A stretch of 64,000 nt of DNA from Gordonia malaquae NBRC 108250 (GTDB taxonomy: Bacteria; Actinomycetota; Actinomycetes; Mycobacteriales; Mycobacteriaceae): assembly GCF_000344135.1 (NCBI RefSeq), contig NZ_BAOP01000020.1:1-64000 (forward strand), written 5' to 3'. The position numbers were made by a program, and so were the translations under genes. The notes under the pieces are model-generated. The model saw nothing but the letters and a program-made list of their open reading frames with translations. It searched no databases and was not told where the DNA came from. This document shows positions 1 through 64,000 of the stretch, piece after piece (positions within the stretch are counted from its first letter, which is position 1; every line of letters begins with the position of its first letter).

Positions 1-31
1 AAGGAGCAGAGGAAGGCACTCGCTCACGAAC

Positions 32-87
32 CAGCGGAAAGCGGCGCTCACGGAGCAGCGGAAAGCGGCGCTCACGGAGCAGCGGAG
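32..87. repeat. 24-bp tandem repeat, about 2.3 copies
   Basis: The unit CAGCGGAAAGCGGCGCTCAC plus GGAG is present at 32-55 and 56-79 without change, and a third copy starts at 80-87 before it breaks off two bases short of the stop codon of the acyl-CoA dehydrogenase gene. Bases 1-31 hold a more diverged version. I see no coding signal in bases 1-88. It looks like a small 3'-flanking minisatellite that could vary in copy number. Confidence 0.7.
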
Positions 88-88
88 A

Positions 89-1258
89 TCAGCCGCGGAG
101 AAGGGCGCGCGCCATGACCATGCGCTGGACCTGGTTGGTGCCTTCGTAGATCTGGGTGATCTTGGCGTCACGCATCATGCGCTCCACAGGGAAGTCGGTG
201 GTGTAGCCGGCGCCGCCGAACAGCTGGACAGCGTCGGTGGTGACCTCCATCGCGACGTCGGACGCCATGCACTTGGACGCGGACGAGATGAACCCGAGGG
301 GTCCGGCGCCACGCTCTGCACGGGATGCGGCCGCGTAGACCATGAGGCGAGCGGCTTCGACCTTCATCGCCATGTCGGCGATCATGAACTCGACGCCCTG
401 GAACTGGCTGATGGTCTTGCCGAACTGCTTGCGCTCCTTGACGTACGCGATGGCGGCGTCGAGGGCGCCCTGAGCGACGCCGACGGCCTGTGCGCCGATG
501 GTCGGGCGGGTGTGGTCGAGGGTCGCGAGCGCGGTCTTGAAACCGGTGCCCTCGTCGCCGATGATGCGGTCCTCGGGAATGGTGCAGTTCTCGAAGTACA
601 GTTCGGCGGTGGGGCTGCCCTTGATGCCGAGCTTGTGCTCGAGAGGACCGACGGTGAAGCCCTCGTCGTCCTTGTGGACCATGAACGCCGAGATGCCGTT
701 GGCACCCTTGTCGGGGTCGGTCACTGCCATGACCGTGTACCACGACGACTGGCCGCCGTTGGTGATCCAGCACTTGGAGCCGTTGATGACCCAGGTGTTG
801 CCGTCCTTGCGCGCGCGGGTCTTCATCGCCGCGGCGTCGGAACCCGCCTCCCGCTCAGACAGCGCGTACGACGCCATCGCTTCACCGGACGCGATCGACG
901 GCAGGACCTTGGCCTTGAGTTCGTCGGAGCCCGACAGGATCAGGCCCATGGTGCCGAGCTTGTTGACAGCCGGGATCAGCGATGCGGAGACGTCGACGCG
1001 TGCGACCTCTTCGATGACGATGCAGGCGGCAAGCGAGTCGGCGCCCTGACCTTCGAACTGCTCCGGCACGTGCACGGCGTTGAAACCATTGGCGACGAGG
1101 GCTGCACGAGCCTCTTCGGGGAAGCGAGCCTTCTCGTCGACCTCCTTGGCGTAGGGGGCGATCTCCTTCTCGCTCAGAGCACGAATGGCCTCACGGAGCG
1201 CCTCGTGCTCCTCCGGCAGCTGGAACAGATCAAAATCGGGATTGCCGAACTTGCCCAT
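89..1258 (-). CDS. fadE25: Acyl-CoA dehydrogenase, FadE25-like
   Basis: This is a 389-residue FAD-dependent acyl-CoA dehydrogenase that would introduce the alpha-beta double bond in an acyl-CoA during beta-oxidation. The family signatures are present: YALSEREAGSD for flavin binding near residue 140, the LDHTRPTIG helix near residue 245, and IYEGTNQVQ near the C-terminus carrying the usual catalytic Glu. The open frame extends 11 codons further, but the internal ATG at 1258 has AAAGGAG eight bases upstream and gives the same length as M. tuberculosis FadE25. In M. tuberculosis fadE25 also lies next to purE and purK, which supports the name. A TetR-type regulator gene lies 66 bases upstream on the same strand. 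The exact acyl chain preference cannot be read from the sequence. Confidence 0.88.
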   Translation of the reverse strand: MGKFGNPDFDLFQLPEEHEALREAIRALSEKEIAPYAKEVDEKARFPEEARAALVANGFNAVHVPEQFEGQGADSLAACIVIEEVARVDVSASLIPAVNKLGTMGLILSGSDELKAKVLPSIASGEAMASYALSEREAGSDAAAMKTRARKDGNTWVINGSKCWITNGGQSSWYTVMAVTDPDKGANGISAFMVHKDDEGFTVGPLEHKLGIKGSPTAELYFENCTIPEDRIIGDEGTGFKTALATLDHTRPTIGAQAVGVAQGALDAAIAYVKERKQFGKTISQFQGVEFMIADMAMKVEAARLMVYAAASRAERGAGPLGFISSASKCMASDVAMEVTTDAVQLFGGAGYTTDFPVERMMRDAKITQIYEGTNQVQRMVMARALLRG

Positions 1259-1275
1259 CGTGGTGACTCCTTTGC

Positions 1276-1290
1276 TGACACCCAGTGTCA
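1276..1290. promoter_or_regulatory. Inverted repeat TGACAC-N3-GTGTCA upstream of fadE25
   Basis: A perfect 6-bp inverted repeat with a 3-bp spacer lies immediately upstream of the fadE25 ribosome binding site, in the gap after the TetR gene. The position fits a repressor site. The cognate regulator is unknown; the neighbouring TetR protein is the obvious candidate, which is inference. Confidence 0.4.
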
Positions 1291-1324
1291 CCGAGTGCCG
1301 TCGTTTTGGTTCTGGTTGAGTTCA

Positions 1325-2011
1325 TCACGGCACTGCGTGCCACGTCAATCGTTTCCGAACGATGTCGGCTATCTCATCCGCACTGAGATCGGCGCCATGC
1401 GTGACGACTGTGACGGCTGTGGCCTCTGCGCGCTCACGAGGTTGTGTGGTCGCGTGGATCCGGCGGAGTTCGTCATGGAGCACGGCCGCCGTCGCCGCCG
1501 AGTCCCCACGCACCATCTGCCGAAGCAGATGGTTGTGCGCACCGGTCACCGCGGCCGCGTAGGCCACCACGCGCACCCGAGGGACGTCGGGCATGCGCCG
1601 ACGCAGCGATTCCTCGAACAACCGCTGGTAGCGGTATGTGGTGACGAGTTCACGGTCACGCAGGGCGGGTACTTGCGCGACGACCCGATACCGCCCGACA
1701 GCCAAGTCCCGGTGATCGGCGAAATGGGCGAAGACCTCTTCCGCGGCGGCGCATACGGCCCACCACGGGTCGTCGGCGTTCGCCTCGAGGCGCGAAGCGA
1801 CCCTGGCCAGCAGTTCTTCGTGGTCGGCGAAGATCAGATCCTCTTTCGACCTGAACTGTCGGAACAACGTCCGGCGCGAAACTCCCGCCGCCGCCGCGAC
1901 AGCGTCGACCGGAGTCGCCTCGTACCCGTGCTCGGCGAACAGGCGGATCGATTCGGCGACCACCTGCATGCGGAAGCCGACCGGATCGCCGTCCGCGGCG
2001 TCTGCGCTCAT
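1325..2011 (-). CDS. TetR/AcrR-family transcriptional regulator
   Basis: About 228 residues with a clear N-terminal TetR DNA-binding domain (VDAVAAAAGVSRRTLFRQF helix-turn-helix, then SKEDLIF) and an unassigned C-terminal ligand-binding region. The frame opens at 2035, but the ATG at 2011 is preceded by GATACT six bases upstream, matching a leaderless start. That choice leaves a 14-bp palindrome (2030-2043) just upstream of the -10, where an autorepressor would sit. It is divergent from the F420-reductase operon and reads towards fadE25, so it may control either or both. The ligand is not predictable. Confidence 0.8.
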   Translation of the reverse strand: MSADAADGDPVGFRMQVVAESIRLFAEHGYEATPVDAVAAAAGVSRRTLFRQFRSKEDLIFADHEELLARVASRLEANADDPWWAVCAAAEEVFAHFADHRDLAVGRYRVVAQVPALRDRELVTTYRYQRLFEESLRRRMPDVPRVRVVAYAAAVTGAHNHLLRQMVRGDSAATAAVLHDELRRIHATTQPRERAEATAVTVVTHGADLSADEIADIVRKRLTWHAVP

Positions 2012-2029
2012 GCGTCCAGTATCGGAACC

Positions 2030-2043
2030 CCTCATCGATGAGG
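2030..2043. promoter_or_regulatory. 14-bp palindrome, probable TetR operator
   Basis: CCTCATCGATGAGG is a perfect palindrome in the 44-bp gap between the divergent TetR gene and the F420-reductase gene. It lies about 20 bases upstream of the inferred TetR transcription start, in a place where binding would block both promoters. Confidence 0.5.
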
Positions 2044-2055
2044 CAAGCTGGTGGG

Positions 2056-2424
2056 GTGAAGATTCCCCGCGCAGTGGCGCACGCGAACAAGGTCGTCACC
2101 AATCCGATTCAAGGCCTCTGGGCTGGGCGTATCGCCCCGTGGGCCGTCGTCGAGCATGTGGGACGGAAGTCGAACAAGTCGTATTCGACGCCGGTGCTGG
2201 CGTTCGTCGACGACGATCGGATCAGCATCGTCCTCCCCTACGGCACTGACGCGGATTGGGTGCGGAATGTGCTCGCCGCCGGTCGATTCACCCTCGTCCG
2301 AGGCGGGAAACGACTCGATGTCGCGGGCGCACGCGTCCTGCCCTCCGACTCCCCCGACGTCGTCAAGTCCGCCCGAATCCCGGCCATGGTCGCCGATTCG
2401 GTCCTGTACGGACGCATCGCCTGA
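2056..2424 (+). CDS. F420-dependent nitroreductase/quinone reductase family protein (Ddn-like)
   Basis: A 122-residue protein of the deazaflavin-dependent nitroreductase fold. The signature VVEHVGRKSNKSYSTPV is followed by YGTDADWVRNVLAAG, both characteristic of the family in F420-producing actinomycetes. Members reduce quinones or nitro compounds with F420H2. An ATG at 2038 is in frame, but relatives begin MKIPxxVA, which matches the GTG at 2056 (VKIPRAVA). The stop codon shares its last base with the ATG of the next gene (TGATG). It is the first gene of a translationally coupled run that continues to 4971. The substrate is unknown. Confidence 0.75.
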   Translation: MKIPRAVAHANKVVTNPIQGLWAGRIAPWAVVEHVGRKSNKSYSTPVLAFVDDDRISIVLPYGTDADWVRNVLAAGRFTLVRGGKRLDVAGARVLPSDSPDVVKSARIPAMVADSVLYGRIA

Positions 2425-3242
2425 TGGGCGTCCTCGACGCTTTCACACGCCACGAGTTCACGAACGACGGCATCACTCATCACTACTACCGCAGTGGATC
2501 AGGCCCGGCGGTCATCGTCATCCCCGAAGTTCCCGGTGTGACGCCGAAAGTCGTCGAGTTCGCCCAACGTGTGGTGGACGCGGGGTTCACCGTGTTCATG
2601 CCGTCGTTGTTCGGCATCGACGGCGTCGGCACGATGCCCGACGGCATCCGCGGCATCGGCCCGTCACTCGCGACCTCAGTCGGCACCCTGACAAAAGTCT
2701 GCGTGAGCCGTGAGTTCACGATCTTCGCCACCGGCCGCAGCTCGCGGGTGGTCACCTGGCTGCGAGCACTGGCGCGAGTCGCGCACGACGACTGCGGAGG
2801 CCCCGGCGTCGGAGCGATCGGAATGTGCGTCAGCGGCGGTTTCGCCCTCAGCATGGCCGTCGACGAGCGCATGCTGGCGCCCGTCCTGTCACAGCCCTCA
2901 CTTCCGCTCGGCATCTCCCCGAGCCGCCGCAAGAACATCGACATCTCCCCGGGCGACCTCGCGTGCGTCCGTGATCGGTGCGCCAAGGAAGGTCTCGAGG
3001 TGATGGGCGCACGGTTCACCGGCGACAAGCTCGTCCCGGGCGACCGGTTCGCGTTCCTTCGAGAACAACTCGGCGACGCCTTCATCGGTGTTGAGCTTCC
3101 CGACTCGGCGGCCAACCCCGATGCACTCATCCCACCGCATTCCGTCGTGACCGAGCACCTGGTGGACAAGCCGGGTGAGCCGACCCGCGACACCCTCGAT
3201 CAGATCATCGCGTTCTTCCAGCGGAAACTCGCAGTCGCATGA
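2424..3242 (+). CDS. Dienelactone hydrolase family protein
   Basis: A 272-residue alpha/beta hydrolase. The nucleophile elbow GMCVSGGFAL contains the Cys typical of dienelactone hydrolases. A downstream Asp (GDKLVPGDRF) and His (PPHSVVTEHL) complete a plausible Cys-Asp-His triad. The frame is open much further upstream, but the ATG at 2424 overlaps the stop of the preceding gene and gives the expected family length. The 3' end overlaps the next start by four bases (ATGA). It sits between a predicted F420 reductase and a GNAT protein. The substrate is unassigned and need not be a dienelactone. Confidence 0.75.
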   Translation: MGVLDAFTRHEFTNDGITHHYYRSGSGPAVIVIPEVPGVTPKVVEFAQRVVDAGFTVFMPSLFGIDGVGTMPDGIRGIGPSLATSVGTLTKVCVSREFTIFATGRSSRVVTWLRALARVAHDDCGGPGVGAIGMCVSGGFALSMAVDERMLAPVLSQPSLPLGISPSRRKNIDISPGDLACVRDRCAKEGLEVMGARFTGDKLVPGDRFAFLREQLGDAFIGVELPDSAANPDALIPPHSVVTEHLVDKPGEPTRDTLDQIIAFFQRKLAVA

Positions 3243-3934
3243 CGTCGCTCGACGCTAGCGTCCTCGACGACCCTTTCACCGAGGCACTCCGTGGTCCCCA
3301 GAGTCACTTCGCACGAAGTCGCGGGAGGATCTCGACCTTCGAACGCGACGTCTCCGTGTTCTACGGGCATCCCCGCGAGATGACGGACCAGGACTACACC
3401 GACATGGCAGCCCTGACCGGAATGGGCAGGACCGCGTCGCTGCGTGACCGCCGAGCCCCGCTTCCAACTCACGGTCTGCATCTTGTGGAGACGTTCGATC
3501 TCGTCCAATACGACGGATCGAACGTCACACCGGCACACGATCCCGAGTTGGTCGTTCTCGGATTGTCCGACGTCCCCGAGATGACCGCGCTCGTCGAACT
3601 CACCAAGCCCGGTCCGTTCCTGCCGAGAACCATCGAGATGGGCACGTATCTCGGCTGGCGAGACACCGACGGACGCCTCATGGCGATGGCCGGCCAACGT
3701 CTCCATCTACCTGGATGGACCGAGATCAGCGCAGTCTGCACCTATCCCGATGCCCGCGGACGAGGTCTCGCGCGTCGACTGGTCGCAGCCGTTGCACACG
3801 TCATCGTCGACGAGGGCGATCGACCGTTCCTGCACACCACCGCTGACAATCCCGCGACGCGGCTGTACGAGTCGATGGGCTTCGTCCTGCGCAGCGAAGT
3901 CGACCTGGAGATCGTTCGAGTGACAGGAGAGTGA
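3239..3934 (+). CDS. GNAT-family N-acetyltransferase
   Basis: A 231-residue protein whose C-terminal half has the GNAT acetyl-CoA motif (PDARGRGLARRLVAAVAHVI) followed by NPATRLYESMGF. The N-terminal 100 residues are family-variable. It starts on ATGA overlapping the previous stop and ends on GTGA overlapping the next start, so it is translationally coupled on both sides. Such FR47-like acetyltransferases act on amines of small molecules or proteins; the acceptor is unknown. Confidence 0.78.
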   Translation: MTSLDASVLDDPFTEALRGPQSHFARSRGRISTFERDVSVFYGHPREMTDQDYTDMAALTGMGRTASLRDRRAPLPTHGLHLVETFDLVQYDGSNVTPAHDPELVVLGLSDVPEMTALVELTKPGPFLPRTIEMGTYLGWRDTDGRLMAMAGQRLHLPGWTEISAVCTYPDARGRGLARRLVAAVAHVIVDEGDRPFLHTTADNPATRLYESMGFVLRSEVDLEIVRVTGE

Positions 3935-4971
3935 CCGTGTACAGCTTCACCCGCGACCTCCGCGTGCCCGTCGTCGGCGCCCCGATGGCCGGTGGCACCA
4001 GCACGCCCGCCCTGACCTCTGCAGTGTCGGACGCAGGCGGTTTCGGGTTCCACGGAGGCGCGTATCTCTCGCCCGACGCCTTGCGCGCCGATGTCCGTGC
4101 GATCCGCGAACTCACCGATCAGCCGTTCGGCGTCAATCTGTTCGTCCCCGAGCAGGTCGATGTGGACGAGGAGGAGTTCGCCGCATACCGGGAACGCCTC
4201 GCACCCCTCGCCGAGCGCGCGGGCGTCGTTCTGCCCGAGTCTGTGCCGTTCACCGACGACGCGTTCGACGCCAAGGTCGACGTACTGATCGCCGAAAGGG
4301 TGCCCGTCGTGTCGTTCACGTTCGGACTGCCCGACAGGAGCACAGTCGGTCGGCTGCACGATGCGGGAATCGCCGTCTCGTCCACCGTGACCAGCGTCGA
4401 CGAAGCTCGGATAGCGGTGGACCACGGCGTGGACTCGCTGTGCGCGCAGGGTTTCGCCGCGGGCGGCCACCGCGCGACGTTCCGGATCCACGACGCCGAC
4501 CCGCAGGTCGAGACTCTCGACCTCGTCCGGGCCGTCGCGCCACTCGGACTCCCCGTGGTCGGAGCAGGCGGAGTCTCCACGTCGCGCGACGTCGAGGCGA
4601 TCCTCGGTGCAGGGGCCGTCGCCGCACAGATCGGGACCCTGCTCCTTCGGACGCCCGAAGCGGGCACACGGCAGGCCCACAAAGACGCCCTCGTCGACCC
4701 TCGATTCACTCGGACCGTCACCACCCGCGCCTACTCCGGGCGGCTGGCACGCGGCTTGGAGAACAACTTCATCCGCAGCAACGACGGCCACGCACCACTG
4801 GCCTATCCGCAGGTGAACACCCTTACTGGCGGCATTCGAAAGCAGTCGTCGACCGATGCCGACGTGATCAACCTGTGGGCGGGTTCCGGATTCCGCGAGG
4901 CCCGCGCCGTATCCGTCGCCGAGGTGATCAGCGGGCTCATCCCTCAGGCTCCGGACAGGTTCGATCAGTAG
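3931..4971 (+). CDS. NAD(P)H-dependent flavin oxidoreductase / nitronate monooxygenase family
   Basis: A 346-residue FMN TIM-barrel protein of the 2-nitropropane dioxygenase family. The N-terminal PVVGAPMAGG, the QGFAAGGHR motif in the middle, and VVGAGGVSTSRDVEAILGAGA for FMN phosphate binding are all visible. Members oxidise alkyl nitronates with O2 and protect against propionate-3-nitronate. The GTG at 3931 overlaps the preceding stop; GTG 3937 has better spacing from AGGAGA and may be the true start. It closes a four-gene coupled operon together with a nitroreductase-type enzyme, consistent with a role in nitro-compound or quinone redox chemistry (inference). Confidence 0.8.
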   Translation: MTVYSFTRDLRVPVVGAPMAGGTSTPALTSAVSDAGGFGFHGGAYLSPDALRADVRAIRELTDQPFGVNLFVPEQVDVDEEEFAAYRERLAPLAERAGVVLPESVPFTDDAFDAKVDVLIAERVPVVSFTFGLPDRSTVGRLHDAGIAVSSTVTSVDEARIAVDHGVDSLCAQGFAAGGHRATFRIHDADPQVETLDLVRAVAPLGLPVVGAGGVSTSRDVEAILGAGAVAAQIGTLLLRTPEAGTRQAHKDALVDPRFTRTVTTRAYSGRLARGLENNFIRSNDGHAPLAYPQVNTLTGGIRKQSSTDADVINLWAGSGFREARAVSVAEVISGLIPQAPDRFDQ

Positions 4972-5026
4972 CCTCGGCCGAGGTCTGCCGACATGACGGA
5001 CCTCACTGACACCGAAGGGGACACCG

Positions 5027-6085
5027 ATGACGCTGACGCAGCCACCACGCCACGCCATCATCGACGACGAGCCGGACGAGATCGACACCGCCGAGCGCGT
5101 GTCGGCCGATGAGCCCACCGACGGGACTGTGCACTCACGGAGAATCGCCGCGCGTGTCATCGCACCGGTGATCGCGTGCGCGGCCGTCCTCCTCACCGGA
5201 GTGGTCGCAGGCGGATTCGTCTTCCTCAACACGGCGCCCGCGGTGCGTCCGCCTGCCGTGAATCTGAGCCCGGACGATGTCGAGTCCGCGCAGGAGTCGG
5301 TGTCGTCGGCAAAGATGATGATCGACATGCTGTCCACCGCAGTCTCCAGCGGGACCGCGGGCATCGACAAGGTGGTCTCGAGCATCGAGCCGACGTTCGC
5401 GTCGATCACCACCGCGGCGTCCGCTGCCGATCAGATGGCCGCAGGGTTGGCCCAAGCCCCCGATCTGCAGGCCGCAGCGGCGCAGATCACCGAACTCGGG
5501 TCGAGCGTGTCGAGCGGACTCGGCGAAGCGCAGAAACTCGCATCCTCGGCGAAAGACGTCGACGACCTCGTCACACCGATCATCGACGGACTCTCCCGCA
5601 GCGACGTGCCCGGCGCCGACAAGACCATCGCCCAACTGAAGTCACTGCAGGCCGCGAGCCGCGACATCTCGGCCTCACTCGGGAATCTCGGCGCCCTCCG
5701 AGGCGAACTCGATCGGACAACAGCCGCTGCGGGTCCGGCCGCACGTGAGATCGACGGTGCACTCGCTCAAGCGCGAACCGCCGCGACCGAACTCAAAGAC
5801 GGACTGAACAAGCTCGCGTCGGCCAAGGGCGACACCGAGAAGGCTGCGGATTCGCTGTCGTCGGGAATCACGCAGCTCAAGGGCGCCCTGTCACTCGTGT
5901 CGAACAATCTCTCATCCGCTGACGAATCGTTGATGTCCGACGAGTCGCAGCAGCCCGCCTACCTGTTCGACCACGCGAATCGCATCGGCCGCGGGATCGT
6001 CGCGGGCGCATCGACCGCTCTCGGGCTCCTTCTGGTCGGCGTCGTCACCTGGGTCGTCGTTCGACGCCGACGTCGGACTGCCTGA
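5027..6085 (+). CDS. Membrane protein with two terminal TM helices and a long helical ectodomain
   Basis: I do not recognise a named family. The 352-residue protein has a 45-residue acidic cytoplasmic tail, a TM helix around residues 46-70 (ApVIACAAVLLTGVVAGGFV), and a 240-residue Ala/Ser/Asp-rich region with heptad-like periodicity predicted to be coiled coil. A second TM near 325-345 (GASTALGLLLVGVVTWVV) is followed by an Arg-rich tail. This resembles the YhgE/Pip-like and MCP-like membrane-helical-membrane arrangement seen in actinobacterial envelope proteins. It is preceded by GAAGGGG at a normal distance and follows the redox operon after 55 bases. It may be a structural or secretion-related envelope protein. 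Confidence 0.6.
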   Translation: MTLTQPPRHAIIDDEPDEIDTAERVSADEPTDGTVHSRRIAARVIAPVIACAAVLLTGVVAGGFVFLNTAPAVRPPAVNLSPDDVESAQESVSSAKMMIDMLSTAVSSGTAGIDKVVSSIEPTFASITTAASAADQMAAGLAQAPDLQAAAAQITELGSSVSSGLGEAQKLASSAKDVDDLVTPIIDGLSRSDVPGADKTIAQLKSLQAASRDISASLGNLGALRGELDRTTAAAGPAAREIDGALAQARTAATELKDGLNKLASAKGDTEKAADSLSSGITQLKGALSLVSNNLSSADESLMSDESQQPAYLFDHANRIGRGIVAGASTALGLLLVGVVTWVVVRRRRRTA

Positions 6086-6087
6086 CC

Positions 6088-6594
6088 TCAGTCGTCGAGA
6101 AGGGTGCGGCGCAGGTTCTCGTCCTTGTCCAGCACCATCTGCTCGAGTCCCGCCTGGAACGACGTCATCGCCGTCTGCAGCGACGGATCGGAGGCGCCGA
6201 GGATGCGGACGGCGAGCAGACCTGCGTTGCGGGCGCCACCGATGGACACGGTGGCGACCGGGACACCCGCGGGCATCTGGACGATCGACAGCAGTGAGTC
6301 CATGCCGTCGAGGTACTTGAGCGGCACCGGGACACCGATCACGGGCAGCGGCGTAGCCGACGCCACCATCCCCGGCAGGTGCGCCGCCCCGCCCGCACCG
6401 GCGATGATCACGGAGATTCCGCGTCCGGCCGCATCCTTCGCGTAGTCGAGCATGCGCTGCGGCGTGCGATGCGCCGACACGACGCCGACCTCAAAAGGGA
6501 CGCCGAACTCAGCGAGCGCTTCAGCGGCCGCTTCCATCGTCGGCCAGTCCGAGTCGCTGCCCATGATCAAGCCCACGCGGGGTCCTGCACTCAT
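6088..6594 (-). CDS. purE: N5-carboxyaminoimidazole ribonucleotide mutase PurE
   Basis: 168 residues. PurE converts N5-CAIR to CAIR in de novo purine synthesis. The GSDSDW motif near residue 12 and the HRTP motif near 43 ([10 protein letters not shown]) identify the class I enzyme, as do [12 protein letters not shown] and GVP near residues 65-90. The ATG at 6594 has CGGAGAA upstream. It lies downstream of purK on the same strand with a 110-bp gap, and the pair follows the mycobacterial order. Confidence 0.95.
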
Positions 6595-6704
6595 GTCGAT
6601 TCTCCGTTCAGTTCAGGATGTGTCGTAAATCTGACCCCGATCCGGCCGAACAGGCTGATATCGAGGGGTCCCGCCCGTAGTACGTGACGGTTCTGCGAAG
6701 ACGT

Positions 6705-7901
6705 TCAGTCGTGTGGGTTCCAGCCATCGGTCCAGACCGCGTGGCTCATCCAGTGAGCGGCACGCTCGGCACGCTCACGTACGGTCTCGACGCTCTCCCC
6801 GGACCGTCCGACGACGTTGATGTGACCGACCTTCCGGTCGGGGCGCTCACCCTTGCCGTACATGTGAACCTTCGCATCGGGCATGCGCGCGAACAGATGG
6901 TGGAGACGTTCGTCGACCGACATCTCCGGGGTCTCCGGGGCTCCGAGGACGTTCGCCATCACAGTGACGTCCGAGCGCGCCGACGTGTCGCCGAGCGGGT
7001 AGTCGAGGACGGCACGCAGATGTTGCTCGAACTGCGAGGTCACAGCTCCGTCCATCGTCCAGTGGCCGCTGTTGTGCGGACGCATCGCGAGCTCGTTGAC
7101 AACGAGTTCACCGTCCAGCGTCTCGAAGAGCTCCATCGCCATCGCGCCGACCACACCAAGTTCGTCGGCGAGCCGCAACGCCATCTGCTGTGCCTTCTCC
7201 GCTACTTCCGGGTCGAGGTCGGGTGCGGGCGCGAGGACGACCGCGCACTGACCGTTGCGCTGAACAGTCTCGACGACGGGCCACGCCGCGCCCTGTCCGT
7301 ACGGCGACCGGGCGATCATCGCCGACAGTTCGCGGCGCATCGTCACCTTCTGCTCCGCCATCAGGACGGTGTCGCCGCCGGCCTGCGCGTCGAACACCGC
7401 GAGAGCTTCCGCCTCGCCGTCCACGAGCCAGACCCCGCGGCCGTCGTAACCACCGCGAACTGCCTTGATCACGATCGCCCAGCGGTTCGCCGCACCGAAC
7501 TCGATGAGTGCAGATCGGGCAGCGGCGACGTCACCGGACAGATCAGCGAACGCCGGAACAGGCAGACCGAGCGCGAACAGACGATTACGCATGTCCAACT
7601 TGTCCTGCGCGAACTGCAGGGCCTTCGACGGCGGACGTACCGCGACACCTTCGGCTTCCAGGGCGCGAAGGTGTTCGAGAGGCACACCCTCATGATCGAA
7701 CGTCAATGCGACCGCGCCCTCGGCCGCCGTGCGCAGATCGTCCAGTTCGTCGTGCGACCCGAGCACGACGTCGGCGCTCACCTGAGCCGCCGGGTCGCTG
7801 GGCGACGCTGCGAGAACGCGCAGGCACTGCCCCAGTTCTATCGCTGACTGGTGGGTCATGCGGGCCAGTTGACCACCGCCGATCATCGTGACGGTCGGCA
7901 T
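6705..7901 (-). CDS. purK: N5-carboxyaminoimidazole ribonucleotide synthase PurK
   Basis: 398 residues. PurK uses ATP and bicarbonate to carboxylate AIR to N5-CAIR, the substrate of PurE. It has the N-terminal MIGGGQLARM nucleotide-binding loop and ATP-grasp features such as KAVRGGYDGRGVW and ELVVNELAMRPHNSGHW. The frame stays open 50 codons further upstream, but the ATG at 7901 is preceded by GAGGAG nine bases away and begins exactly at the family N-terminus. It is divergent from the GtrA-family gene with about 120 bp between. Confidence 0.95.
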   Translation of the reverse strand: MPTVTMIGGGQLARMTHQSAIELGQCLRVLAASPSDPAAQVSADVVLGSHDELDDLRTAAEGAVALTFDHEGVPLEHLRALEAEGVAVRPPSKALQFAQDKLDMRNRLFALGLPVPAFADLSGDVAAARSALIEFGAANRWAIVIKAVRGGYDGRGVWLVDGEAEALAVFDAQAGGDTVLMAEQKVTMRRELSAMIARSPYGQGAAWPVVETVQRNGQCAVVLAPAPDLDPEVAEKAQQMALRLADELGVVGAMAMELFETLDGELVVNELAMRPHNSGHWTMDGAVTSQFEQHLRAVLDYPLGDTSARSDVTVMANVLGAPETPEMSVDERLHHLFARMPDAKVHMYGKGERPDRKVGHINVVGRSGESVETVRERAERAAHWMSHAVWTDGWNPHD

Positions 7902-8008
7902 GCCGGATTCTCCTCGACGCGGTACAGAACTCACGGCGTCCATGGTCCCATGTCTGCCTCGAAACGCCGCATCGACCGCAGGAATGTGGAGCGCGCTCGA
8001 AGATTCCG

Positions 8009-8014
8009 TACACT
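8009..8014 (+). promoter_or_regulatory. -10 element of a leaderless transcript for the GtrA-family gene
   Basis: TACACT lies eight bases before GTG 8023. This TANNNT plus 6-9 base arrangement is repeated at several genes in the window and supports GTG 8023 as both transcript and protein start. Confidence 0.55.
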
Positions 8015-8022
8015 CAAACGTT

Positions 8023-8583
8023 GTGCTGACAATCGACGGAGTGGTCTCCAAACTGCCGGGGCCCCTTCACCGGCTCGTGATGAAGCACAACGAGCTCATC
8101 AAGTTCGCGATCGTCGGCGGCACCACGTTCGTCGTCGACACGATCATCTATTACGCACTGATCTTCACGGTCCTCGAACCGAAGCCTGTGGTGGCGAAGA
8201 TCATTTCGGGTGTCGTCGCCACCATCCTCAGCTATGTCCTGAACCGCGAGTGGGCGTTCAAGAATCGCGGCGGTCGCGAGAAACACCACGAGGCGATGCT
8301 GTTCTTCGGCATCAGCGGCATCGCGGTCCTCCTGACCGCGGCACCGCTCTGGCTCGCGAACAACGTGTTCGGGATGCGCGAGAACATCAACGGTCTGGAA
8401 CTGGTCGTCCTCGACTTCGTGCTCGCCTTCATCATCGGCAACTTGATCGGCATGGGTTTCCGCTTCTGGGCCCTGCGCCGATTCGCCTTCCCCGAAGAGG
8501 AACCGATGGGCGGCGACGGCGGGTCAACCGACATCCACCCGAACGCCGACGAGCTCACCGATGAGGAACTCGGTCACGCCTGA
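8023..8583 (+). CDS. GtrA-family membrane protein
   Basis: 186 residues with four predicted TM helices and the GtrA hallmarks (LIKFAIVGGTTFVVDTIIYY at the first helix, then ILSYVLNREWAFKN). GtrA-like proteins are thought to flip or support polyprenyl-linked sugars, in mycobacteria mainly decaprenyl-phosphate-arabinose. The M. tuberculosis block has a homologous membrane gene at the same place next to purK. The frame is open 45 codons upstream, but the leaderless GTG at 8023 begins where the conserved protein begins. The 3' end overlaps the convergent kinase gene by 29 bases. Confidence 0.8.
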   Translation: MLTIDGVVSKLPGPLHRLVMKHNELIKFAIVGGTTFVVDTIIYYALIFTVLEPKPVVAKIISGVVATILSYVLNREWAFKNRGGREKHHEAMLFFGISGIAVLLTAAPLWLANNVFGMRENINGLELVVLDFVLAFIIGNLIGMGFRFWALRRFAFPEEEPMGGDGGSTDIHPNADELTDEELGHA

Positions 8584-9880
8584 GAGACGGATCGTTCGGC
8601 GACGTCCTTGCCAAGGTCGGGACGACGATTGAGAACACCGCCGGTCGTCGGAGCGTGAGGTCGAGGCGTCCGCCGTCCGCTTCGATGAGCGCCCTGGACA
8701 ACGACAACCCCACGCCGCTGCGGCTGCCGCCGGAGAAGCCACGCCGGAACACCGAGATCGCGATGTCGTCCGGGATGCCCTCCCCTTCGTCGGCGACCGT
8801 GACTCGCACCATCTCGGCCGCCGGAAGGTTCGACAGCCTGACCGTCGTGGTGCCGGCCCCGTGCTGGAGAGAGTTGTCGATGAGAACGCTCAGCGCCTCG
8901 CGCAGGCGGCCCGGCTTCCCCGCGATCAGCGGTATCGCGTCAACCGCCTCCCACTCCAACGCCCGATTGTGAGCGCGGAACGCCGGCCGGAAGTCGCCGA
9001 TCAGCGTCGCGACCACAACTTCGGCATCGATCGCCCCCTTGCCGACAGAGTCCTCCCGCGATGCCGCGACGAGTTCGTCCAGTTCGCGGGAGAGTCGTTC
9101 CACCTGCTCCAGTCCCGCCTCCGCCTCGGCGACGACGGCCTCGTCGGTGTGCAACGTCAGTTCGTCCAGCCGCAGGTGGACCGCCGTCAGTCTGCTGCGC
9201 AGCTGATGGGAGACGTCACCGACGATCTCGCCTTCCCGCTCGAGCCGCAGCGCGATCTCCTTGTTCGCGTCGGCGAGCGCCTCGGCGACCCGATCGAGCT
9301 CGTCGATGCCGTAACGAGGCCATTCGGACGAGAAGTCGCCTCGGGCCATCGCCTCTGCTCGGGCGGCGACGTCGGTGAGCGGGTCGGTCATCCGTCGCGC
9401 GGTGAGCACCGCGACTATCGCGCCACCTGTCACGGCCCCGGTGATGACGACCAACAGGATCCCGATCGCGAGGAACTGCTGCGGCCGCACGTCCTCGTCC
9501 GGGATCTCGAGAGTGAGTTGTGCGCGCGGACCGAGGCTGACCGACTCCGCGATCGTGGTCCCCGCCTGCTCGTCACCGAGTTGACGTTCGCTGTAGACGG
9601 TCGCTCCGGAGTCGTCGATGCGCGACGTGGTGAGAGTCAGCCGCCCCTCGGCCGGAATGAGGAGCCGGAACTGGTTGAGGTCGAGTTCCTCGGGCGGCAC
9701 ACCCCGGCCCGCCGCCTCCTCCGCGATGACGTGCTCGGACATGCGCTTGAGACTCTGCGAGAGGTTGTCGCGCGCCTCCTGCGACATCCATTGCCAGGTG
9801 AGTGCTGTCATCGGCACGCCGAGCAGAATGCCCATCGCCGCCAGGGTGGCGATCATCATCTTGAGTATCCGACGGCGCAT
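8555..9880 (-). CDS. Sensor histidine kinase (HAMP, HisKA-like, HATPase)
   Basis: 441 residues. A TM helix at about 10-30 and a second at 137-160 flank a 105-residue extracytoplasmic sensor region. A HAMP linker (ARRMTDPLTDVAARAEAMARGDF) leads to the phospho-acceptor His225 in GDVSHQLRSRLTAVHLRL. The ATP-binding N box (LIDNSLQHG) and G box (DEGEGIP) follow. It lies nine bases downstream of its response regulator and completes a PH-protein, regulator, kinase operon. The signal is unknown. The last 29 bases overlap the end of the convergent GtrA gene. Confidence 0.88.
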   Translation of the reverse strand: MRRRILKMMIATLAAMGILLGVPMTALTWQWMSQEARDNLSQSLKRMSEHVIAEEAAGRGVPPEELDLNQFRLLIPAEGRLTLTTSRIDDSGATVYSERQLGDEQAGTTIAESVSLGPRAQLTLEIPDEDVRPQQFLAIGILLVVITGAVTGGAIVAVLTARRMTDPLTDVAARAEAMARGDFSSEWPRYGIDELDRVAEALADANKEIALRLEREGEIVGDVSHQLRSRLTAVHLRLDELTLHTDEAVVAEAEAGLEQVERLSRELDELVAASREDSVGKGAIDAEVVVATLIGDFRPAFRAHNRALEWEAVDAIPLIAGKPGRLREALSVLIDNSLQHGAGTTTVRLSNLPAAEMVRVTVADEGEGIPDDIAISVFRRGFSGGSRSGVGLSLSRALIEADGGRLDLTLRRPAVFSIVVPTLARTSPNDPSLRRDRVPHR

Positions 9881-9889
9881 GGCGAGGGT

Positions 9890-10579
9890 CTACGGGTCGA
9901 ATCGGAAACCGACACCGCGGACGGTGACGATGTGCTTGCCGCGGCCGGGTTGGTCGTCGCCGATCTTCCGGCGGATCCACGAGATGTGCATGTCGAGGGT
10001 CTTCGACGACCTCAGATCGACCGATCCCCACACCTCGGTCATGATCTCGTCTCGTGACAACGCCTGCCCCGGCTTCGCCATCAAGAACTGCAGGAGGTCG
10101 AACTCCCGGTTGGCGAGGGTCAAGTCCTCCCCGCGGACCACCACGCGCCGAGCTCTCGCGTCCAATTGGATGTCGCCGTAATCGATCACCACATCGTCGG
10201 ATTCGGCCGCACTGCGGCGCATGAGCGCCCGGACGCGGGCGAGCAGTTCGGCGAGCCGGAACGGTTTCCCGACATAGTCGTCGGCGCCTGCGTCGAGACC
10301 GACGACGAAGTCTACCTCGTCGGTGCGGGCCGTCAGCATCAGGACTGCGAGTTGTGGTCGTTCGACGCGGACTCGGCGACACACTTCGAGACCGTCGACA
10401 CCGGGCAGCCCGAGATCGAGGATGAGGAGGGCGTATTCCTCCGACAACGCCTTCTCGAGGGCCTCGGTACCGGTCGAGGCGATGACGCACTCGTGCCCTT
10501 CGCGGGTCAACGCACGGGCCAACGGTTCTGCGATCGCCGCGTCGTCCTCGGCCAGGAGGATCGATCGTGTGCCCGTCAC
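9890..10579 (-). CDS. OmpR/PhoB-family response regulator
   Basis: 229 residues. The receiver domain has Asp55 (LLILDLGLPG) as phospho-acceptor and Lys105 (DDYVGKPF). The C-terminal winged helix (about 130-229) ends in the usual HIVTVRGVGFRFDP strand. It starts at GTG 10579, overlapping the stop of the PH-domain gene by four bases, so the two are translationally coupled. It pairs with the downstream histidine kinase. Its targets are unknown; the coupling suggests that the PH-domain membrane protein belongs to the same response. Confidence 0.9.
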   Translation of the reverse strand: MTGTRSILLAEDDAAIAEPLARALTREGHECVIASTGTEALEKALSEEYALLILDLGLPGVDGLEVCRRVRVERPQLAVLMLTARTDEVDFVVGLDAGADDYVGKPFRLAELLARVRALMRRSAAESDDVVIDYGDIQLDARARRVVVRGEDLTLANREFDLLQFLMAKPGQALSRDEIMTEVWGSVDLRSSKTLDMHISWIRRKIGDDQPGRGKHIVTVRGVGFRFDP

Positions 10580-11118
10580 CGGCGACGACCCCTGGGGTCG
10601 TAGTCGTCCATCTCGCCGTCCTCCTCGTCGAGAAGCTCTTGATAGAGGAGCGCGTGGACGGCTTCAACGTCGGGGATGTCTGCGAACGACAGCGGGTCGT
10701 CGGACGCCGACTCGATCACCAGGGTGCCGGTCTTGAGCATCCGATCGATCAGTCCGTGCCGGAATTCGACGGTGTTGATCCGGCGGATCGGGATGTCGAT
10801 GCCTGAACGCGTGATGATTCCGTTGCGGTAGATCACGCGGCGATCGGTCACGACGAAATGCGTCGTCCGCCACGACAGAAGCGGCCGGACCAGCCAGTAT
10901 CCGGTGGCGGCGAGCCAGACGACGATGATGATCACGGTGAGCCACAGCTTCACACCGTCGGACATGGAGTCCGCGGTCCGCGTGTAGCCGAGCGCGACAC
11001 CCGCGATCGCAGTGGCCACCCAGAAGATCAGCACAGGCACGATCAGGCATTTCCAGTGCGGATGTCGGTGGATCACGACGTGTTCACCGGGTGCGAGGTT
11101 CTCGCGTGGGTATCCCAT
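10576..11118 (-). CDS. PH domain-containing membrane protein
   Basis: 180 residues, matching the M. tuberculosis block member next to birA. Two TM helices (about 25-47 and 58-80) are followed by a bacterial PH (YdbS/YdbT-like) domain with RTTHFVVTDRRVIYRNGIITR and DIPIRRINTVEFRHGLIDR, and an acidic-basic tail. The function of this family is not established; membrane or envelope stress roles are often proposed. ATG 11118 is preceded by TAAGCT eight bases upstream, which fits a leaderless start. It is the first gene of the operon with the two-component system. Confidence 0.8.
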   Translation of the reverse strand: MGYPRENLAPGEHVVIHRHPHWKCLIVPVLIFWVATAIAGVALGYTRTADSMSDGVKLWLTVIIIVVWLAATGYWLVRPLLSWRTTHFVVTDRRVIYRNGIITRSGIDIPIRRINTVEFRHGLIDRMLKTGTLVIESASDDPLSFADIPDVEAVHALLYQELLDEEDGEMDDYDPRGRRR

Positions 11119-11163
11119 GCTGTCCGAGCTTAGTGGGTCGAGCCGTTCTTCCGGGTCCGTCAG

Positions 11164-11169
11164 TACACT
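11164..11169 (+). promoter_or_regulatory. Promoter -10 for the Tyr/Gln-rich membrane protein gene
   Basis: TACACT lies 55 bases before the ATG at 11225, leaving a short leader that ends with a GAAGG ribosome site. It is divergent from the leaderless PH-domain gene promoter. Confidence 0.4.
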
Positions 11170-11224
11170 TGGGCGACTGGGAGTGACCCAGGATCTCTGT
11201 ACGCGACCGGCGAAGGCTTGCACC

Positions 11225-11863
11225 ATGACGAACTACGACCCACGCGACCCGCGTAACCGCGGTGATCAGAATCCGCAGACTCGCGCTTACAGCCAGGCGA
11301 ACGATTACGGGGACTACGCGCAGCCGAAGTACACCGAGCAGTACTACTCAGAACCTCAGTACGCGGAACCCCAGTACGCGCAGCCGCAGTACGCCGAGCA
11401 GCCGCAGCAACGACGACGCCCGGCGCAGCGTCGAGGTCCCGACGTCGATCCCGTCATGTTCTGCGGCGGTGTCCTCATGACCGGCGTCGTCACGGGCCTC
11501 GCCGCTTGGCTGGCGGGTTGGATCATCCGCACGATCACTCAGAAGGTGAACGACTCCGGCCAGTTCGGCGTGTGGAACCCGTTGTCGCAGGACGAACTGT
11601 GGTTTGCCCTCGTCGGTTTTGTCGTCGCGCTCCTGGGCGGAGCCCTCTGGTATCTGCTGCAGGTCGGCACACCGGCGCCCGACCAGTTCTACAGGTGGAT
11701 CGTCGGACTCCTGATCGCCTGCGCCGTCGTCATCCCGCTGACGATGTCGGCAGAGATCTCGACCGGCATCGGCACCGCGGTCATGCACCTCATCATCGGG
11801 CTCCCCGTGCTCGCCCTCATTCCGACGATGGCGAACGCGTCTCGACGCAAGAACCAGCGTTGA
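11225..11863 (+). CDS. Four-TM membrane protein with Tyr/Gln/Pro-rich N-terminal repeat
   Basis: 212 residues and no named family that I recognise. Residues 1-75 are hydrophilic and repetitive (YAEPQYAQPQYAEQ and similar YxxPQY steps), then a basic stretch RRRPAQRRGP. Four hydrophobic segments follow: about 80-105, 123-145, 155-175 and 182-200. The N-terminal repeat resembles the Pro/Gln/Tyr-rich cytoplasmic tails common in mycobacterial division and envelope proteins, which may be phosphorylated by Ser/Thr kinases (inference). The ATG at 11225 is preferred to earlier in-frame starts, which would read through the divergent promoter region. It ends two bases before the convergent birA stop. 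Confidence 0.65.
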   Translation: MTNYDPRDPRNRGDQNPQTRAYSQANDYGDYAQPKYTEQYYSEPQYAEPQYAQPQYAEQPQQRRRPAQRRGPDVDPVMFCGGVLMTGVVTGLAAWLAGWIIRTITQKVNDSGQFGVWNPLSQDELWFALVGFVVALLGGALWYLLQVGTPAPDQFYRWIVGLLIACAVVIPLTMSAEISTGIGTAVMHLIIGLPVLALIPTMANASRRKNQR

Positions 11864-11864
11864 G

Positions 11865-12689
11865 TCAGACAGGCCGCAAGTGTGTGACGTCGCCGGCTGA
11901 CGCGACGATCCGCTCGGACTCGGTCTGGACGATCACGCGTCCCTCCGTGTCGATGTCGACAGCGTCGCCGATCACTTCGACATCTCCCGGAAGGATCAGA
12001 CGCACGCGCTTTCCGAGAGTGGCGCTCGCGGCGCGGTAGTCGCCGATGAGGTCGTCTATGTGCGACGGCCACGCGGACACCCGCGCCGACAGTGCACGCA
12101 GGTACGCTGCGGCGACCTCGGTCGATTCGATCTCGCGCGTGGAACGCGTCGAGATGCCACGGACCGACGCCGCGTTCGCCCCGGCCGCCACCTCGCGGTC
12201 GACGTCGATGTTGATGCCGGTTCCGATGACTGCCACACCCCCGCCGTCGGCGTTCGGCCGGAACTCGCAGAGGATGCCCGACAGTTTTCCGCCTGCCTCG
12301 CCGTCGACGGACGGCGCGAGGACGTCGTTCGGCCACTTCAGCTCGACGTCGACACCGGTCACCTCATTCAGCGCGTCCCGCACCGCGAGTCCGGTGAGCA
12401 ACGAGAGCCAGCCGATCCGGTCGGTGTCTCCCGAGGTGACCGCGATGGCCGCCGAGACCGCCAACTGGCCGTGGGGTGTCTTCCAGACCCGCGCGTGCCG
12501 CCCTCGCCCCTGCGACTGGAAGCCCGCGATCCGGACCGTCCCGTCCAAATCTGCGCCCACATCCGCCGCTCGGGCGATGAGGTCCGCGTTGGTGGATCCC
12601 GTCTCGGGGACCACCTCGATCGAAGTCCAGCGGGTGCCCGCGAGCTGCTCGCGGAGGGTATTGACATCAGGCAGGTCGGTCACGATCAC
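11865..12689 (-). CDS. birA: Biotin-[acetyl-CoA-carboxylase] ligase BirA
   Basis: About 274 residues. BirA activates biotin as biotinyl-AMP and attaches it to the lysine of biotin carrier domains. The biotin loop [15 protein letters not shown] and the GIGINI-like GTGINIDVD are visible. There is no N-terminal helix-turn-helix, so it is a monofunctional ligase and not a biotin repressor. The frame opens at GTG 12734, but that codon lies inside a 26-bp palindrome; GTG 12689 or 12683, just after TAGGGT, are likelier starts. It should charge AccA3, the long carboxylase and Pyc, all encoded in this window. Confidence 0.9.
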
Positions 12690-12713
12690 CAACCCTATCC
12701 GCACCCAGAAATC

Positions 12714-12739
12714 CGAATGTGAGGATATTCTCACATTCG
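12714..12739. promoter_or_regulatory. 26-bp palindromic operator between birA and accD5
   Basis: CGAATGTGAG-N6-CTCACATTCG is a perfect 10-bp inverted repeat with spacer GATATT. It ends six bases before the -35 of the leaderless accD5 promoter and covers the upstream side of the birA promoter. Arms of this length are rarely accidental. The regulator is not known to me; the TGTGA/TCACA half sites recall Crp, but their spacing here is eight, not six. Confidence 0.65.
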
Positions 12740-12745
12740 ATGCGG

Positions 12746-12776
12746 TTGACGCGGCTCACACCTTTCTCGTTAGCAT
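12746..12776 (+). promoter_or_regulatory. accD5 promoter, leaderless
   Basis: TTGACG at 12746-12751 and TAGCAT at 12771-12776 are separated by 19 bases. TAGCAT is eight bases before ATG 12785, so the transcript probably starts at or next to the initiation codon. Confidence 0.5.
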
Positions 12777-12784
12777 CGATGTTC

Positions 12785-14410
12785 ATGACCACTGCTTCGC
12801 GCGACGACAGCGCAGCTCCCGACATCCACACCACGGCAGGCAAGCTCGCCGACCTGCGGAATCGTCTGGCCGACGCCGAGTTCCCCGTCGGCGAGGCCGC
12901 CGCCGAGAAGATTCACGCCAAGGGCAAGTTGACTGCCCGGGAACGCATCACTCACCTGCTCGACGAGGGTTCGTTCGTTGAACTCGACGCGCTGGCACGT
13001 CACCGCAGCACCAACTTCGGTCTGGCCGAGAAGCGTCCCGTCGGCGACGGCGTCGTCGTCGGTTACGGAACCGTCGACGGCCGTGAGATCTGTGTGTTCA
13101 GCCAGGACGTCACCGTCTTCGGCGGCAGTCTCGGCGAGGTGTACGGCGAGAAGATCGTCAAGGTCATGGACCTCGCTCTCAAGACCGGCCGTCCGTTGGT
13201 CGGCATCAACGAGGGCGCGGGCGCACGCATCCAGGAGGGTGTCGTCTCGCTCGGCCTGTACGGCGAGATCTTCCACCGCAACGTCAAGGCGTCCGGTGTG
13301 ATCCCGCAGATCTCGCTGATCATGGGCCCCGCCGCAGGCGGCCACGTCTACTCTCCCGCGCTCACCGACTTCGTCGTGATGGTCGACCAGACCAGCCAGA
13401 TGTTCGTGACCGGACCCGACGTCATCAAGACCGTCACCGGCGAAGACGTCACCATGGAGGACCTGGGCGGCGCCCACACCCACATGGCGAAGTCCGGTGT
13501 CGCGCACTACGTCGCTCAGGACGAGGAAGACGCCCTCGAGTACGTCAAGGAACTCCTGTCGTACCTCCCCAGCAACAACCGCGCCGACGCACCGCGTCTG
13601 CCCGTGCCCGCCACCACCGGCGGCATCGAGGACAACCTCACCGAGGAAGACCTCGAACTCGACACGCTGATCCCGGATTCGCCGAACCAGCCGTACGACA
13701 TGCACGAGGTGATCCGCCGGATCCTCGACGACGACGAGTTCCTCGAAGTCCAGGCCGAGCGCGCGATGAACGTGATCGTCGGCTTCGGTCGCGTCGACGG
13801 CCGCAGTGTCGGCATCGTCGCCAACCAGCCCACCCAGTTCGCGGGCTGCCTCGACATCGATGCGTCGGAGAAGGCTGCACGCTTCGTCCGCACGTGCGAC
13901 GCGTTCAACGTCCCGATCATCACCCTGGTCGACGTCCCGGGCTTCCTGCCCGGCACCGATCAGGAGTACAACGGCATCATCCGCCGCGGCGCCAAGCTCC
14001 TGTACGCGTACGGCGAGGCGACGGTCGGCAAGATCACCGTCATCACCCGCAAGGCGTACGGCGGCGCATACGACGTCATGGGCTCCAAGCACATGGGCGC
14101 CGACGTCAACCTCGCATGGCCGACCGCGCAGATCGCCGTCATGGGCGCATCGGGCGCCGTGGGCTTCGTGTACCGCGGCAAGCTGAAGGAGGCAGAGGCG
14201 AACGGCGAAGACGTCGACGCACTGCGCCTGGAACTGCAGCAGGAGTACGAGGACACCCTCGTCAACCCGTACGTCGCCGCCGAGCGCGGTTACGTCGACG
14301 CCGTGATCCCGCCGAGCCACACGCGCGGCCAGATCGCGAACGCACTGCGACTCCTCGAGCGCAAGCTCGTCCAGCTGCCTCCGCGCAAGCACGGGAACAT
14401 TCCGCTGTGA
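12785..14410 (+). CDS. accD5: Propionyl/acyl-CoA carboxylase beta subunit AccD5
   Basis: 541 residues, the carboxyltransferase half of the biotin-dependent acyl-CoA carboxylase that makes methylmalonyl-CoA (and malonyl-CoA) for methyl-branched and mycolic lipids. The two crotonase-like halves are visible: [14 protein letters not shown] and [16 protein letters not shown] in the first, [13 protein letters not shown] and [15 protein letters not shown] in the second. The ATG at 12785 follows a leaderless promoter. The stop overlaps the GTG of accE5 (GTGA). Partner subunits are AccA3 (about 6 kb downstream) and AccE5 (next gene). Confidence 0.93.
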
Positions 14411-14634
14411 CCGCCGATCAGCAGCCCGCCGACGCCACTGAGGCCAAGCCGTTCCTGACCGTCGTCTCCGGCAACCCGTCAGACGAAGACGTGGCCGTCC
14501 TGGTCAGCGTCCTGTCGGCCGCCGGTGGCGGCGACTCGGACAGCGGGCAGGAAATCCGCAACGACTGGGGCCGTCCGACGGACATGCACCGTCCTGCATG
14601 GGGCATGCCGACGTCGTTCACCAACCGCGGTTGA
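14407..14634 (+). CDS. accE5: Acyl-CoA carboxylase epsilon subunit AccE5
   Basis: 75 residues. The epsilon subunit is a small actinobacterial protein that tethers the alpha and beta subunits and stimulates activity. Visible features are the conserved core [19 protein letters not shown], a Gly/Ser/Asp linker, and a Trp-rich end ([20 protein letters not shown]). It starts at GTG 14407 inside the accD5 stop and ends at TGATG, sharing a base with the start of maf, so translation is coupled through all three genes. Confidence 0.88.
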
Positions 14635-15278
14635 TGATCTCGACCGTTCTCGGATCGGCGTCGCCTGCACGACTTCGTGTGCTGCGCGACGCCGGTCTGG
14701 ACCCGACCGTCCTCGTGTCGGACGTCGATGAGGATGCGATCATCGACGAACTCGGCGACGCGTCCCCCGAAACGGTCGTGACCACGCTCGCGCGGGCCAA
14801 AGCAGATGCGGTCGTCTCGTCGATCCTCGCCGGCTCCGACCCCGCGTTCGCCTCGGCTGCCGCCGACGGTGTTGTACTGACCTGCGATTCGATGCTGCTG
14901 CTCGACGGTGAGCTGTCGGGCAAGCCGCACTCCCCCGAGGTCGCCGTTGCGCAATGGCGTCGGATGCGCGGCAACGTCGGGCATCTGATGACCGGCCACT
15001 GCATCACCCGACTGCGCAACGGGGCCGTCGAGTCCGTCGTCGCCGACCATCAGTCGACGGCCGTCAGATTCTCGGACATCTCCGATGAGTTGATCGAGCG
15101 CTATGTCGCGACCGGCGAACCGCTCAAGGTCGCGGGCGCGTTCACTCTGGACGGTCTCGGCGGATGGCTCCTCGACGGCATCGACGGCGACCCGTCGAGC
15201 GTGATCGGCATCAGCCTTCCGCTCACTCGCCGACTGCTCGCTCGCGTCGACGTGAACGTCGCCGACCTCTGGCGCTGA
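14634..15278 (+). CDS. Maf-family nucleoside triphosphate pyrophosphatase
   Basis: 214 residues. Maf proteins hydrolyse non-canonical or modified NTPs to NMPs (housecleaning). It has the N-terminal GSASPARLRVLRDAGL, VTTLARAKADAV, and CDSMLLLDG containing the catalytic Asp; HCIT and FTLDGLGGWLLDGIDGDPSSVIG follow. The start at ATG 14634 overlaps the accE5 stop. In M. tuberculosis maf is followed directly by sseA; here about 2.2 kb of extra DNA intervenes. Confidence 0.9.
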   Translation: MISTVLGSASPARLRVLRDAGLDPTVLVSDVDEDAIIDELGDASPETVVTTLARAKADAVVSSILAGSDPAFASAAADGVVLTCDSMLLLDGELSGKPHSPEVAVAQWRRMRGNVGHLMTGHCITRLRNGAVESVVADHQSTAVRFSDISDELIERYVATGEPLKVAGAFTLDGLGGWLLDGIDGDPSSVIGISLPLTRRLLARVDVNVADLWR

Positions 15279-15288
15279 CTCAGCGTTC

Positions 15289-15325
15289 GAACTGCACACG
15301 CGTTCAGCTGCAGTTCTTTGATAAT
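15289..15325 (+). promoter_or_regulatory. Inverted repeat and promoter of the toxin-antitoxin-like pair
   Basis: GAACTGCA (15289-15296) and TGCAGTTC (15309-15316) form a perfect 8-bp inverted repeat immediately upstream of GATAAT (15320-15325), a good -10 hexamer. The strong GGAGGTGAT ribosome site at 15338-15346 precedes GTG 15352. This is the layout of an autoregulated toxin-antitoxin promoter. The repeat could also help terminate maf transcription. Confidence 0.5.
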
Positions 15326-15351
15326 CTGGCCTCCGTTGGAGGTGATGCGCC

Positions 15352-15684
15352 GTGTTGGGAACAAAGGAGAACCGTCAGCTTCTGATGAATGAAGCCGCGG
15401 TCGACGTACTACGGCGAAATCCCGAACTCGTCGGCAGTAGCATCCTCACCCGAAGCATGGACTCAACGCGTCAGCACACGTCGGGGACACACTATCGGCC
15501 GTACCTGGACGAATGGGACGCGCTCCTCCACTCACGGGACGTAGAGAGGATCGCCGCCGCAGTGCTGGCGGATGACGAGCACGGCCGGGCTCTGAGAGTG
15601 ACCTCCCCACTGGGTTTTCTGCTCTCCGATGTGCAACGGAAGGGTGTCATCCGTCGGGCCATCGGCATTTGTGCAGCCACATGA
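15352..15684 (+). CDS. Small protein, putative antitoxin partner
   Basis: 110 residues, beginning at GTG 15352 behind the strongest Shine-Dalgarno sequence in the region (GGAGGTGAT, five bases before the start). No named domain is certain. The C-terminal half (LDEWDALLHSRDVERIAAAV, then DDEHGRALRVTSPLGFLLSD) resembles the region seen in small actinobacterial proteins that precede DUF6036-type nucleotidyltransferases. Its stop overlaps the next start by four bases (ATGA). Autoregulation is suggested by the inverted repeat over the promoter. I assign it as the antitoxin side of a pair by context only. Confidence 0.5.
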   Translation: MLGTKENRQLLMNEAAVDVLRRNPELVGSSILTRSMDSTRQHTSGTHYRPYLDEWDALLHSRDVERIAAAVLADDEHGRALRVTSPLGFLLSDVQRKGVIRRAIGICAAT

Positions 15685-16283
15685 ACGACATCGAGATCCG
15701 TCTCGCGATCGCCGCCGCCTGCAAAGCGGCCGACACGTTGGTGGTCGTCGTCGGGTCTCAGGCCATCCTCGGCAGCTACTCGTCAGACGAGCTTCCGGAC
15801 GAGGCGACGCGTTCACGGGAAGCCGACGCCACACCGTGGACACAGTTTGTCGGTGCCTCCAGCGAGGAAGAGATCGCAGAGTCCATCTCGCGGATCAATG
15901 TCGGAGTGGGCGAGTTCTCGCCCTTCCACGCTCGGCACGGATTCTACGTCGAGGGAGTACACGGATCGACGGTGATCTTGGCCGAGGACTGGGACAACCG
16001 GCTGGTTCGATTCGAGGCGACGATCGACGGAGGCGCTTATGAGTGCGTCGGCTGGTGCCTGCATCCCGAAGACATCTGCGTGTCGAAGATCATCGCTGGT
16101 CGCGAGCACGACCGCGAGTATGTCAAGGCGCTCATCGACGCAGGGTTCGTCGATGTGGGAACTGTCAGGAAGCGAGTTCTCGGCCCGCTGAGCTGGGGCG
16201 CTCACAAGCCAGACTCAACCGCCGTGACGAGGGCCGTCCGTTTCCTCGACTGGTTGGCCGAACGCGGGCCTGACGGGACCTGA
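15681..16283 (+). CDS. DUF6036-like nucleotidyltransferase-fold protein, putative toxin
   Basis: 200 residues. VVVVGSQAILGSY near residue 27 is the Gly-Ser loop of minimal nucleotidyltransferases, followed by READATPW, which matches the EADxxP acidic motif of DUF6036-type proteins. The C-terminal PEDICVSKIIAGREHDREYVKALIDAG is the typical (P)EDxxxSKxxAGRxKDxxFV segment of AbiEii-like proteins. ATG 15681 overlaps the upstream stop. Such proteins are nucleotidyltransferase toxins or their relatives. It is inserted in an otherwise conserved acc-maf-sseA block and is followed by a decayed accE5/maf fragment, both signs of acquisition. Confidence 0.6.
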   Translation: MNDIEIRLAIAAACKAADTLVVVVGSQAILGSYSSDELPDEATRSREADATPWTQFVGASSEEEIAESISRINVGVGEFSPFHARHGFYVEGVHGSTVILAEDWDNRLVRFEATIDGGAYECVGWCLHPEDICVSKIIAGREHDREYVKALIDAGFVDVGTVRKRVLGPLSWGAHKPDSTAVTRAVRFLDWLAERGPDGT

Positions 16284-16298
16284 ACTCCGCAGCGATCT

Positions 16299-16392
16299 CG
16301 TTCACCAACCCTGTTGATGAACAGGACCACGCTCGCGAGGGCCAAGCCGATGCCGTCGACGCAGCCATCCTCAGCGACTCTGACCGGGAGTC
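16299..16392 (+). pseudogene. Decayed accE5/maf remnant
   Basis: GTTCACCAACC then TTGATGA at about 16299-16320 match the end of accE5 and start of maf (14617-14638). Directly after, 16323-16390 aligns with an internal part of maf (about 14780-14845). One frame reads TTLARAK and, after a one-base shift, ADAVDAAILSDSD, against TTLARAKADAVVSSILAGSD in the intact Maf. The fragment is frameshifted, internally deleted and lacks both ends. It lies directly downstream of the toxin-like gene. Confidence 0.65.
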
Positions 16393-16413
16393 GCCCCGCG
16401 TCGCTGACCTACG

Positions 16414-16468
16414 AAGAACTTCGGCACTGCGCACCGCGGATAGCGCGGCGCACAGTGCCGAAGTTCTT
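16414..16468. terminator. Bidirectional rho-independent terminator
   Basis: AAGAACTTCGGCACTG (16414-16429) pairs perfectly with CAGTGCCGAAGTTCTT (16453-16468). The plus side continues in a T run. It separates the inserted pair from the convergent zinc-peptidase gene. Confidence 0.8.
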
Positions 16469-16477
16469 TTTCCCGAG

Positions 16478-17389
16478 TCAGCTGCCCAGGACTCCGGGCC
16501 AATAGTTCTTCAGGCACGTCAGCGGCTGCCCCTGGGAGGAGAAGTTCTCCATGAATCCGCGGGTCAGGGCGCGGATGCGCTCGAACGACGTGCCGTGTCC
16601 CTGGTTCGGGGCGGGATCGCCGACACTGATCACCAATGCCGCGGCCTGAGCGATCTCCTTGAGCGAGAGGTCCTTCCGGGCGAAGACTGTCGCCGCCCAG
16701 TTGCCTGCGAAGCAGTCGGCCAGCAGTTCCGGGTCGTTTCCGGTCGGGAGCTGCGACTCGCTCATCTTGTACGCGTCCATCAGGCGCCACATCACGTTGT
16801 GGCCGTACTCGTGGGCGATGATCGTGGCCGCGGTGAAGTCGCCGAGCATGACGCCCTTTGACCCGAGCAGTTTGCCCTGCCATATCTCGGCGAACGTCTC
16901 GACGGGCAGGATGATCGACCCCTTACGCTTCACTCCGACACCGTCGGGCAGTTCGTCCACCGGGCAGAAGAATGCGTTCGGGAAGTCGCTGGTCAGAGCG
17001 GGTTCCCCGGGCTCGGCGCATTCGCTGGTGAACGACGACCCGGGGGCGATGAGCTCACGTCCCGGCGAGATGCCCTCGATGTTGAGTTCCGCGAACCACT
17101 CCTGCCAAGTGGCGTCGAGGTCGTCGAGCACCTCGGTCATGTATGCGGGGACGGTCTCGTTCGAGTTGGCCGCGGTCACTCCACTCGGGTCGAGTCGCTT
17201 CTGCGAATAGACGGGAAGCTCGGGACATTCGGCGGCGGTGCAGCGCTTGGGGGGTTGCGGTGCGGCGCGTTTCGCCGTGCCGTCCGTGCCCCCTCCGCAG
17301 CCGGCGAGAGCGAGGACACCGACCACGATGACGGCGACCGCCGCGGCGAGTCGGGAGGATCGTCGGCGAGACGTGGTTTGCACCTGCAT
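16478..17389 (-). CDS. Neutral zinc metallopeptidase lipoprotein
   Basis: 303 residues. The N-terminal signal peptide ends in the lipobox LALAGC (Cys31), so the protein should be lipid-anchored outside the membrane. The zincin motif HEYGH at 193-197 is preceded by FTAATIIA, and a downstream acidic region ([16 protein letters not shown]) holds the third-ligand Glu typical of the YpfJ-type putative neutral zinc metallopeptidases. Six Cys in the mature part suggest disulfides. Substrates are unknown. It lies between the toxin-like insertion and sseA and is absent from this place in the M. tuberculosis block. Confidence 0.8.
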
Positions 17390-17508
17390 GCGCAGACGCT
17401 AACACCGAGGAGTTGCCTACCGTCACCACACCGTCATTCGTGCGACCGTATGCTGGGAACCGACAGTCGGCTCCGACTGCTGCGCACCAGAACTCGGGAG
17501 ACCCTCGC

Positions 17509-18402
17509 ATGCCTGTGGAATACGAATCCAATCCGGCTTTCGCCTCGTTCGCACACCCCGAACGCCTCGTCAGCACCGAATGGCTGTCGGCGCATCTCGG
17601 AGCTCCCGGGCTGAAGATCGTCGAGTCGGACGAAGACGTCCTGCTGTACGACATCGGCCACATCCCGACCGCGCAGAAGGTCGACTGGCACCTGCACCTC
17701 AACGATCCGGTGACGCGCGACTACATCGACGGCGAAGCGTTCGCGAAACTGATGAGCGAGAAGGGCATCAGCCGAGACGACACCGTCGTGATCTACGGCG
17801 ACAAGAACAACTGGTGGGCCGCCTACGCCCTCTGGGTGTTCACTCTCTTCGGCCACGAAGACGTCAGGCTGCTCGACGGCGGGCGCGACGCGTGGATGGA
17901 CGAGCAGCGCGAGACGTCGTTCGACGTCCCCGTCTACCCCGCCACCGACTATCCCGTCGTGGAGCGTGACGACGCGTCGATCCGCGCGTTCGCCGACGAT
18001 GTGCTCGCCGAACTCGGCACCTCCCCGCTGATCGATGTCCGATCGCCGCAGGAGTACACGGGTGAGCGCACGCACATGCCCGACTACCCGGAGGAAGGCG
18101 CCCTCCGCGGCGGCCACATCCCGACCGCGGTCTCGATCCCGTGGGCCAAGGCCGCAGCACCCGACGGCCGCTTCCGCACCCGCCCCGAGCTCGAGGAGAT
18201 CTACGCGGGCTTCGACGCGACGACGCCGACCATCGCGTACTGCCGCATCGGCGAGCGTTCGAGCCACACCTGGTTCGTCCTCACTCACCTGCTCGGCTTC
18301 GACAACGTCCGCAACTACGACGGCTCGTGGACCGAGTGGGGCAACCGTGTCCGCGTTCCGATCGTGCAGGGCGAAGAGCCCGGCGCGGCGCCCGCTCGCT
18401 GA
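17509..18402 (+). CDS. sseA: Thiosulfate/3-mercaptopyruvate sulfurtransferase SseA
   Basis: 297 residues with two rhodanese domains. The N-terminal domain (about 15-135) is non-catalytic, with DKNNWW where the active site would be. The C-terminal domain (165-290) has the persulfide Cys245 in [13 protein letters not shown]. It transfers sulfane sulfur to thiophilic acceptors. ATG 17509 is preceded by GGGAG at eight bases. It is followed after 15 bases by a SufE-like gene, as in M. tuberculosis, suggesting sulfur passage from SseA to that protein. Confidence 0.9.
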
Positions 18403-18417
18403 CAGGAAGCCCCCGAG

Positions 18418-18843
18418 ATGACGCTGCCAGCTCCGCTCGCCGAGATCGTCGACGACTTCTCAGCGCTCGCCGACCCTGACAAGGTGACTCTGCTGTTGGA
18501 GTTCTCCAGCGAGTTGCCCGACATCCCCGCCTCGATGCAGACCGAGGCGATGGAGCCGGTTCCCGAGTGCCAATCGCCGATCTTCCTGTCGGTCGACGCG
18601 ACCGACTCGTCATCGGTCAAGCTCTATTTCAGCGCGCCGCCGGAGGCTCCGACGACTCGCGGGTTCGCGTCGATCCTGCATCAGGGATTGGACGGCGCGT
18701 CGGCGCAGGAGATCACCGACGTCCCGTCGGATTTCTTTCACGATCTCGGCCTGGCATCGGTGATCAGTCCGCTTCGACTCCGAGGAATGGCAGGCATGCT
18801 GGCGCGCATCAAGCGTCAGGTGGCCGAGCAGACCGGCGCCTGA
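18418..18843 (+). CDS. SufE-family sulfur acceptor protein
   Basis: 141 residues. SufE proteins accept persulfide sulfur on a conserved Cys for iron-sulfur cluster assembly. Cys51 lies in [10 protein letters not shown], the canonical acceptor loop, and [21 protein letters not shown] is the conserved C-terminal helix pair. It starts 15 bases after sseA and is probably co-transcribed with it. The same sseA-sufE-like-accA3 order occurs in M. tuberculosis. Confidence 0.88.
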
Positions 18844-18890
18844 GGCGCCGACCTCAACGAGCGGAGCGATACGAAGGGCCGCACAGACGT

Positions 18891-20279
18891 ATGGATTTCC
18901 TCCAGATCCTCGACGCGCCCGTCGAGCCCGGCGGGCTCGTCGAGTGGATACCCACCGTCGAGGGCGGCCTCGGCAACTGGCACCGCGACGACCGGCAGAC
19001 CTCGCACAACCACGAGCAGCATCTGCGCGACGCGTTCGAGCACCGAGCGCGAACGCAACGGGAGGGCGGCCGCGAGTCGTGGCTCGGCCTGTCCATCAAC
19101 TTCGACGAACCGATGTCTGTTCCGGCGATCCGTGCCGCGCTGATCGCGTGGATCTCTCGCCACGAGGTGCTGCGCACGCACGTGGTCCTCAAACGTGACG
19201 GCACCGAGCGGTACTCGACACCGCCCGAGACCGTTCGACTGAAGATGACGCGGATCGGCTGGTACACCGAGTCGACCATGCTTCTCGAACAGGTGGCGGG
19301 ATCGTTCGACCGCGCGACGGCTCCCCTCCACTGGCCCGCGTACCGGTTCGCAACCGTCGCTCGCGGCGATTCGTTCACCCTGCTGTTCGCCGCCGACCAT
19401 TCGCTGGTGGACGGCTACTCCCTGGTCACCGCGCAGTACGAACTGACCGAGTTGTACCGCGCTGAACGCGACCGCCGCGCCGCGGTGCTCCCGGAGACCG
19501 GCAGCTACATCGACTTCGGAGACGCCGAGCGGCGAGCCGCCGACAACGCCGATTCCGCGCATCCCGCCGTGCGCACTTGGCGAACATTCGTCGACCACCA
19601 CGGCGTTCCGTTCTTCGCTCCGTTGCGTCCCACGGTGGGCGATTCGCCCGACCCGTTCATGGTGGAGCATCCCGCACAGGCATCGCGTACCGAGCGGCTG
19701 CTGGACGAGACGTCGACCCGGCGTTTCGAGGCCGCCTGTGCGGCGACCGGCGGCAATCTCGTCGCCGGCGTCCTGGCAGCGCTGGCCCTCGCCTACCACC
19801 GCGCAGCGCCCGAGTCGGAGTTCTCGTGTGTGATGCCGCGTCACACCCGAGACGACGCCCGCTGGCAGCACTCCCTCGGATGGTTCGTCGGCCTCGCACC
19901 GATAGCGTTCCCGGTCGACGATGGGACCGACATGGCCGAGGCGACCCGACTCGCGTCCGACGCACTGCGGGCCGGCAGACACGGCGCGACGCTCCCCTTC
20001 CTCCGGGTGGCCGAGTTGCTCGGCGAGACCCCCGTCCCCAAGTTCGTCGTCTCGTTCATGGATTCGCGGGGCACGCCGACCGCCGACGCCGCCGATGCGG
20101 GAGGTGCACAGGTGTTGCGCAGCCACTCGTACGCAGGTGACGAGATGTACGTGTGGGTCAACCGGACGCCGTCGGGCCTTCGGATGCACTCGCGGTATCC
20201 GGCTGAACAGCCCGGCCGGGTGGTGCCGTTTCTTGACGACTTCGCCGATCTACTCGCGAGTACGGCCGACGGCAGGTAG
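18891..20279 (+). CDS. Condensation-domain (PapA-like) acyltransferase
   Basis: 462 residues with the chloramphenicol-acetyltransferase/condensation fold. The catalytic HxxxDG is DHSLVDG with His170 and Asp174, and a second-half loop (SLGWFVGLAPIAFPV) matches the condensation-domain latch. There is no carrier or adenylation domain. Relatives in mycolic-acid actinomycetes esterify lipids (Pap acyltransferases). The frame extends upstream, but ATG 18891 follows sufE by 47 bases and begins the recognisable N-terminus. It stands between sufE and accA3, an extra gene relative to M. tuberculosis. Its acyl donor and acceptor are unknown. Confidence 0.72.
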   Translation: MDFLQILDAPVEPGGLVEWIPTVEGGLGNWHRDDRQTSHNHEQHLRDAFEHRARTQREGGRESWLGLSINFDEPMSVPAIRAALIAWISRHEVLRTHVVLKRDGTERYSTPPETVRLKMTRIGWYTESTMLLEQVAGSFDRATAPLHWPAYRFATVARGDSFTLLFAADHSLVDGYSLVTAQYELTELYRAERDRRAAVLPETGSYIDFGDAERRAADNADSAHPAVRTWRTFVDHHGVPFFAPLRPTVGDSPDPFMVEHPAQASRTERLLDETSTRRFEAACAATGGNLVAGVLAALALAYHRAAPESEFSCVMPRHTRDDARWQHSLGWFVGLAPIAFPVDDGTDMAEATRLASDALRAGRHGATLPFLRVAELLGETPVPKFVVSFMDSRGTPTADAADAGGAQVLRSHSYAGDEMYVWVNRTPSGLRMHSRYPAEQPGRVVPFLDDFADLLASTADGR

Positions 20280-20310
20280 AACCAGTCCTAAGTTTTCTAG
20301 GTGTCGGTCG

Positions 20311-20328
20311 ACCGAGCGATTGCTCGGT
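20311..20328. promoter_or_regulatory. Inverted repeat upstream of accA3
   Basis: ACCGAGC-N4-GCTCGGT is a perfect 7-bp inverted repeat located just upstream of TACGCT (20332-20337), a plausible -10. This is a typical TetR-family operator position. About 130 bases of leader separate it from GTG 20468. Confidence 0.5.
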
Positions 20329-20467
20329 GGGTTACGCTCACTGACGGAAATCATGGTGTCCGACACCCCGCGGACACCGTGCAGAGCGCCACACGTGGAG
20401 CAATCCCGCGCGCGACGCGCACGCTTACGACGACGGCCCGCAGGCGGGCCCGCCCACAGGAGAGCCA

Positions 20468-22255
20468 GTGTCTATCGCACAGACGACCATCAAGAAGGTT
20501 CTGATCGCCAACCGCGGCGAGATCGCGGTCCGCGTGATCCGCGCGGCCAAGGACGCAGGCATCGCCAGCGTCGCGGTGTACGCGGAACCCGACGCGAACG
20601 CGCTGTTCGTTCAGCTCGCCGATGAGGCGTTCGCACTCGGCGGCCAGACGTCCGCCGAGTCGTACCTGGTGTTCGACAAGATCCTCGACGCCGCGGCGCA
20701 GTCGGGCGCAGACGCCATCCACCCCGGCTACGGCTTCCTCTCGGAGAACGCCGATTTCGCACAGGCCGTCATCGATGCGGGCATCACCTGGATCGGCCCG
20801 TCGCCCCAGTCCATTCGTGATCTCGGAGACAAGGTGACCGCGCGTCACATCGCCGAACGCGCCAAGGCCCCGATGGCCGCGGGCACGAAGGATCCGGTCG
20901 CCGACGCGGCCGAGGTGGTCGCCTTCGCAGAGCAGTACGGCGTCCCGGTTGCGATCAAGGCGGCGTTCGGCGGCGGCGGCCGCGGCATGAAGGTCGCCCA
21001 GACCATCGAAGAGATCCCCGAGCTGTTCGAGTCGGCCACCCGCGAGGCCGTCGCGGCCTTCGGTCGCGGCGAGTGCTTCGTCGAGCAGTACCTCGACAAG
21101 GCGCGCCACGTCGAGGCCCAGGTCATCGCCGACCAGCACGGCAACGTCGTCGTCGCGGGCACCCGCGACTGCTCGCTCCAGCGCCGCTTCCAGAAGCTCG
21201 TCGAGGAGGCCCCCGCGCCGTTCCTGACCGACGACCAGCGCGGCCGCATCCACAGCTCGGCCAAGGCCATCTGCCGCGAGGCCGGCTACTACGGCGCGGG
21301 CACCGTCGAGTACCTGGTTCAGGGCGACACCGTCTCGTTCCTCGAAGTCAACACGCGCCTGCAGGTGGAGCACCCGGTCACCGAGGAGACCGCGGGCATC
21401 GACCTCGTCCGTCAGCAGTTCCGCATCGCCGAAGGCAAGGAACTGACGATCACCGAGGACCCGACCCCCCGCGGTCACTCCTTCGAGTTCCGCATCAACG
21501 GTGAGGACGCCGGTCGCGGCTTCCTCCCCGCCCCCGGCCCCGTCGCCGTCTACCGCGAGCCCACCGGCCCCGGCGTCCGCGTCGACTCCGGTGTCCGCGA
21601 GGGCGACGTCATCGGCGGACAGTTCGACTCGATGCTCGCCAAGCTCATCGTCACCGGCGAGAACCGCGAGCAGGCGCTGGAGCGTTCGCGTCGTGCACTC
21701 GCCGAGTTCGAGGTCGACGGCCTCGCCACCGTCATCCCGTTCCACCGCCACATCGTGTCGAACCCCGCGTTCATCGGTGACGGCGAGTCGTTCGACGTCT
21801 ACACCAAGTGGATCGAGACCGACTGGGACAACACCATCGAGCCGTACACCGGCGGCCAGCCGATCGACGAGGACGACGCGGCCCCGCGCCAGAAGGTCGT
21901 CGTCGAGGTCGGCGGTCGTCGTGTCGAGGTGTCGCTCCCGGGCGACCTGAACCTCGGCGGCGGTGGCGGTTCGGCGAACGGCGCAGTGCGTCGTAAGCCG
22001 AAGGCCCGCACCCGCACCAAGGGCGGCGGCAAGGCAGCGTCCGGCGACGCCGTGACCGCACCGATGCAGGGAACCGTCGTCAAGGTGGCCGTCAACGAAG
22101 GCGACACCGTCGCCGAGGGCGACCTGGTCGTCGTGTTGGAGGCCATGAAGATGGAGAACCCGGTCACCGCGCACAAGAGCGGAACCGTCACCGGGCTGTC
22201 GGTCGAAGCCGGCGCCGCCGTCACCCAGGGCACCGCCCTCCTCGAGATCAAGTAG
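20468..22255 (+). CDS. accA3: Acyl-CoA carboxylase alpha subunit AccA3 (biotin carboxylase + BCCP)
   Basis: 595 residues. The biotin carboxylase (1-450) starts [20 protein letters not shown], with ATP-grasp loop GGGGRGMK and [17 protein letters not shown] Gly/Lys-rich linker (about 490-525) leads to the biotin carrier domain with biotinyl Lys561 in LEAMKMEN. It carboxylates biotin for the AccD subunits. It starts at GTG with GGAG upstream. In mycobacteria one AccA3 serves several AccD partners; AccD5/AccE5 lie 6 kb upstream. Confidence 0.95.
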
Positions 22256-22264
22256 CACGTCGCG

Positions 22265-22326
22265 CGGACGCTTCCGCTCGGACTCCCCCTCGCTCGTTGA
22301 GCGAGCGGAGCGAGTCGAAGCGTCCG
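22265..22326. repeat. REP-like nested stem-loop after accA3
   Basis: Outer arms CGGACGCTT (22265-22273) and AAGCGTCCG (22318-22326) enclose an inner hairpin CTCGCTC-GTT-GAGCGAG (22289-22305) and GAGCGGAGCGAGTCGAAG. The GTTGAGCGAGCGGAGCGAG core is of a type I associate with dispersed palindromic repeats in related genomes. A degenerate relative (CAACGAGCGGAGCGATACGAA) lies at about 18855-18875 after the SufE gene. It can act as the accA3 terminator. Confidence 0.55.
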
Positions 22327-22358
22327 GCCGTGGCTAACACAACGGAGTGAAGACGGAC

Positions 22359-22538
22359 ATGGAGCCGGTCGAAGTCCTCGGGCTGAGCCCCACGACGTAG
22401 GTTAGGACAGTCATGGAGCCGGTCGAAGTCCTCGGGCTGAGCCCCACGACGTAGGTTAGGACAGTCATGGAGCCGGTCGAAGTCCTCGGGCTGAGCCCCA
22501 CGACGTAGGTTAGGACAGTTATGGAGCCGGTCGAAGTC
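22359..22538 (+). repeat. 54-bp tandem repeat carrying a promoter and mini-ORF (3 full copies + gene 5' end)
   Basis: Copies lie at 22359-22412, 22413-22466 and 22467-22520; they are identical apart from a single C/T change at the last base of copy 3. The next 18 bases (22521-22538) repeat once more and are the start of the real gene at 22521. Each unit begins ATGGAGCCGGTCGAAGTC, encodes MEPVEVLGLSPTT and stops at a TAG. That TAG is also the first half of TAGGTT, nine bases before the next ATG (TAGGTT at 22398, 22452 and 22506). Thus each unit carries a -10-like hexamer and a leaderless start. Confidence 0.85.
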
Positions 22539-22868
22539 AACGCGGGCGCGTGGTATCTGCGCGCACTGCGAGACGACGACCGGCTCTCTGACGTTCCGGC
22601 CCTGAAACTGTTGTCGATCGACGACGCCGCGGCTTACATCGCGGGCACCGACTCCGACTGGGCCGACGAGACGCGGTTCGTCTGGGCCGTCTGCATTCCG
22701 ACCACAGGCGAGACCGTAGCGTTGATCGGCGTGCGAGGCGACGTGCTGGCGGGGATCCATCGCGACGGACACGCTGACGCACTCGATGCGGCCGTCGGTC
22801 CGATCACCCGTTTCGCAGCAGGCGCGCTAGGTCTGACCGTCGACGCACTGACCCTTCAGACCCCCTGA
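22521..22868 (+). CDS. Small protein, N-terminal GNAT-like fragment
   Basis: 115 residues starting MEPVEVNAGAWYLRALRDDD. The segment WYLRALRDDDRLSDVPAL followed by DETRFVWAVCIPTTGETVALI resembles the first two strands of GNAT acetyltransferases, but the acetyl-CoA binding motif is absent, so this is a truncated relative or a repurposed fold. The first six codons are identical to the upstream 54-bp repeats, and TAGGTT lies nine bases before the ATG, fitting a leaderless transcript. It lies between accA3 and the long carboxylase. Function unknown. Confidence 0.55.
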   Translation: MEPVEVNAGAWYLRALRDDDRLSDVPALKLLSIDDAAAYIAGTDSDWADETRFVWAVCIPTTGETVALIGVRGDVLAGIHRDGHADALDAAVGPITRFAAGALGLTVDALTLQTP

Positions 22869-22898
22869 GCGATTCGCACGGACGAGGCCCGAAAAAGC

Positions 22899-22950
22899 TA
22901 CCGCTCAGTACGTCCAATTCAGTCCTTTTGCCGGAACTTACCAGCGAGTA
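22899..22950. promoter_or_regulatory. Two TACC-N5-GTACG sites 40 bp apart
   Basis: TACCGCTCAGTACG begins at 22899 and TACCAGCGAGTACG at 22939, exactly 40 bases apart and in the same orientation. Each core (TAC-N6-GTA) is an inverted repeat. They lie upstream of GATAAT (23001-23006), the likely -10 for the long carboxylase gene. The regulator is unknown; a lipid-synthesis repressor is plausible. Confidence 0.45.
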
Positions 22951-23063
22951 CGGGATTCTTGTCACATCCCGAATGGTGGTTGCCGCCACACTGAAACCGG
23001 GATAATCAACGCAGTACTGTGCGCTCCCCCAGCGTCATCCCCCCACCTTCAAGGAGTCCTTGC

Positions 23064-28523
<5,460 letters not shown>

Positions 28524-28543
28524 TCCGGAGCCACTACAGACCC

Positions 28544-28577
28544 GAGCGGCCCTCCACTGACCGGTGGAGGGCCGCTC
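28544..28577. terminator. Terminator between carboxylase and mscS
   Basis: GAGCGGCCCTCCAC (28544-28557) pairs perfectly with GTGGAGGGCCGCTC (28564-28577). The two genes are convergent, so it may serve both. Confidence 0.75.
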
Positions 28578-28585
28578 GCCGCCTG

Positions 28586-29509
28586 TCAGGCCTGTGCGGA
28601 CGCCCCTGGTGCGCCCCACGGCTGCAACGGGAGTCGTATCCCCTCGGTGTCGAATGCGCGCAGGATCCTGCTGCGCAGATGACGCTGCACCGACCACTGC
28701 GCTCCGGGTTCGGTCTTGACGGTGAGCCGCAGCTCGGCGTGGGACGGGGTGACCTCCTGAACGCCGAGCATCTCCGGCTCCCCACGGACGTTCTTCACGA
28801 CCGCCCCTTCGGCCGCGGCGTCGACGGCCGCCGCGAGCGCCACGTCTTGTGCACGATCGAGGTCGACGTCGGTCGCGACCGGCACCTCCACGCGGGCGAC
28901 GGCGAAGTCCTGGCTCATGTTTCCGACACGTTCGATCTCACCGTTGCGGATGTACCAGAGAGTTCCGTCCATGTCCCGGACGGTCGTGATCCGCAATCCG
29001 ACCGATTCGATCTCACCGACGACGTCGCCGAAGTCCGCGATGTCGCCCACCCCGTACTGGTCCTCCATCATCATGAACACTCCCGACACGAAGTCGGCGA
29101 CGAGGTGCTGGGCGCCGAAACCGATGGCGAGCCCGATGATCCCCGCCGACGCGATGAACGGGGCGATGTTCACATCGAGCTCCGACAGGATCGAGAGCGC
29201 CAACCACACCACCACGACCACCGAGACCGTCGACTTCAGCACCGACCCGATCGTCTTGGCGCGCTGCGCCCGTCGAGCGACCACTCTGGGCGCGGTTCTG
29301 TTGGTCTTGTCCCGCAGGGTCTTGATCATCCCCGAACGCTCGTCAGGCGCGGTGCGCGATCTGGGCCGTGTGGCTCGATCGATCACCCGGAAGAGCAGCC
29401 ACCTGATCACCAGCGCGGCGACGACGTAGCAGGCGATCCGGACCGGCGTCTCGATCAACCATGCGCGGTTCGCCTCTGTCCATTCGAATGCGATCACGTG
29501 AGTAGACAT
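28586..29509 (-). CDS. MscS-family mechanosensitive channel
   Basis: 307 residues. There are three TM helices (about 20-42, 86-110, 113-148). The pore helix [22 protein letters not shown] is characteristic of MscS, followed by the beta domain ([28 protein letters not shown]) and a C-terminal alpha/beta domain. It would release osmolytes on hypo-osmotic shock. The in-frame ATG at 29509 is chosen over 29545, because the family N-terminus starts shortly before TM1. It lies divergent from rpmJ2. Confidence 0.85.
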
Positions 29510-29590
29510 GGTTCCGACCGTACGGACGATGTCGCATCTCGACATCCTCCCTGGGTACGGGAAGCACAGCGGCGACCCTCCATGTGATAG

Positions 29591-29611
29591 TAATGATTGT
29601 CATTTTCATTA
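29591..29611 (+). promoter_or_regulatory. Zur box upstream of rpmJ2
   Basis: The 21-base AT-rich palindrome begins TAATGATTGTC and ends ATTTTCATTA, matching the actinobacterial Zur operator (TGAAAATGA-type arms). It ends 13 bases before the start codon and is the only AT-rich stretch nearby. Zur with zinc would repress the gene. Confidence 0.8.
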
Positions 29612-29624
29612 CAGAGGAGGAACC

Positions 29625-29747
29625 ATGAAGGTCCGATCATCGCTGCGGTCGCTGAAGAACCAACCCGGCGCACAGGTGGTGAAGCGACACGGACGCGTGT
29701 ACGTCATCAACAAGCTGAATCCCAGGTTCAAGGCACGCCAAGGATGA
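29625..29747 (+). CDS. rpmJ2: Ribosomal protein L36, zinc-independent paralogue
   Basis: 40 residues ([19 protein letters not shown]...NPRFKARQG). The protein belongs to the type B, C-minus L36 class: it has no cysteines, whereas the housekeeping L36 binds zinc with Cys/His. Such copies replace the zinc-containing form under zinc starvation, freeing zinc. AGGAGG lies four bases before ATG 29625, and the Zur box overlaps the promoter. It stands alone, not in a cluster with other C-minus ribosomal proteins. Confidence 0.9.
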
Positions 29748-29889
29748 CCTTTCGTCCATGACGCCAGGGTTAAACCCACGCCATCCTTCGATGATGGATT
29801 CGCGATTGCACGTCGATAGACTGTGGCCGCAATCGGTTCGCTCGGCAGCGCTCACCATGGAGCCCCTGTGCCGCTGTCGAGCGTCGACG

Positions 29890-30080
29890 TGGTGCCGCCC
29901 AGGCGTCGTCACGAAGAGGGAATCCGGTGAGAAACCGGAGCTGTCCCGCAGCGGTATGTCGGAACGACCGCCGTCACACGCACTGGGCCCGTGAACATCC
30001 GGGTCTGGGAAGCGACGGCCAGTAGGTGCGCTCACGCGCCCGCCGACGAGCCCGAAGACCTGCCGGTTGTACTGGGCGCG
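29890..30080 (+). ncRNA. Cobalamin riboswitch upstream of metE
   Basis: Within the 469-base gene-free stretch before metE, AATCCGGTGAGAAACCGG, then AGCTGTCCCGC (29930-29950), and the B12 box CCGAAGACCTGCC (30052-30064) form the conserved core of cobalamin riboswitches. With B12 bound, it should reduce expression of metE, the cobalamin-independent synthase. TAGACT (29817-29822) is a likely -10 for the leader. The stretch 30081-30216 should hold the expression platform; GACGGCCGTC (30179-30188) is a perfect palindrome inside it, 12 bases before the AGGAG ribosome site. Confidence 0.9.
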
Positions 30081-30216
30081 CCGCGCCCGGTGGCTGTCCG
30101 CCTCGTGGATTGGGCGATGACACCGAGTGCACGGTCGTCGTTCGACGGACCGTCCATTCGTGACATCTCCCGCAGGGCGACGGCCGTCCGCACCGCATGC
30201 AGGAGATACAACAGTC

Positions 30217-32499
30217 ATGTCCCTCGACACGACACATCCGACAACATCCCCCTTCACCGCGACCGTGCCGGGCACGGCGCGTATCGGAGCGAATCGAGAG
30301 CTCAAGCGCGCAGTCGAAGCCTATTGGGCCGGTCGATCCGACCGTGCCGCTCTCGAATCGGTCGCCGCCGTCCTTCGCCGCGACGGATGGCGCCAACTCT
30401 TGACCGCCGGACTCGACTCGATCCCGGTCAACACGTTCTCGTACTACGACCAGATCCTCGACACCGCTGTACTCCTCGGAGCGCTTCCGACACGCGTCGC
30501 GTCGATCGACGACCCGCTAGACGCGTACTTCGCGGCCGCGCGCGGCGCAGACAACGTGGCGCCGCTGGAGATGACGAAGTGGTTCGACACGAACTACCAC
30601 TATCTGGTGCCGGAGATCGGCGCGGACATCACGTTCGCACTCGATCCGACCAAGGTGCTGTCCGAGCTCGCCGAAGCCCGGGCGCAAGGCGTCCCTGCCC
30701 GGCCGGTGGTGATCGGGCCGATCACGTTCCTCGGGCTGTCCAAGCCCGCGACGGCGGACGACGCGGACCCGTTGTCACGCATCGACGAGTTGATCCCGCT
30801 GTATGTCGACCTGCTCGAGCGATTGGCTGCCGCGGGTGCGACCTGGGTGCAGATCGACGAGCCGATCCTGGTGACCGACTCCCACGAGGGTCTCGCTGAA
30901 CTGGCCGAACGCGTCTACGGCACACTGGCCGCGGCGACGGATCGTCCGTCGATCCTCGTGCAGACGTACTTCGGCGATGCGGGCGACGCCCTGGCCGCAT
31001 TGGCTCGGACCGACGTCGAAGGTGTCGGCGTCGAGCTGGTGAGCGGGTCGGTCGAGACCGTGCTGGCTGCTGGTCTCCGCGACAAGCACGTCGTCGCGGG
31101 TGTGGTCGACGGCCGCAACGTGTGGCGTACCGATCTCGACGCGGCGCTGGGCCGCCTCGAGTCGATCCGCGGAGTCGTCGGCACGCTCGCGGTGTCCACG
31201 TCCTGTTCCACGCTGCACGTCCCGTACACGCTGCGCGGCGAGGACGGTCTCGACCCGGCATTGCACGGCTGGCTGGCGTTCGCCGAGGAGAAGGTCGGCG
31301 AGGTCACCGCATTGGGACGTGCCTACGCGCACGGCCGGGCCTACCAGGCTGCCGAGTTCGACGCCGCACGTGCCGCGCTGGCATCCCGCGCAGGCGATCC
31401 CCGTCTGCACGTCGACTCCGTCCGCGCCCGCCTCGCTGCTCTGACAAGCGCCGACTCGACCCGTACGGCCGCCGCCGATCGCCGCGTGATCCAGGACGCC
31501 GCGCTCGGCCTGCCGACTCTCGCGACCACCACGATCGGCTCGTATCCGCAGACCACTGACATCCGCAAGGCGCGTCAGGCGTTGCGCACCGGTGCGATCG
31601 ACGAGGCCGGCTACGTCGAGCGCATGCGCGCCGAGATCGCCGATGTCATCGCATTGCAGGAGCGGATCGGACTCGATGTGCTCGTGCACGGCGAGCCCGA
31701 GCGCAACGACATGGTGCAGTACTTCGCCGAGCAGCTCGACGGGTTCTTCGCCACCGCGAACGGCTGGGTGCAGTCGTACGGCTCGCGCTGTGTCCGTCCG
31801 CCGATCCTCTTCGGCGACGTGGTGCGCCCGGCCGCGATGACCGTCGACTGGATCTCCTACGCTCAGTCGCTCACGTCCAAGCCTGTCAAGGGCATGCTGA
31901 CCGGTCCGGTGACCATCCTGGCGTGGTCGTTCGTCCGGGACGATCAGCCGCTCGCCGTCTCGGCGAACCAGGTTGCGCTCGCCATCCGCGACGAGACCGT
32001 CGACCTCGAACGCTCGGGTGCCGCGATCATCCAGGTCGATGAACCGGCCCTCCGTGAACTGCTGCCGCTGCGGGCCGCCGACCGGGAGGCGTACCTCGAC
32101 TGGGCCATCACGTCGTTCCGCCTGTCGACGGCGGGCGTGGCCGACGCGACGCAGATCCACACGCACCTGTGCTACTCGGAGTTCGGCGAGGTCATCGGCG
32201 CGATCGCGGGATTGGACGCCGACGTCACCTCCATCGAGGCGGCCCGCTCGCACATGGAGGTGCTCGCCGACCTCAACGCGATCGGCTTCGCGACGCAGGT
32301 GGGACCGGGCGTCTATGACATCCACTCGCCGCGCGTGCCGGGCGTCGACGAGATCGCCGCTTCACTGCGGGAGGCGTTGGCCGCGGTCCCGGCCGACCGT
32401 CTCTGGGTGAACCCCGACTGCGGACTCAAGACCCGCACCACGGCCGAGGTGACCGAAGCGCTGACCAACATGGTTCAGGCCGCGGCCGCCGTGCGCTGA
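30217..32499 (+). CDS. metE: Cobalamin-independent methionine synthase MetE
   Basis: 760 residues. It transfers the methyl group of 5-methyltetrahydropteroyltriglutamate to homocysteine. The C-terminal zinc site is seen at His650 and Cys652 (THLCYSEF) and Cys735 (NPDCGLKTR), at a constant offset from the E. coli enzyme. GSYPQT near residue 440 marks the catalytic half. The ATG at 30217 has AGGAG at 11 bases; the frame is open further upstream through the riboswitch tail. It is controlled by the upstream cobalamin riboswitch. Confidence 0.95.
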
Positions 32500-32508
32500 C
32501 CGGCCCAC

Positions 32509-32554
32509 ACGACGACTGCGGCCCGCGAGAATTCTCGCGGGCCACAGTCGTCGT
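32509..32554. terminator. Bidirectional terminator between metE and pyc
   Basis: A long hairpin: ACGACGACTG pairs with CAGTCGTCGT, and GGCCCGCGAGAA with TTCTCGCGGGCC, with one bulge on each side. It separates the convergent metE and pyc genes. Confidence 0.8.
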
Positions 32555-32596
32555 CTGCCGCGGTCCGTTGGTGAGCCGGACCGCGGCGGACGGAGT

Positions 32597-35500
32597 TCAG
32601 CCGAGTTCCACCAGGAGGTCGCCCGGCGACACCTCGGTTGCGGTGGTGAACACGACTCGCCGAACGGTTCCCGCCGTCGGACTCGTGATCGACGCCTCCA
32701 TCTTCATCGCCTCGATCGTCGCGACGACCGCCCCCGCGGCGACCGTGTCCCCCACGCCCACCGTCACCGACACGACACCGGCGAACGGTGCGCCGACATG
32801 GCTCAGATTGTTCTTATCCGCCTGTTCGGCGGCCGCGACGACCGCGTCCACACCGCGGTCCCGGACGAACACCGACCGCAGGTGGCCGTTGACGGTGAGC
32901 AGCACGGTACGGACGCCGGTGTCGTCGGGCTCGCTGATCGCTTCCAGCGAGATCAGCAGGTCGACGCCCGGACGCAACTTCACCCGATGCTCGAACCCGG
33001 GCTGCAGCCCGAAGAAGAACTGGTGCGCCGGAAGCTTGGACGTGTCGCCGAACTTCGCCAGGTGATCGAGGTAGTCGGCCGTAGGGCCGGGGAACAGCAA
33101 GCGGTTCAGCGCCTGCCTGCGGACGGTTCCGCCCGTGTTCAGCGCATCGAGATCGTCAACTGTCAGTTCGGTCACGACACTGCGGCGTTCGCGGCCTGCG
33201 AGGACCAGTGATCGCAGCGGCTCGGGCCAACCGGCGGCCGGCTCCCCCAGTTCCCCGTTGAGGAAGCCGATCACCGAGTCGGGGATGTCGTACGCCGCCG
33301 GGTTGGCCGCGAACTGCTCTGCGGTCACACCCTGTGCGACGAATGCGATCGCCAGATCGCCGACCACCTTCGACGACGGTGTCACCTTCACCGGACGCAA
33401 CAACAGTTCGTTGGCCGCCGCATAGGCGTTCTCGACAGCTTCGAAGCGGTTGCCGACACCGATCGACGTCGCCTGCTGTCGCAGGTTCGACAGCTGCCCG
33501 CCCGGGATCTCGTGCGTGTACACCCGGCCCGTCGGCGCGGGGATGCCCGACTCGAACGGCGCATACTCGCGACGGACCGCCTCCCAGTACGGCTCCATCG
33601 AGCACACAGCACCAAGGTCGAGTCCCGTGTCGTACTCGGTGTGCGCGGCCGCCGCCACGATCGCCGACAGCGACGGCTGACTCGTCGTCCCCGCCAATGC
33701 GGCACTCGCTCCGTCGACTGCATCAGCACCGGCTTCCCACGCCGCGAGATACGTCGCCAACTGGCCGCCAGGCGTGTCGTGGGTGTGCAGGTGGATCGGC
33801 AGATCGAAGTTCGATCGCAGCGCCGCCACCAGGGTGCGAGCTGCGGCCGGACGGAGCAGTCCTGCCATGTCCTTGATCGCGATCACGTGCGCGCCGGCGT
33901 CGACGATCTGCTCCGCCAACCGCAGGTAGTAGTCGAGGGTGTAGACGTCCTCGGCGGGGTTCGCGAGGTCTCCGGTGTAACTCATCGCCACCTCGGCCAC
34001 CGTGGTGCCGGTCTCCAGGACCGCGTCGATCGCCGGACGCATCGCGTCGACGCTGTTCAGGGCGTCGAAGATGCGGAAGACGTCGATGCCGGTGTCGGCG
34101 GCCTCACGCACGAACGCCGTTGTCACATCCGTGGGGTACGGGGTGTAGCCGACGGTGTTCTTGCCGCGCAGCAGCATCTGCAGGCAGATGTTGGGGATCG
34201 CCTCCCGAAGGCGCGCCAACCGATCCCACGGGTCCTCTTTCAGGAATCGCAGGGCCACGTCGTAGGTGGCGCCTCCCCAGCATTCCACCGACAGCAGCTC
34301 CGGTGTCGTCGCCGCGACGTACGGCCCGGCCACCGACAGCCCGCTGGTCCGGACGCGCGTCGCCAGGAGCGATTGGTGAGCGTCGCGGAACGTGGTGTCG
34401 GTGACGGCCAGGGACTTCTGCTCGCGGAGCGCGTGTGCGAATCCGGCGGGGCCCAGCCCGTCGAGCCGCTGTTTGGAACCGGCAGGCGGTGATGCGAGGA
34501 CCGACCGGCCGAGCGCGGGCAGCTTGGTGTGCGGGTGGACGGGCGTCGGCAGTTCGCCGTACGGCTTGTGAACTGTCACATCCGCCAGATACGACAGCAA
34601 CTTGGTGCCCTTGTCGTCGTCGACGCGCGCGGTGAGCAGGTCGGGCCGGTGCTCGATGAACGACGTCGTGATCCGGCCCGCACGGAAGTCGGGGGCGTCG
34701 AGCACCGCCTGCAGGAAGCTGATGTTCGTGGTGACGCCGCGGATCCGGAACTCGGCGAGCGCACGGCGTTCTCGTCGGACCGCGGTCTCGAAGTCGGCGC
34801 CTCGACACGTGAGCTTCACCAGCATCGAGTCGAAGTGTCCGGTCACCTCGCTGCCGAGGGCCGCGGCGCCGTCGAGCCGGACGCCCGCGCCGCCCGGTGC
34901 ACGGTACGCGGTGACCTTCCCGGTCGCCGGACGGAAGCCCGCCGCCGGGTCCTCGGTGGTGATGCGACACTGCAGTGCGGCACCGCGGATCGCGATCGTG
35001 TCCTGGCGCAGACCGAGGTCGGCGAGCGACGCTCCCGCCGCCACCCGCAGTTGCGCGGCGACGAGGTCGACGTCGGTGATCTCCTCGGTGACCGTGTGCT
35101 CCACTTGGATGCGCGGATTCATCTCGATGAAGAAGTGCTGACCGCGTTCGTCGACGAGGAACTCGACGGTGCCCGCACACGAGTAGCCGATCTGGCGCGC
35201 GAACGCGACGGCGTCCGCGCAGATCCGCTCACGCAGCGCCGGGTCGAGGTTCGGCGCAGGCGCGATCTCGACGACCTTCTGGTGGCGGCGCTGCAGGCTG
35301 CAGTCCCGTTCGAATAGATGGACGACGTCACCGTACGAGTCGGCGAGGATCTGCACCTCGATGTGGCGGGGATTCACGACCGCCTGTTCGAGGAACACCG
35401 TCGGATTGCCGAACGCGGCGGCGGCCTCACGCGACGCCGCGCCGACGGCCTCGGCGAGCTCTGCGATCTCGCCGACCCGACGCATGCCACGGCCACCGCC

Positions 35501-35986
35501 GCCGGCGACCGCTTTCACGAACACCGGGAAGGTCATGTCGGCGGCTGCGGCGAGCAGGTCGTCGACATTCGACGACGGTGCGGATCCGGTCAAGACCGGC
35601 AGTCCCGCCGCACGGGCCGCGGTCACCGCCTGCTGCTTGTCGCCGGTGAGGTGCAGGACATCGGCGCTGGGACCGACGAACGTGATGCCCTCCCGTGCAC
35701 ATGCCGCCGCGAGGGCAGGGTTCTCGGAGATGAACCCGTAGCCGGGATACACCGCGTCGGCGCCGCATTCGCGCGCCACCCGCACGATCTCCTCGACGTT
35801 CAGATACGCCAGCACCGGATGGCCGGGCTCGCCGATCTGATACGCCTCGTCGGCCTTGCCGCGGTGGATGCAGTGCCTGTCCTCCGCGGGGTAGACGGCG
35901 ACGGTGCTCGCACCGAGTTCGTACGCCGCTCGGAAGGCGCGGACCGCGATCTCACCGCGGTTCGCCACCAGGATCTTGTCGAACAT
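32597..35986 (-). CDS. pyc: Pyruvate carboxylase
   Basis: 1129 residues. It carboxylates pyruvate to oxaloacetate. Domains in order are biotin carboxylase (1-450, [30 protein letters not shown]), carboxyltransferase barrel (about 530-800, TTFRDAHQSLLATRVRT near its start and HLHTHDTPGGQ), the tetramerisation region, and the carrier domain with biotinyl Lys1095 (IEAMKMEAS). The single-chain length is normal. The gene starts 46 bases after the prpC stop on the same strand, so transcription from prpD may extend into it. Confidence 0.95.
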   Translation of the reverse strand: MFDKILVANRGEIAVRAFRAAYELGASTVAVYPAEDRHCIHRGKADEAYQIGEPGHPVLAYLNVEEIVRVARECGADAVYPGYGFISENPALAAACAREGITFVGPSADVLHLTGDKQQAVTAARAAGLPVLTGSAPSSNVDDLLAAAADMTFPVFVKAVAGGGGRGMRRVGEIAELAEAVGAASREAAAAFGNPTVFLEQAVVNPRHIEVQILADSYGDVVHLFERDCSLQRRHQKVVEIAPAPNLDPALRERICADAVAFARQIGYSCAGTVEFLVDERGQHFFIEMNPRIQVEHTVTEEITDVDLVAAQLRVAAGASLADLGLRQDTIAIRGAALQCRITTEDPAAGFRPATGKVTAYRAPGGAGVRLDGAAALGSEVTGHFDSMLVKLTCRGADFETAVRRERRALAEFRIRGVTTNISFLQAVLDAPDFRAGRITTSFIEHRPDLLTARVDDDKGTKLLSYLADVTVHKPYGELPTPVHPHTKLPALGRSVLASPPAGSKQRLDGLGPAGFAHALREQKSLAVTDTTFRDAHQSLLATRVRTSGLSVAGPYVAATTPELLSVECWGGATYDVALRFLKEDPWDRLARLREAIPNICLQMLLRGKNTVGYTPYPTDVTTAFVREAADTGIDVFRIFDALNSVDAMRPAIDAVLETGTTVAEVAMSYTGDLANPAEDVYTLDYYLRLAEQIVDAGAHVIAIKDMAGLLRPAAARTLVAALRSNFDLPIHLHTHDTPGGQLATYLAAWEAGADAVDGASAALAGTTSQPSLSAIVAAAAHTEYDTGLDLGAVCSMEPYWEAVRREYAPFESGIPAPTGRVYTHEIPGGQLSNLRQQATSIGVGNRFEAVENAYAAANELLLRPVKVTPSSKVVGDLAIAFVAQGVTAEQFAANPAAYDIPDSVIGFLNGELGEPAAGWPEPLRSLVLAGRERRSVVTELTVDDLDALNTGGTVRRQALNRLLFPGPTADYLDHLAKFGDTSKLPAHQFFFGLQPGFEHRVKLRPGVDLLISLEAISEPDDTGVRTVLLTVNGHLRSVFVRDRGVDAVVAAAEQADKNNLSHVGAPFAGVVSVTVGVGDTVAAGAVVATIEAMKMEASITSPTAGTVRRVVFTTATEVSPGDLLVELG

Positions 35987-36032
35987 GAAACTCTTCGCTG
36001 CCTCTCTCGAGCAGGGGGGCTGGACGCCGCTC

Positions 36033-37172
36033 TCAGGCGGGAAGCGGGCGCTGCTGTGGTCCGGAGTAAGCGGACAGCGGCCTGATCAGGGCGTTGGACG
36101 CGGCCTGCTCCGTGATGTGAGCGGTCCACCCGGTGATGCGGCTCATGACGAAGATCGGCGTGAACGCACCGATGTCGAAGCCCATCAGGTGGTAGGCCGG
36201 GCCTGTCGGGAAGTCGAGATTGGGCCGGATGCCGGTGCGGCCGACCATCACCTGTTCGAGTTCCCGATAGATGCCGAGCCACTTGTGGTCGTCGAGATGA
36301 TCGGCCACCTCGACGAGCGCGTCGTACATCGTCGGGACGCGCGAGTCGCCGTTCTTGTAGACGCGGTGACCGAAGCCCATCACCTTCTCTTTGGCGTCGA
36401 GCTTGGCGTTGAGCCAGTCGGCGGCGCGTTCCGGACGGTCGATGTCGATCATGTCGTACATGACGGCCTCGTTGGCGCCGCCGTGCAGCGACCCCTTGAG
36501 GGCGCCGATGGCGGCGGTGACGGCGCTGTACATGTCCGAACCGGTCGACGTGACGACGCGCGCGGCGAACGTCGACGCGTTGAAACTGTGCTCGGCGTAC
36601 AGCACCATCGACTTCTCGAATGCACGCACGATCACCGGGTCGGGGACCTCGCCGAAGCACATGGTGAGGAAGTTCTCGGCGTACCCGAGGCCGTGATGCG
36701 GTGCGATCGGATCCAGACCGCGGCGACGTCGCATGTCGGCGGCGACGATCGTCGGGAGGATGGCATACATGCGCTGTGCCTTCTCCATCAGGGCGTCCGC
36801 GCCGGTCGCGTCCTCATCCGGATCCTCGGTGCCGAGGTAACTGATCATCGTCCGGACTACGTCCATCGGATGGCAGGTGTCCGGTGTACGAGCGAGCACC
36901 GCCTGGGCGGACCGGTCCAGTCGACGGGCCGCTCTCTCGCGCTGCACGAACTGCGCCAATTGTGGATCGGTGGGGAGTTCGCCGTACCAGAGCAGGTACG
37001 CGACCTGCTCGAACGAGCAGTTCGCGGCCAGATCCTGCACCGCATAGCCGCGGTAGGTCAGCGAGTTGGTCTCGGGCACAACTTTCGACACCGCCGTCGT
37101 GTCGACGACGACGCCTGCCAAGCCCTTGTAGATGGTCGGCGTGCTCTCTGCGGCACTGCTGGTGGTGCTCAT
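36033..37172 (-). CDS. prpC: 2-methylcitrate synthase PrpC
   Basis: 379 residues of the short bacterial citrate synthase class. The catalytic segments are SLHGGANEAVM, GFGHRVYKNGDSR and the C-terminal RPLSAYSGP. Its position after prpB shows it to be the methylcitrate synthase condensing propionyl-CoA with oxaloacetate; such enzymes usually keep some citrate synthase activity. It starts four bases inside the prpB stop (ATGA). In M. tuberculosis the equivalent gene is gltA1. Confidence 0.92.
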   Translation of the reverse strand: MSTTSSAAESTPTIYKGLAGVVVDTTAVSKVVPETNSLTYRGYAVQDLAANCSFEQVAYLLWYGELPTDPQLAQFVQRERAARRLDRSAQAVLARTPDTCHPMDVVRTMISYLGTEDPDEDATGADALMEKAQRMYAILPTIVAADMRRRRGLDPIAPHHGLGYAENFLTMCFGEVPDPVIVRAFEKSMVLYAEHSFNASTFAARVVTSTGSDMYSAVTAAIGALKGSLHGGANEAVMYDMIDIDRPERAADWLNAKLDAKEKVMGFGHRVYKNGDSRVPTMYDALVEVADHLDDHKWLGIYRELEQVMVGRTGIRPNLDFPTGPAYHLMGFDIGAFTPIFVMSRITGWTAHITEQAASNALIRPLSAYSGPQQRPLPA

Positions 37173-38095
37173 GATCGCTCCCCTGGGGTCGAATAGGTGA
37201 AGAGGTTGGTGTCGAACGCGTTGTAGTCGGAGTAGCGCAAGAAGTCGTAGAGCCGAGATCGGTGCTGCATCTTGTCGAGCAGCGCCGCCTGCGTACCCTC
37301 CTCAGCGATCGCGGCGAGACCCGCTTCGACTGCGCCCATCGCGAGCCGGAGGGTGGTGACCGGATAGATCACCGCGTTGTAGCCGAGGTTGCGCAGGCGG
37401 TCGGTGGTCAACAGCTTCGACTTTCCGAACTCAGTCATGTTCGCGAGCAGCGGTGCGTCGACCGCAGCACGGAAGGCAGCGAACTCGCTCGCGTCGGCGA
37501 GCGCCTCGGTGAAGATCAGGTCGGCTCCGGCGTCGACGTAGGCCTTGGCTCGCTCGATCGCGGCGTCGAGCCCCTCCACTCCGCGAGCATCGGTCCGCGC
37601 GCAGACGATGAAATTCGGGTCGCGGCGCGCTCCGACGGCCGCGGCGATCCGGCGGATCATCTCGTCGGCGGGGACGACCTCTTTGCCGTCGAGATGGCCG
37701 CAGCGTTTCGGGTTCACCTGGTCTTCGAGATGACAACCGGCCAGGCCCGCGTCCTCGAGTACAGAGACGGTCCGCGCGGCGCTCATCGGCTCACCGAAGC
37801 CGGTGTCGGCGTCGATGAGGGTCGGCAGTTCGGTGGAGCGCGCGATGGCACTGCCTCGTTCCGCGACTTCGCTCAGTGTCGTCAGCCCGATGTCGGGCAG
37901 TCCGAGATCCGCGGACAGCGCGGCCCCCGAGACGTACACGCCTTCGAAACCCGCCTCGGCGACGATCTTCGCAACCAGTGGGCTGAAGGCGCCGGGCCAA
38001 CGCTGCAGCTCGCCGGAGTCGAGTGCCGAGCGAAGACTCGCACGCTTCTCGGCGTCGGTGTTCCTCGACGTGAACAGGCCCGTCGCGTCGCTCAT
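37169..38095 (-). CDS. prpB: 2-methylisocitrate lyase PrpB
   Basis: 308 residues of the isocitrate-lyase/PEP-mutase superfamily. The signature KRCGHLDGKEVV contains the catalytic Cys. GVYVSGAALSADLGLPD and the metal-binding DADTGFGE are also present. It cleaves methylisocitrate to pyruvate and succinate. Its start shares a base with the prpD stop and its end overlaps prpC by four bases, so the three genes are translationally coupled. M. tuberculosis lacks this dedicated enzyme and uses Icl instead. Confidence 0.93.
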   Translation of the reverse strand: MSDATGLFTSRNTDAEKRASLRSALDSGELQRWPGAFSPLVAKIVAEAGFEGVYVSGAALSADLGLPDIGLTTLSEVAERGSAIARSTELPTLIDADTGFGEPMSAARTVSVLEDAGLAGCHLEDQVNPKRCGHLDGKEVVPADEMIRRIAAAVGARRDPNFIVCARTDARGVEGLDAAIERAKAYVDAGADLIFTEALADASEFAAFRAAVDAPLLANMTEFGKSKLLTTDRLRNLGYNAVIYPVTTLRLAMGAVEAGLAAIAEEGTQAALLDKMQHRSRLYDFLRYSDYNAFDTNLFTYSTPGERS

Positions 38096-39597
38096 CAGAG
38101 GATTCCCTCGCCGGTCGCGGCGGCCGAGTCGAGCACACTGTCGAGAACTCGGACGTTCAGGCCGGCGAGGTCGCCTGCCTCGGCCTCAGCCACCGTGGTG
38201 GCGGCATCGACGAATCGAGCCTGTTCGGCGGGCTCGACCACCCCGTCCGCCATGCGGGCGAACTTGGCGAGGTACTGCTCGCGGGCGAACGGCCGGGCGC
38301 CGAGCGGATGAGCATCGGCCACAGCGAGTTCGTCCTCGATCACCTCGCCGCTCTTGAGAGTCACCACCGCCCGTGCACCGAACGCCTTCTCATTCGGATC
38401 GGCCGAATGGTAACGGCGCGTCCACTCGGGGTCCTCGACTGTGGAGATCTTCTGCCAGAGCTCAACGGTGTCGGGGCGGGCGGCGCGCTCGGGCGCGTAG
38501 GAGCGTTCGTGGTCCCAGTCGCCGTCCTGCAGTGCGACAGCGAAGATGTACATGACCGAGTGATCGAGCGTCTCGCGGCTGGCTGTCGGATCGAACTTCT
38601 GCGGATCGTTCGAGCCGGTGCCGATCACGTAGTGCGTGTGGTGGCTGGTGTGCAGCACGATCGAGGCGATCTGGTCCAGGTCGCCGATGCGGTCGCGCAT
38701 CCGTCGAGCCAGGTCGATCGGCGCCTGGCTCTGGTACTCGGCCGAGTGCTCCTTGGTGTAGCTGTCGAGGATCGCGCGCTTGCCCTCGCCCGCGGCGGGC
38801 AGCGGGATCGTGTACGAGGCGTCCGGACCGCCCAGCAGCCACGCGATCACGCCGTCCTCGCCCTCCCAGATCGGCGACGGCGCGCCCTCTCCGCGCATCG
38901 CGCGGTCGACCGCCTCGACGGCGATCTTGCCTGCGTGCGCCGGTGCGTACGCCTTCCAACTGGAGATGGCGCCTTTACGCGACTGGCGAGTGGCGGTCGT
39001 CAGGTGCAGAGCCTGCCCGACGGCCTGATAGATGGTGTCGACGTCGAGTCCGAGCATGGTGCCGATTCCCGCGGCGGCCGACGGCCCGAGGTGGGCCACG
39101 TGATCGATCTTGTGCTCGTGCAGGCACATTCCGCGGACCAGATCGATCTGGATCTCGTACGCGGTCGCGAGGCCTCGGATGAGATCGGCTCCCGATGCGC
39201 CGGTCCGCTGTGCGACGGCGACGAGCGGCGGGATGTTGTCGCCCGGATGCGAGTACTCAGCGGCCAGGAAGGTGTCGTGGAAGTCGAGCTCTCGCACCGC
39301 CACTCCATTCGCCCAGGCCGCCCACTCAGGCGCGAACTCGCCGTCCACGCCGAACACGGTCGATCCCCCGGAGAGTGGGCGGGCGAGCGCCTGACGGCGG
39401 GCGCTCGTGACCGGCCGGCGAGCCACCGACGCGGCACTCACCGCCGCGTTGTCGATGATGCGGTTGACGATCATCTCGGCGGTGTCGGCGGGTACGGCGA
39501 CGGGATCGGCTGCGACCTTCGCGATCTTGTACGCGAGGTGATCCTCGATCGGAAAGTCGTCGGCGCTGAGTCGGGTGCGAACTTCGTGATTGATCAT
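38095..39597 (-). CDS. prpD: 2-methylcitrate dehydratase PrpD
   Basis: 500 residues of the MmgE/PrpD family. Conserved segments are [43 protein letters not shown] and [23 protein letters not shown]. It dehydrates 2-methylcitrate. ATG 39597 lies six bases after TACGGT, indicating a leaderless transcript; the longer open frame to 39672 would cross the regulatory region. It leads prpDBC and is divergent from prpR, with 119 bp between. Confidence 0.93.
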
Positions 39598-39607
39598 ATT
39601 CGCACCG

Positions 39608-39682
39608 TACGCAGGAACAGATGCTCTGTGAAAGACCTGGCAGATGCGTATTTTTGCGTACTTCTCACGCACATTTTGCGTA
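39608..39682. promoter_or_regulatory. TGCGTA repeats in the prpD-prpR intergenic region
   Basis: TGCGTA occurs at 39645, 39655 and 39677 in the same orientation, two of them inside TTTTGCGTA (39652 and 39674). One inverted copy (TACGCA, 39608) overlaps the prpD -10. The spacings are 10 and 22 bases, near whole helical turns. They resemble the TTTGC-containing sites of RamB/PrpR regulators and are good candidates for PrpR binding. Confidence 0.6.
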
Positions 39683-39716
39683 TCTTGCGGACGCTCGCCG
39701 CGGTAGAGTCCTGCGT

Positions 39717-41126
39717 ATGGCGAAGACGTTTGCAGGGGCCCGACTCCGGCGCCTGCGCGCCGATCTGGGGATCAGTCAAGCCGCACTGGCCCGCAGGCTC
39801 GATCTGTCCACCACGTACGTGAACCAGCTGGAGAACGACCATCGTCCGATCACGGTTGCGGTCCTGCTGTCGTTGACAGCGACGTTCGACCTTCCCGCCG
39901 ACTACTTCGCAGAGTCAGGAGACGCTCGGCTCATCGCGGACCTCACCGACGCGCTCATGTCTCAGGGCGAGGACGTCGATCGCGCCGAGATCACCGAGCT
40001 CGTGTCACGGATGCCCGCCGTCGGGCGAACCATGGTCGGGTTGCATCGCAGGCTCACGGCCGTCACTGCCGAGCTCGAGAACCATCGATCGCACGATTCG
40101 GCCGCTTCCGCGGATTCCCCGACGACTCCTTTCGAGCAGGTGCGCGACTACTTCTACGATCGCCGGAACTATGTCGCCGAACTCGACCTGGCCGCTGAGC
40201 ACCTGTTCGTCGACGCCGGCCTGACGGTCGGCGGACTCGACCTTCAACTCGCGCGTCTACTCGACGAACGATTCGGGATCCGGGTGATCATCGGAGCCGC
40301 GTCCGACACGGCGACCGCCAAGCGCCGGTACGACCCCGGCTCCGCGACTCTGGTCCTCGCGCGCCGCCTCTCGGCCGGGCAGCGTGCGTTTCAACTCGCG
40401 ACTCAACTCGCCCTACAGACCCAGCACACCGAGATCGACAGGCTGGTCGACAGCGCCCCAGGCGTCGTCGAGTCGTCCCGCGCCGTGCTCCGGGTCGGCC
40501 TCGCGAACTACTTCGCCGGAGCACTCGTCCTGCCCTACACCGAGTTCGCGGCCGCAGCTCGCGAACTGCGGTACGACGTCGCGCTTCTCGCCCGCCGTTT
40601 CGAGGTCGGCTTCGAGACCGTCTGCCACCGGCTGTCCACTCTGCAACGTCCCTCCGACAGAGGGGTGCCGTTCATCTTCGTCCGCGTCGACCGCGCCGGG
40701 AACATCTCGAAGAGGCAGTCGGCCACGGCCTTCCACTTCTCGCGTGTCGGAGGCAGTTGCCCGCTCTGGGTCGTGCATGACGCCTTCTCCGCACCCGGCC
40801 GGATCCACACCCAGGTGTCGGCGATGCCCGACGGCCGCAAGTACTTCTGGCTCGCACGAACCACCGACCAGACCGTCGACGGGCACCTCGCCACGCCCGG
40901 GGAGTTCGCCATCGGTCTCGGATGCGACCTGGCCCATGCCGACGAGCTCGTTTACGCCACCGGCGTCGACCTGTCCGAGCCGCGGACAGTGGTCCCGATC
41001 GGAGGAGGCTGCAAGGTGTGCGACCGTCCGGCGTGCACGCAGCGGGCCTTCCCCATGCTCGGCCAGCCCATCGCGGTGGACGAGACGATCAGCGATTCGA
41101 TCCCCTACCGGTCGGCGCCGCTGTAG
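39717..41126 (+). CDS. prpR: Propionate-sensing regulator PrpR (XRE HTH, acyl-CoA sensing)
   Basis: 469 residues. The N-terminal XRE helix-turn-helix ([20 protein letters not shown], then [15 protein letters not shown]) is followed by an IrrE-like middle domain (160-300) and the C-terminal domain of short-chain fatty-acyl regulators. The [12 protein letters not shown]ys cluster near the C-terminus is a likely metal or Fe-S site, as described for M. tuberculosis PrpR. ATG 39717 lies seven bases after TAGAGT (leaderless). It is divergent from prpDBC and should activate it on propionyl-CoA. The 3' end overlaps the convergent regulator by 22 bases. Confidence 0.9.
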
Positions 41127-42694
41127 CCGTCGCGAACGGACGCGCACGCGAGTTGAATCGACGTGAGAAGGCGGTCGGCCGGATCGTCGAACCGCAGCCC
41201 GGACACCTGCTGCGCCCTGTCGATGCGATAGCGCAGCGTGTTGGCGTGGATGCCGATGCGGGTGGCGGCATCACGCACGTTGCCGTGGGCGTCGAGGAAT
41301 GCTCGGACGCTCTCGACCAACTGCGACGAGTGGTCGGCGTCGTAGCCGACGAGCGCGGTGATCCGCGGGTCGACGAGGTCGTCGCGCCTGGCGAGCACGT
41401 CGAGGATCTCGCCGAGCAGAACGGCCGTCCGGGCCTGGGCGAGAGTTGTCACGCGAGCCGACTCCGGTGACCCCAGCGTGGCGGAGAGCACCCGGTCCAC
41501 CTCCGCACGGCCGGACGCGACAGCAGCGAGCCCGTCCACCGGGAACACGACACCGGCGCGTAGCCGAGCACCGTCCAGCGCGGGGTCGCCGTCGAACCTG
41601 GTGACCAGCGTGCCCGCCCACCTGGTGACCGGCTCGACCGAGTTCGCGGGCACCAGGACATACGCGCGATCTGAGATGACGGTGGTCAACGCGGACGCGG
41701 CGAACGCACTCGCATGCAGTCGCAGGGCGCCCGATATCGCAGCCATCGCCGTCGCGTCGGCGCCGCCCAGTCCGATGACGACCGACTGCTCGTCGGTCGA
41801 CCACCGCAGGTAGGCTCCGGCCGACGAGGCGTCGACCCCGCCGTGTTCGCCGAAGAGGCGTTGCAGCAGTTGCGCCTCCGCCGTCGGCGACTCCATCTCT
41901 CGGGTCAGGATGCGCGAGGCCACCGCCGCGGCGCCGGTCAGCACCTCACGCGCGTCGTCGGACAGCGGTTGCGCACCCTCCTGAACCCAGATGGATCCGA
42001 GATGCCGACCCGCGCCGCTGTGCACTCCGATCACCATCCGCCGTCGCATCGCCTCCTCCGGATGGTCCGGAACGTCGACGACCTCACCACCGCGACGGAT
42101 CGCGTCGAACACGCCCCATTTGCGCAGCAGCGCGAGGTAGGTGGGCGGCCCCTCGCGCCCGAGGATCGTCTGAACCCGCAGATCGTCCGCCTCGCCGTTG
42201 GACGGTGAGTACGCGAGCACCCTGGCGCTGGTCGCGTCCTCAATCGACACCAAGCCGCCGGTTCCCTGCGCGACGAGCGCCACCAGACCCGCAAGATCGA
42301 TGTCGGCGGGCTCCGTTCCGGCGATGTCTCGAGCCCGATCGAATGCACCGTGTGCCAGACCGAGGACACGGTCCCACCTCGCCCGCGCGTGAATGCCGAC
42401 CACACCTACGCCGAACTCGGCGACGAGCCCGCGAGCCGAACCGGAGTCCACCGCCTTCGTGAGGATCGCAGCGGGCACGGTTCCAGCATCGGACGCCTCC
42501 CGCAGCCAGGCCTGAGTCGCGGTGATGTCCACGCCGACGAGCAACACCACGTCAGCCGTCGGTTCGGCCGACAGATCGTCGACGTCGAGAATCGCCACAC
42601 TCTCGATCGGAACCGACGAATCGACGAGGACGGACCAGTCGACCGCGGTGTCGAGTGCATCGATCACGTCATCCAGAGACAGTCGCGAGGGCAT
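41105..42694 (-). CDS. PucR-family regulator, PruC-like, of proline utilisation
   Basis: 529 residues. The N-terminal 130 residues are PucR-like, the middle part (about 150-400) is the sensory/GGDEF-like region, and the C-terminus is the PucR helix-turn-helix (NVRDAATRIGIHANTLRYRIDR). The frame is open far upstream through putA antisense, but ATG 42694 follows TACGCT by six bases and starts the recognisable protein. It is divergent from putA with 93 bp between. In mycobacteria the PucR-type activator PruC lies beside the proline dehydrogenase genes, so the same role is likely here. Confidence 0.8.
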   Translation of the reverse strand: MPSRLSLDDVIDALDTAVDWSVLVDSSVPIESVAILDVDDLSAEPTADVVLLVGVDITATQAWLREASDAGTVPAAILTKAVDSGSARGLVAEFGVGVVGIHARARWDRVLGLAHGAFDRARDIAGTEPADIDLAGLVALVAQGTGGLVSIEDATSARVLAYSPSNGEADDLRVQTILGREGPPTYLALLRKWGVFDAIRRGGEVVDVPDHPEEAMRRRMVIGVHSGAGRHLGSIWVQEGAQPLSDDAREVLTGAAAVASRILTREMESPTAEAQLLQRLFGEHGGVDASSAGAYLRWSTDEQSVVIGLGGADATAMAAISGALRLHASAFAASALTTVISDRAYVLVPANSVEPVTRWAGTLVTRFDGDPALDGARLRAGVVFPVDGLAAVASGRAEVDRVLSATLGSPESARVTTLAQARTAVLLGEILDVLARRDDLVDPRITALVGYDADHSSQLVESVRAFLDAHGNVRDAATRIGIHANTLRYRIDRAQQVSGLRFDDPADRLLTSIQLACASVRDGYSGADR

Positions 42695-42787
42695 GCACTC
42701 AGCGTAAGACGATCGAACAAGAAATAGGTCATCAACTTGTGAATCCGCACGAGGACCAATGCCCTGTCGACGGCCTGTAATAACCCC

Positions 42788-45700
42788 ATGACCACTGCGC
42801 ACGATTCCACACCTGCCACCACGACCGAGGGGCTGTCCGACCTCGCCGACCGGTCGCTGCAGCAGGTCGACACCTGGCTGCGCGCCGCAGAGAAGGCGCA
42901 GACCAAGCCCCACGCCTCGGCTCAGCGACTGGCCGCAGTGCTCTCCGATCCCACAGGACTCGACTTCACCGTCGGATTCGTCGACCGGGTGATCGGCACG
43001 GAGGACACCAAAGCCGCAGGCGAGGCGCTCGCGGAGATCGTGGCCGACGCACCGGCCTCTCTCGGCGCGCTCGACAAGCTGCAGATCCGTTCCGGCGCGG
43101 CCCTGGCCCGCACCTTCCCGAACATCGTCATCCCCGCCGCGCGCGCACGGATGCGGACGATGGTGGGCCACATGATCGTCGACGCCCGTGAGAAGCCGTT
43201 CGCGAAGGCCGTCAAGACACTGCGCGCCACCGGCCACCGCCTGAACGTGAACCCGCTCGGCGAGGCCGTTCTCGGCGACTCCGAGGCCGACAACCACCTC
43301 GAGGACGCCCGGACCCTGCTGCGGCGCGACGACGTCGACTACGTCTCGATCAAGGTCTCGTCCATCGCGTCGCAGATCTCCATGTGGGCGTTCGACGAGA
43401 CTGTCGAGTACGTCCTCGAGCGACTCATCCCGATGTACCTGGAGGCCGCGTCGGCGCCCGCGGGCACCAAGTTCATCAATCTCGACATGGAGGAGTACCG
43501 CGATCTCGACCTGACGATCGAGGTGTTCACCCGCCTCCTGTCGATGCCCGAACTCAAGGACTACGAGGGCGGCATCGTCCTGCAGGCATACCTTCCCGAC
43601 GCCCTCGGCGCGATGCAGCGACTGTCGGCATTCGCCGACGAGCGGATCGCGGCAGGCGGCGCGGGCATCAAGGTCCGCCTCGTCAAGGGCGCCAACCTGG
43701 CGATGGAAACGGTGCACGCCGAGTCGGCGGGCTGGCCGCAGGTGACGTGCGAGTCGAAGGAAGCCACCGACACCAACTACAAGCTGGTCCTGCACTGGCT
43801 CCTGCAGCGCGATCACATGCGCGGCCTCCGCGTCGGCGTCGCCGGACACAACCTCTTCGACATCGCCTTCGCGCACCTCCTCTCCGAGTCGCGCGGCGTC
43901 GCCGACCGCGTCGAGTTCGAGATGCTCCAGGGCATGGCGACCGAGCAGGCCGAAGTGGTCAGCGCCGACGTCGGCCGACTGCTCCTTTACGTCCCGACGG
44001 TCAAGCCCGCCGAGTTCGACGTCGCGATCTCCTACCTCGTGCGCCGCCTCGAAGAGAACGCCGCGTCGGCCAACTTCATGTCCGGCATCTTCGACCTGAA
44101 GCCCGGCAGCGCGATCTACCGCCGCGAGGCCGACCGCTTCACCGGCGCCGTCGACGCCCTCGCACGCCGCATCGACTCGCAGGGTCACACCGCACCGCTT
44201 CCGAACCACCGCCAGAACCGCGCACTGGAGGAATCAGCCCCCGCGACGTCGTTCGACGGGACTCTTCCGCCGTTCGCGAACGAGCCCGACACCGACCCGT
44301 CGCTGCCGGCCAACCAGGCGTGGGCCCGCGATGCGATCAACCGCAGTGCTGAGCCGGGCTGGCTGGACGCTCAGGCGGTCCCCGCGACTCTCGCCGAGGG
44401 CGACGTCGACGCTCTCGTCGCGACGGCTCGTGAAGCCGCAGTGGAGTGGGCCGCACGACCGGCTGCGCAGCGCGCCGCACTCCTCTACAAGACGGCCGAC
44501 ATCCTCGCCCGCAAGCGCGGCCATCTCGTGTCGATCGCCGCCGCGGAGGCCGGGAAGTCGGTCGCCCAGTCCGATCCGGAGATCTCCGAGGCCATCGACT
44601 TCGCGCGCTACTACGCCCACCAGGCGCTGGAACTCGGCGACGTGAAGAACGCGACCTTCACCCCCGACCGGGTTGTTGTGGTCACTCCCCCGTGGAACTT
44701 CCCGATCGCCATCCCCGCAGGTGGAACGTTCGCCGCCCTCGCGGTCGGCGCCGCCGTGATCCACAAGCCCGCGGCACCGACTCCACACTGCTCGATGGCC
44801 GTTCTAGAAGCCCTCTGGGAAGCCGGAGTCCCGCGCGAGGTGTGCCACGGCGTGTTCCCGGACGAGGGCCCGGCAGGCAAGAAGCTGATCAGTCACCCCG
44901 ACGTAGACCGCGTGATCCTCACCGGAGCGTCCGACACCGCCGCACTGTTCCAGTCGTGGAGCCCCGACCTGAAGATCAACGCCGAGACCTCCGGCAAGAA
45001 TGCACTGATCATCACCCCGTCGGCCGACCGCGACCTCGCGATCGCCGACCTCGCCCACAGCGCGTTCGGGCATGCGGGCCAGAAGTGCTCGGCCGCCTCG
45101 CTCGGCATCCTGGTCGGCAGCGTCTACGATTCCGAGCGCTTCCGTCGGCAGCTCGTCGACGCCGCGAAGTCGATGGTCGTCGACTGGCCGACCAACCTGT
45201 CCGCCACGGTCGGACCGCTGACCGAACTCCCCAGCGACAAGCTCACCCGTGCCCTGACCACTCTCGAGCCCGGCGAGACGTGGCTGCTCAAGCCACGACA
45301 GCTCGACGACACCGGTCGCCTCTGGTCGCCCGGCATCAAGGACGGCGTCGCCCCCGGGTCGTTCTTCCACCTCACCGAGTGCTTCGGCCCGGTGCTCGGC
45401 CTGATGCGAGCCGACACCCTCGACGACGCGATCAGTCTGCAGAACGCCACCGACTTCGGGCTCACCGCAGGTCTGCACTCGTTGGAGACTCGCGAGGTCC
45501 GCACCTGGCTCGACCGGGTCCAGGCGGGCAACGTGTACGTGAACCGCGGCATCACCGGAGCCATCGTCCGCCGCCAGTCGTTCGGCGGGTGGAAGCGTTC
45601 CTCCGTCGGACTCGGCTCCAAGGCAGGCGGCCCGAACTACCTGATGCTCCTCGGTTCGTGGGCCGACGCCCTGGACTCCACTGCGAGCTCCTGGCTGGAC

Positions 45701-46225
45701 GAGGCCGTTGCCGACGACCGCGTCGCATGGGCGTCTGAGTTCGCCACCGGCCGCGACGAGACCGGCTTGACGGGCGAGGCCAACGTGTTCCGCTACCGTC
45801 CGTCCGACGTTGTACTGCGGGTGGGCGCGGACGCGTCCCCCGCCGAGACCGCGCGTGTGCTGGCCGCGGCGACGCTCGCCGGAGCACGTGTCCGGATCAG
45901 CGCCTCGCCCGGCATCGCCCCCGCGACGGCAGAGGTCCTCAGTCGCGCGTCGTCGACAGTCGGCACCGCAGACGACGGGGCTTTTGCGGCGACGGTCGCA
46001 GGCCTCGACGCTCCCCGAGTGCGCACTGTGGGATCGGTCGCCGACTCGATCCGCGCTGCGGTCGCGGCGCGCCCCGACGTGGCGCTGCTCGACGACGCCG
46101 TGACCGCGTCGGGTCGAGTGGAGCTCCGCTACTGGCTCGTGGAGCAGGCCGTCTCGATGACGTTGCACCGCTTCGGAAACCCGAATCGGGCCTTCAACGA
46201 GCTCGCCGCCGAACTTCGTCGATAG
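42788..46225 (+). CDS. putA: Bifunctional proline dehydrogenase / glutamate semialdehyde dehydrogenase PutA
   Basis: 1145 residues. The FAD proline dehydrogenase barrel is at about 80-470 (VRLVKGANLAMETVHAESAGWPQ, then YVPTVKP). The aldehyde dehydrogenase is at about 520-1000, with catalytic Cys767 in HAGQKCSAAS. A C-terminal extension of about 140 residues has a partial Rossmann-like look. It oxidises proline to glutamate by channelling P5C. In mycobacteria these two steps are two proteins; here they are fused and there is no ribbon-helix-helix DNA-binding domain. Regulated by the divergent PucR protein. Confidence 0.93.
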   Translation: MTTAHDSTPATTTEGLSDLADRSLQQVDTWLRAAEKAQTKPHASAQRLAAVLSDPTGLDFTVGFVDRVIGTEDTKAAGEALAEIVADAPASLGALDKLQIRSGAALARTFPNIVIPAARARMRTMVGHMIVDAREKPFAKAVKTLRATGHRLNVNPLGEAVLGDSEADNHLEDARTLLRRDDVDYVSIKVSSIASQISMWAFDETVEYVLERLIPMYLEAASAPAGTKFINLDMEEYRDLDLTIEVFTRLLSMPELKDYEGGIVLQAYLPDALGAMQRLSAFADERIAAGGAGIKVRLVKGANLAMETVHAESAGWPQVTCESKEATDTNYKLVLHWLLQRDHMRGLRVGVAGHNLFDIAFAHLLSESRGVADRVEFEMLQGMATEQAEVVSADVGRLLLYVPTVKPAEFDVAISYLVRRLEENAASANFMSGIFDLKPGSAIYRREADRFTGAVDALARRIDSQGHTAPLPNHRQNRALEESAPATSFDGTLPPFANEPDTDPSLPANQAWARDAINRSAEPGWLDAQAVPATLAEGDVDALVATAREAAVEWAARPAAQRAALLYKTADILARKRGHLVSIAAAEAGKSVAQSDPEISEAIDFARYYAHQALELGDVKNATFTPDRVVVVTPPWNFPIAIPAGGTFAALAVGAAVIHKPAAPTPHCSMAVLEALWEAGVPREVCHGVFPDEGPAGKKLISHPDVDRVILTGASDTAALFQSWSPDLKINAETSGKNALIITPSADRDLAIADLAHSAFGHAGQKCSAASLGILVGSVYDSERFRRQLVDAAKSMVVDWPTNLSATVGPLTELPSDKLTRALTTLEPGETWLLKPRQLDDTGRLWSPGIKDGVAPGSFFHLTECFGPVLGLMRADTLDDAISLQNATDFGLTAGLHSLETREVRTWLDRVQAGNVYVNRGITGAIVRRQSFGGWKRSSVGLGSKAGGPNYLMLLGSWADALDSTASSWLDEAVADDRVAWASEFATGRDETGLTGEANVFRYRPSDVVLRVGADASPAETARVLAAATLAGARVRISASPGIAPATAEVLSRASSTVGTADDGAFAATVAGLDAPRVRTVGSVADSIRAAVAARPDVALLDDAVTASGRVELRYWLVEQAVSMTLHRFGNPNRAFNELAAELRR

Positions 46226-46239
46226 CTTCGTACATCAGA

Positions 46240-46279
46240 ACAAATGTGGGGTCGCACTTTTGTGCGACCCCACATTTGT
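46240..46279. terminator. Perfect 18-bp stem hairpin after putA
   Basis: ACAAATGTGGGGTCGCAC (46240-46257), a TTTT loop and GTGCGACCCCACATTTGT (46262-46279) form an uninterrupted stem. There is no T tail, but position and strength fit a terminator or mRNA-stabilising structure between putA and putP. Confidence 0.75.
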
Positions 46280-46406
46280 CTCCACACTCCGGCGATGCAG
46301 AATTTCCTGAGTCGATGATGTGAATCACATACGCTTTCCGTGAGTGATGTGCCAACGCACAGCAGTTCGAGCGTCGACCCCACAGACCCCCCGAGAGGCA
46401 AGCCTG

Positions 46407-47975
46407 ATGTCCCTAGCGTCATCCATAGCGAGCGGCGACAAGACGTTCCAGTACGTCGCCGTCATCCTGTACTTCGCAGCCATGCTGGGCATCGGCTACT
46501 ACGCGTACACGAAGACCAAGAACGACCTCGACGGCTACATGCTCGCCGACCGCGGCCTCAAGCCGTGGATCGCGGCCCTCTCGGCCGGCGCCTCCGACAT
46601 GTCGGGGTGGCTGCTCATGGGCCTGCCGGGCGCGATGTACCTCTCCGGCCTGTCGGAAGCATGGATCATGATCGGCCTGCTGGTCGGCGCGTGGGCCAAC
46701 TGGCGACTCACTGCTCCGCGTCTGCGCGCATACACCGAAGTCGCGGGCGACGCGATCACCATCCCGAGCTTCTTCGAGACCCGCCTTCGTGACAACTCCC
46801 GAATCCTGCGCATCACCTGCGGCGTGATCATTCTGGTGTTCTTCACGTTCTACGTGTCGAGCGGGATGGTCGCCTCCGGCAAGTTCTTCGACAGCGCGTT
46901 CGGCGTCAACTACACGGTCGGCATGCTCATCGTCGCGGGTATCACCATGCTGTACACGTTGTTCGGCGGATTCCTCGGAGCGTCGCTCACCGACGTTGCG
47001 CAGGGCGTCCTCGTCGTCATCGCACTGCTCGCAGTCCCGATCATCGGCATCATCAACCTCGGCGGCGTCGGAGCGACGGTCGACGGCGTCCGCTCGGTCG
47101 ATGCCGATCATCTCAGCTTCTTCGCAGGCAGCTCCGCCATCGCCATCATCTCTGCGGCGGCCTGGGGCCTCGGCTACTTCGGTCAGCCGCACATCATCGT
47201 CCGATTCATGGCCCTGCGCACGCCCGGCGAGGCCGGCACGGCACGACGGATCGGTATCGCCTGGATGTTCGCGTGTGCACTCGGAGCGGTCGGAACGGCG
47301 CTCGTCGGCATCGCGTACTTTGCGAAACACCCGGCCGACAAGCCCGCCGACGCCGAAACGGTGTTCCTCGCACTCTCCCAGATCCTGTTCCACCCGTTCA
47401 TCGCGGGCCTGGTTCTGGCTGCGGTCCTGGCTGCCATCATGTCGACGATCTCGTCGCAGCTGATCGTCTGTTCGTCGGCACTGGTGGAAGACCTGTACAA
47501 GCTCGTCTCCGAGAAGACCGGTCGTGGGACAGGCCTCAGCGACATGACGTACGTGCGCCTCGGCCGACTCGGTGTGCTCGGAATCGCGGTGATCGCCGCA
47601 CTCCTCGCGCTGTCGCCGTCCAACAGCATCCTCGATCTGGTCGCATTCGCCTGGGCGGGCTTCGGCTCGGCGTTCGGACCGGCCATCGTCCTGTCCCTGT
47701 ACTGGCGTCGCCTCACCACGTGGGGAGCCCTCGCCGGCATCGTCGTCGGTGCAGTCGTCGCCTACGCCTGGGACAAGCTCGCCAGCGCGGACGTCTACGA
47801 GATCATTCCCGGCGTGATCGCGAGCTTCATCGCCGCCATCGTGGTCAGCCTGATCACGTACAAGCCCAACCCTGAGATCGACGCCGAGTTCGACGCCGCG
47901 AAAGCGCTTGCCGCCTCACGTGCGCCATTCGAGGAGTTCAAGGGCGACAGCGATATGAAGGGCGTTAGCGCTTAG
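46407..47975 (+). CDS. putP: Sodium/proline symporter PutP
   Basis: 522 residues with about 13 TM helices. Sodium:solute symporter signatures are GASDMSGWLLMGLPGAMYL and GYFGQPHIIVRFMALR near TM6-7, and AAVLAAIMSTISSQLIVCSS near TM9. It imports proline with Na+, supplying PutA. ATG 46407 has GAGAGG upstream. The last 60 bases overlap the end of the convergent PucR-type regulator gene. Confidence 0.93.
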   Translation: MSLASSIASGDKTFQYVAVILYFAAMLGIGYYAYTKTKNDLDGYMLADRGLKPWIAALSAGASDMSGWLLMGLPGAMYLSGLSEAWIMIGLLVGAWANWRLTAPRLRAYTEVAGDAITIPSFFETRLRDNSRILRITCGVIILVFFTFYVSSGMVASGKFFDSAFGVNYTVGMLIVAGITMLYTLFGGFLGASLTDVAQGVLVVIALLAVPIIGIINLGGVGATVDGVRSVDADHLSFFAGSSAIAIISAAAWGLGYFGQPHIIVRFMALRTPGEAGTARRIGIAWMFACALGAVGTALVGIAYFAKHPADKPADAETVFLALSQILFHPFIAGLVLAAVLAAIMSTISSQLIVCSSALVEDLYKLVSEKTGRGTGLSDMTYVRLGRLGVLGIAVIAALLALSPSNSILDLVAFAWAGFGSAFGPAIVLSLYWRRLTTWGALAGIVVGAVVAYAWDKLASADVYEIIPGVIASFIAAIVVSLITYKPNPEIDAEFDAAKALAASRAPFEEFKGDSDMKGVSA

Positions 47976-49109
47976 CGGCGCGGGCAGGAGCGCGTCGGCG
48001 CGCGCGAGCCGTCGCACCACCGTGTTGCGGTGCGTGTACAGCCGCGCCGCCGCTTCCGCCGCATTGCATCCAGACGCGAACCACGTCCTGACACACGTCA
48101 GGACGTGGTCGTCTGCATTCGCCAAGTCGCCGAGGGTGTTGGTGATGAACTCGTCAGCGGCCGACTGGTCGTCGCCGAGGAGAGCCACGATCCGCAAGTC
48201 GTCGTAGTGCGCGACGCGGCGGGACGAACCGACACGCGCGATCACCCGCCTCACCGACAACGCCTCGAAATGACTGCGCCGGAACCCGTCGAGATCGATA
48301 CCCGTGGACCCTATCGCCACTCGCACGCCCGGATGACCGGTGACGGCGGCGCCCATCCGCAGGTCGCTCGTCGGCAGCCACACCCATAGTTCCGACGCCC
48401 CGGACACGACGGTGAGGCGTCGGCTCACGCCGCTCGCCTCCATGATCGAATCGCAGGCAGCCTCCAGTTCGTCGGGCGCAGTGCCTGGATCTCCGGTGAG
48501 GACGAGTGCCGTGTGCGGACCGTCGAGGCGATAGCGGAGTTGCGTTTCGGCGCGTTCGCGGCTGATCGGAGCGCCTTCGAGAACGAGTGCAACGGCCACC
48601 CGCCGCTGGGCGTGAGTGTCACCGGCGAGTTCAGCCCGTGCAGCGTCGATCAGTTCGGCCAACTGCTGGACGGTGTCGTCGACGAACACCGCAATGGATT
48701 CCGAGGTGACCTGCAACAGTTCGCGGAGTTCCGCGGGATCCTCGGTGAGGACAAAACAGATCTCCATCCAGAGCCGCCACGCGACGTTCTGCGCCGTCCG
48801 GAACGAGTCCAGTGCGCCCGCGTCCAACCCACGACGAGCGAGGTCACGGATGTACGTCTCGGTCTCATCGGTGACGTTCACCGGCACCCGCGCTCCGGGC
48901 TCAGCGGAGTTGGCCGTCGCCCAATGGCGGAGGTTTCCCTCATTGATGCGCAGGGCCACTTCGAGCAACGCGGGATCGTCGGCTATCACGTCCATTCCCG
49001 CACCACCGACCACTGCTGTATCGACCTGAGCGAGCCAGTCCGGTGGGGCTTCCAGCACCACCTGCACACCGGCGCGGATCAGAGCTGCGACTTCAGGGGA
49101 GACACCCAC
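47916..49109 (-). CDS. PucR-family transcriptional regulator
   Basis: 397 residues with the N-terminal helical sensor (about 1-170), GGDEF-like middle (PHTALVLTGDPGTAPDEL) and a C-terminal PucR helix-turn-helix (NAAEAAARLYTHRNTVVRRLARAD). It ends in ALHIAVALELLEW, the family's normal C-terminus. The gene thus truly ends inside putP, overlapping it by 60 bases tail to tail. It is divergent from the EthA-like monooxygenase gene (120-bp gap) and probably controls it. The inducer is unknown. Confidence 0.8.
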   Translation of the reverse strand: MGVSPEVAALIRAGVQVVLEAPPDWLAQVDTAVVGGAGMDVIADDPALLEVALRINEGNLRHWATANSAEPGARVPVNVTDETETYIRDLARRGLDAGALDSFRTAQNVAWRLWMEICFVLTEDPAELRELLQVTSESIAVFVDDTVQQLAELIDAARAELAGDTHAQRRVAVALVLEGAPISRERAETQLRYRLDGPHTALVLTGDPGTAPDELEAACDSIMEASGVSRRLTVVSGASELWVWLPTSDLRMGAAVTGHPGVRVAIGSTGIDLDGFRRSHFEALSVRRVIARVGSSRRVAHYDDLRIVALLGDDQSAADEFITNTLGDLANADDHVLTCVRTWFASGCNAAEAAARLYTHRNTVVRRLARADALLPAPLSANALHIAVALELLEWRT

Positions 49110-49229
49110 GTGGTCGATTATGCACCAGGCACGGTCGATTCCTGGTCTAGATCACCACTTGCAACAATTCAGGATTACAACGATCATTGTTAACAACGCC
49201 CAGTAGTCACAACCGAACGGACCAGGCAC

Positions 49230-50726
49230 ATGCCCACTGACTCCATCCTCACCGACGCACCGCTCGACGTGCTCGTGCTCGGCGCAGGCATCTCCGGCAT
49301 CGGCGCCGGCCACTACCTGCGCACCGAGCATCCGTCGAAGTCGTTCGCGATGCTCGAGTCGCGCGACGCGGTCGGCGGCACGTGGGACCTGTTCCGCTAC
49401 CCCGGCATCCGCTCCGACTCCGACCTCAACACCTTCGGGTACGAGTTCAAGCCGTGGCAGGATCCGCAGTCGATCGCCGATGCGCCTCGCATCCTCGACT
49501 ACCTGCGCGAGGCGATCGCCGACGACCACCTCGACGACGCGATCGTGTTCAACCGTCGTGCCATCGCCATGAACTGGTCCGAGGCCGATCAGCTGTGGAA
49601 CGTGACCGTTCGTCGCAACGACTCGACCGACGACGACACGTTCAACGTCCAGGCCCGGTGGGTGTTCGCAGGCACCGGCTACTACAATTACGACGAGGGC
49701 TTCACCCCCGAGTTCCCGGGCAGCGAGAAGTTCGCCGGTCAGATCATCCACCCGCAGCATTGGCCCGAAGACCTGGATTACAAGGGCAAGAAGGTCATCG
49801 TGATCGGGTCCGGCGCCACCGCGGTGACTCTGGTTCCGTCCATGCAGGCCGACGCCGCGCACGTCACGATGCTGCAGCGCACACCCACGTACGTGATCCC
49901 GTTGCCCCGCGAGGACGCGGTCTCGAACGCTCTCAAGAAGGTCCTCGGCGCAGACCGCGGCTACGCATTGAGCCGGCAGAAGAACATCGTGCAGCAGAAG
50001 GTTGTCTACAACCTCTGCCAGCGGTACCCGCGGCCTGCACGCGCGATCATCCGAGCCACCAACAAGGCGCTTCTGCCCCGCGATTTCGACATCGACACCC
50101 ACTTCAACCCGCCGTACAACCCGTGGGACCAGCGGCTCTGCGTGGTGCCCGACGGTGACCTGTTCAAGGCGATCAAGAAGGGCAGTGCGTCGATCGAGAC
50201 CGGTCGGATCGCGACTTTCACCGAGAAGGGCATCCGCCTGGAGGACGGCCGAGAACTCGAAGCCGACATCATCGTCACCGCCACCGGCCTCAACCTGCAG
50301 TTGTTCGGCGGCATGGAAGTGAGCCTGGACGGAGAGGCCGTCGATCTGTCGCAGACAACCGCGTACCGCGGCATGATGCTGTCGGGTCTCCCGAACTTCG
50401 CCATGGCGATCGGCTACACCAACTCGTCGTGGACCCTCAAGATCGGGCTGCTGTGCGAGTACTTCTGCCGCGTTCTGACCTACCAGGACGCCAACGGATA
50501 CACGTCGGTCCGCGCAGTTGAGCCCGAGGGCCTGGAGAAGCGCCCGCTCCTCGACTTCGGAGCAGGTTATGTGAAGCGTGCGCTCGATCGTCTTCCCAAG
50601 CAGGGAACGCAGAGCCCGTGGACGATGACGATGGCGGTCTCCTCCGACGTGAAGCAGCTCCGCAAGGGCGAGATCGTCGACGAGTTCCTCGACTACCGCA
50701 AGGCTCCGGTCGCCGCAGGCGTCTGA
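49230..50726 (+). CDS. Flavin-containing Baeyer-Villiger-type monooxygenase (EthA-like)
   Basis: 498 residues. The FAD Rossmann loop is LVLGAGISGIGAG (15-27), the Baeyer-Villiger fingerprint FAGQIIHPQHWP lies at 168-179, and the NADPH loop is VIGSGATAV near 193. Sequence style and length match EthA of mycobacteria, which oxidises ketones and thio-compounds such as ethionamide. EthA is controlled by the TetR protein EthR; here the neighbour is a PucR regulator. Two related half sites (TACAACGAT / CATTGTTA, 49175-49191) lie in the intergenic region. Physiological substrate unknown. Confidence 0.88.
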   Translation: MPTDSILTDAPLDVLVLGAGISGIGAGHYLRTEHPSKSFAMLESRDAVGGTWDLFRYPGIRSDSDLNTFGYEFKPWQDPQSIADAPRILDYLREAIADDHLDDAIVFNRRAIAMNWSEADQLWNVTVRRNDSTDDDTFNVQARWVFAGTGYYNYDEGFTPEFPGSEKFAGQIIHPQHWPEDLDYKGKKVIVIGSGATAVTLVPSMQADAAHVTMLQRTPTYVIPLPREDAVSNALKKVLGADRGYALSRQKNIVQQKVVYNLCQRYPRPARAIIRATNKALLPRDFDIDTHFNPPYNPWDQRLCVVPDGDLFKAIKKGSASIETGRIATFTEKGIRLEDGRELEADIIVTATGLNLQLFGGMEVSLDGEAVDLSQTTAYRGMMLSGLPNFAMAIGYTNSSWTLKIGLLCEYFCRVLTYQDANGYTSVRAVEPEGLEKRPLLDFGAGYVKRALDRLPKQGTQSPWTMTMAVSSDVKQLRKGEIVDEFLDYRKAPVAAGV

Positions 50727-50742
50727 TCCGACTCGGTACGAA

Positions 50743-50909
50743 CTAGTGTCGTGTGTTGAAAGTTCCTAGACGGTTGGCGGTGCTCCGCTGTGCAGCTGGC
50801 AAGGCGGAGGAGGGAGGGATACCGGCAGGTATCGCGACCGACGACAACGCTGCCAGGTGTGCAGCGGGGTGCCGCCAACCATTAAGGAACTTTCAACACG
50901 CGACACTAG
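50743..50909. mobile_element. MITE-like palindromic element, 167 bp
   Basis: The ends are CTAGTGTCGTGTGTTGAAAG and CTTTCAACACGCGACACTAG. They continue as TTCCT/AGGAA, giving a 25-bp terminal inverted repeat with one mismatch. Inside, GGTTGGCGG and the opposing CCGCCAACC extend the symmetry over most of the element. A GATACCGGCAGGTATCG core (50818-50834) forms a central hairpin. There is no coding capacity. CTAG at both ends may be target-site duplication. This is a non-autonomous insertion between the monooxygenase gene and the next operon's terminator. Confidence 0.65.
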
Positions 50910-50910
50910 A

Positions 50911-50948
50911 ACAAAGGCGGTGCACCCGTGAAGGTGCACCGCCTTTGT
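50911..50948. terminator. Perfect 16-bp stem terminator
   Basis: ACAAAGGCGGTGCACC (50911-50926) and GGTGCACCGCCTTTGT (50933-50948) pair perfectly around a six-base loop, 14 bases after the stop of the mycoloyltransferase-like gene on the minus strand. It ends the secreted-protein operon. Confidence 0.85.
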
Positions 50949-50961
50949 CGTCGCTATGCGA

Positions 50962-51990
50962 TCAGTACAGCGAGGAGGAGATCTGCGGCCAGGAGTAGTG
51001 CAGTTCGCGCTCCCAGTAGCCCCACGAGTGAGTGCCGGTGGGACGCAGCTTGATGGTCGCGGGGATCTTGAGCTGGGCGAGACGCTGCGCCATCTGCTGA
51101 GTGCAGACGTTGGTCACCGCTTCGATGCCGCCACCCAGGATCACGCGATCGGCGAGATTGACGCTGTCCGTCGCGGTGCTGCCCGCCTCGACCGACTCGT
51201 CCTGGCCCGGAAGGCCGCTGTTGGACGACAGATACACCTTGGTGCCGCGCAGCTTCGCCGCGTTGATGTACGGGTCGTTGGCCTTCCAACCTGCGCCCTT
51301 GTACGGACCCCACATGTTCGTGGTGTCGGCACCGCCACGGCTCTCGACGACGGTCCGGATGTACTGCTGCCCCGCCGGGTCACTCGTCCGTGCGCAACCG
51401 CTGTACGACGCCGCCGTCGTGTACAGACCAGGCGCGGCGATCGCGAGGTTGAGCACCGAGGTGCCCGCCATCGAGATGCCCGCGATGGCGTTCTTGCCGG
51501 TGGTCTTGAGCTCATCATTCAGAACGGGCGGGAGTTCCTTGGTCAGGAACGTCTCCCACTTCTGAACGCCGAGCTTCGGGTCGGCCTTCTGCCAGTCGGT
51601 GTAGTACGAGAACGCGCCCTTGAGCGGTGTCACCACGTTCACGTGCTTGTTCGCGAAGAAGCCCGTGTAGTCGGTGCGGTTGGCCCAGCTCGCCGAGTCC
51701 TCTCCGCCGCCCGCACCGTTGAGCAGGTAGAACACCGGTGCAGGCGTGGAGTTCGCCGGGACGAGGACGTCGAGCGGGATGTCCTTCTGCATCGACGCCG
51801 AGTAGACGGTGACGAGCAGGCGGGACGGCTTGTCCAGGTCGCCGTTGTGGTAGGCGACCGGAACCGAGCTGACCACGTGTGACTCGCCTGACGACGGGTC
51901 GGCCTGTGCGATCGCGGCCGGTGCGGTGGTTCCCACCGCGGCGGCCACAGCGGCCGTGATCAGGCATCGTGCGGTTCTCGTGAACTTCAT
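50962..51990 (-). CDS. Antigen-85-like mycoloyltransferase/esterase, secreted
   Basis: 342 residues with a Sec signal peptide (cleavage probably after about residue 30, AIAQA). The alpha/beta hydrolase has nucleophile Ser173 in GISMAGTS and His321 in the conserved C-terminal HSWGYWERELHYSWP. This set is characteristic of the antigen 85/Cmt family, which transfers mycolates to trehalose, arabinogalactan or, in Corynebacterium, to proteins. It is the last gene of a five-gene minus-strand run, 12 bases after the preceding stop, and is followed by a strong terminator. Which acceptor it uses is not evident. Confidence 0.85.
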   Translation of the reverse strand: MKFTRTARCLITAAVAAAVGTTAPAAIAQADPSSGESHVVSSVPVAYHNGDLDKPSRLLVTVYSASMQKDIPLDVLVPANSTPAPVFYLLNGAGGGEDSASWANRTDYTGFFANKHVNVVTPLKGAFSYYTDWQKADPKLGVQKWETFLTKELPPVLNDELKTTGKNAIAGISMAGTSVLNLAIAAPGLYTTAASYSGCARTSDPAGQQYIRTVVESRGGADTTNMWGPYKGAGWKANDPYINAAKLRGTKVYLSSNSGLPGQDESVEAGSTATDSVNLADRVILGGGIEAVTNVCTQQMAQRLAQLKIPATIKLRPTGTHSWGYWERELHYSWPQISSSLY

Positions 51991-52002
51991 GGTGTGTCTT
52001 TC

Positions 52003-53244
52003 TTAGGAGCCGAAGATGTCCGACAGGCTGCCTGCCGAGCTGCCGTTGCCGCCGGGGGCGGTCGTCGTGGGCTTCGTCGTGGTCGGCGTGGTGGGGTCGG
52101 TGGTGTCGGTCGGATCCACCGGAACATCCTTGGCGGTGACCGTGACGTTCTTCGTGGTCGACTGCGCACCGATGGTCGCCTTCAATGCCACTGCACCCGG
52201 TGCGGACGGGGTCCACTGGCAGGTCGCCTTGTGATCGGCGCCGAGCGTCAGGTTCTGGCAGATCGCAGTGCCGTTCGCGGTCAGGGCAACGCTCGCACCG
52301 ACAGCGGCATCCGACTCAACTGTCACCGTGACGGCGTCGCCGACCTTCGGAGCGGCACTGAGAGTGACGATCGGGGCGCCGGGCTCCGGATCGGGGTCCT
52401 TGGGCGAGACGGTTCCACCGATGGACGACGACGACCCTGCGAGGGTCGCGGTGCCGGAGTACACGGCCTTCAGCGAGTAGGCGCCCTCGTTGGACGGGGT
52501 CCAGGAGACCGTCGCCTTGCCTGCGACGACGTTCGCGGTGCCGAGCGACACGTTGTGGTTGAAGAACTCGACAGTGCCGTCTGCGACCGTCGCGGTGCTC
52601 GTGATCTTCGCGGTGACCGTTGACGGGTCACCGACCTTCGGAGCAGGGCTCACCGAGACAGCTGTGGTGGTGGCGTCCTTCTGCGGCGGGGTCTGGACCT
52701 TGATGTTCGGCCCCTTGTCCTGGTACGTCCCGCTGCCGAGTGAACCGCCGTAGTGCATGGTGCCGACAGCGAGGTTCACTCCGGTCGGGCAGTTCTCGCC
52801 CACCTTGTACTTGAGCGAGATAGTCCGCTTCGCCCCCCATCCCGCACCGACTCCCGGAACGCGCCACGAGGTCAAATTAGGCGATTCGAGACGGACGAAG
52901 CCGAGCTGACCAGCTGCCGCGGTGGACACCTGCACGTTCGTGGTGGCTGAATCCTCCCACTTCGCACTGCCCTGAACGTAGTCCAGACAACCGTCTTCGA
53001 GGTCCTTGAAGTTATACACGTCCTCGAACGACCACTTGCGCTGGAATGTGGTCGACACGGTGATCGTGTCACCGATGGCGGGATTCACATCGCTCACGGT
53101 GCGCGAGAAGGCCGTGTTGCCGTCGGACCATTCAATGGTCGCGGGTGCCGCCGCTGCGACACCGGGAGTCGACGCGATAAGGCCTGCGACGACCAACAGT
53201 CCGGTTCCGGTCGCCGCTGCGACGCGGCCCAATGATCTAGTCAT
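52003..53244 (-). CDS. Secreted two-Cys domain protein with two Ig-like repeats and GSL tail
   Basis: 413 residues. A signal peptide (1-33) is followed by the domain shared with its neighbours: EWSDGNTAFSRTVSD, TFQRKW, Cys86 and Cys152, MHYGGSLGSGTYQDKGP. Two bacterial Ig-like repeats follow, at about 190-285 and 290-375 (each with PAPKVGDPSTVT- or AAPKVGDAVTVT-type openings), then a Pro/Thr-rich linker. The C-terminus is GSLSDIFGS. It lies 12 bases before the mycoloyltransferase-like gene and 21 bases after the previous paralogue. Probably a cell-envelope protein; no named function. Confidence 0.7.
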   Translation of the reverse strand: MTRSLGRVAAATGTGLLVVAGLIASTPGVAAAAPATIEWSDGNTAFSRTVSDVNPAIGDTITVSTTFQRKWSFEDVYNFKDLEDGCLDYVQGSAKWEDSATTNVQVSTAAAGQLGFVRLESPNLTSWRVPGVGAGWGAKRTISLKYKVGENCPTGVNLAVGTMHYGGSLGSGTYQDKGPNIKVQTPPQKDATTTAVSVSPAPKVGDPSTVTAKITSTATVADGTVEFFNHNVSLGTANVVAGKATVSWTPSNEGAYSLKAVYSGTATLAGSSSSIGGTVSPKDPDPEPGAPIVTLSAAPKVGDAVTVTVESDAAVGASVALTANGTAICQNLTLGADHKATCQWTPSAPGAVALKATIGAQSTTKNVTVTAKDVPVDPTDTTDPTTPTTTKPTTTAPGGNGSSAGSLSDIFGS

Positions 53245-53265
53245 GTCTGCTGTCTCTTCCGTGTC

Positions 53266-53934
53266 TCAGCCGAACAGGCTGCCGAGGCTGCCCGTGTCGA
53301 GGCTGCCGTTTCCGCTGTTTGGATTCGTGGTTGTCGGAGTGGTTGTTCCGGTCGGCTCTTCGGTGACCGGAGGCTTCGCGACGGTGATCGTCGGTCCCTT
53401 GTCCTCGTACGTGCCCGAACCGAGGGACCCTCCGTAGTGCATCGATGTCGGCATCGCGACACCAGTTCCACAAGATTCGCGCACGTAGAACTGCATCGAG
53501 ACCGATTTCTTGCCTCCGAAGCCTGAGCCGAGGCCCTTGACGACCCACGACGTGATGCTCGGCGCGTTCACTTTGACGTATGCCTGCGGGTCTGCGGGGG
53601 TTCCCGAGCTGATCTCGACTTTGTCGGCAGGAGACGGTGATCCTCCCCAGCCTGCGCTGCCCTCGATGTATCGGAGGCAGGCCGGAACGAGTTCTTTGAC
53701 GCTGTAGATGTACTCGTCGGCCCACTTGCGCTGGAACTGTGTGGTGATGGTGATCGTGTCGCCGATCTCGGGCGTGGTGTCGCTGACCAGCTGGTTGAAT
53801 CGAGAGTTTCCGTCCTCCCAGTAGGTGAGGCCCTCGTCTGCCGAGGCCGATCCGCTTGACAGTGCAACGCCGGTCGCGGCGATCGCGCAGGCGCTGAGTC
53901 CCGCCACGATCCGTCCGAACATGCTTGTAGTCAT
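53266..53934 (-). CDS. Secreted two-Cys domain protein with GSL tail (paralogue 2)
   Basis: 222 residues. A signal peptide (about 1-32) is followed by YWEDGNSRFNQLVSD, FQRKWADEYIYSVKELVPAC (Cys86), APSITSWVVKGLGSG, Cys155 and MHYGGSLGSGTYEDKGP. A short Pro/Thr linker ends in GNGSLDTGSLGSLFG. It is the domain-only form of the family, lacking Ig repeats. AGGAGA precedes ATG 53934. The two conserved Cys probably form a disulfide. Function unknown. Confidence 0.7.
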   Translation of the reverse strand: MTTSMFGRIVAGLSACAIAATGVALSSGSASADEGLTYWEDGNSRFNQLVSDTTPEIGDTITITTQFQRKWADEYIYSVKELVPACLRYIEGSAGWGGSPSPADKVEISSGTPADPQAYVKVNAPSITSWVVKGLGSGFGGKKSVSMQFYVRESCGTGVAMPTSMHYGGSLGSGTYEDKGPTITVAKPPVTEEPTGTTTPTTTNPNSGNGSLDTGSLGSLFG

Positions 53935-53973
53935 GAGGTGTTTTCTCCTGAGGAAGTTGTCGTCGATGAATGA

Positions 53974-54600
53974 CTAGGAGGAGCCGAACAGGCTGCCGAT
54001 GTCGAGGCTGCCGTTGCTGCCTCCAGGCTCCGTCGGCTCCTCGACCGTGCCTTCTGCGATCGTGATGACCGGACCCTTCTCCTTGTACGTACCGCTGCCG
54101 AGAGAGCCGCCGTAGTGCATCGTGGTCGACAGGACGTCGCCGGCCTTACACGCGTTGGTGACGCGGAAGTCCGTCGTGAGCTTCACCTTGGCGCCCCACC
54201 CACTGCCGAGACCCGTGACCTTCCAGGCGGTGATGCTGGGCGCTTCGACACGCATCCATGATTCGTCCGCTCCCGGTTCCGAGGTGGTGACCTTGGACGT
54301 CACCAGCTTGCCCGCCCACGTCGTGGTCCCCGGCACGGACTCGATGCACGAACCAACGAGTTCCTTCACGTTGTAGATGTACTCATCGGCCCACTTGCGC
54401 TGGAACGACGTAGTCACCGTGAACGTCTCGCCGACCTTGGGGTTGTCGTTGCTGACCGTCTGTTCGAAGCGGGAGTTTCCGTCCTCCCAGTAGGTCATGG
54501 TGTCGATCGCGGCGCCGGCGGTGCCGGGCACTGCGACGATGCTCGAGAGCGCGACAGCGCTCGCGCCGACGACAAGCGCGGCGGTTCTCTTCATGGACAT
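53974..54600 (-). CDS. Secreted two-Cys domain protein with GSL tail (paralogue 3)
   Basis: 208 residues. A signal peptide (about 1-30) is followed by YWEDGNSRFEQTVSN, FQRKWADEYIYNVKELVGSC (Cys85), APSITAWKVTGLGSGWG, Cys151 and MHYGGSLGSGTYKEKGP. The C-terminus is SNGSLDIGSLFGSS. It is close to paralogue 2 across the whole domain, indicating tandem duplication, while linkers differ. It starts at ATG 54600 or at the second Met two codons later. Function unknown. Confidence 0.7.
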   Translation of the reverse strand: MSMKRTAALVVGASAVALSSIVAVPGTAGAAIDTMTYWEDGNSRFEQTVSNDNPKVGETFTVTTSFQRKWADEYIYNVKELVGSCIESVPGTTTWAGKLVTSKVTTSEPGADESWMRVEAPSITAWKVTGLGSGWGAKVKLTTDFRVTNACKAGDVLSTTMHYGGSLGSGTYKEKGPVITIAEGTVEEPTEPGGSNGSLDIGSLFGSS

Positions 54601-54683
54601 GCGTCAACCTGTGTTTCTGTGAATCGGGGCGCGCTGGGAGGGAGCGCAGGAACGGGGATGGTCAGTGCGACGTGAACGGTGAC

Positions 54684-55628
54684 TTAGGATCCGCTCAAAC
54701 CGCCGAGGCTTCCGGTGTAGAGACTTCCCGAGTCGAGCCCGGGCAAAGCACCGAGACTGCCTGCCGGGCTGTCGTTGATGTGGACTTTCTGGGTGATGGT
54801 GACCGGGGAGTCCGTGCCGACAACAGCCTTGACGGTGTAGTCGCCCTTCTTCTTCGGCACCCACGTGCAGGTGACGCGGCGATTGCCGTCGAGTTTGAGG
54901 TTTCCGCACCCGTCGACGGTCTTGCCGTCGATGGTGAGGACGACCGGCGCACCGGGAACGCCTTCGGGGTGACTGACCGTCAGGAACACATCGTTCGCAG
55001 CGAGGGCGTCCGTGGGGTTGATCGTGATCGAGGGACGGCCCGCGACGACATTCAGCATGGGACCGACGAACGGTCGGGTGTTTCCGCTCTCGAACGCCCA
55101 GGTGGTGCTCCATTCGAGACCGCCGGAATTGAGCGGGCCGAGTTCGCAGCTGCTGCCGACGAGGTAGTCCTGCGTCCAGATCAGCGGGTCGGCCTGCCAG
55201 GAGTTCGCGCCGGGGGCGTCGATCATCGCCCATCCCGCACCCGAGGAGAACTCGCCGGGCGCCTTCGTCCCCTCGCCCTCGGGATCATTGGTGTAGGTCT
55301 TGCCGTTCACCTTCCACGTGGAGGTGTTCGGCACTGCTTCGAAGCACGTCGGATGCGTGTCCTTGATGGAGTAGACGAGCCATGCCATCTTGCGGCTCAA
55401 TTTGTTCGTGATGGTGACCACGTCGCCGCGGGCGACTGTGCCACCGACGAGTGACGGGCCGCTCACCGAACGCTGGAACGACGCCGCGTCAGACTCGCCG
55501 TTGATCGGTCCGACCACGTCGGCGGCGCTGATGCCGGGGGCGCCCGTCACGACGAGCGCGGCGGCCGCTGCGGTGGTCAGCACCGCAGCGGCCGTCCGGC
55601 GTGCGAGAGAGGTCACGGGGAGGTTCAC
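54684..55628 (-). CDS. Secreted two-Cys domain protein with Ig-like domain and GSL tail (paralogue 4)
   Basis: About 314 residues. A signal peptide (to about 37) is followed by a diverged version of the shared domain (FQRSVSGPSLVGG, SRKMAWLVYSIKDTHPTC, APGANSWQADPLIW, SSCELG). One Ig-like domain at about 200-285 contains CGNLKLDGNRRVTCTW. The C-terminus is SGSLYTGSLGGLSGS. GTG 55628 has AGGAG at nine bases and is preferred to GTG 55634. It is the first gene of the five-gene run, so the operon promoter should lie in 55629-55740. Function unknown. Confidence 0.65.
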   Translation of the reverse strand: MNLPVTSLARRTAAAVLTTAAAAALVVTGAPGISAADVVGPINGESDAASFQRSVSGPSLVGGTVARGDVVTITNKLSRKMAWLVYSIKDTHPTCFEAVPNTSTWKVNGKTYTNDPEGEGTKAPGEFSSGAGWAMIDAPGANSWQADPLIWTQDYLVGSSCELGPLNSGGLEWSTTWAFESGNTRPFVGPMLNVVAGRPSITINPTDALAANDVFLTVSHPEGVPGAPVVLTIDGKTVDGCGNLKLDGNRRVTCTWVPKKKGDYTVKAVVGTDSPVTITQKVHINDSPAGSLGALPGLDSGSLYTGSLGGLSGS

Positions 55629-55740
55629 GTGCACGAGCTCCTGTTGATCGATCGAACGAGAGATTCATGTCACCGTACGGTCACGAACGTGAATTCCGTC
55701 ATTCAGATCGGGAAGCTGGCACGATTTTGCGCGACCCCGA

Positions 55741-56964
55741 TCAGCGCTGGAGCAATCCCTTGGCTACATGGGTGACCTGAATCTCGTTCGATCCTGCATA
55801 GATCATCAGCGACTTTGCATCGCGGGCGAGTTGCTCCACTCGATACTCAGCCATGTACCCGTTTCCTCCGAACAGCTGAACCGCTTCCATGGCAACTTCT
55901 GTCGCCGCGCGCGAGGAGTACAGCTTCATCGCAGACGCCTGCGCGAGAGTCGGCGGCTTACCCGCTTGAGCAGCCTCAATAGCGACGAACAGCATGTTCT
56001 GGACATTCAGGCGCGCCACTTCCATCTCGGCGAGCTTGAGCTGGATCAACTGGAACTTGGCGATCTCCTGACCCCAGAGGGTGCGGGTCCGGGCGTAGTC
56101 GATCGACAGACGCTGAGCCTCGTTGATGATGCCCAGCGAGAGAGCGGCGATGCCGATCCGCTCGGCGGTGAAGCCCGCCTTGGCATTGTCGCCGCCACTG
56201 CGGTCGCCGGTCTCCTCGGTTTCGCCCAGCAAACGGTCGCGCGACACACGCACGTCGTCGAAGAACAGCTCGCCGGTGGGCGAGCTCATCATGCCCATCT
56301 TCTTGAAGGGCTTGCCGAGCGTGAGGCCTTCCATTCCGGCGTCGAGCACAAATGTCAGTACCTTGCGGTCACGCATCGGCGTGCCGTCGCCCTCGTCGAG
56401 CTTGGCGAAGACGACGATCGTGTCCGCGTACGGACCGTTGGTGATGAAGGTCTTGTTGCCTTTGAGGATGTAGTCGTCGCCGTCTCTGCGGACAGTGGTC
56501 TTCATGCCGCCGAGCGCATCCGACCCGCTGTCGGGTTCGGTGATGGCCCAGGCGCCGACCTTCTCCATCGTGACCAGCTCGGGCAGCCAACGCTTCTTCT
56601 GGGCGAGCGTTCCGCGGCTCCGGATGGTCGACACCGTCAGGCCCATCGACACGCCCATCGACGCGATGGTGCCGAGGGACACTCCGGCCATCTCCATGTT
56701 GAGGATCAGGAACATCGAATTGGCGAGCGTGCTGGAGCCGCCGCCTGCAGGCTTGGCCTCACCGGCTTCCTGCGCCGCGAGTTCTTTCTCCAGATTCTCG
56801 GCGTTCATCGAATCCATGCCGAAAGTCGACAGGAGCTTGCGGATGATGTCGTACGGCGGGAGTTTCCCGCTCTCGAGATCGTCGACGTACGGACGCACTT
56901 CTTTGTCGATGAACCCTCGGACGGCGTCTTGCACCATCCGGTCTTCGTCGGACCACTCGAACAT
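55741..56964 (-). CDS. Acyl-CoA dehydrogenase with relocated catalytic Glu
   Basis: 407 residues of the acyl-CoA dehydrogenase family (AWAITEPDSGSDALGGMKT; LFGGNGYMAEYRVEQLARDAK). The usual catalytic Glu before GxxxxQ is Ala390 (IYAGSNEIQ). A Glu268 in TAERIGIAALSLG aligns with the position used by isovaleryl-CoA-type dehydrogenases, so the enzyme is probably active with the base on the other helix. An unusual insert at about 50-80 (Glu/Ala/Gly-rich) is absent from FadE25-like proteins. It is divergent from the serine-hydrolase gene with only 22 bases between starts. Confidence 0.85.
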   Translation of the reverse strand: MFEWSDEDRMVQDAVRGFIDKEVRPYVDDLESGKLPPYDIIRKLLSTFGMDSMNAENLEKELAAQEAGEAKPAGGGSSTLANSMFLILNMEMAGVSLGTIASMGVSMGLTVSTIRSRGTLAQKKRWLPELVTMEKVGAWAITEPDSGSDALGGMKTTVRRDGDDYILKGNKTFITNGPYADTIVVFAKLDEGDGTPMRDRKVLTFVLDAGMEGLTLGKPFKKMGMMSSPTGELFFDDVRVSRDRLLGETEETGDRSGGDNAKAGFTAERIGIAALSLGIINEAQRLSIDYARTRTLWGQEIAKFQLIQLKLAEMEVARLNVQNMLFVAIEAAQAGKPPTLAQASAMKLYSSRAATEVAMEAVQLFGGNGYMAEYRVEQLARDAKSLMIYAGSNEIQVTHVAKGLLQR

Positions 56965-56986
56965 GGAACCTCCAAGGAATTGAAAC

Positions 56987-58234
56987 GTGTTCTACTTCGA
57001 TCATGACCCTAGCGCCCCGACCGTGGACGCCACACCCTACGGCCGCATTCATCGTCCCGACTCCCTGACACCGGACGCTCTCGACGCTCGAACGTGGATG
57101 GGCGACGAGTCCCCCTCGGACGATCCCGATGGGGCGACACGCATCTGGGACGCTGCGCGCCACTGGTACGCCGTCGGCACACAGCCCGCTGTGCAGATAT
57201 GCGTCCGACACCGCGGACGCATAGTGCTCGATCGTGCGATCGGGCACGGTCGCACTCCCCTCGAGCAGGTCACGGGATCGACACCGTTCTGCTTGTACTC
57301 GGCGTCGAAGGTGATCGCAGCCGTGGCGGTATGGCGGCTGATCGACCAGGGCCTGCTGCGGCTCGACGACCGCGTCGCCGACCTGATCCCCGGGTACGGG
57401 ACGCGGGGCAAGTCGTCGACGACGGTTGATCACGTCCTGACACACCGCGCGGGCGTGCCGTTCGCCTTCGCCGGGCTGGACGACCCCCTGCGCGCGGATG
57501 ATCGCGACTACGTGCGGCGGAGCCTGAATCGCCTCTGGGCCGTCCATCCACCCGGGATGCTGCACATCTACCACGCGTTGACTTGGGGCCCGCTGGTCCG
57601 CGAGATCGTCGAGGCCGCCGCGGGCCGCGGCATCCGCGACTATGTGGCCGACGAGGTGACCGGCCCACTCGGACTGCGGTGGACCAACTTCGGAGTACAT
57701 GCCGACGAACTCGTCGAGGTGGCGCACAGCCATGTGACCGGCCCCCGCGTTCGGGTGCCGATCGACACGGCGTTCGTGCTGTCCACCGGACACACCTTGG
57801 CCGCCACCATCACGGCATCCAATTCCCCCGATTTTCTGACCAGCGCCGTTCCGTCGTCGAATGGCGTGTCAACAGCGCGGGAGCTCTCCCGATTCGCCGA
57901 GATGCTGCTGCGCGGCGGAGAAGGCGTGCTGCGGCCGGAGACCGTGGCTCGCGCCCGCCGGCAACGAAGGGTCCTGCGGCCCGACGTTGCGACATCCGGT
58001 TCGCCACTGCGGTGGGGCACGGGGTTCATGCTCGGGTCGCACTACTTCGGCCCGTTCGGCCGTCGCGCACCCGAAGCGTTCGGGCACACCGGCCTCACGC
58101 ACGTCGCGATGTGGGCCGACCCGCAACGCGAACTGGCCGTCGCCGTCATCAGCAGCGGCAAGACGCTCTCCGACGACGGCGGCCACTACCGTGCCCTGAT
58201 CAACACGATCGCCGCGTCCTTCCCCGCTGGCTGA
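56987..58234 (+). CDS. Serine hydrolase, beta-lactamase/EstB family
   Basis: 415 residues of the class C beta-lactamase-like esterase family. Ser105 and Lys108 form SxxK (YSASK), Tyr195 lies in IYHALTWG (YxN equivalent), and a late HTG motif is in EAFGHTGLTHVAMW. There is no signal peptide, so it is probably a cytoplasmic esterase or lipase of the LipD/LipE kind. GTG 56987 has AAGGAA at eight bases. It is divergent from the acyl-CoA dehydrogenase; a combined lipid ester hydrolysis and oxidation role is possible (inference). Confidence 0.8.
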   Translation: MFYFDHDPSAPTVDATPYGRIHRPDSLTPDALDARTWMGDESPSDDPDGATRIWDAARHWYAVGTQPAVQICVRHRGRIVLDRAIGHGRTPLEQVTGSTPFCLYSASKVIAAVAVWRLIDQGLLRLDDRVADLIPGYGTRGKSSTTVDHVLTHRAGVPFAFAGLDDPLRADDRDYVRRSLNRLWAVHPPGMLHIYHALTWGPLVREIVEAAAGRGIRDYVADEVTGPLGLRWTNFGVHADELVEVAHSHVTGPRVRVPIDTAFVLSTGHTLAATITASNSPDFLTSAVPSSNGVSTARELSRFAEMLLRGGEGVLRPETVARARRQRRVLRPDVATSGSPLRWGTGFMLGSHYFGPFGRRAPEAFGHTGLTHVAMWADPQRELAVAVISSGKTLSDDGGHYRALINTIAASFPAG

Positions 58235-58290
58235 GGACAGGAATTGTCGTACGTGTGTGCGATGCTCGCGGCATGAATCGAGGTGACGAG

Positions 58291-59034
58291 ATGCTGGTGG
58301 TGCCGAAGGACTGCGTCCTCTGGTCTCATCACCAGCCGTATGCGGAAGCTGTGTTGGACGACTACACGACGGTTGATCTCGACCAATGGAACAATCGACT
58401 GGCGAGGCTCCGCATCCCCGCCCGCGTGTACGCGACCGATGCCGACGGCGCACAGATCGAGTCCGGCGTCGGACACATCCGGCGCGGAGACCTCGAGGCC
58501 ACGAGCACCCGTCTCGATCTCGGTCCCGAACCGACACTCAACCGTCTGTACCTGTGCGCTGCGTGGCTTCGGTCGCACGACGGTCGCGGAGGCCTCCGGC
58601 GGTTCCCCGACGTCCGCGATCCACACGACACGTCACGTCCGTTCGACATGATCGCCCGAGCGCTCGACGCCTGTGAGCGAGTCCCGACGCTCGTCGAGAC
58701 GGGCGCATTCCGCAACTGGTCGGGTTGGCCTGTCGCACCGGGTGTAGGCCACGCGCTGATGTCTCTGTACGGATGGGCGATCCACGGTCCGGGCCCGGAC
58801 CGCCCACAGTTGCTCGACACCTACTCGGCGGCGAGCCTGGTCCGCTACGGCTGGATGGTCGGCGCGGGAGCATCCCAGTTCTCGGTGCGAACGTACGCGA
58901 GATACTCGAACCTGATTCACCGCTGGGCCGGTCAGGCCGGTACAAAACCGGAGATCGTGGAACTGTGGCTCAACCGCGACTGGCAGCGGCGTCTCGGTCA
59001 GCCGACGCTGCGGGGCGAGCCGTCGCTGTGGTGA
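58291..59034 (+). CDS. Uncharacterised protein
   Basis: 247 residues, no family that I recognise. It starts MLVVPKDCVLWSHHQPYAEAVLDD and is rich in Trp, Arg and Asp with no TM helices or signal peptide. WNNRLARLRIPARVYATDAD near the N-terminus and GWPVAPGVGHALMSLYGWAI in the middle suggest a globular cytoplasmic protein. ATG 58291 has GAGGTGA just upstream, a near-perfect ribosome site; ATG 58273 is in frame without one. It lies 56 bases after the serine hydrolase and may be co-transcribed. Its last 37 bases overlap the convergent gene. Confidence 0.55.
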   Translation: MLVVPKDCVLWSHHQPYAEAVLDDYTTVDLDQWNNRLARLRIPARVYATDADGAQIESGVGHIRRGDLEATSTRLDLGPEPTLNRLYLCAAWLRSHDGRGGLRRFPDVRDPHDTSRPFDMIARALDACERVPTLVETGAFRNWSGWPVAPGVGHALMSLYGWAIHGPGPDRPQLLDTYSAASLVRYGWMVGAGASQFSVRTYARYSNLIHRWAGQAGTKPEIVELWLNRDWQRRLGQPTLRGEPSLW

Positions 59035-59513
59035 GGCGTTGGTGGGGTGAGCACCGATCCCGGCCGGATCGAGACCGTGAAGTACTCACGGGGCGAGCGC
59101 GCCACAAGCGCCTGCGCGACGGGCGACGCCACCACGACCAACCCGTCGAATCCCTGCGTCGCGGCGACGATTCGGCTGACGAACTCGGTGATCGTCTCGC
59201 CGCCATGAGGACGGGAGTCGGGGTCGGTGAACCAGGCCTCGAGTTCGTCGGTCGGGACGTTCGTCGGTTCCAGGCCGGACCAGCGTGCGATGTCGACGGT
59301 CGCCAATGAGCGGTCCGGCTCGACATCGATGCCGAGCATCCGGGCGGTCTCGCGGACCGACGCCTCCGGACCCACCCGTACCGTCGTGGGAACGGCCACG
59401 TCGAGGCGCTCGATGTCACAGCGGCCTCGATCGTCGAGTGGGTCGTGCTCACCGCCGAACCGGACCGCACGGTTGGGTGCGGTCCGGCCGGCGACGATCA
59501 CGGTGAGCGGCAT
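58998..59513 (-). CDS. Degenerate histidine-phosphatase-like protein of the cbt locus
   Basis: 171 residues matching the phosphoglycerate-mutase-like (histidine phosphatase) fold by overall pattern. The segment HGGETITEFVSRIVAATQGF corresponds to the GExxxxxxxR region, and GLVVVASPVAQALVA to the second catalytic strand. The active-site RHG at the N-terminus is replaced (VIVAGRTAPN) and the second catalytic His is also missing (ASP). It starts on TGATG overlapping the cbtA stop, so it is coupled to cobalt transport. A regulatory or binding role is more likely than catalysis. Confidence 0.55.
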   Translation of the reverse strand: MPLTVIVAGRTAPNRAVRFGGEHDPLDDRGRCDIERLDVAVPTTVRVGPEASVRETARMLGIDVEPDRSLATVDIARWSGLEPTNVPTDELEAWFTDPDSRPHGGETITEFVSRIVAATQGFDGLVVVASPVAQALVARSPREYFTVSIRPGSVLTPPTPHHSDGSPRSVG

Positions 59514-60322
59514 CAGGCCTGCACTGACTCCAAACGCTGCGCGGAGGCGGCCGTGCGGCGCATCATCAGCCCGATGAGACCCACGAACACCACTGTCAGC
59601 ACCGCCCAGAGCAGAACCTGGTTGGCGATGGCGTACACGCGATAGTCCGCGATCACTTGGCCGGGGAAGCCGGGCGCGACGATACGATCCCCGTCCATGA
59701 CGGGTCCGGGAACCTCGTGGAAACTCGGGAGCAGAGCGCTGGTGATCGTGACGCCGACCAGATAGGCGACCGCCGCCGACGCACCGGCCCACAGTCCTCC
59801 GATCCGATCTGACAGCCAGATCGCGAGCACGACCGCGGCGACCGCGAGAACGATCGAGACCAGTGTCAGCGTCAAGTACGCACCGGATCTGGCGCCGATG
59901 GTGTCCTCCTCGCCGACCGCAGGCGGGTTGGGGGGATACACGAAGAAGGGCACCCCGATCACTGCGACGAACGCGACGCCACCGAGTGACGCTGCGAGGG
60001 TGCGCGGGTCGGCCTCCGGCCTGCGTCGGCCGATGATCGCCCACGCCACCGTGAATGCGACAGCGAACAGCGCGCCGATCGCTACCGCGAAGACGACCGT
60101 GCCGACTCCGGCTCCGATGTTCTCCTGCACGGAGCGACTGAACAGTTCGTGACCGTGGTCGTGCGCTCCGCCTGCGAGTTCGGATTCCGCGTGGGATCGA
60201 ATGTCCTCGTAGTCGATGGCCTCGGCTACCCGCGGTTCGATGAAGATCCGCGCAAAGATGAAGCTGACGATTCCGGCGACCAGACCGCTGAGCAGTCCGG
60301 CGCCGATGAAAGTGCGTTCCAT
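59513..60322 (-). CDS. cbtA: Cobalt transporter subunit CbtA
   Basis: 269 residues with about five TM helices (the first at 4-24, GAGLLSGLVAGIVSFIFARI). There is a His-rich loop after TM1 (AHDHGHELFSR) and a conserved PxxPP segment (YPPNPPAVG). CbtA works with the single-TM protein CbtB as a predicted cobalt uptake system found beside cobalamin riboswitches. ATG 60322 is chosen from a longer open frame because it starts the recognisable protein right before TM1 and has AAGAGAA upstream. It follows cbtB by 26 bases. Confidence 0.88.
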   Translation of the reverse strand: MERTFIGAGLLSGLVAGIVSFIFARIFIEPRVAEAIDYEDIRSHAESELAGGAHDHGHELFSRSVQENIGAGVGTVVFAVAIGALFAVAFTVAWAIIGRRRPEADPRTLAASLGGVAFVAVIGVPFFVYPPNPPAVGEEDTIGARSGAYLTLTLVSIVLAVAAVVLAIWLSDRIGGLWAGASAAVAYLVGVTITSALLPSFHEVPGPVMDGDRIVAPGFPGQVIADYRVYAIANQVLLWAVLTVVFVGLIGLMMRRTAASAQRLESVQA

Positions 60323-60348
60323 TTTCTCTTGTTCTCCCGGTCCGTTGA

Positions 60349-60570
60349 TCAGTGGCAGGGGAAGCCGAGGAAATGACGCGCGTCGTGCACGAACTCGTGG
60401 ACGTGGGTGTCGCTGCCGAAGACGGAGACGGCGCCCTGGTCGTAGCCGAGGAAGTAGTACGCGAGAGATGCGACCAGCACCGTTGCGGTGAGGGTGAGTG
60501 CCGCCGAAGCCGCGGAGAGGTCCGGGAGCGCGAGAGCTCGCGGTGCCGTCTGTGCCGATGAAACGGTCAT
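60349..60570 (-). CDS. cbtB: Cobalt transporter subunit CbtB
   Basis: 73 residues. One TM helix (about 22-44) is followed by a His-rich C-terminal tail HVHEFVHDARHFLGFPCH, the hallmark of CbtB and a likely metal-binding site. It is the first gene of cbtB-cbtA-phosphatase-like and lies directly behind a cobalamin riboswitch. AGGAAT precedes the ATG. Confidence 0.9.
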   Translation of the reverse strand: MTVSSAQTAPRALALPDLSAASAALTLTATVLVASLAYYFLGYDQGAVSVFGSDTHVHEFVHDARHFLGFPCH

Positions 60571-60599
60571 GGGAATCTATTCCTGTCCTGCGGATTTCG

Positions 60600-60735
60600 C
60601 GTCCGCCCAATGGATATGCACACCCGGGGCGATATCTGACTCGCCAGCCCCTCACGGGTCCGACTCACAGTGGCGCGACCGTTTCGGATTCTCACCGAAT
60701 TCCCGCACCGGGATTTCGGCAGCGTACCGCGCCTC
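60600..60735 (-). ncRNA. Cobalamin riboswitch upstream of cbtB
   Basis: On the minus strand, GGGAATTCGGTGAGAATCCG (about 60700-60680) and CGCGCCACTGTGAGTCGG (about 60672-60655) are the conserved core of cobalamin riboswitches. GAGTCAGATATC (about 60645-60631) is the B12-box equivalent. A following GCGGA/TCCGC stem near 60586-60607 may be the expression platform, just before the cbtB ribosome site. B12 should switch off cobalt import. The riboswitch promoter must lie near or inside the start of the divergent lhr gene. Confidence 0.88.
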
Positions 60736-60756
60736 GGACGCGGAGTTGTCGGTGGC

Positions 60757-63700
60757 ATGGGATTCAATGGAGTCGTGGCCACACGCGCAGCAGTTCTTCA
60801 GCGCATGCAGCCGGCGACCCGAGAGTGGTTCACCGGTGCTTTCGCCGCGCCGACGCCCGTTCAGCTCGGAGCATGGGACTCCATCTCGAAAGGCGATGAC
60901 ACGCTGGTCATCGCACCGACCGGCTCCGGCAAGACCCTCGCCGCGTTCCTGTGGGCCATCGACTCCCTCACACAGAACTCCGGATCTCCACGATCGGGAG
61001 TGAGCGTCTTGTACATCTCGCCGTTGAAGGCCCTCGGCGTGGACGTCGAACGCAACCTCGCCGCACCTCTGACCGGTATCGCGCACACCGCGGCACGCAT
61101 GGGTGTCGAGCCGCCGCACGTCACGGTCGGCGTCCGGTCCGGCGACACGTCGACTGCCGATCGACGGGCCCTGCAACGCACGCCTCCAGACATCTTGATC
61201 ACCACACCCGAGTCGCTGTACCTGATGTTGACCTCATCGGCGCGCGAGACGCTGACGTCGGTGCAGACGGTGATCATCGACGAAGTGCACGCCGTCGCGT
61301 CCACCAAACGCGGTACCCACCTCGCATTGTCGTTGGAACGACTCGACGACCTGCTCTCCTCGCGCGCACAGCGGATCGGGCTGTCGGCCACCGTCCGCCC
61401 AGAGGAGCGTGTCGCCGAGTTCCTGTCCGGGTCGGCAACATGCACAATCGTCAAACCGCCCGCCGCGAAGACGTTCGACCTGCGCGTCGAGGTCCCCGTC
61501 GACGACATGGCGAACATCCCGGCACCGCCGTCGGCCGGTGACCTCGACGGTCTGGACGATGCGTTCTCCCCCACCGCCGGGTCGCTGTGGCCGTTCATCG
61601 AGGAGTCGATCGTCGACGAGATCGAACGCAACCGGTCGACGATCGTGTTCGCGAACTCCAGGCGCCTGGCCGAACGACTCACTGCTCGCCTCAATGAGAT
61701 CGCCGCGGCGAGAGCAGGCGACCCGGTGGATCTCGATGCGGCGAACCCCCAGGTCCCGGGCGGTATGCCGTCGATGGTGTCGACGTCTGGATCCACCCGC
61801 GGCGCGTCCCCGGTACTCGCTCGGGCACACCACGGCTCGGTCAGCAAGGACCAACGTGCGGCCATCGAGGACGACCTCAAGTCGGGCCGCCTCCGCTGTG
61901 TCGTGGCGACCAGCTCCCTGGAGTTGGGCATCGACATGGGTGCTGTCGACCTGGTGGTCCAGGTGGAGGCGCCGCCGTCGGTCGCGTCCGGGCTGCAGCG
62001 CATCGGCCGCGCAGGTCACCAGGTCGGCGAGATCAGCAAGGGTGTGCTGTACCCCAAGCACCGGACCGACCTGATCCACTGCACGGTCACCGTGGACAGG
62101 ATGGGCCGCGGACAGATCGAGTCGCTCGCGGTGCCGACGAACCCGCTCGACATCCTCGCGCAGCAGACGATCGCCGCGACCGCCGCGGGCGACGTGAGCG
62201 TCGACGACTGGTTCACGACCGTCCGCCGTGCGATGCCGTACAAGAGCCTCACCCGCGACGTGTTCGACGCGGTCCTCGACCTCATCTCGGGTCGCTACCC
62301 GTCAGACGAGTTCGCCGAACTCCGTTCACGGGTCGACTACGACCGATCCACCGGCGTCCTCACCGCCCGCCGGGGCACCCTCCGCCTCGCCGTCACCTCC
62401 GGCGGAACCATCCCCGACCGCGGCCTCTTCGGGGTGTTCCTCACCGGCTCGTCCGACAACGGACAGCTGCGCCGAGTCGGCGAGCTCGACGAGGAGATGG
62501 TCTACGAGTCGCGGGTCGGCGACGTGTTCGCACTCGGCGCCTCGAGTTGGCGGATCGAGGAGATCACCCACGACCGAGTCCTCGTCTCCCCGGCGTTCGG
62601 CCAGCCGGGGCGACTCCCGTTCTGGATCGGCGACGCGCAGGGCCGTCCCGCCGAACTCGGCGAGGCGATCGGCAAGTTCGTCGGACAGGTGTCCGACGAC
62701 GCCAAACTGTCGGCACAAGCGGACCGGCTAGGGCTGACGGCGCGTGCCCGCGACAACCTGTCGGCACTGCTCACCGAACAGAAGCAGGCCACCGGGGCGT
62801 TGCCCACTGACCGCACGCTGATCGTCGAACGCTTTCGAGACGAACTCGGCGATTGGCGGCTGGTCCTGCACTCGCCCTACGGGCTGCGTGTCCATGCGCC
62901 GTGGGCGTCTGCGATCGCCTCCCAGCTGTCGGCGAGGCTCGGGCTGGACGGCGCGACCACGGCGACCGACGACGGGATCATCGTCCGGCTCCCCGACACC
63001 GACGATGCACCGCCCGGCGCCGAGGTGTTCACCGTCGATCCCGCGACTGTCGAGGATCAGGTGACGAGGGCACTCGCCGACTCGTCGATGTTCGCGTCGA
63101 GATTCCGTGAGTGCGCGGCGCGAGCGCTCCTGCTGCCCCGCCGTGATCCCGGCCGACGGGCTCCGCTGTGGCAGCAGCGTCAGCGGAGCGCACAGCTGCT
63201 GTCGGTGGCGTCGCAGTTCCCTGACTTCCCGATCATCTTGGAGACGGTCCGCGAATGCCTCGCCGACGTGTACGACCTCCCTGCCCTGATCGCGCTGCTC
63301 ACCCGCATCTCTTCCCGCAAGGTCCGGGTCGCCGAGGTCGAGACGGCGTCGCCGTCCCCGTTCGCGGCGTCGATGCTCCTCGGTTACGTCGGCGCGTTCA
63401 TGTACGACGACGACGCGCCGCTCGCCGAGCGCCGAGCCACCGCACTCTCGCTCGACACCGCGCTCCTCGCCCAATTGCTCGGCCGCGTCGATCTGCGTGA
63501 ACTGCTCGACCCAGACGTCATCGCCGACGTGGTCGCGCGTCTGCAACGGACCGCACCGCAGCGTCGGGCACGCGACGCGGAGGACATCGGAGACATGGTG
63601 CGATGGCTGGGTCCCCTCACATCCGAGGAGATCGCCGCACGGTGCCTCGACGATGTCGACTCCGACGCCGCGCTGACAGTTCTCCTGTCAAGCGGCCGCG

Positions 63701-64000
63701 TGATCGCGATCCGGCACCGCGGCGTCGACCTGTATGCCGCGGTCGAGGACGCTGCTCGCCTCCGCGACGGCCTGGGCGTTCCGCTGCCCCTCGGTGTTCC
63801 CGCCGACTTCCTCGCTGCAGTGCCCGACCCGATCGGCGACCTCGTTCATCGTTTCGCTCGAACGCATGGCCCCTTCACGGCCGACGACGCGGTCGCGGCT
63901 CTCGGCATGGCGCCTGCCGTCGTCGCCTCGGCACTCGAGACACTCGCGGCGCGGCACACCGTGGTCGAAGGCGAGTTCGTGCCCCTCGACGGGCCGCACC
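60757..64000 (+). CDS. lhr: ATP-dependent helicase Lhr, 5' part (runs off window)
   Basis: The first 1081 codons of a superfamily 2 DNA-repair helicase; the full-length protein in relatives is about 1500 residues. Walker A is APTGSGKTLAAFLW near residue 50, the DEAH-box position is IIDEVHAVASTKRGTHLALS near 175, motif III is GLSATVRPEE, and motif VI QRIGRAGHQVGE lies near 415. The Lhr winged-helix/beta-barrel core (400-870) follows. ATG 60757 begins shortly before the first conserved residues (ATREWFTGAFAAPTPVQ); the start is uncertain. There is no stop before the window end. It is divergent from the cbt operon. Confidence 0.92.
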   Translation, partial: MGFNGVVATRAAVLQRMQPATREWFTGAFAAPTPVQLGAWDSISKGDDTLVIAPTGSGKTLAAFLWAIDSLTQNSGSPRSGVSVLYISPLKALGVDVERNLAAPLTGIAHTAARMGVEPPHVTVGVRSGDTSTADRRALQRTPPDILITTPESLYLMLTSSARETLTSVQTVIIDEVHAVASTKRGTHLALSLERLDDLLSSRAQRIGLSATVRPEERVAEFLSGSATCTIVKPPAAKTFDLRVEVPVDDMANIPAPPSAGDLDGLDDAFSPTAGSLWPFIEESIVDEIERNRSTIVFANSRRLAERLTARLNEIAAARAGDPVDLDAANPQVPGGMPSMVSTSGSTRGASPVLARAHHGSVSKDQRAAIEDDLKSGRLRCVVATSSLELGIDMGAVDLVVQVEAPPSVASGLQRIGRAGHQVGEISKGVLYPKHRTDLIHCTVTVDRMGRGQIESLAVPTNPLDILAQQTIAATAAGDVSVDDWFTTVRRAMPYKSLTRDVFDAVLDLISGRYPSDEFAELRSRVDYDRSTGVLTARRGTLRLAVTSGGTIPDRGLFGVFLTGSSDNGQLRRVGELDEEMVYESRVGDVFALGASSWRIEEITHDRVLVSPAFGQPGRLPFWIGDAQGRPAELGEAIGKFVGQVSDDAKLSAQADRLGLTARARDNLSALLTEQKQATGALPTDRTLIVERFRDELGDWRLVLHSPYGLRVHAPWASAIASQLSARLGLDGATTATDDGIIVRLPDTDDAPPGAEVFTVDPATVEDQVTRALADSSMFASRFRECAARALLLPRRDPGRRAPLWQQRQRSAQLLSVASQFPDFPIILETVRECLADVYDLPALIALLTRISSRKVRVAEVETASPSPFAASMLLGYVGAFMYDDDAPLAERRATALSLDTALLAQLLGRVDLRELLDPDVIADVVARLQRTAPQRRARDAEDIGDMVRWLGPLTSEEIAARCLDDVDSDAALTVLLSSGRVIAIRHRGVDLYAAVEDAARLRDGLGVPLPLGVPADFLAAVPDPIGDLVHRFARTHGPFTADDAVAALGMAPAVVASALETLAARHTVVEGEFVPLDGPH

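Follow-up and report, generated by a model that had tools for sequence, protein, structure and literature searches.

The window, a stretch of 64,000 nucleotides on contig C96 of a genome of the genus Gordonia (G000), carries on its minus strand a run of four genes for secreted proteins (P1 to P4) and a gene for a Cmt1-type mycoloyltransferase (E), with the following features:

54684..55634, minus strand: P1, secreted protein of 316 aa, GTG start; beta-sandwich-type core and a CARDB/Ig-like stretch; tail GSLYTGSLGGLSGS
54687..54728, minus strand: C-terminal tail of P1
53974..54600, minus strand: P2, secreted protein of 208 aa; tail GSLDIGSLFGSS
53977..54012, minus strand: C-terminal tail of P2
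53266..53934, minus strand: P3, secreted protein of 222 aa; all-beta core in the AlphaFold2 model; tail GSLDTGSLGSLFG
53269..53307, minus strand: C-terminal tail of P3
52003..53244, minus strand: P4, secreted protein of 413 aa; P-type core, Big_3_5 domain and a second Ig-like stretch; tail GSSAGSLSDIFGS
52006..52044, minus strand: C-terminal tail of P4
50962..51990, minus strand: E, Cmt1-type mycoloyltransferase of 342 aa, signal peptide by eye
50911..50948, minus strand: hairpin with perfect 16-bp arms and a 6-nt loop, 13 nt past the E stop codon; possible operon terminator

By the gene coordinates, the intergenic gaps from P1 through to E are 83, 39, 21, and 12 nt. The sequence-only reading of this DNA had described four minus-strand signal-peptide proteins with Gly-Ser-Leu tails and an antigen-85-like gene 12 nt after the last of them; both descriptions were confirmed, with the signal peptides of P1-P4 visible by eye and to a crude script. 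It had also placed a single terminator at the end of the run, and the hairpin does lie there; however, its T-run is weak, and it is the one terminator-like site in 50700-55800, where shuffled sequences gave 3.3 on average, so that transcription termination at this hairpin is plausible at most. A scan of the same region found no promoter-like site.

A domain profile search identified a Big_3_5 Ig domain in P4, and the CARDB profile scored 17.3 bits in P1 and 10.1 bits in P4, both below its cut-off of 22.7. The core in the AlphaFold2 model of P3 mostly has a pLDDT above 90, and a Foldseek search with P3 matched pilin modules (E about 1e-5, TM-score by query length about 0.3-0.4). Solved-structure relatives of P2 were sought by sequence, with a best E of 0.19, and a search for viral copies returned four pattern stretches and 0 relatives. 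The Gly/Ser-rich linkers of the P proteins vary freely.

E falls in the Esterase family PF00756 (102.6 bits by profile search, cut-off 22), and against its solved relatives it scored 252 bits with Cmt1, 157 with PS1/MytA, and 108 with Ag85A. The predicted triad of E, S173, E290, and H321, is aligned to S189, E310, and H341 of Cmt1, and the tree places E apart from MytA/Ag85 (98/96) and within a 19-row group including Cmt1 (89/90), the exact place of Cmt1 being unsettled. Judged by sequence, neither MytA nor Ag85 is as close to E as Cmt1 is, and E is of the Cmt1 type, the only mycoloyltransferase type with protein acylation shown in the literature compared here. Two other Cmt1-type enzymes are encoded in G000, with 227 and 218 bits to Cmt1.

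The tail is built of one or two G-S-L units, mostly with a hydrophobic end, and its serines sit in a flexible Gly/Ser-rich stretch (pLDDT about 50 in the P3 model). GSL lies within the last 12 residues of 20 of the 22 P-family members, where shuffling of the last 25 residues would lead one to expect 1.92, with the caveat that the profiles that recruited some members had tails in them. In comparison with G076, the last 12 residues of P1-P4 show 0 non-synonymous and 7 synonymous codon changes; between two near relatives, the dN/dS is 0.131 in the last 20 codons, 0.086 in the core, and 0.051 in the linker, that of the tail being no lower. On our reading, the P chains run on for only about a dozen residues past the motif and show neither a transmembrane helix nor a cluster of basic residues there, and a sortase-type substrate (LPXTG, PEP-CTERM or rhombosortase) was rejected on these grounds.

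Similar tails occur on several unrelated bodies, which phmmer does not relate. By a hand filter of one spacing (GSL[DEG]x, two hydrophobics, [GP], and TAA or TGA), the tail pattern was found in 19 of 59 Gordonia genomes, 1 of 37 other Mycobacteriales, and 2 of 353 other Actinomycetes, the genomes being grouped by taxon and not by mycolate content; the unfiltered genus-wide DNA pattern was counted no more often than its reversed-pattern control. The refuting condition set earlier, such tails being equally common in actinomycetes without mycolic acids, was tested at this one spacing and grouping, at which the pattern is more frequent in Gordonia. Among 17 chosen genus-wide pattern places, 15 are called genes with the tail and two (L158, L159) are none; one of the 15 (L160) encodes a 430-aa protein with no signal peptide by eye. 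The single Mycobacteriales match (G238, GSLDELLP) has an end identical to that of the L160 protein and therefore is probably not a tail of the P1-P4 kind, and the strings passing the filter outside Mycobacteriales are those of G624, in a short open frame with no visible signal peptide, and G752. Two further GSL-tailed families, Y and Z, are encoded at a distance from recognised transferases, and ten Gordonia genomes that lack a close E relative carry family Z. In a genome of another genus (G305), five P-family proteins end in GSL tails, and no transferase was flagged in their vicinity.

Seven of the 59 Gordonia genomes hold the P family, and exactly these seven hold relatives of E with at least 500 bits, a line that was set after viewing the drop in score from 504 to 470 bits. 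The E relative adjoins the P family in five of the seven, at three different sites, and the adjacent pair in G070 and G061 recurs among other neighbours, while in G071 and G024 E is not adjacent to tail genes; because five of the seven are adjacent, the co-occurrence partly restates adjacency. A pepA tree was built for 30 genomes; several of its rows have gene starts that are too long, and columns with less than 30% occupancy were dropped. On this tree, the seven holders need four changes, at least three of them forced, and are clustered, as few changes being seen in 8 of 500 shuffles. The next three E matches by rank, one in G004 and two in G063, lie beside proteins of other families that also end in GSL tails (NGSLDGIFG, GSLDSLLP, GSLEDLLP, and GSLDGIIG). 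The bodies of these neighbours are unrelated to P, and neither genome has the P family.

Counted by protein, 18 of the 76 neighbours of the ten top-ranking enzymes carry GSL tails. Around 15 other mycoloyltransferases (nine paralogs of the source genome and the next six matches in rank), the count is 1 of 97, the sole control tail being that of an encapsulin cargo; by locus, an adjacent tail accompanies 8 of 10 against 1 of 15. In short flanks of about 1.5 kb, where some neighbours are incomplete and five loci overlap the controls of the 1/97 count, GSL tails were found on 0 of 67 proteins by 21 non-Gordonia relatives and 0 of 87 by other Gordonia relatives. The tree supports E's group of seven (84/74) and the G004/G063 group (89/86), leaves the fork between them open, and does not establish the ten top-ranking enzymes as one clade.

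Based on the Cmt1-type enzyme, the tail conservation, the recurrent tail-enzyme neighbourhood, and the Ser/Gly-rich context of mapped acceptor sites, we propose, with a probability of about 0.5, that the GSL tail may act at the C-terminus as the signal by which E O-mycoloylates serine. First, P1-P4 would be exported by Sec and fold as beta-sandwich surface modules with the flexible C-terminal tail exposed, and E, from the same transcript, would be exported as well. The catalytic serine of E would then be loaded with a mycoloyl group from trehalose monomycolate, which E would hand on to one tail serine or several, through which the P proteins would be anchored in the mycomembrane. Other tail-bearing proteins, for example a 190-aa protein on contig C112 of G000 that ends in GLGSLGSLLP, could be further substrates in trans. 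We infer the export, the acyl transfer, the acceptor serine, and the location of the P proteins. A similar idea, an outer-envelope sorting or acylation signal with substrates and enzyme in one operon, had been put forward in the sequence-only reading; the sharing of the tail by unrelated bodies, the neighbourhood enrichment, and the Cmt1 type agree with it, whereas the unlinked E in two of the seven genomes (G071 and G024), the tails without close E relatives, and the two further Cmt1-type paralogs count against acylation by E. So do the G305 tails, the clustering of the seven genomes on the tree, the dN/dS of the last 20 codons, the unfiltered pattern count, and the lack of a strict consensus in C. 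glutamicum.

More broadly, and as a tentative proposal, the GSL tail may represent a C-terminal O-mycoloylation sorting signal outside Corynebacterium, which would mark at least four unrelated exported Gordonia families and have its own Cmt1-type transferase, whose substrates would be encoded both in cis and in trans. If true, proteins bound for the outer membrane of Gordonia and relatives would carry an address label of a new kind, the tail would serve as a search key for outer-membrane proteins, and the operons of enzyme and shared tail would supply a natural enzyme-substrate set for recognition tests.

A less likely reading is a tail that acts non-covalently, as a docking or oligomerisation peptide toward mycolates, arabinogalactan or E, with E acylating glycolipids; enzyme and proteins would then belong to one envelope module, and the tail would be no acceptor. 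The mycoloyltransferases of C. glutamicum use trehalose and arabinose acceptors (PMC11927696), E has Cmt1-like paralogs, and the hydrophobic end could insert in a membrane; however, such a tail by itself does not predict that E and its closest relatives should adjoin unrelated bodies ending in similar tails, and Cmt1/MytC is the only enzyme shown to modify proteins in the literature compared here. It is improbable that another exported machine (a protease, transpeptidase or secretion system) reads the tail and that E has been co-selected on other grounds: this would accommodate the Gordonia tails without close E relatives and those of G305, but the layout is not sortase-like, lacking a helix or basic cluster after the motif, and a transferase recurs beside the tails.

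A role of the tail as an encapsulin-type targeting peptide, loading the P proteins into a protein shell, is very improbable. The C-terminal letters are nearly those of the DyP cargo motif, GSLxIGSLK (PMC10960027), a likeness that the sequence-only reading had left unmentioned. P2 has GSLDIGSL, and G000 encodes an encapsulin with a DyP ending in GSLGIGSLR. However, encapsulin loading occurs in the cytosol with cytosolic cargo, whereas P1-P4 have export signals by eye and by the crude script. The encapsulin peptide moreover requires an IGSL-K/R end, whereas the tails of P1, P3, P4, and the G004/G063 proteins are without IGSL and GSLDIGSLF of P2 is without a following Lys/Arg. Encapsulin is present in 58 of 59 Gordonia genomes and thus does not track the P family, present in seven, and the only one found in G000 is on contig C111, not C96. 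On signal peptides, missing motif residues, and distribution, P1-P4 were rejected as encapsulin cargo. Finally, functionless low-complexity ends retained by descent are hardly credible: P1-P4 are paralogs with freely varying linkers and the tail dN/dS is not below that of the linker, but the tails are kept in 20 of 22 members and recur on bodies that phmmer does not relate.

The proposed acylation of the GSL tail resembles the Cmt1/MytC system of C. glutamicum, in that E is a Cmt1-type enzyme with the same triad and the candidate serines lie in Ser/Gly-rich flexible stretches. There, MytC/Cmt1 alone acylates Ser15 of PorA in vitro with TMM, and PorA and PorH are described as being without signal peptides (PMC11927696). 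The mapped acceptor sites are Ser, less often Thr, amid Ser/Gly/Ala in flexible stretches (PMC11066868), and include the penultimate residues PorH Ser56 of 57 and ProtX Ser37, with a C-terminal NFSS common to PorB and PorH (PMC5310785). One enzyme serves small porins and many others (PorA, PorH, PorB, PorC, ProtX, and about 30 candidates) with no strict consensus, and an adapter or colocalisation was suggested for substrate choice (PMC11066868). Protein O-mycoloylation was described as the only known bacterial protein O-acylation and as undemonstrated in mycobacteria (PMC11066868), and in 2017 its occurrence outside Corynebacterium was regarded as open (PMC5310785). Unlike the C. glutamicum enzyme, the Gordonia E is narrowly spread and adjoins beta-sandwich and other exported bodies sharing the GSL tail.

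In the LPXTG/sortase system, a short C-terminal tag on exported proteins is matched to a processing enzyme. Similarly, PEP-CTERM with EpsH (exosortase) and GlyGly-CTERM with rhombosortase are short C-terminal tags whose processing enzyme was matched by genome comparison (PMC1569441 and PMC3237569). Like these, the proposed GSL tag is found on different exported proteins and is paired with an enzyme through genome comparison, but E is of an acyltransferase type, not a transpeptidase or protease, and the tag has no helix or basic end. If the proposed signal is true, the mycomembrane would have its own counterpart of LPXTG and sortase, and the signal would explain how such transferases pick proteins.

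The genes lie in one minus-strand run, in which four paralogous, putatively secreted proteins ending in a short Gly-Ser-Leu (GSL) tail (P1-P4) are followed by a predicted Cmt1-type mycoloyltransferase (E):

54684-55634, minus strand, P1
53974-54600, minus strand, P2
53266-53934, minus strand, P3
52003-53244, minus strand, P4
50962-51990, minus strand, E

From P1 to E the intergenic gaps are 83, 39, 21 and 12 nt, which bears out the sequence-only reading that a transferase gene sits 12 bases downstream of four tailed minus-strand genes. A perfect 16-bp hairpin with a weak T-run starts 13 nt beyond the E stop. Abutting it is a 167-bp element (50743-50909) with 59-nt inverted arms (83% complementary), which, having six full-length copies (95-100% identity) and further partial copies in the genome, is a MITE-like repeat.

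All four P N-termini read as predicted Sec signal peptides. The core, with two cysteines invariant in 22/22 aligned members, gave no Pfam match above cut-off, and Pfam places a Big_3_5 Ig repeat in P4. In the AlphaFold2 model of P3 the core is all-beta, mostly at pLDDT >90, and the tail has pLDDT ~50; loose Foldseek matches of this model to pilin and adhesin modules (TM ~0.3-0.4) would indicate a beta-sandwich, nothing more specific. The tail supplies three of the nine invariant columns of the 22-member P-family alignment, and GSL occurs within the last 12 residues of 20 members versus 1.92 expected on shuffling the last 25 residues, some members having been retrieved with profiles that included the tail; the other two end in longer Gly/Leu/Phe-rich stretches. 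P2 terminates in LFGSS, and the second P protein of comparison genome G020 in GLFGSS. Between P1-P4 and their near relatives in G076, the last 12 codons hold 0 non-synonymous and 7 synonymous changes; however, dN/dS over the last 20 codons (0.131) is not below that of core (0.086) or linker (0.051), so this pair alone indicates no special constraint.

The P family is present in 7 of 59 Gordonia genomes, and E matches of at least 500 bits occur in exactly the same seven, the next-ranked being 470 bits (G004), 458 and 449 (both G063), then at most 434. G076 and G020 carry four P genes plus E at the same site with shared neighbours (the second P gene of G020 is P1-like); in G070 and G061 they stand together between other neighbours. 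Since the genes adjoin in five of seven genomes, much of this match could reflect a single locus being gained or lost as a unit. In a pepA phylogeny covering 30 of the 59 genomes, all seven among them, the distribution needs four changes, at least three of them forced, and the seven are still clustered, equally few changes arising in 8 of 500 shuffles. Evidence beyond adjacency comes from G071 and G024 only, where P genes keep the usual site but lack E as a neighbour, the E gene lying on a separate contig with lipoprotein-like genes next to it.

The P family gave no match in G004 or G063; proteins adjoining their E relatives end in NGSLDGIFG, GTGSLDSLLP, WGSLEDLLP and YGSLDGIIG. A crude script found signal peptides in two of these four, the start codons of the remaining two probably being mis-called. 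They form two groups; phmmer finds no relationship between the two, or of either to P, and the P profile, tail included, gives them no score above 7 bits. In G004 (L106 9420-12189), the transferase-tail pair is followed downstream by two tandem 437-aa ORFs with identical printed starts and ends.

Ten top-ranking E matches (those of the seven P-family genomes, G004 and two of G063), chosen by rank, the tree not establishing a single clade, were compared with 15 control enzymes (nine paralogs in the G. malaquae genome and the next six matches in rank). GSL-tailed proteins within four genes on either side numbered 18/76 versus 1/97, and loci with an adjacent tail 8/10 versus 1/15 (Fisher p 0.0003, only indicative because the compared rows are related). 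In ~1.5-kb flanks of further relatives, tails were found in 0/67 proteins outside Gordonia and 0/87 within it.

Family Y, belonging to one of the two G004/G063 groups, is present in G. malaquae (contig C112, tail GLGSLGSLLP), G076 and G020, and none of its neighbours was flagged as a transferase. A 180-aa exported protein with a Y-family body (G020, L147 6475-7017) has a tail, GNGSLDTGSLGSLLP, that almost matches that of P3; no flagged transferase lies close to it either. Family Z (~230 aa; GSLENLFP, GSLENIFP, GSLDSLIP, GSLESLIP), two members compared by phmmer and the others by eye, was read in ten Gordonia genomes, all without a close E relative, and no transferase was flagged within three genes on each side. 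Similar tails thus occur on four or more types of body, and enzymes other than E may read them too.

A hand-filtered scan for a single tail spacing (GSL[DEG]x followed by two hydrophobic residues, then G or P and a TAA or TGA stop) gave hits in 19/59 Gordonia, 1/37 other Mycobacteriales and 2/353 other Actinomycetes genomes, the Gordonia matches being mostly inherited families and unfiltered Gordonia counts not exceeding the reversed control. Across 397 genomes of the order, with five candidates scored per genome, the P-family matches listed outside Gordonia were in G305, G269 and G371. G305, of another genus, has five copies with tails such as GTGSLGSIFGS and no transferase flagged within the fetched stretches; in G269 and G371 the tail is STGSF. 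In genus g24 (L073 8050-9401, L074 9041-10417), one P-family protein has an STGSF end and faces a neighbour whose end, STGSFGCPLPSISG, is possibly a variant tail. In three genomes a second exported family (~240 aa, SSTGS/SSTGG tails) is found close to P-family genes (L070 6550-7269 and L058 1483-2229, related by phmmer; L071 9145-9864 and the fragment L059 5972-6253, by eye).

The tail letters recall the targeting motif of encapsulin DyP cargo, GSLxIGSLK (PMC10960027), which P2 GSLDIGSL matches in all but its end, but this identity was rejected, because P1-P4 carry predicted export signals, IGSL is absent from P1, P3, P4 and the G004/G063 tails, and encapsulin, present in 58/59 Gordonia genomes, does not track the P family. 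The likeness is taken as convergence, and is a trap for automatic annotation. The single control match was a DyP peroxidase ending GSLGIGSLR that adjoins an encapsulin gene; on G. malaquae contig C111 (L029 6976-10022), encapsulin, this DyP peroxidase and a distant mycoloyltransferase paralog are consecutive.

E belongs to the PF00756 esterases; among solved structures it is closest to Cmt1 (252 bits), followed by PS1/MytA (157) and Ag85A (108), and alignment to the Cmt1 triad S189, E310, H341 (PMC11927696) predicts S173, E290, H321. It is one of ten mycoloyltransferase-type proteins in its genome. A 28-row tree separates it from MytA/Ag85 (98/96), within a 19-row group (89/90) that includes Cmt1 and the paralogs on C103 and C109; for both of these, Cmt1 is likewise the top match (227 and 218 bits), so Cmt1 likeness does not single out E. 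Close Cmt1 orthologs are described in Nocardia and Rhodococcus (PMC11066868), and such an enzyme in Gordonia is thus no surprise in itself.

We propose that E would acylate tail serines of P1-P4 and of other tailed proteins, and that acylation would hold them in the mycomembrane. A functional link between enzyme and tail is held at about 0.85; the tail as acyl acceptor is an evenly balanced proposition. MytC/Cmt1 alone transfers mycolate from TMM to PorA Ser15 (PMC11927696). Mycoloylated residues are reported as mostly Ser, among Ser/Gly/Ala in flexible stretches without strict consensus (PMC11066868), with penultimate sites at PorH Ser56 of 57 and ProtX Ser37, and a C-terminal NFSS shared by PorB and PorH (PMC5310785). 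Among the literature matches listed, most subscription journals being outside the scope, neither a C-terminal mycoloylation tail nor a Gordonia transferase-substrate operon was found. The reaction type is already known; the enzyme-substrate pairing and the tail appear to be new.
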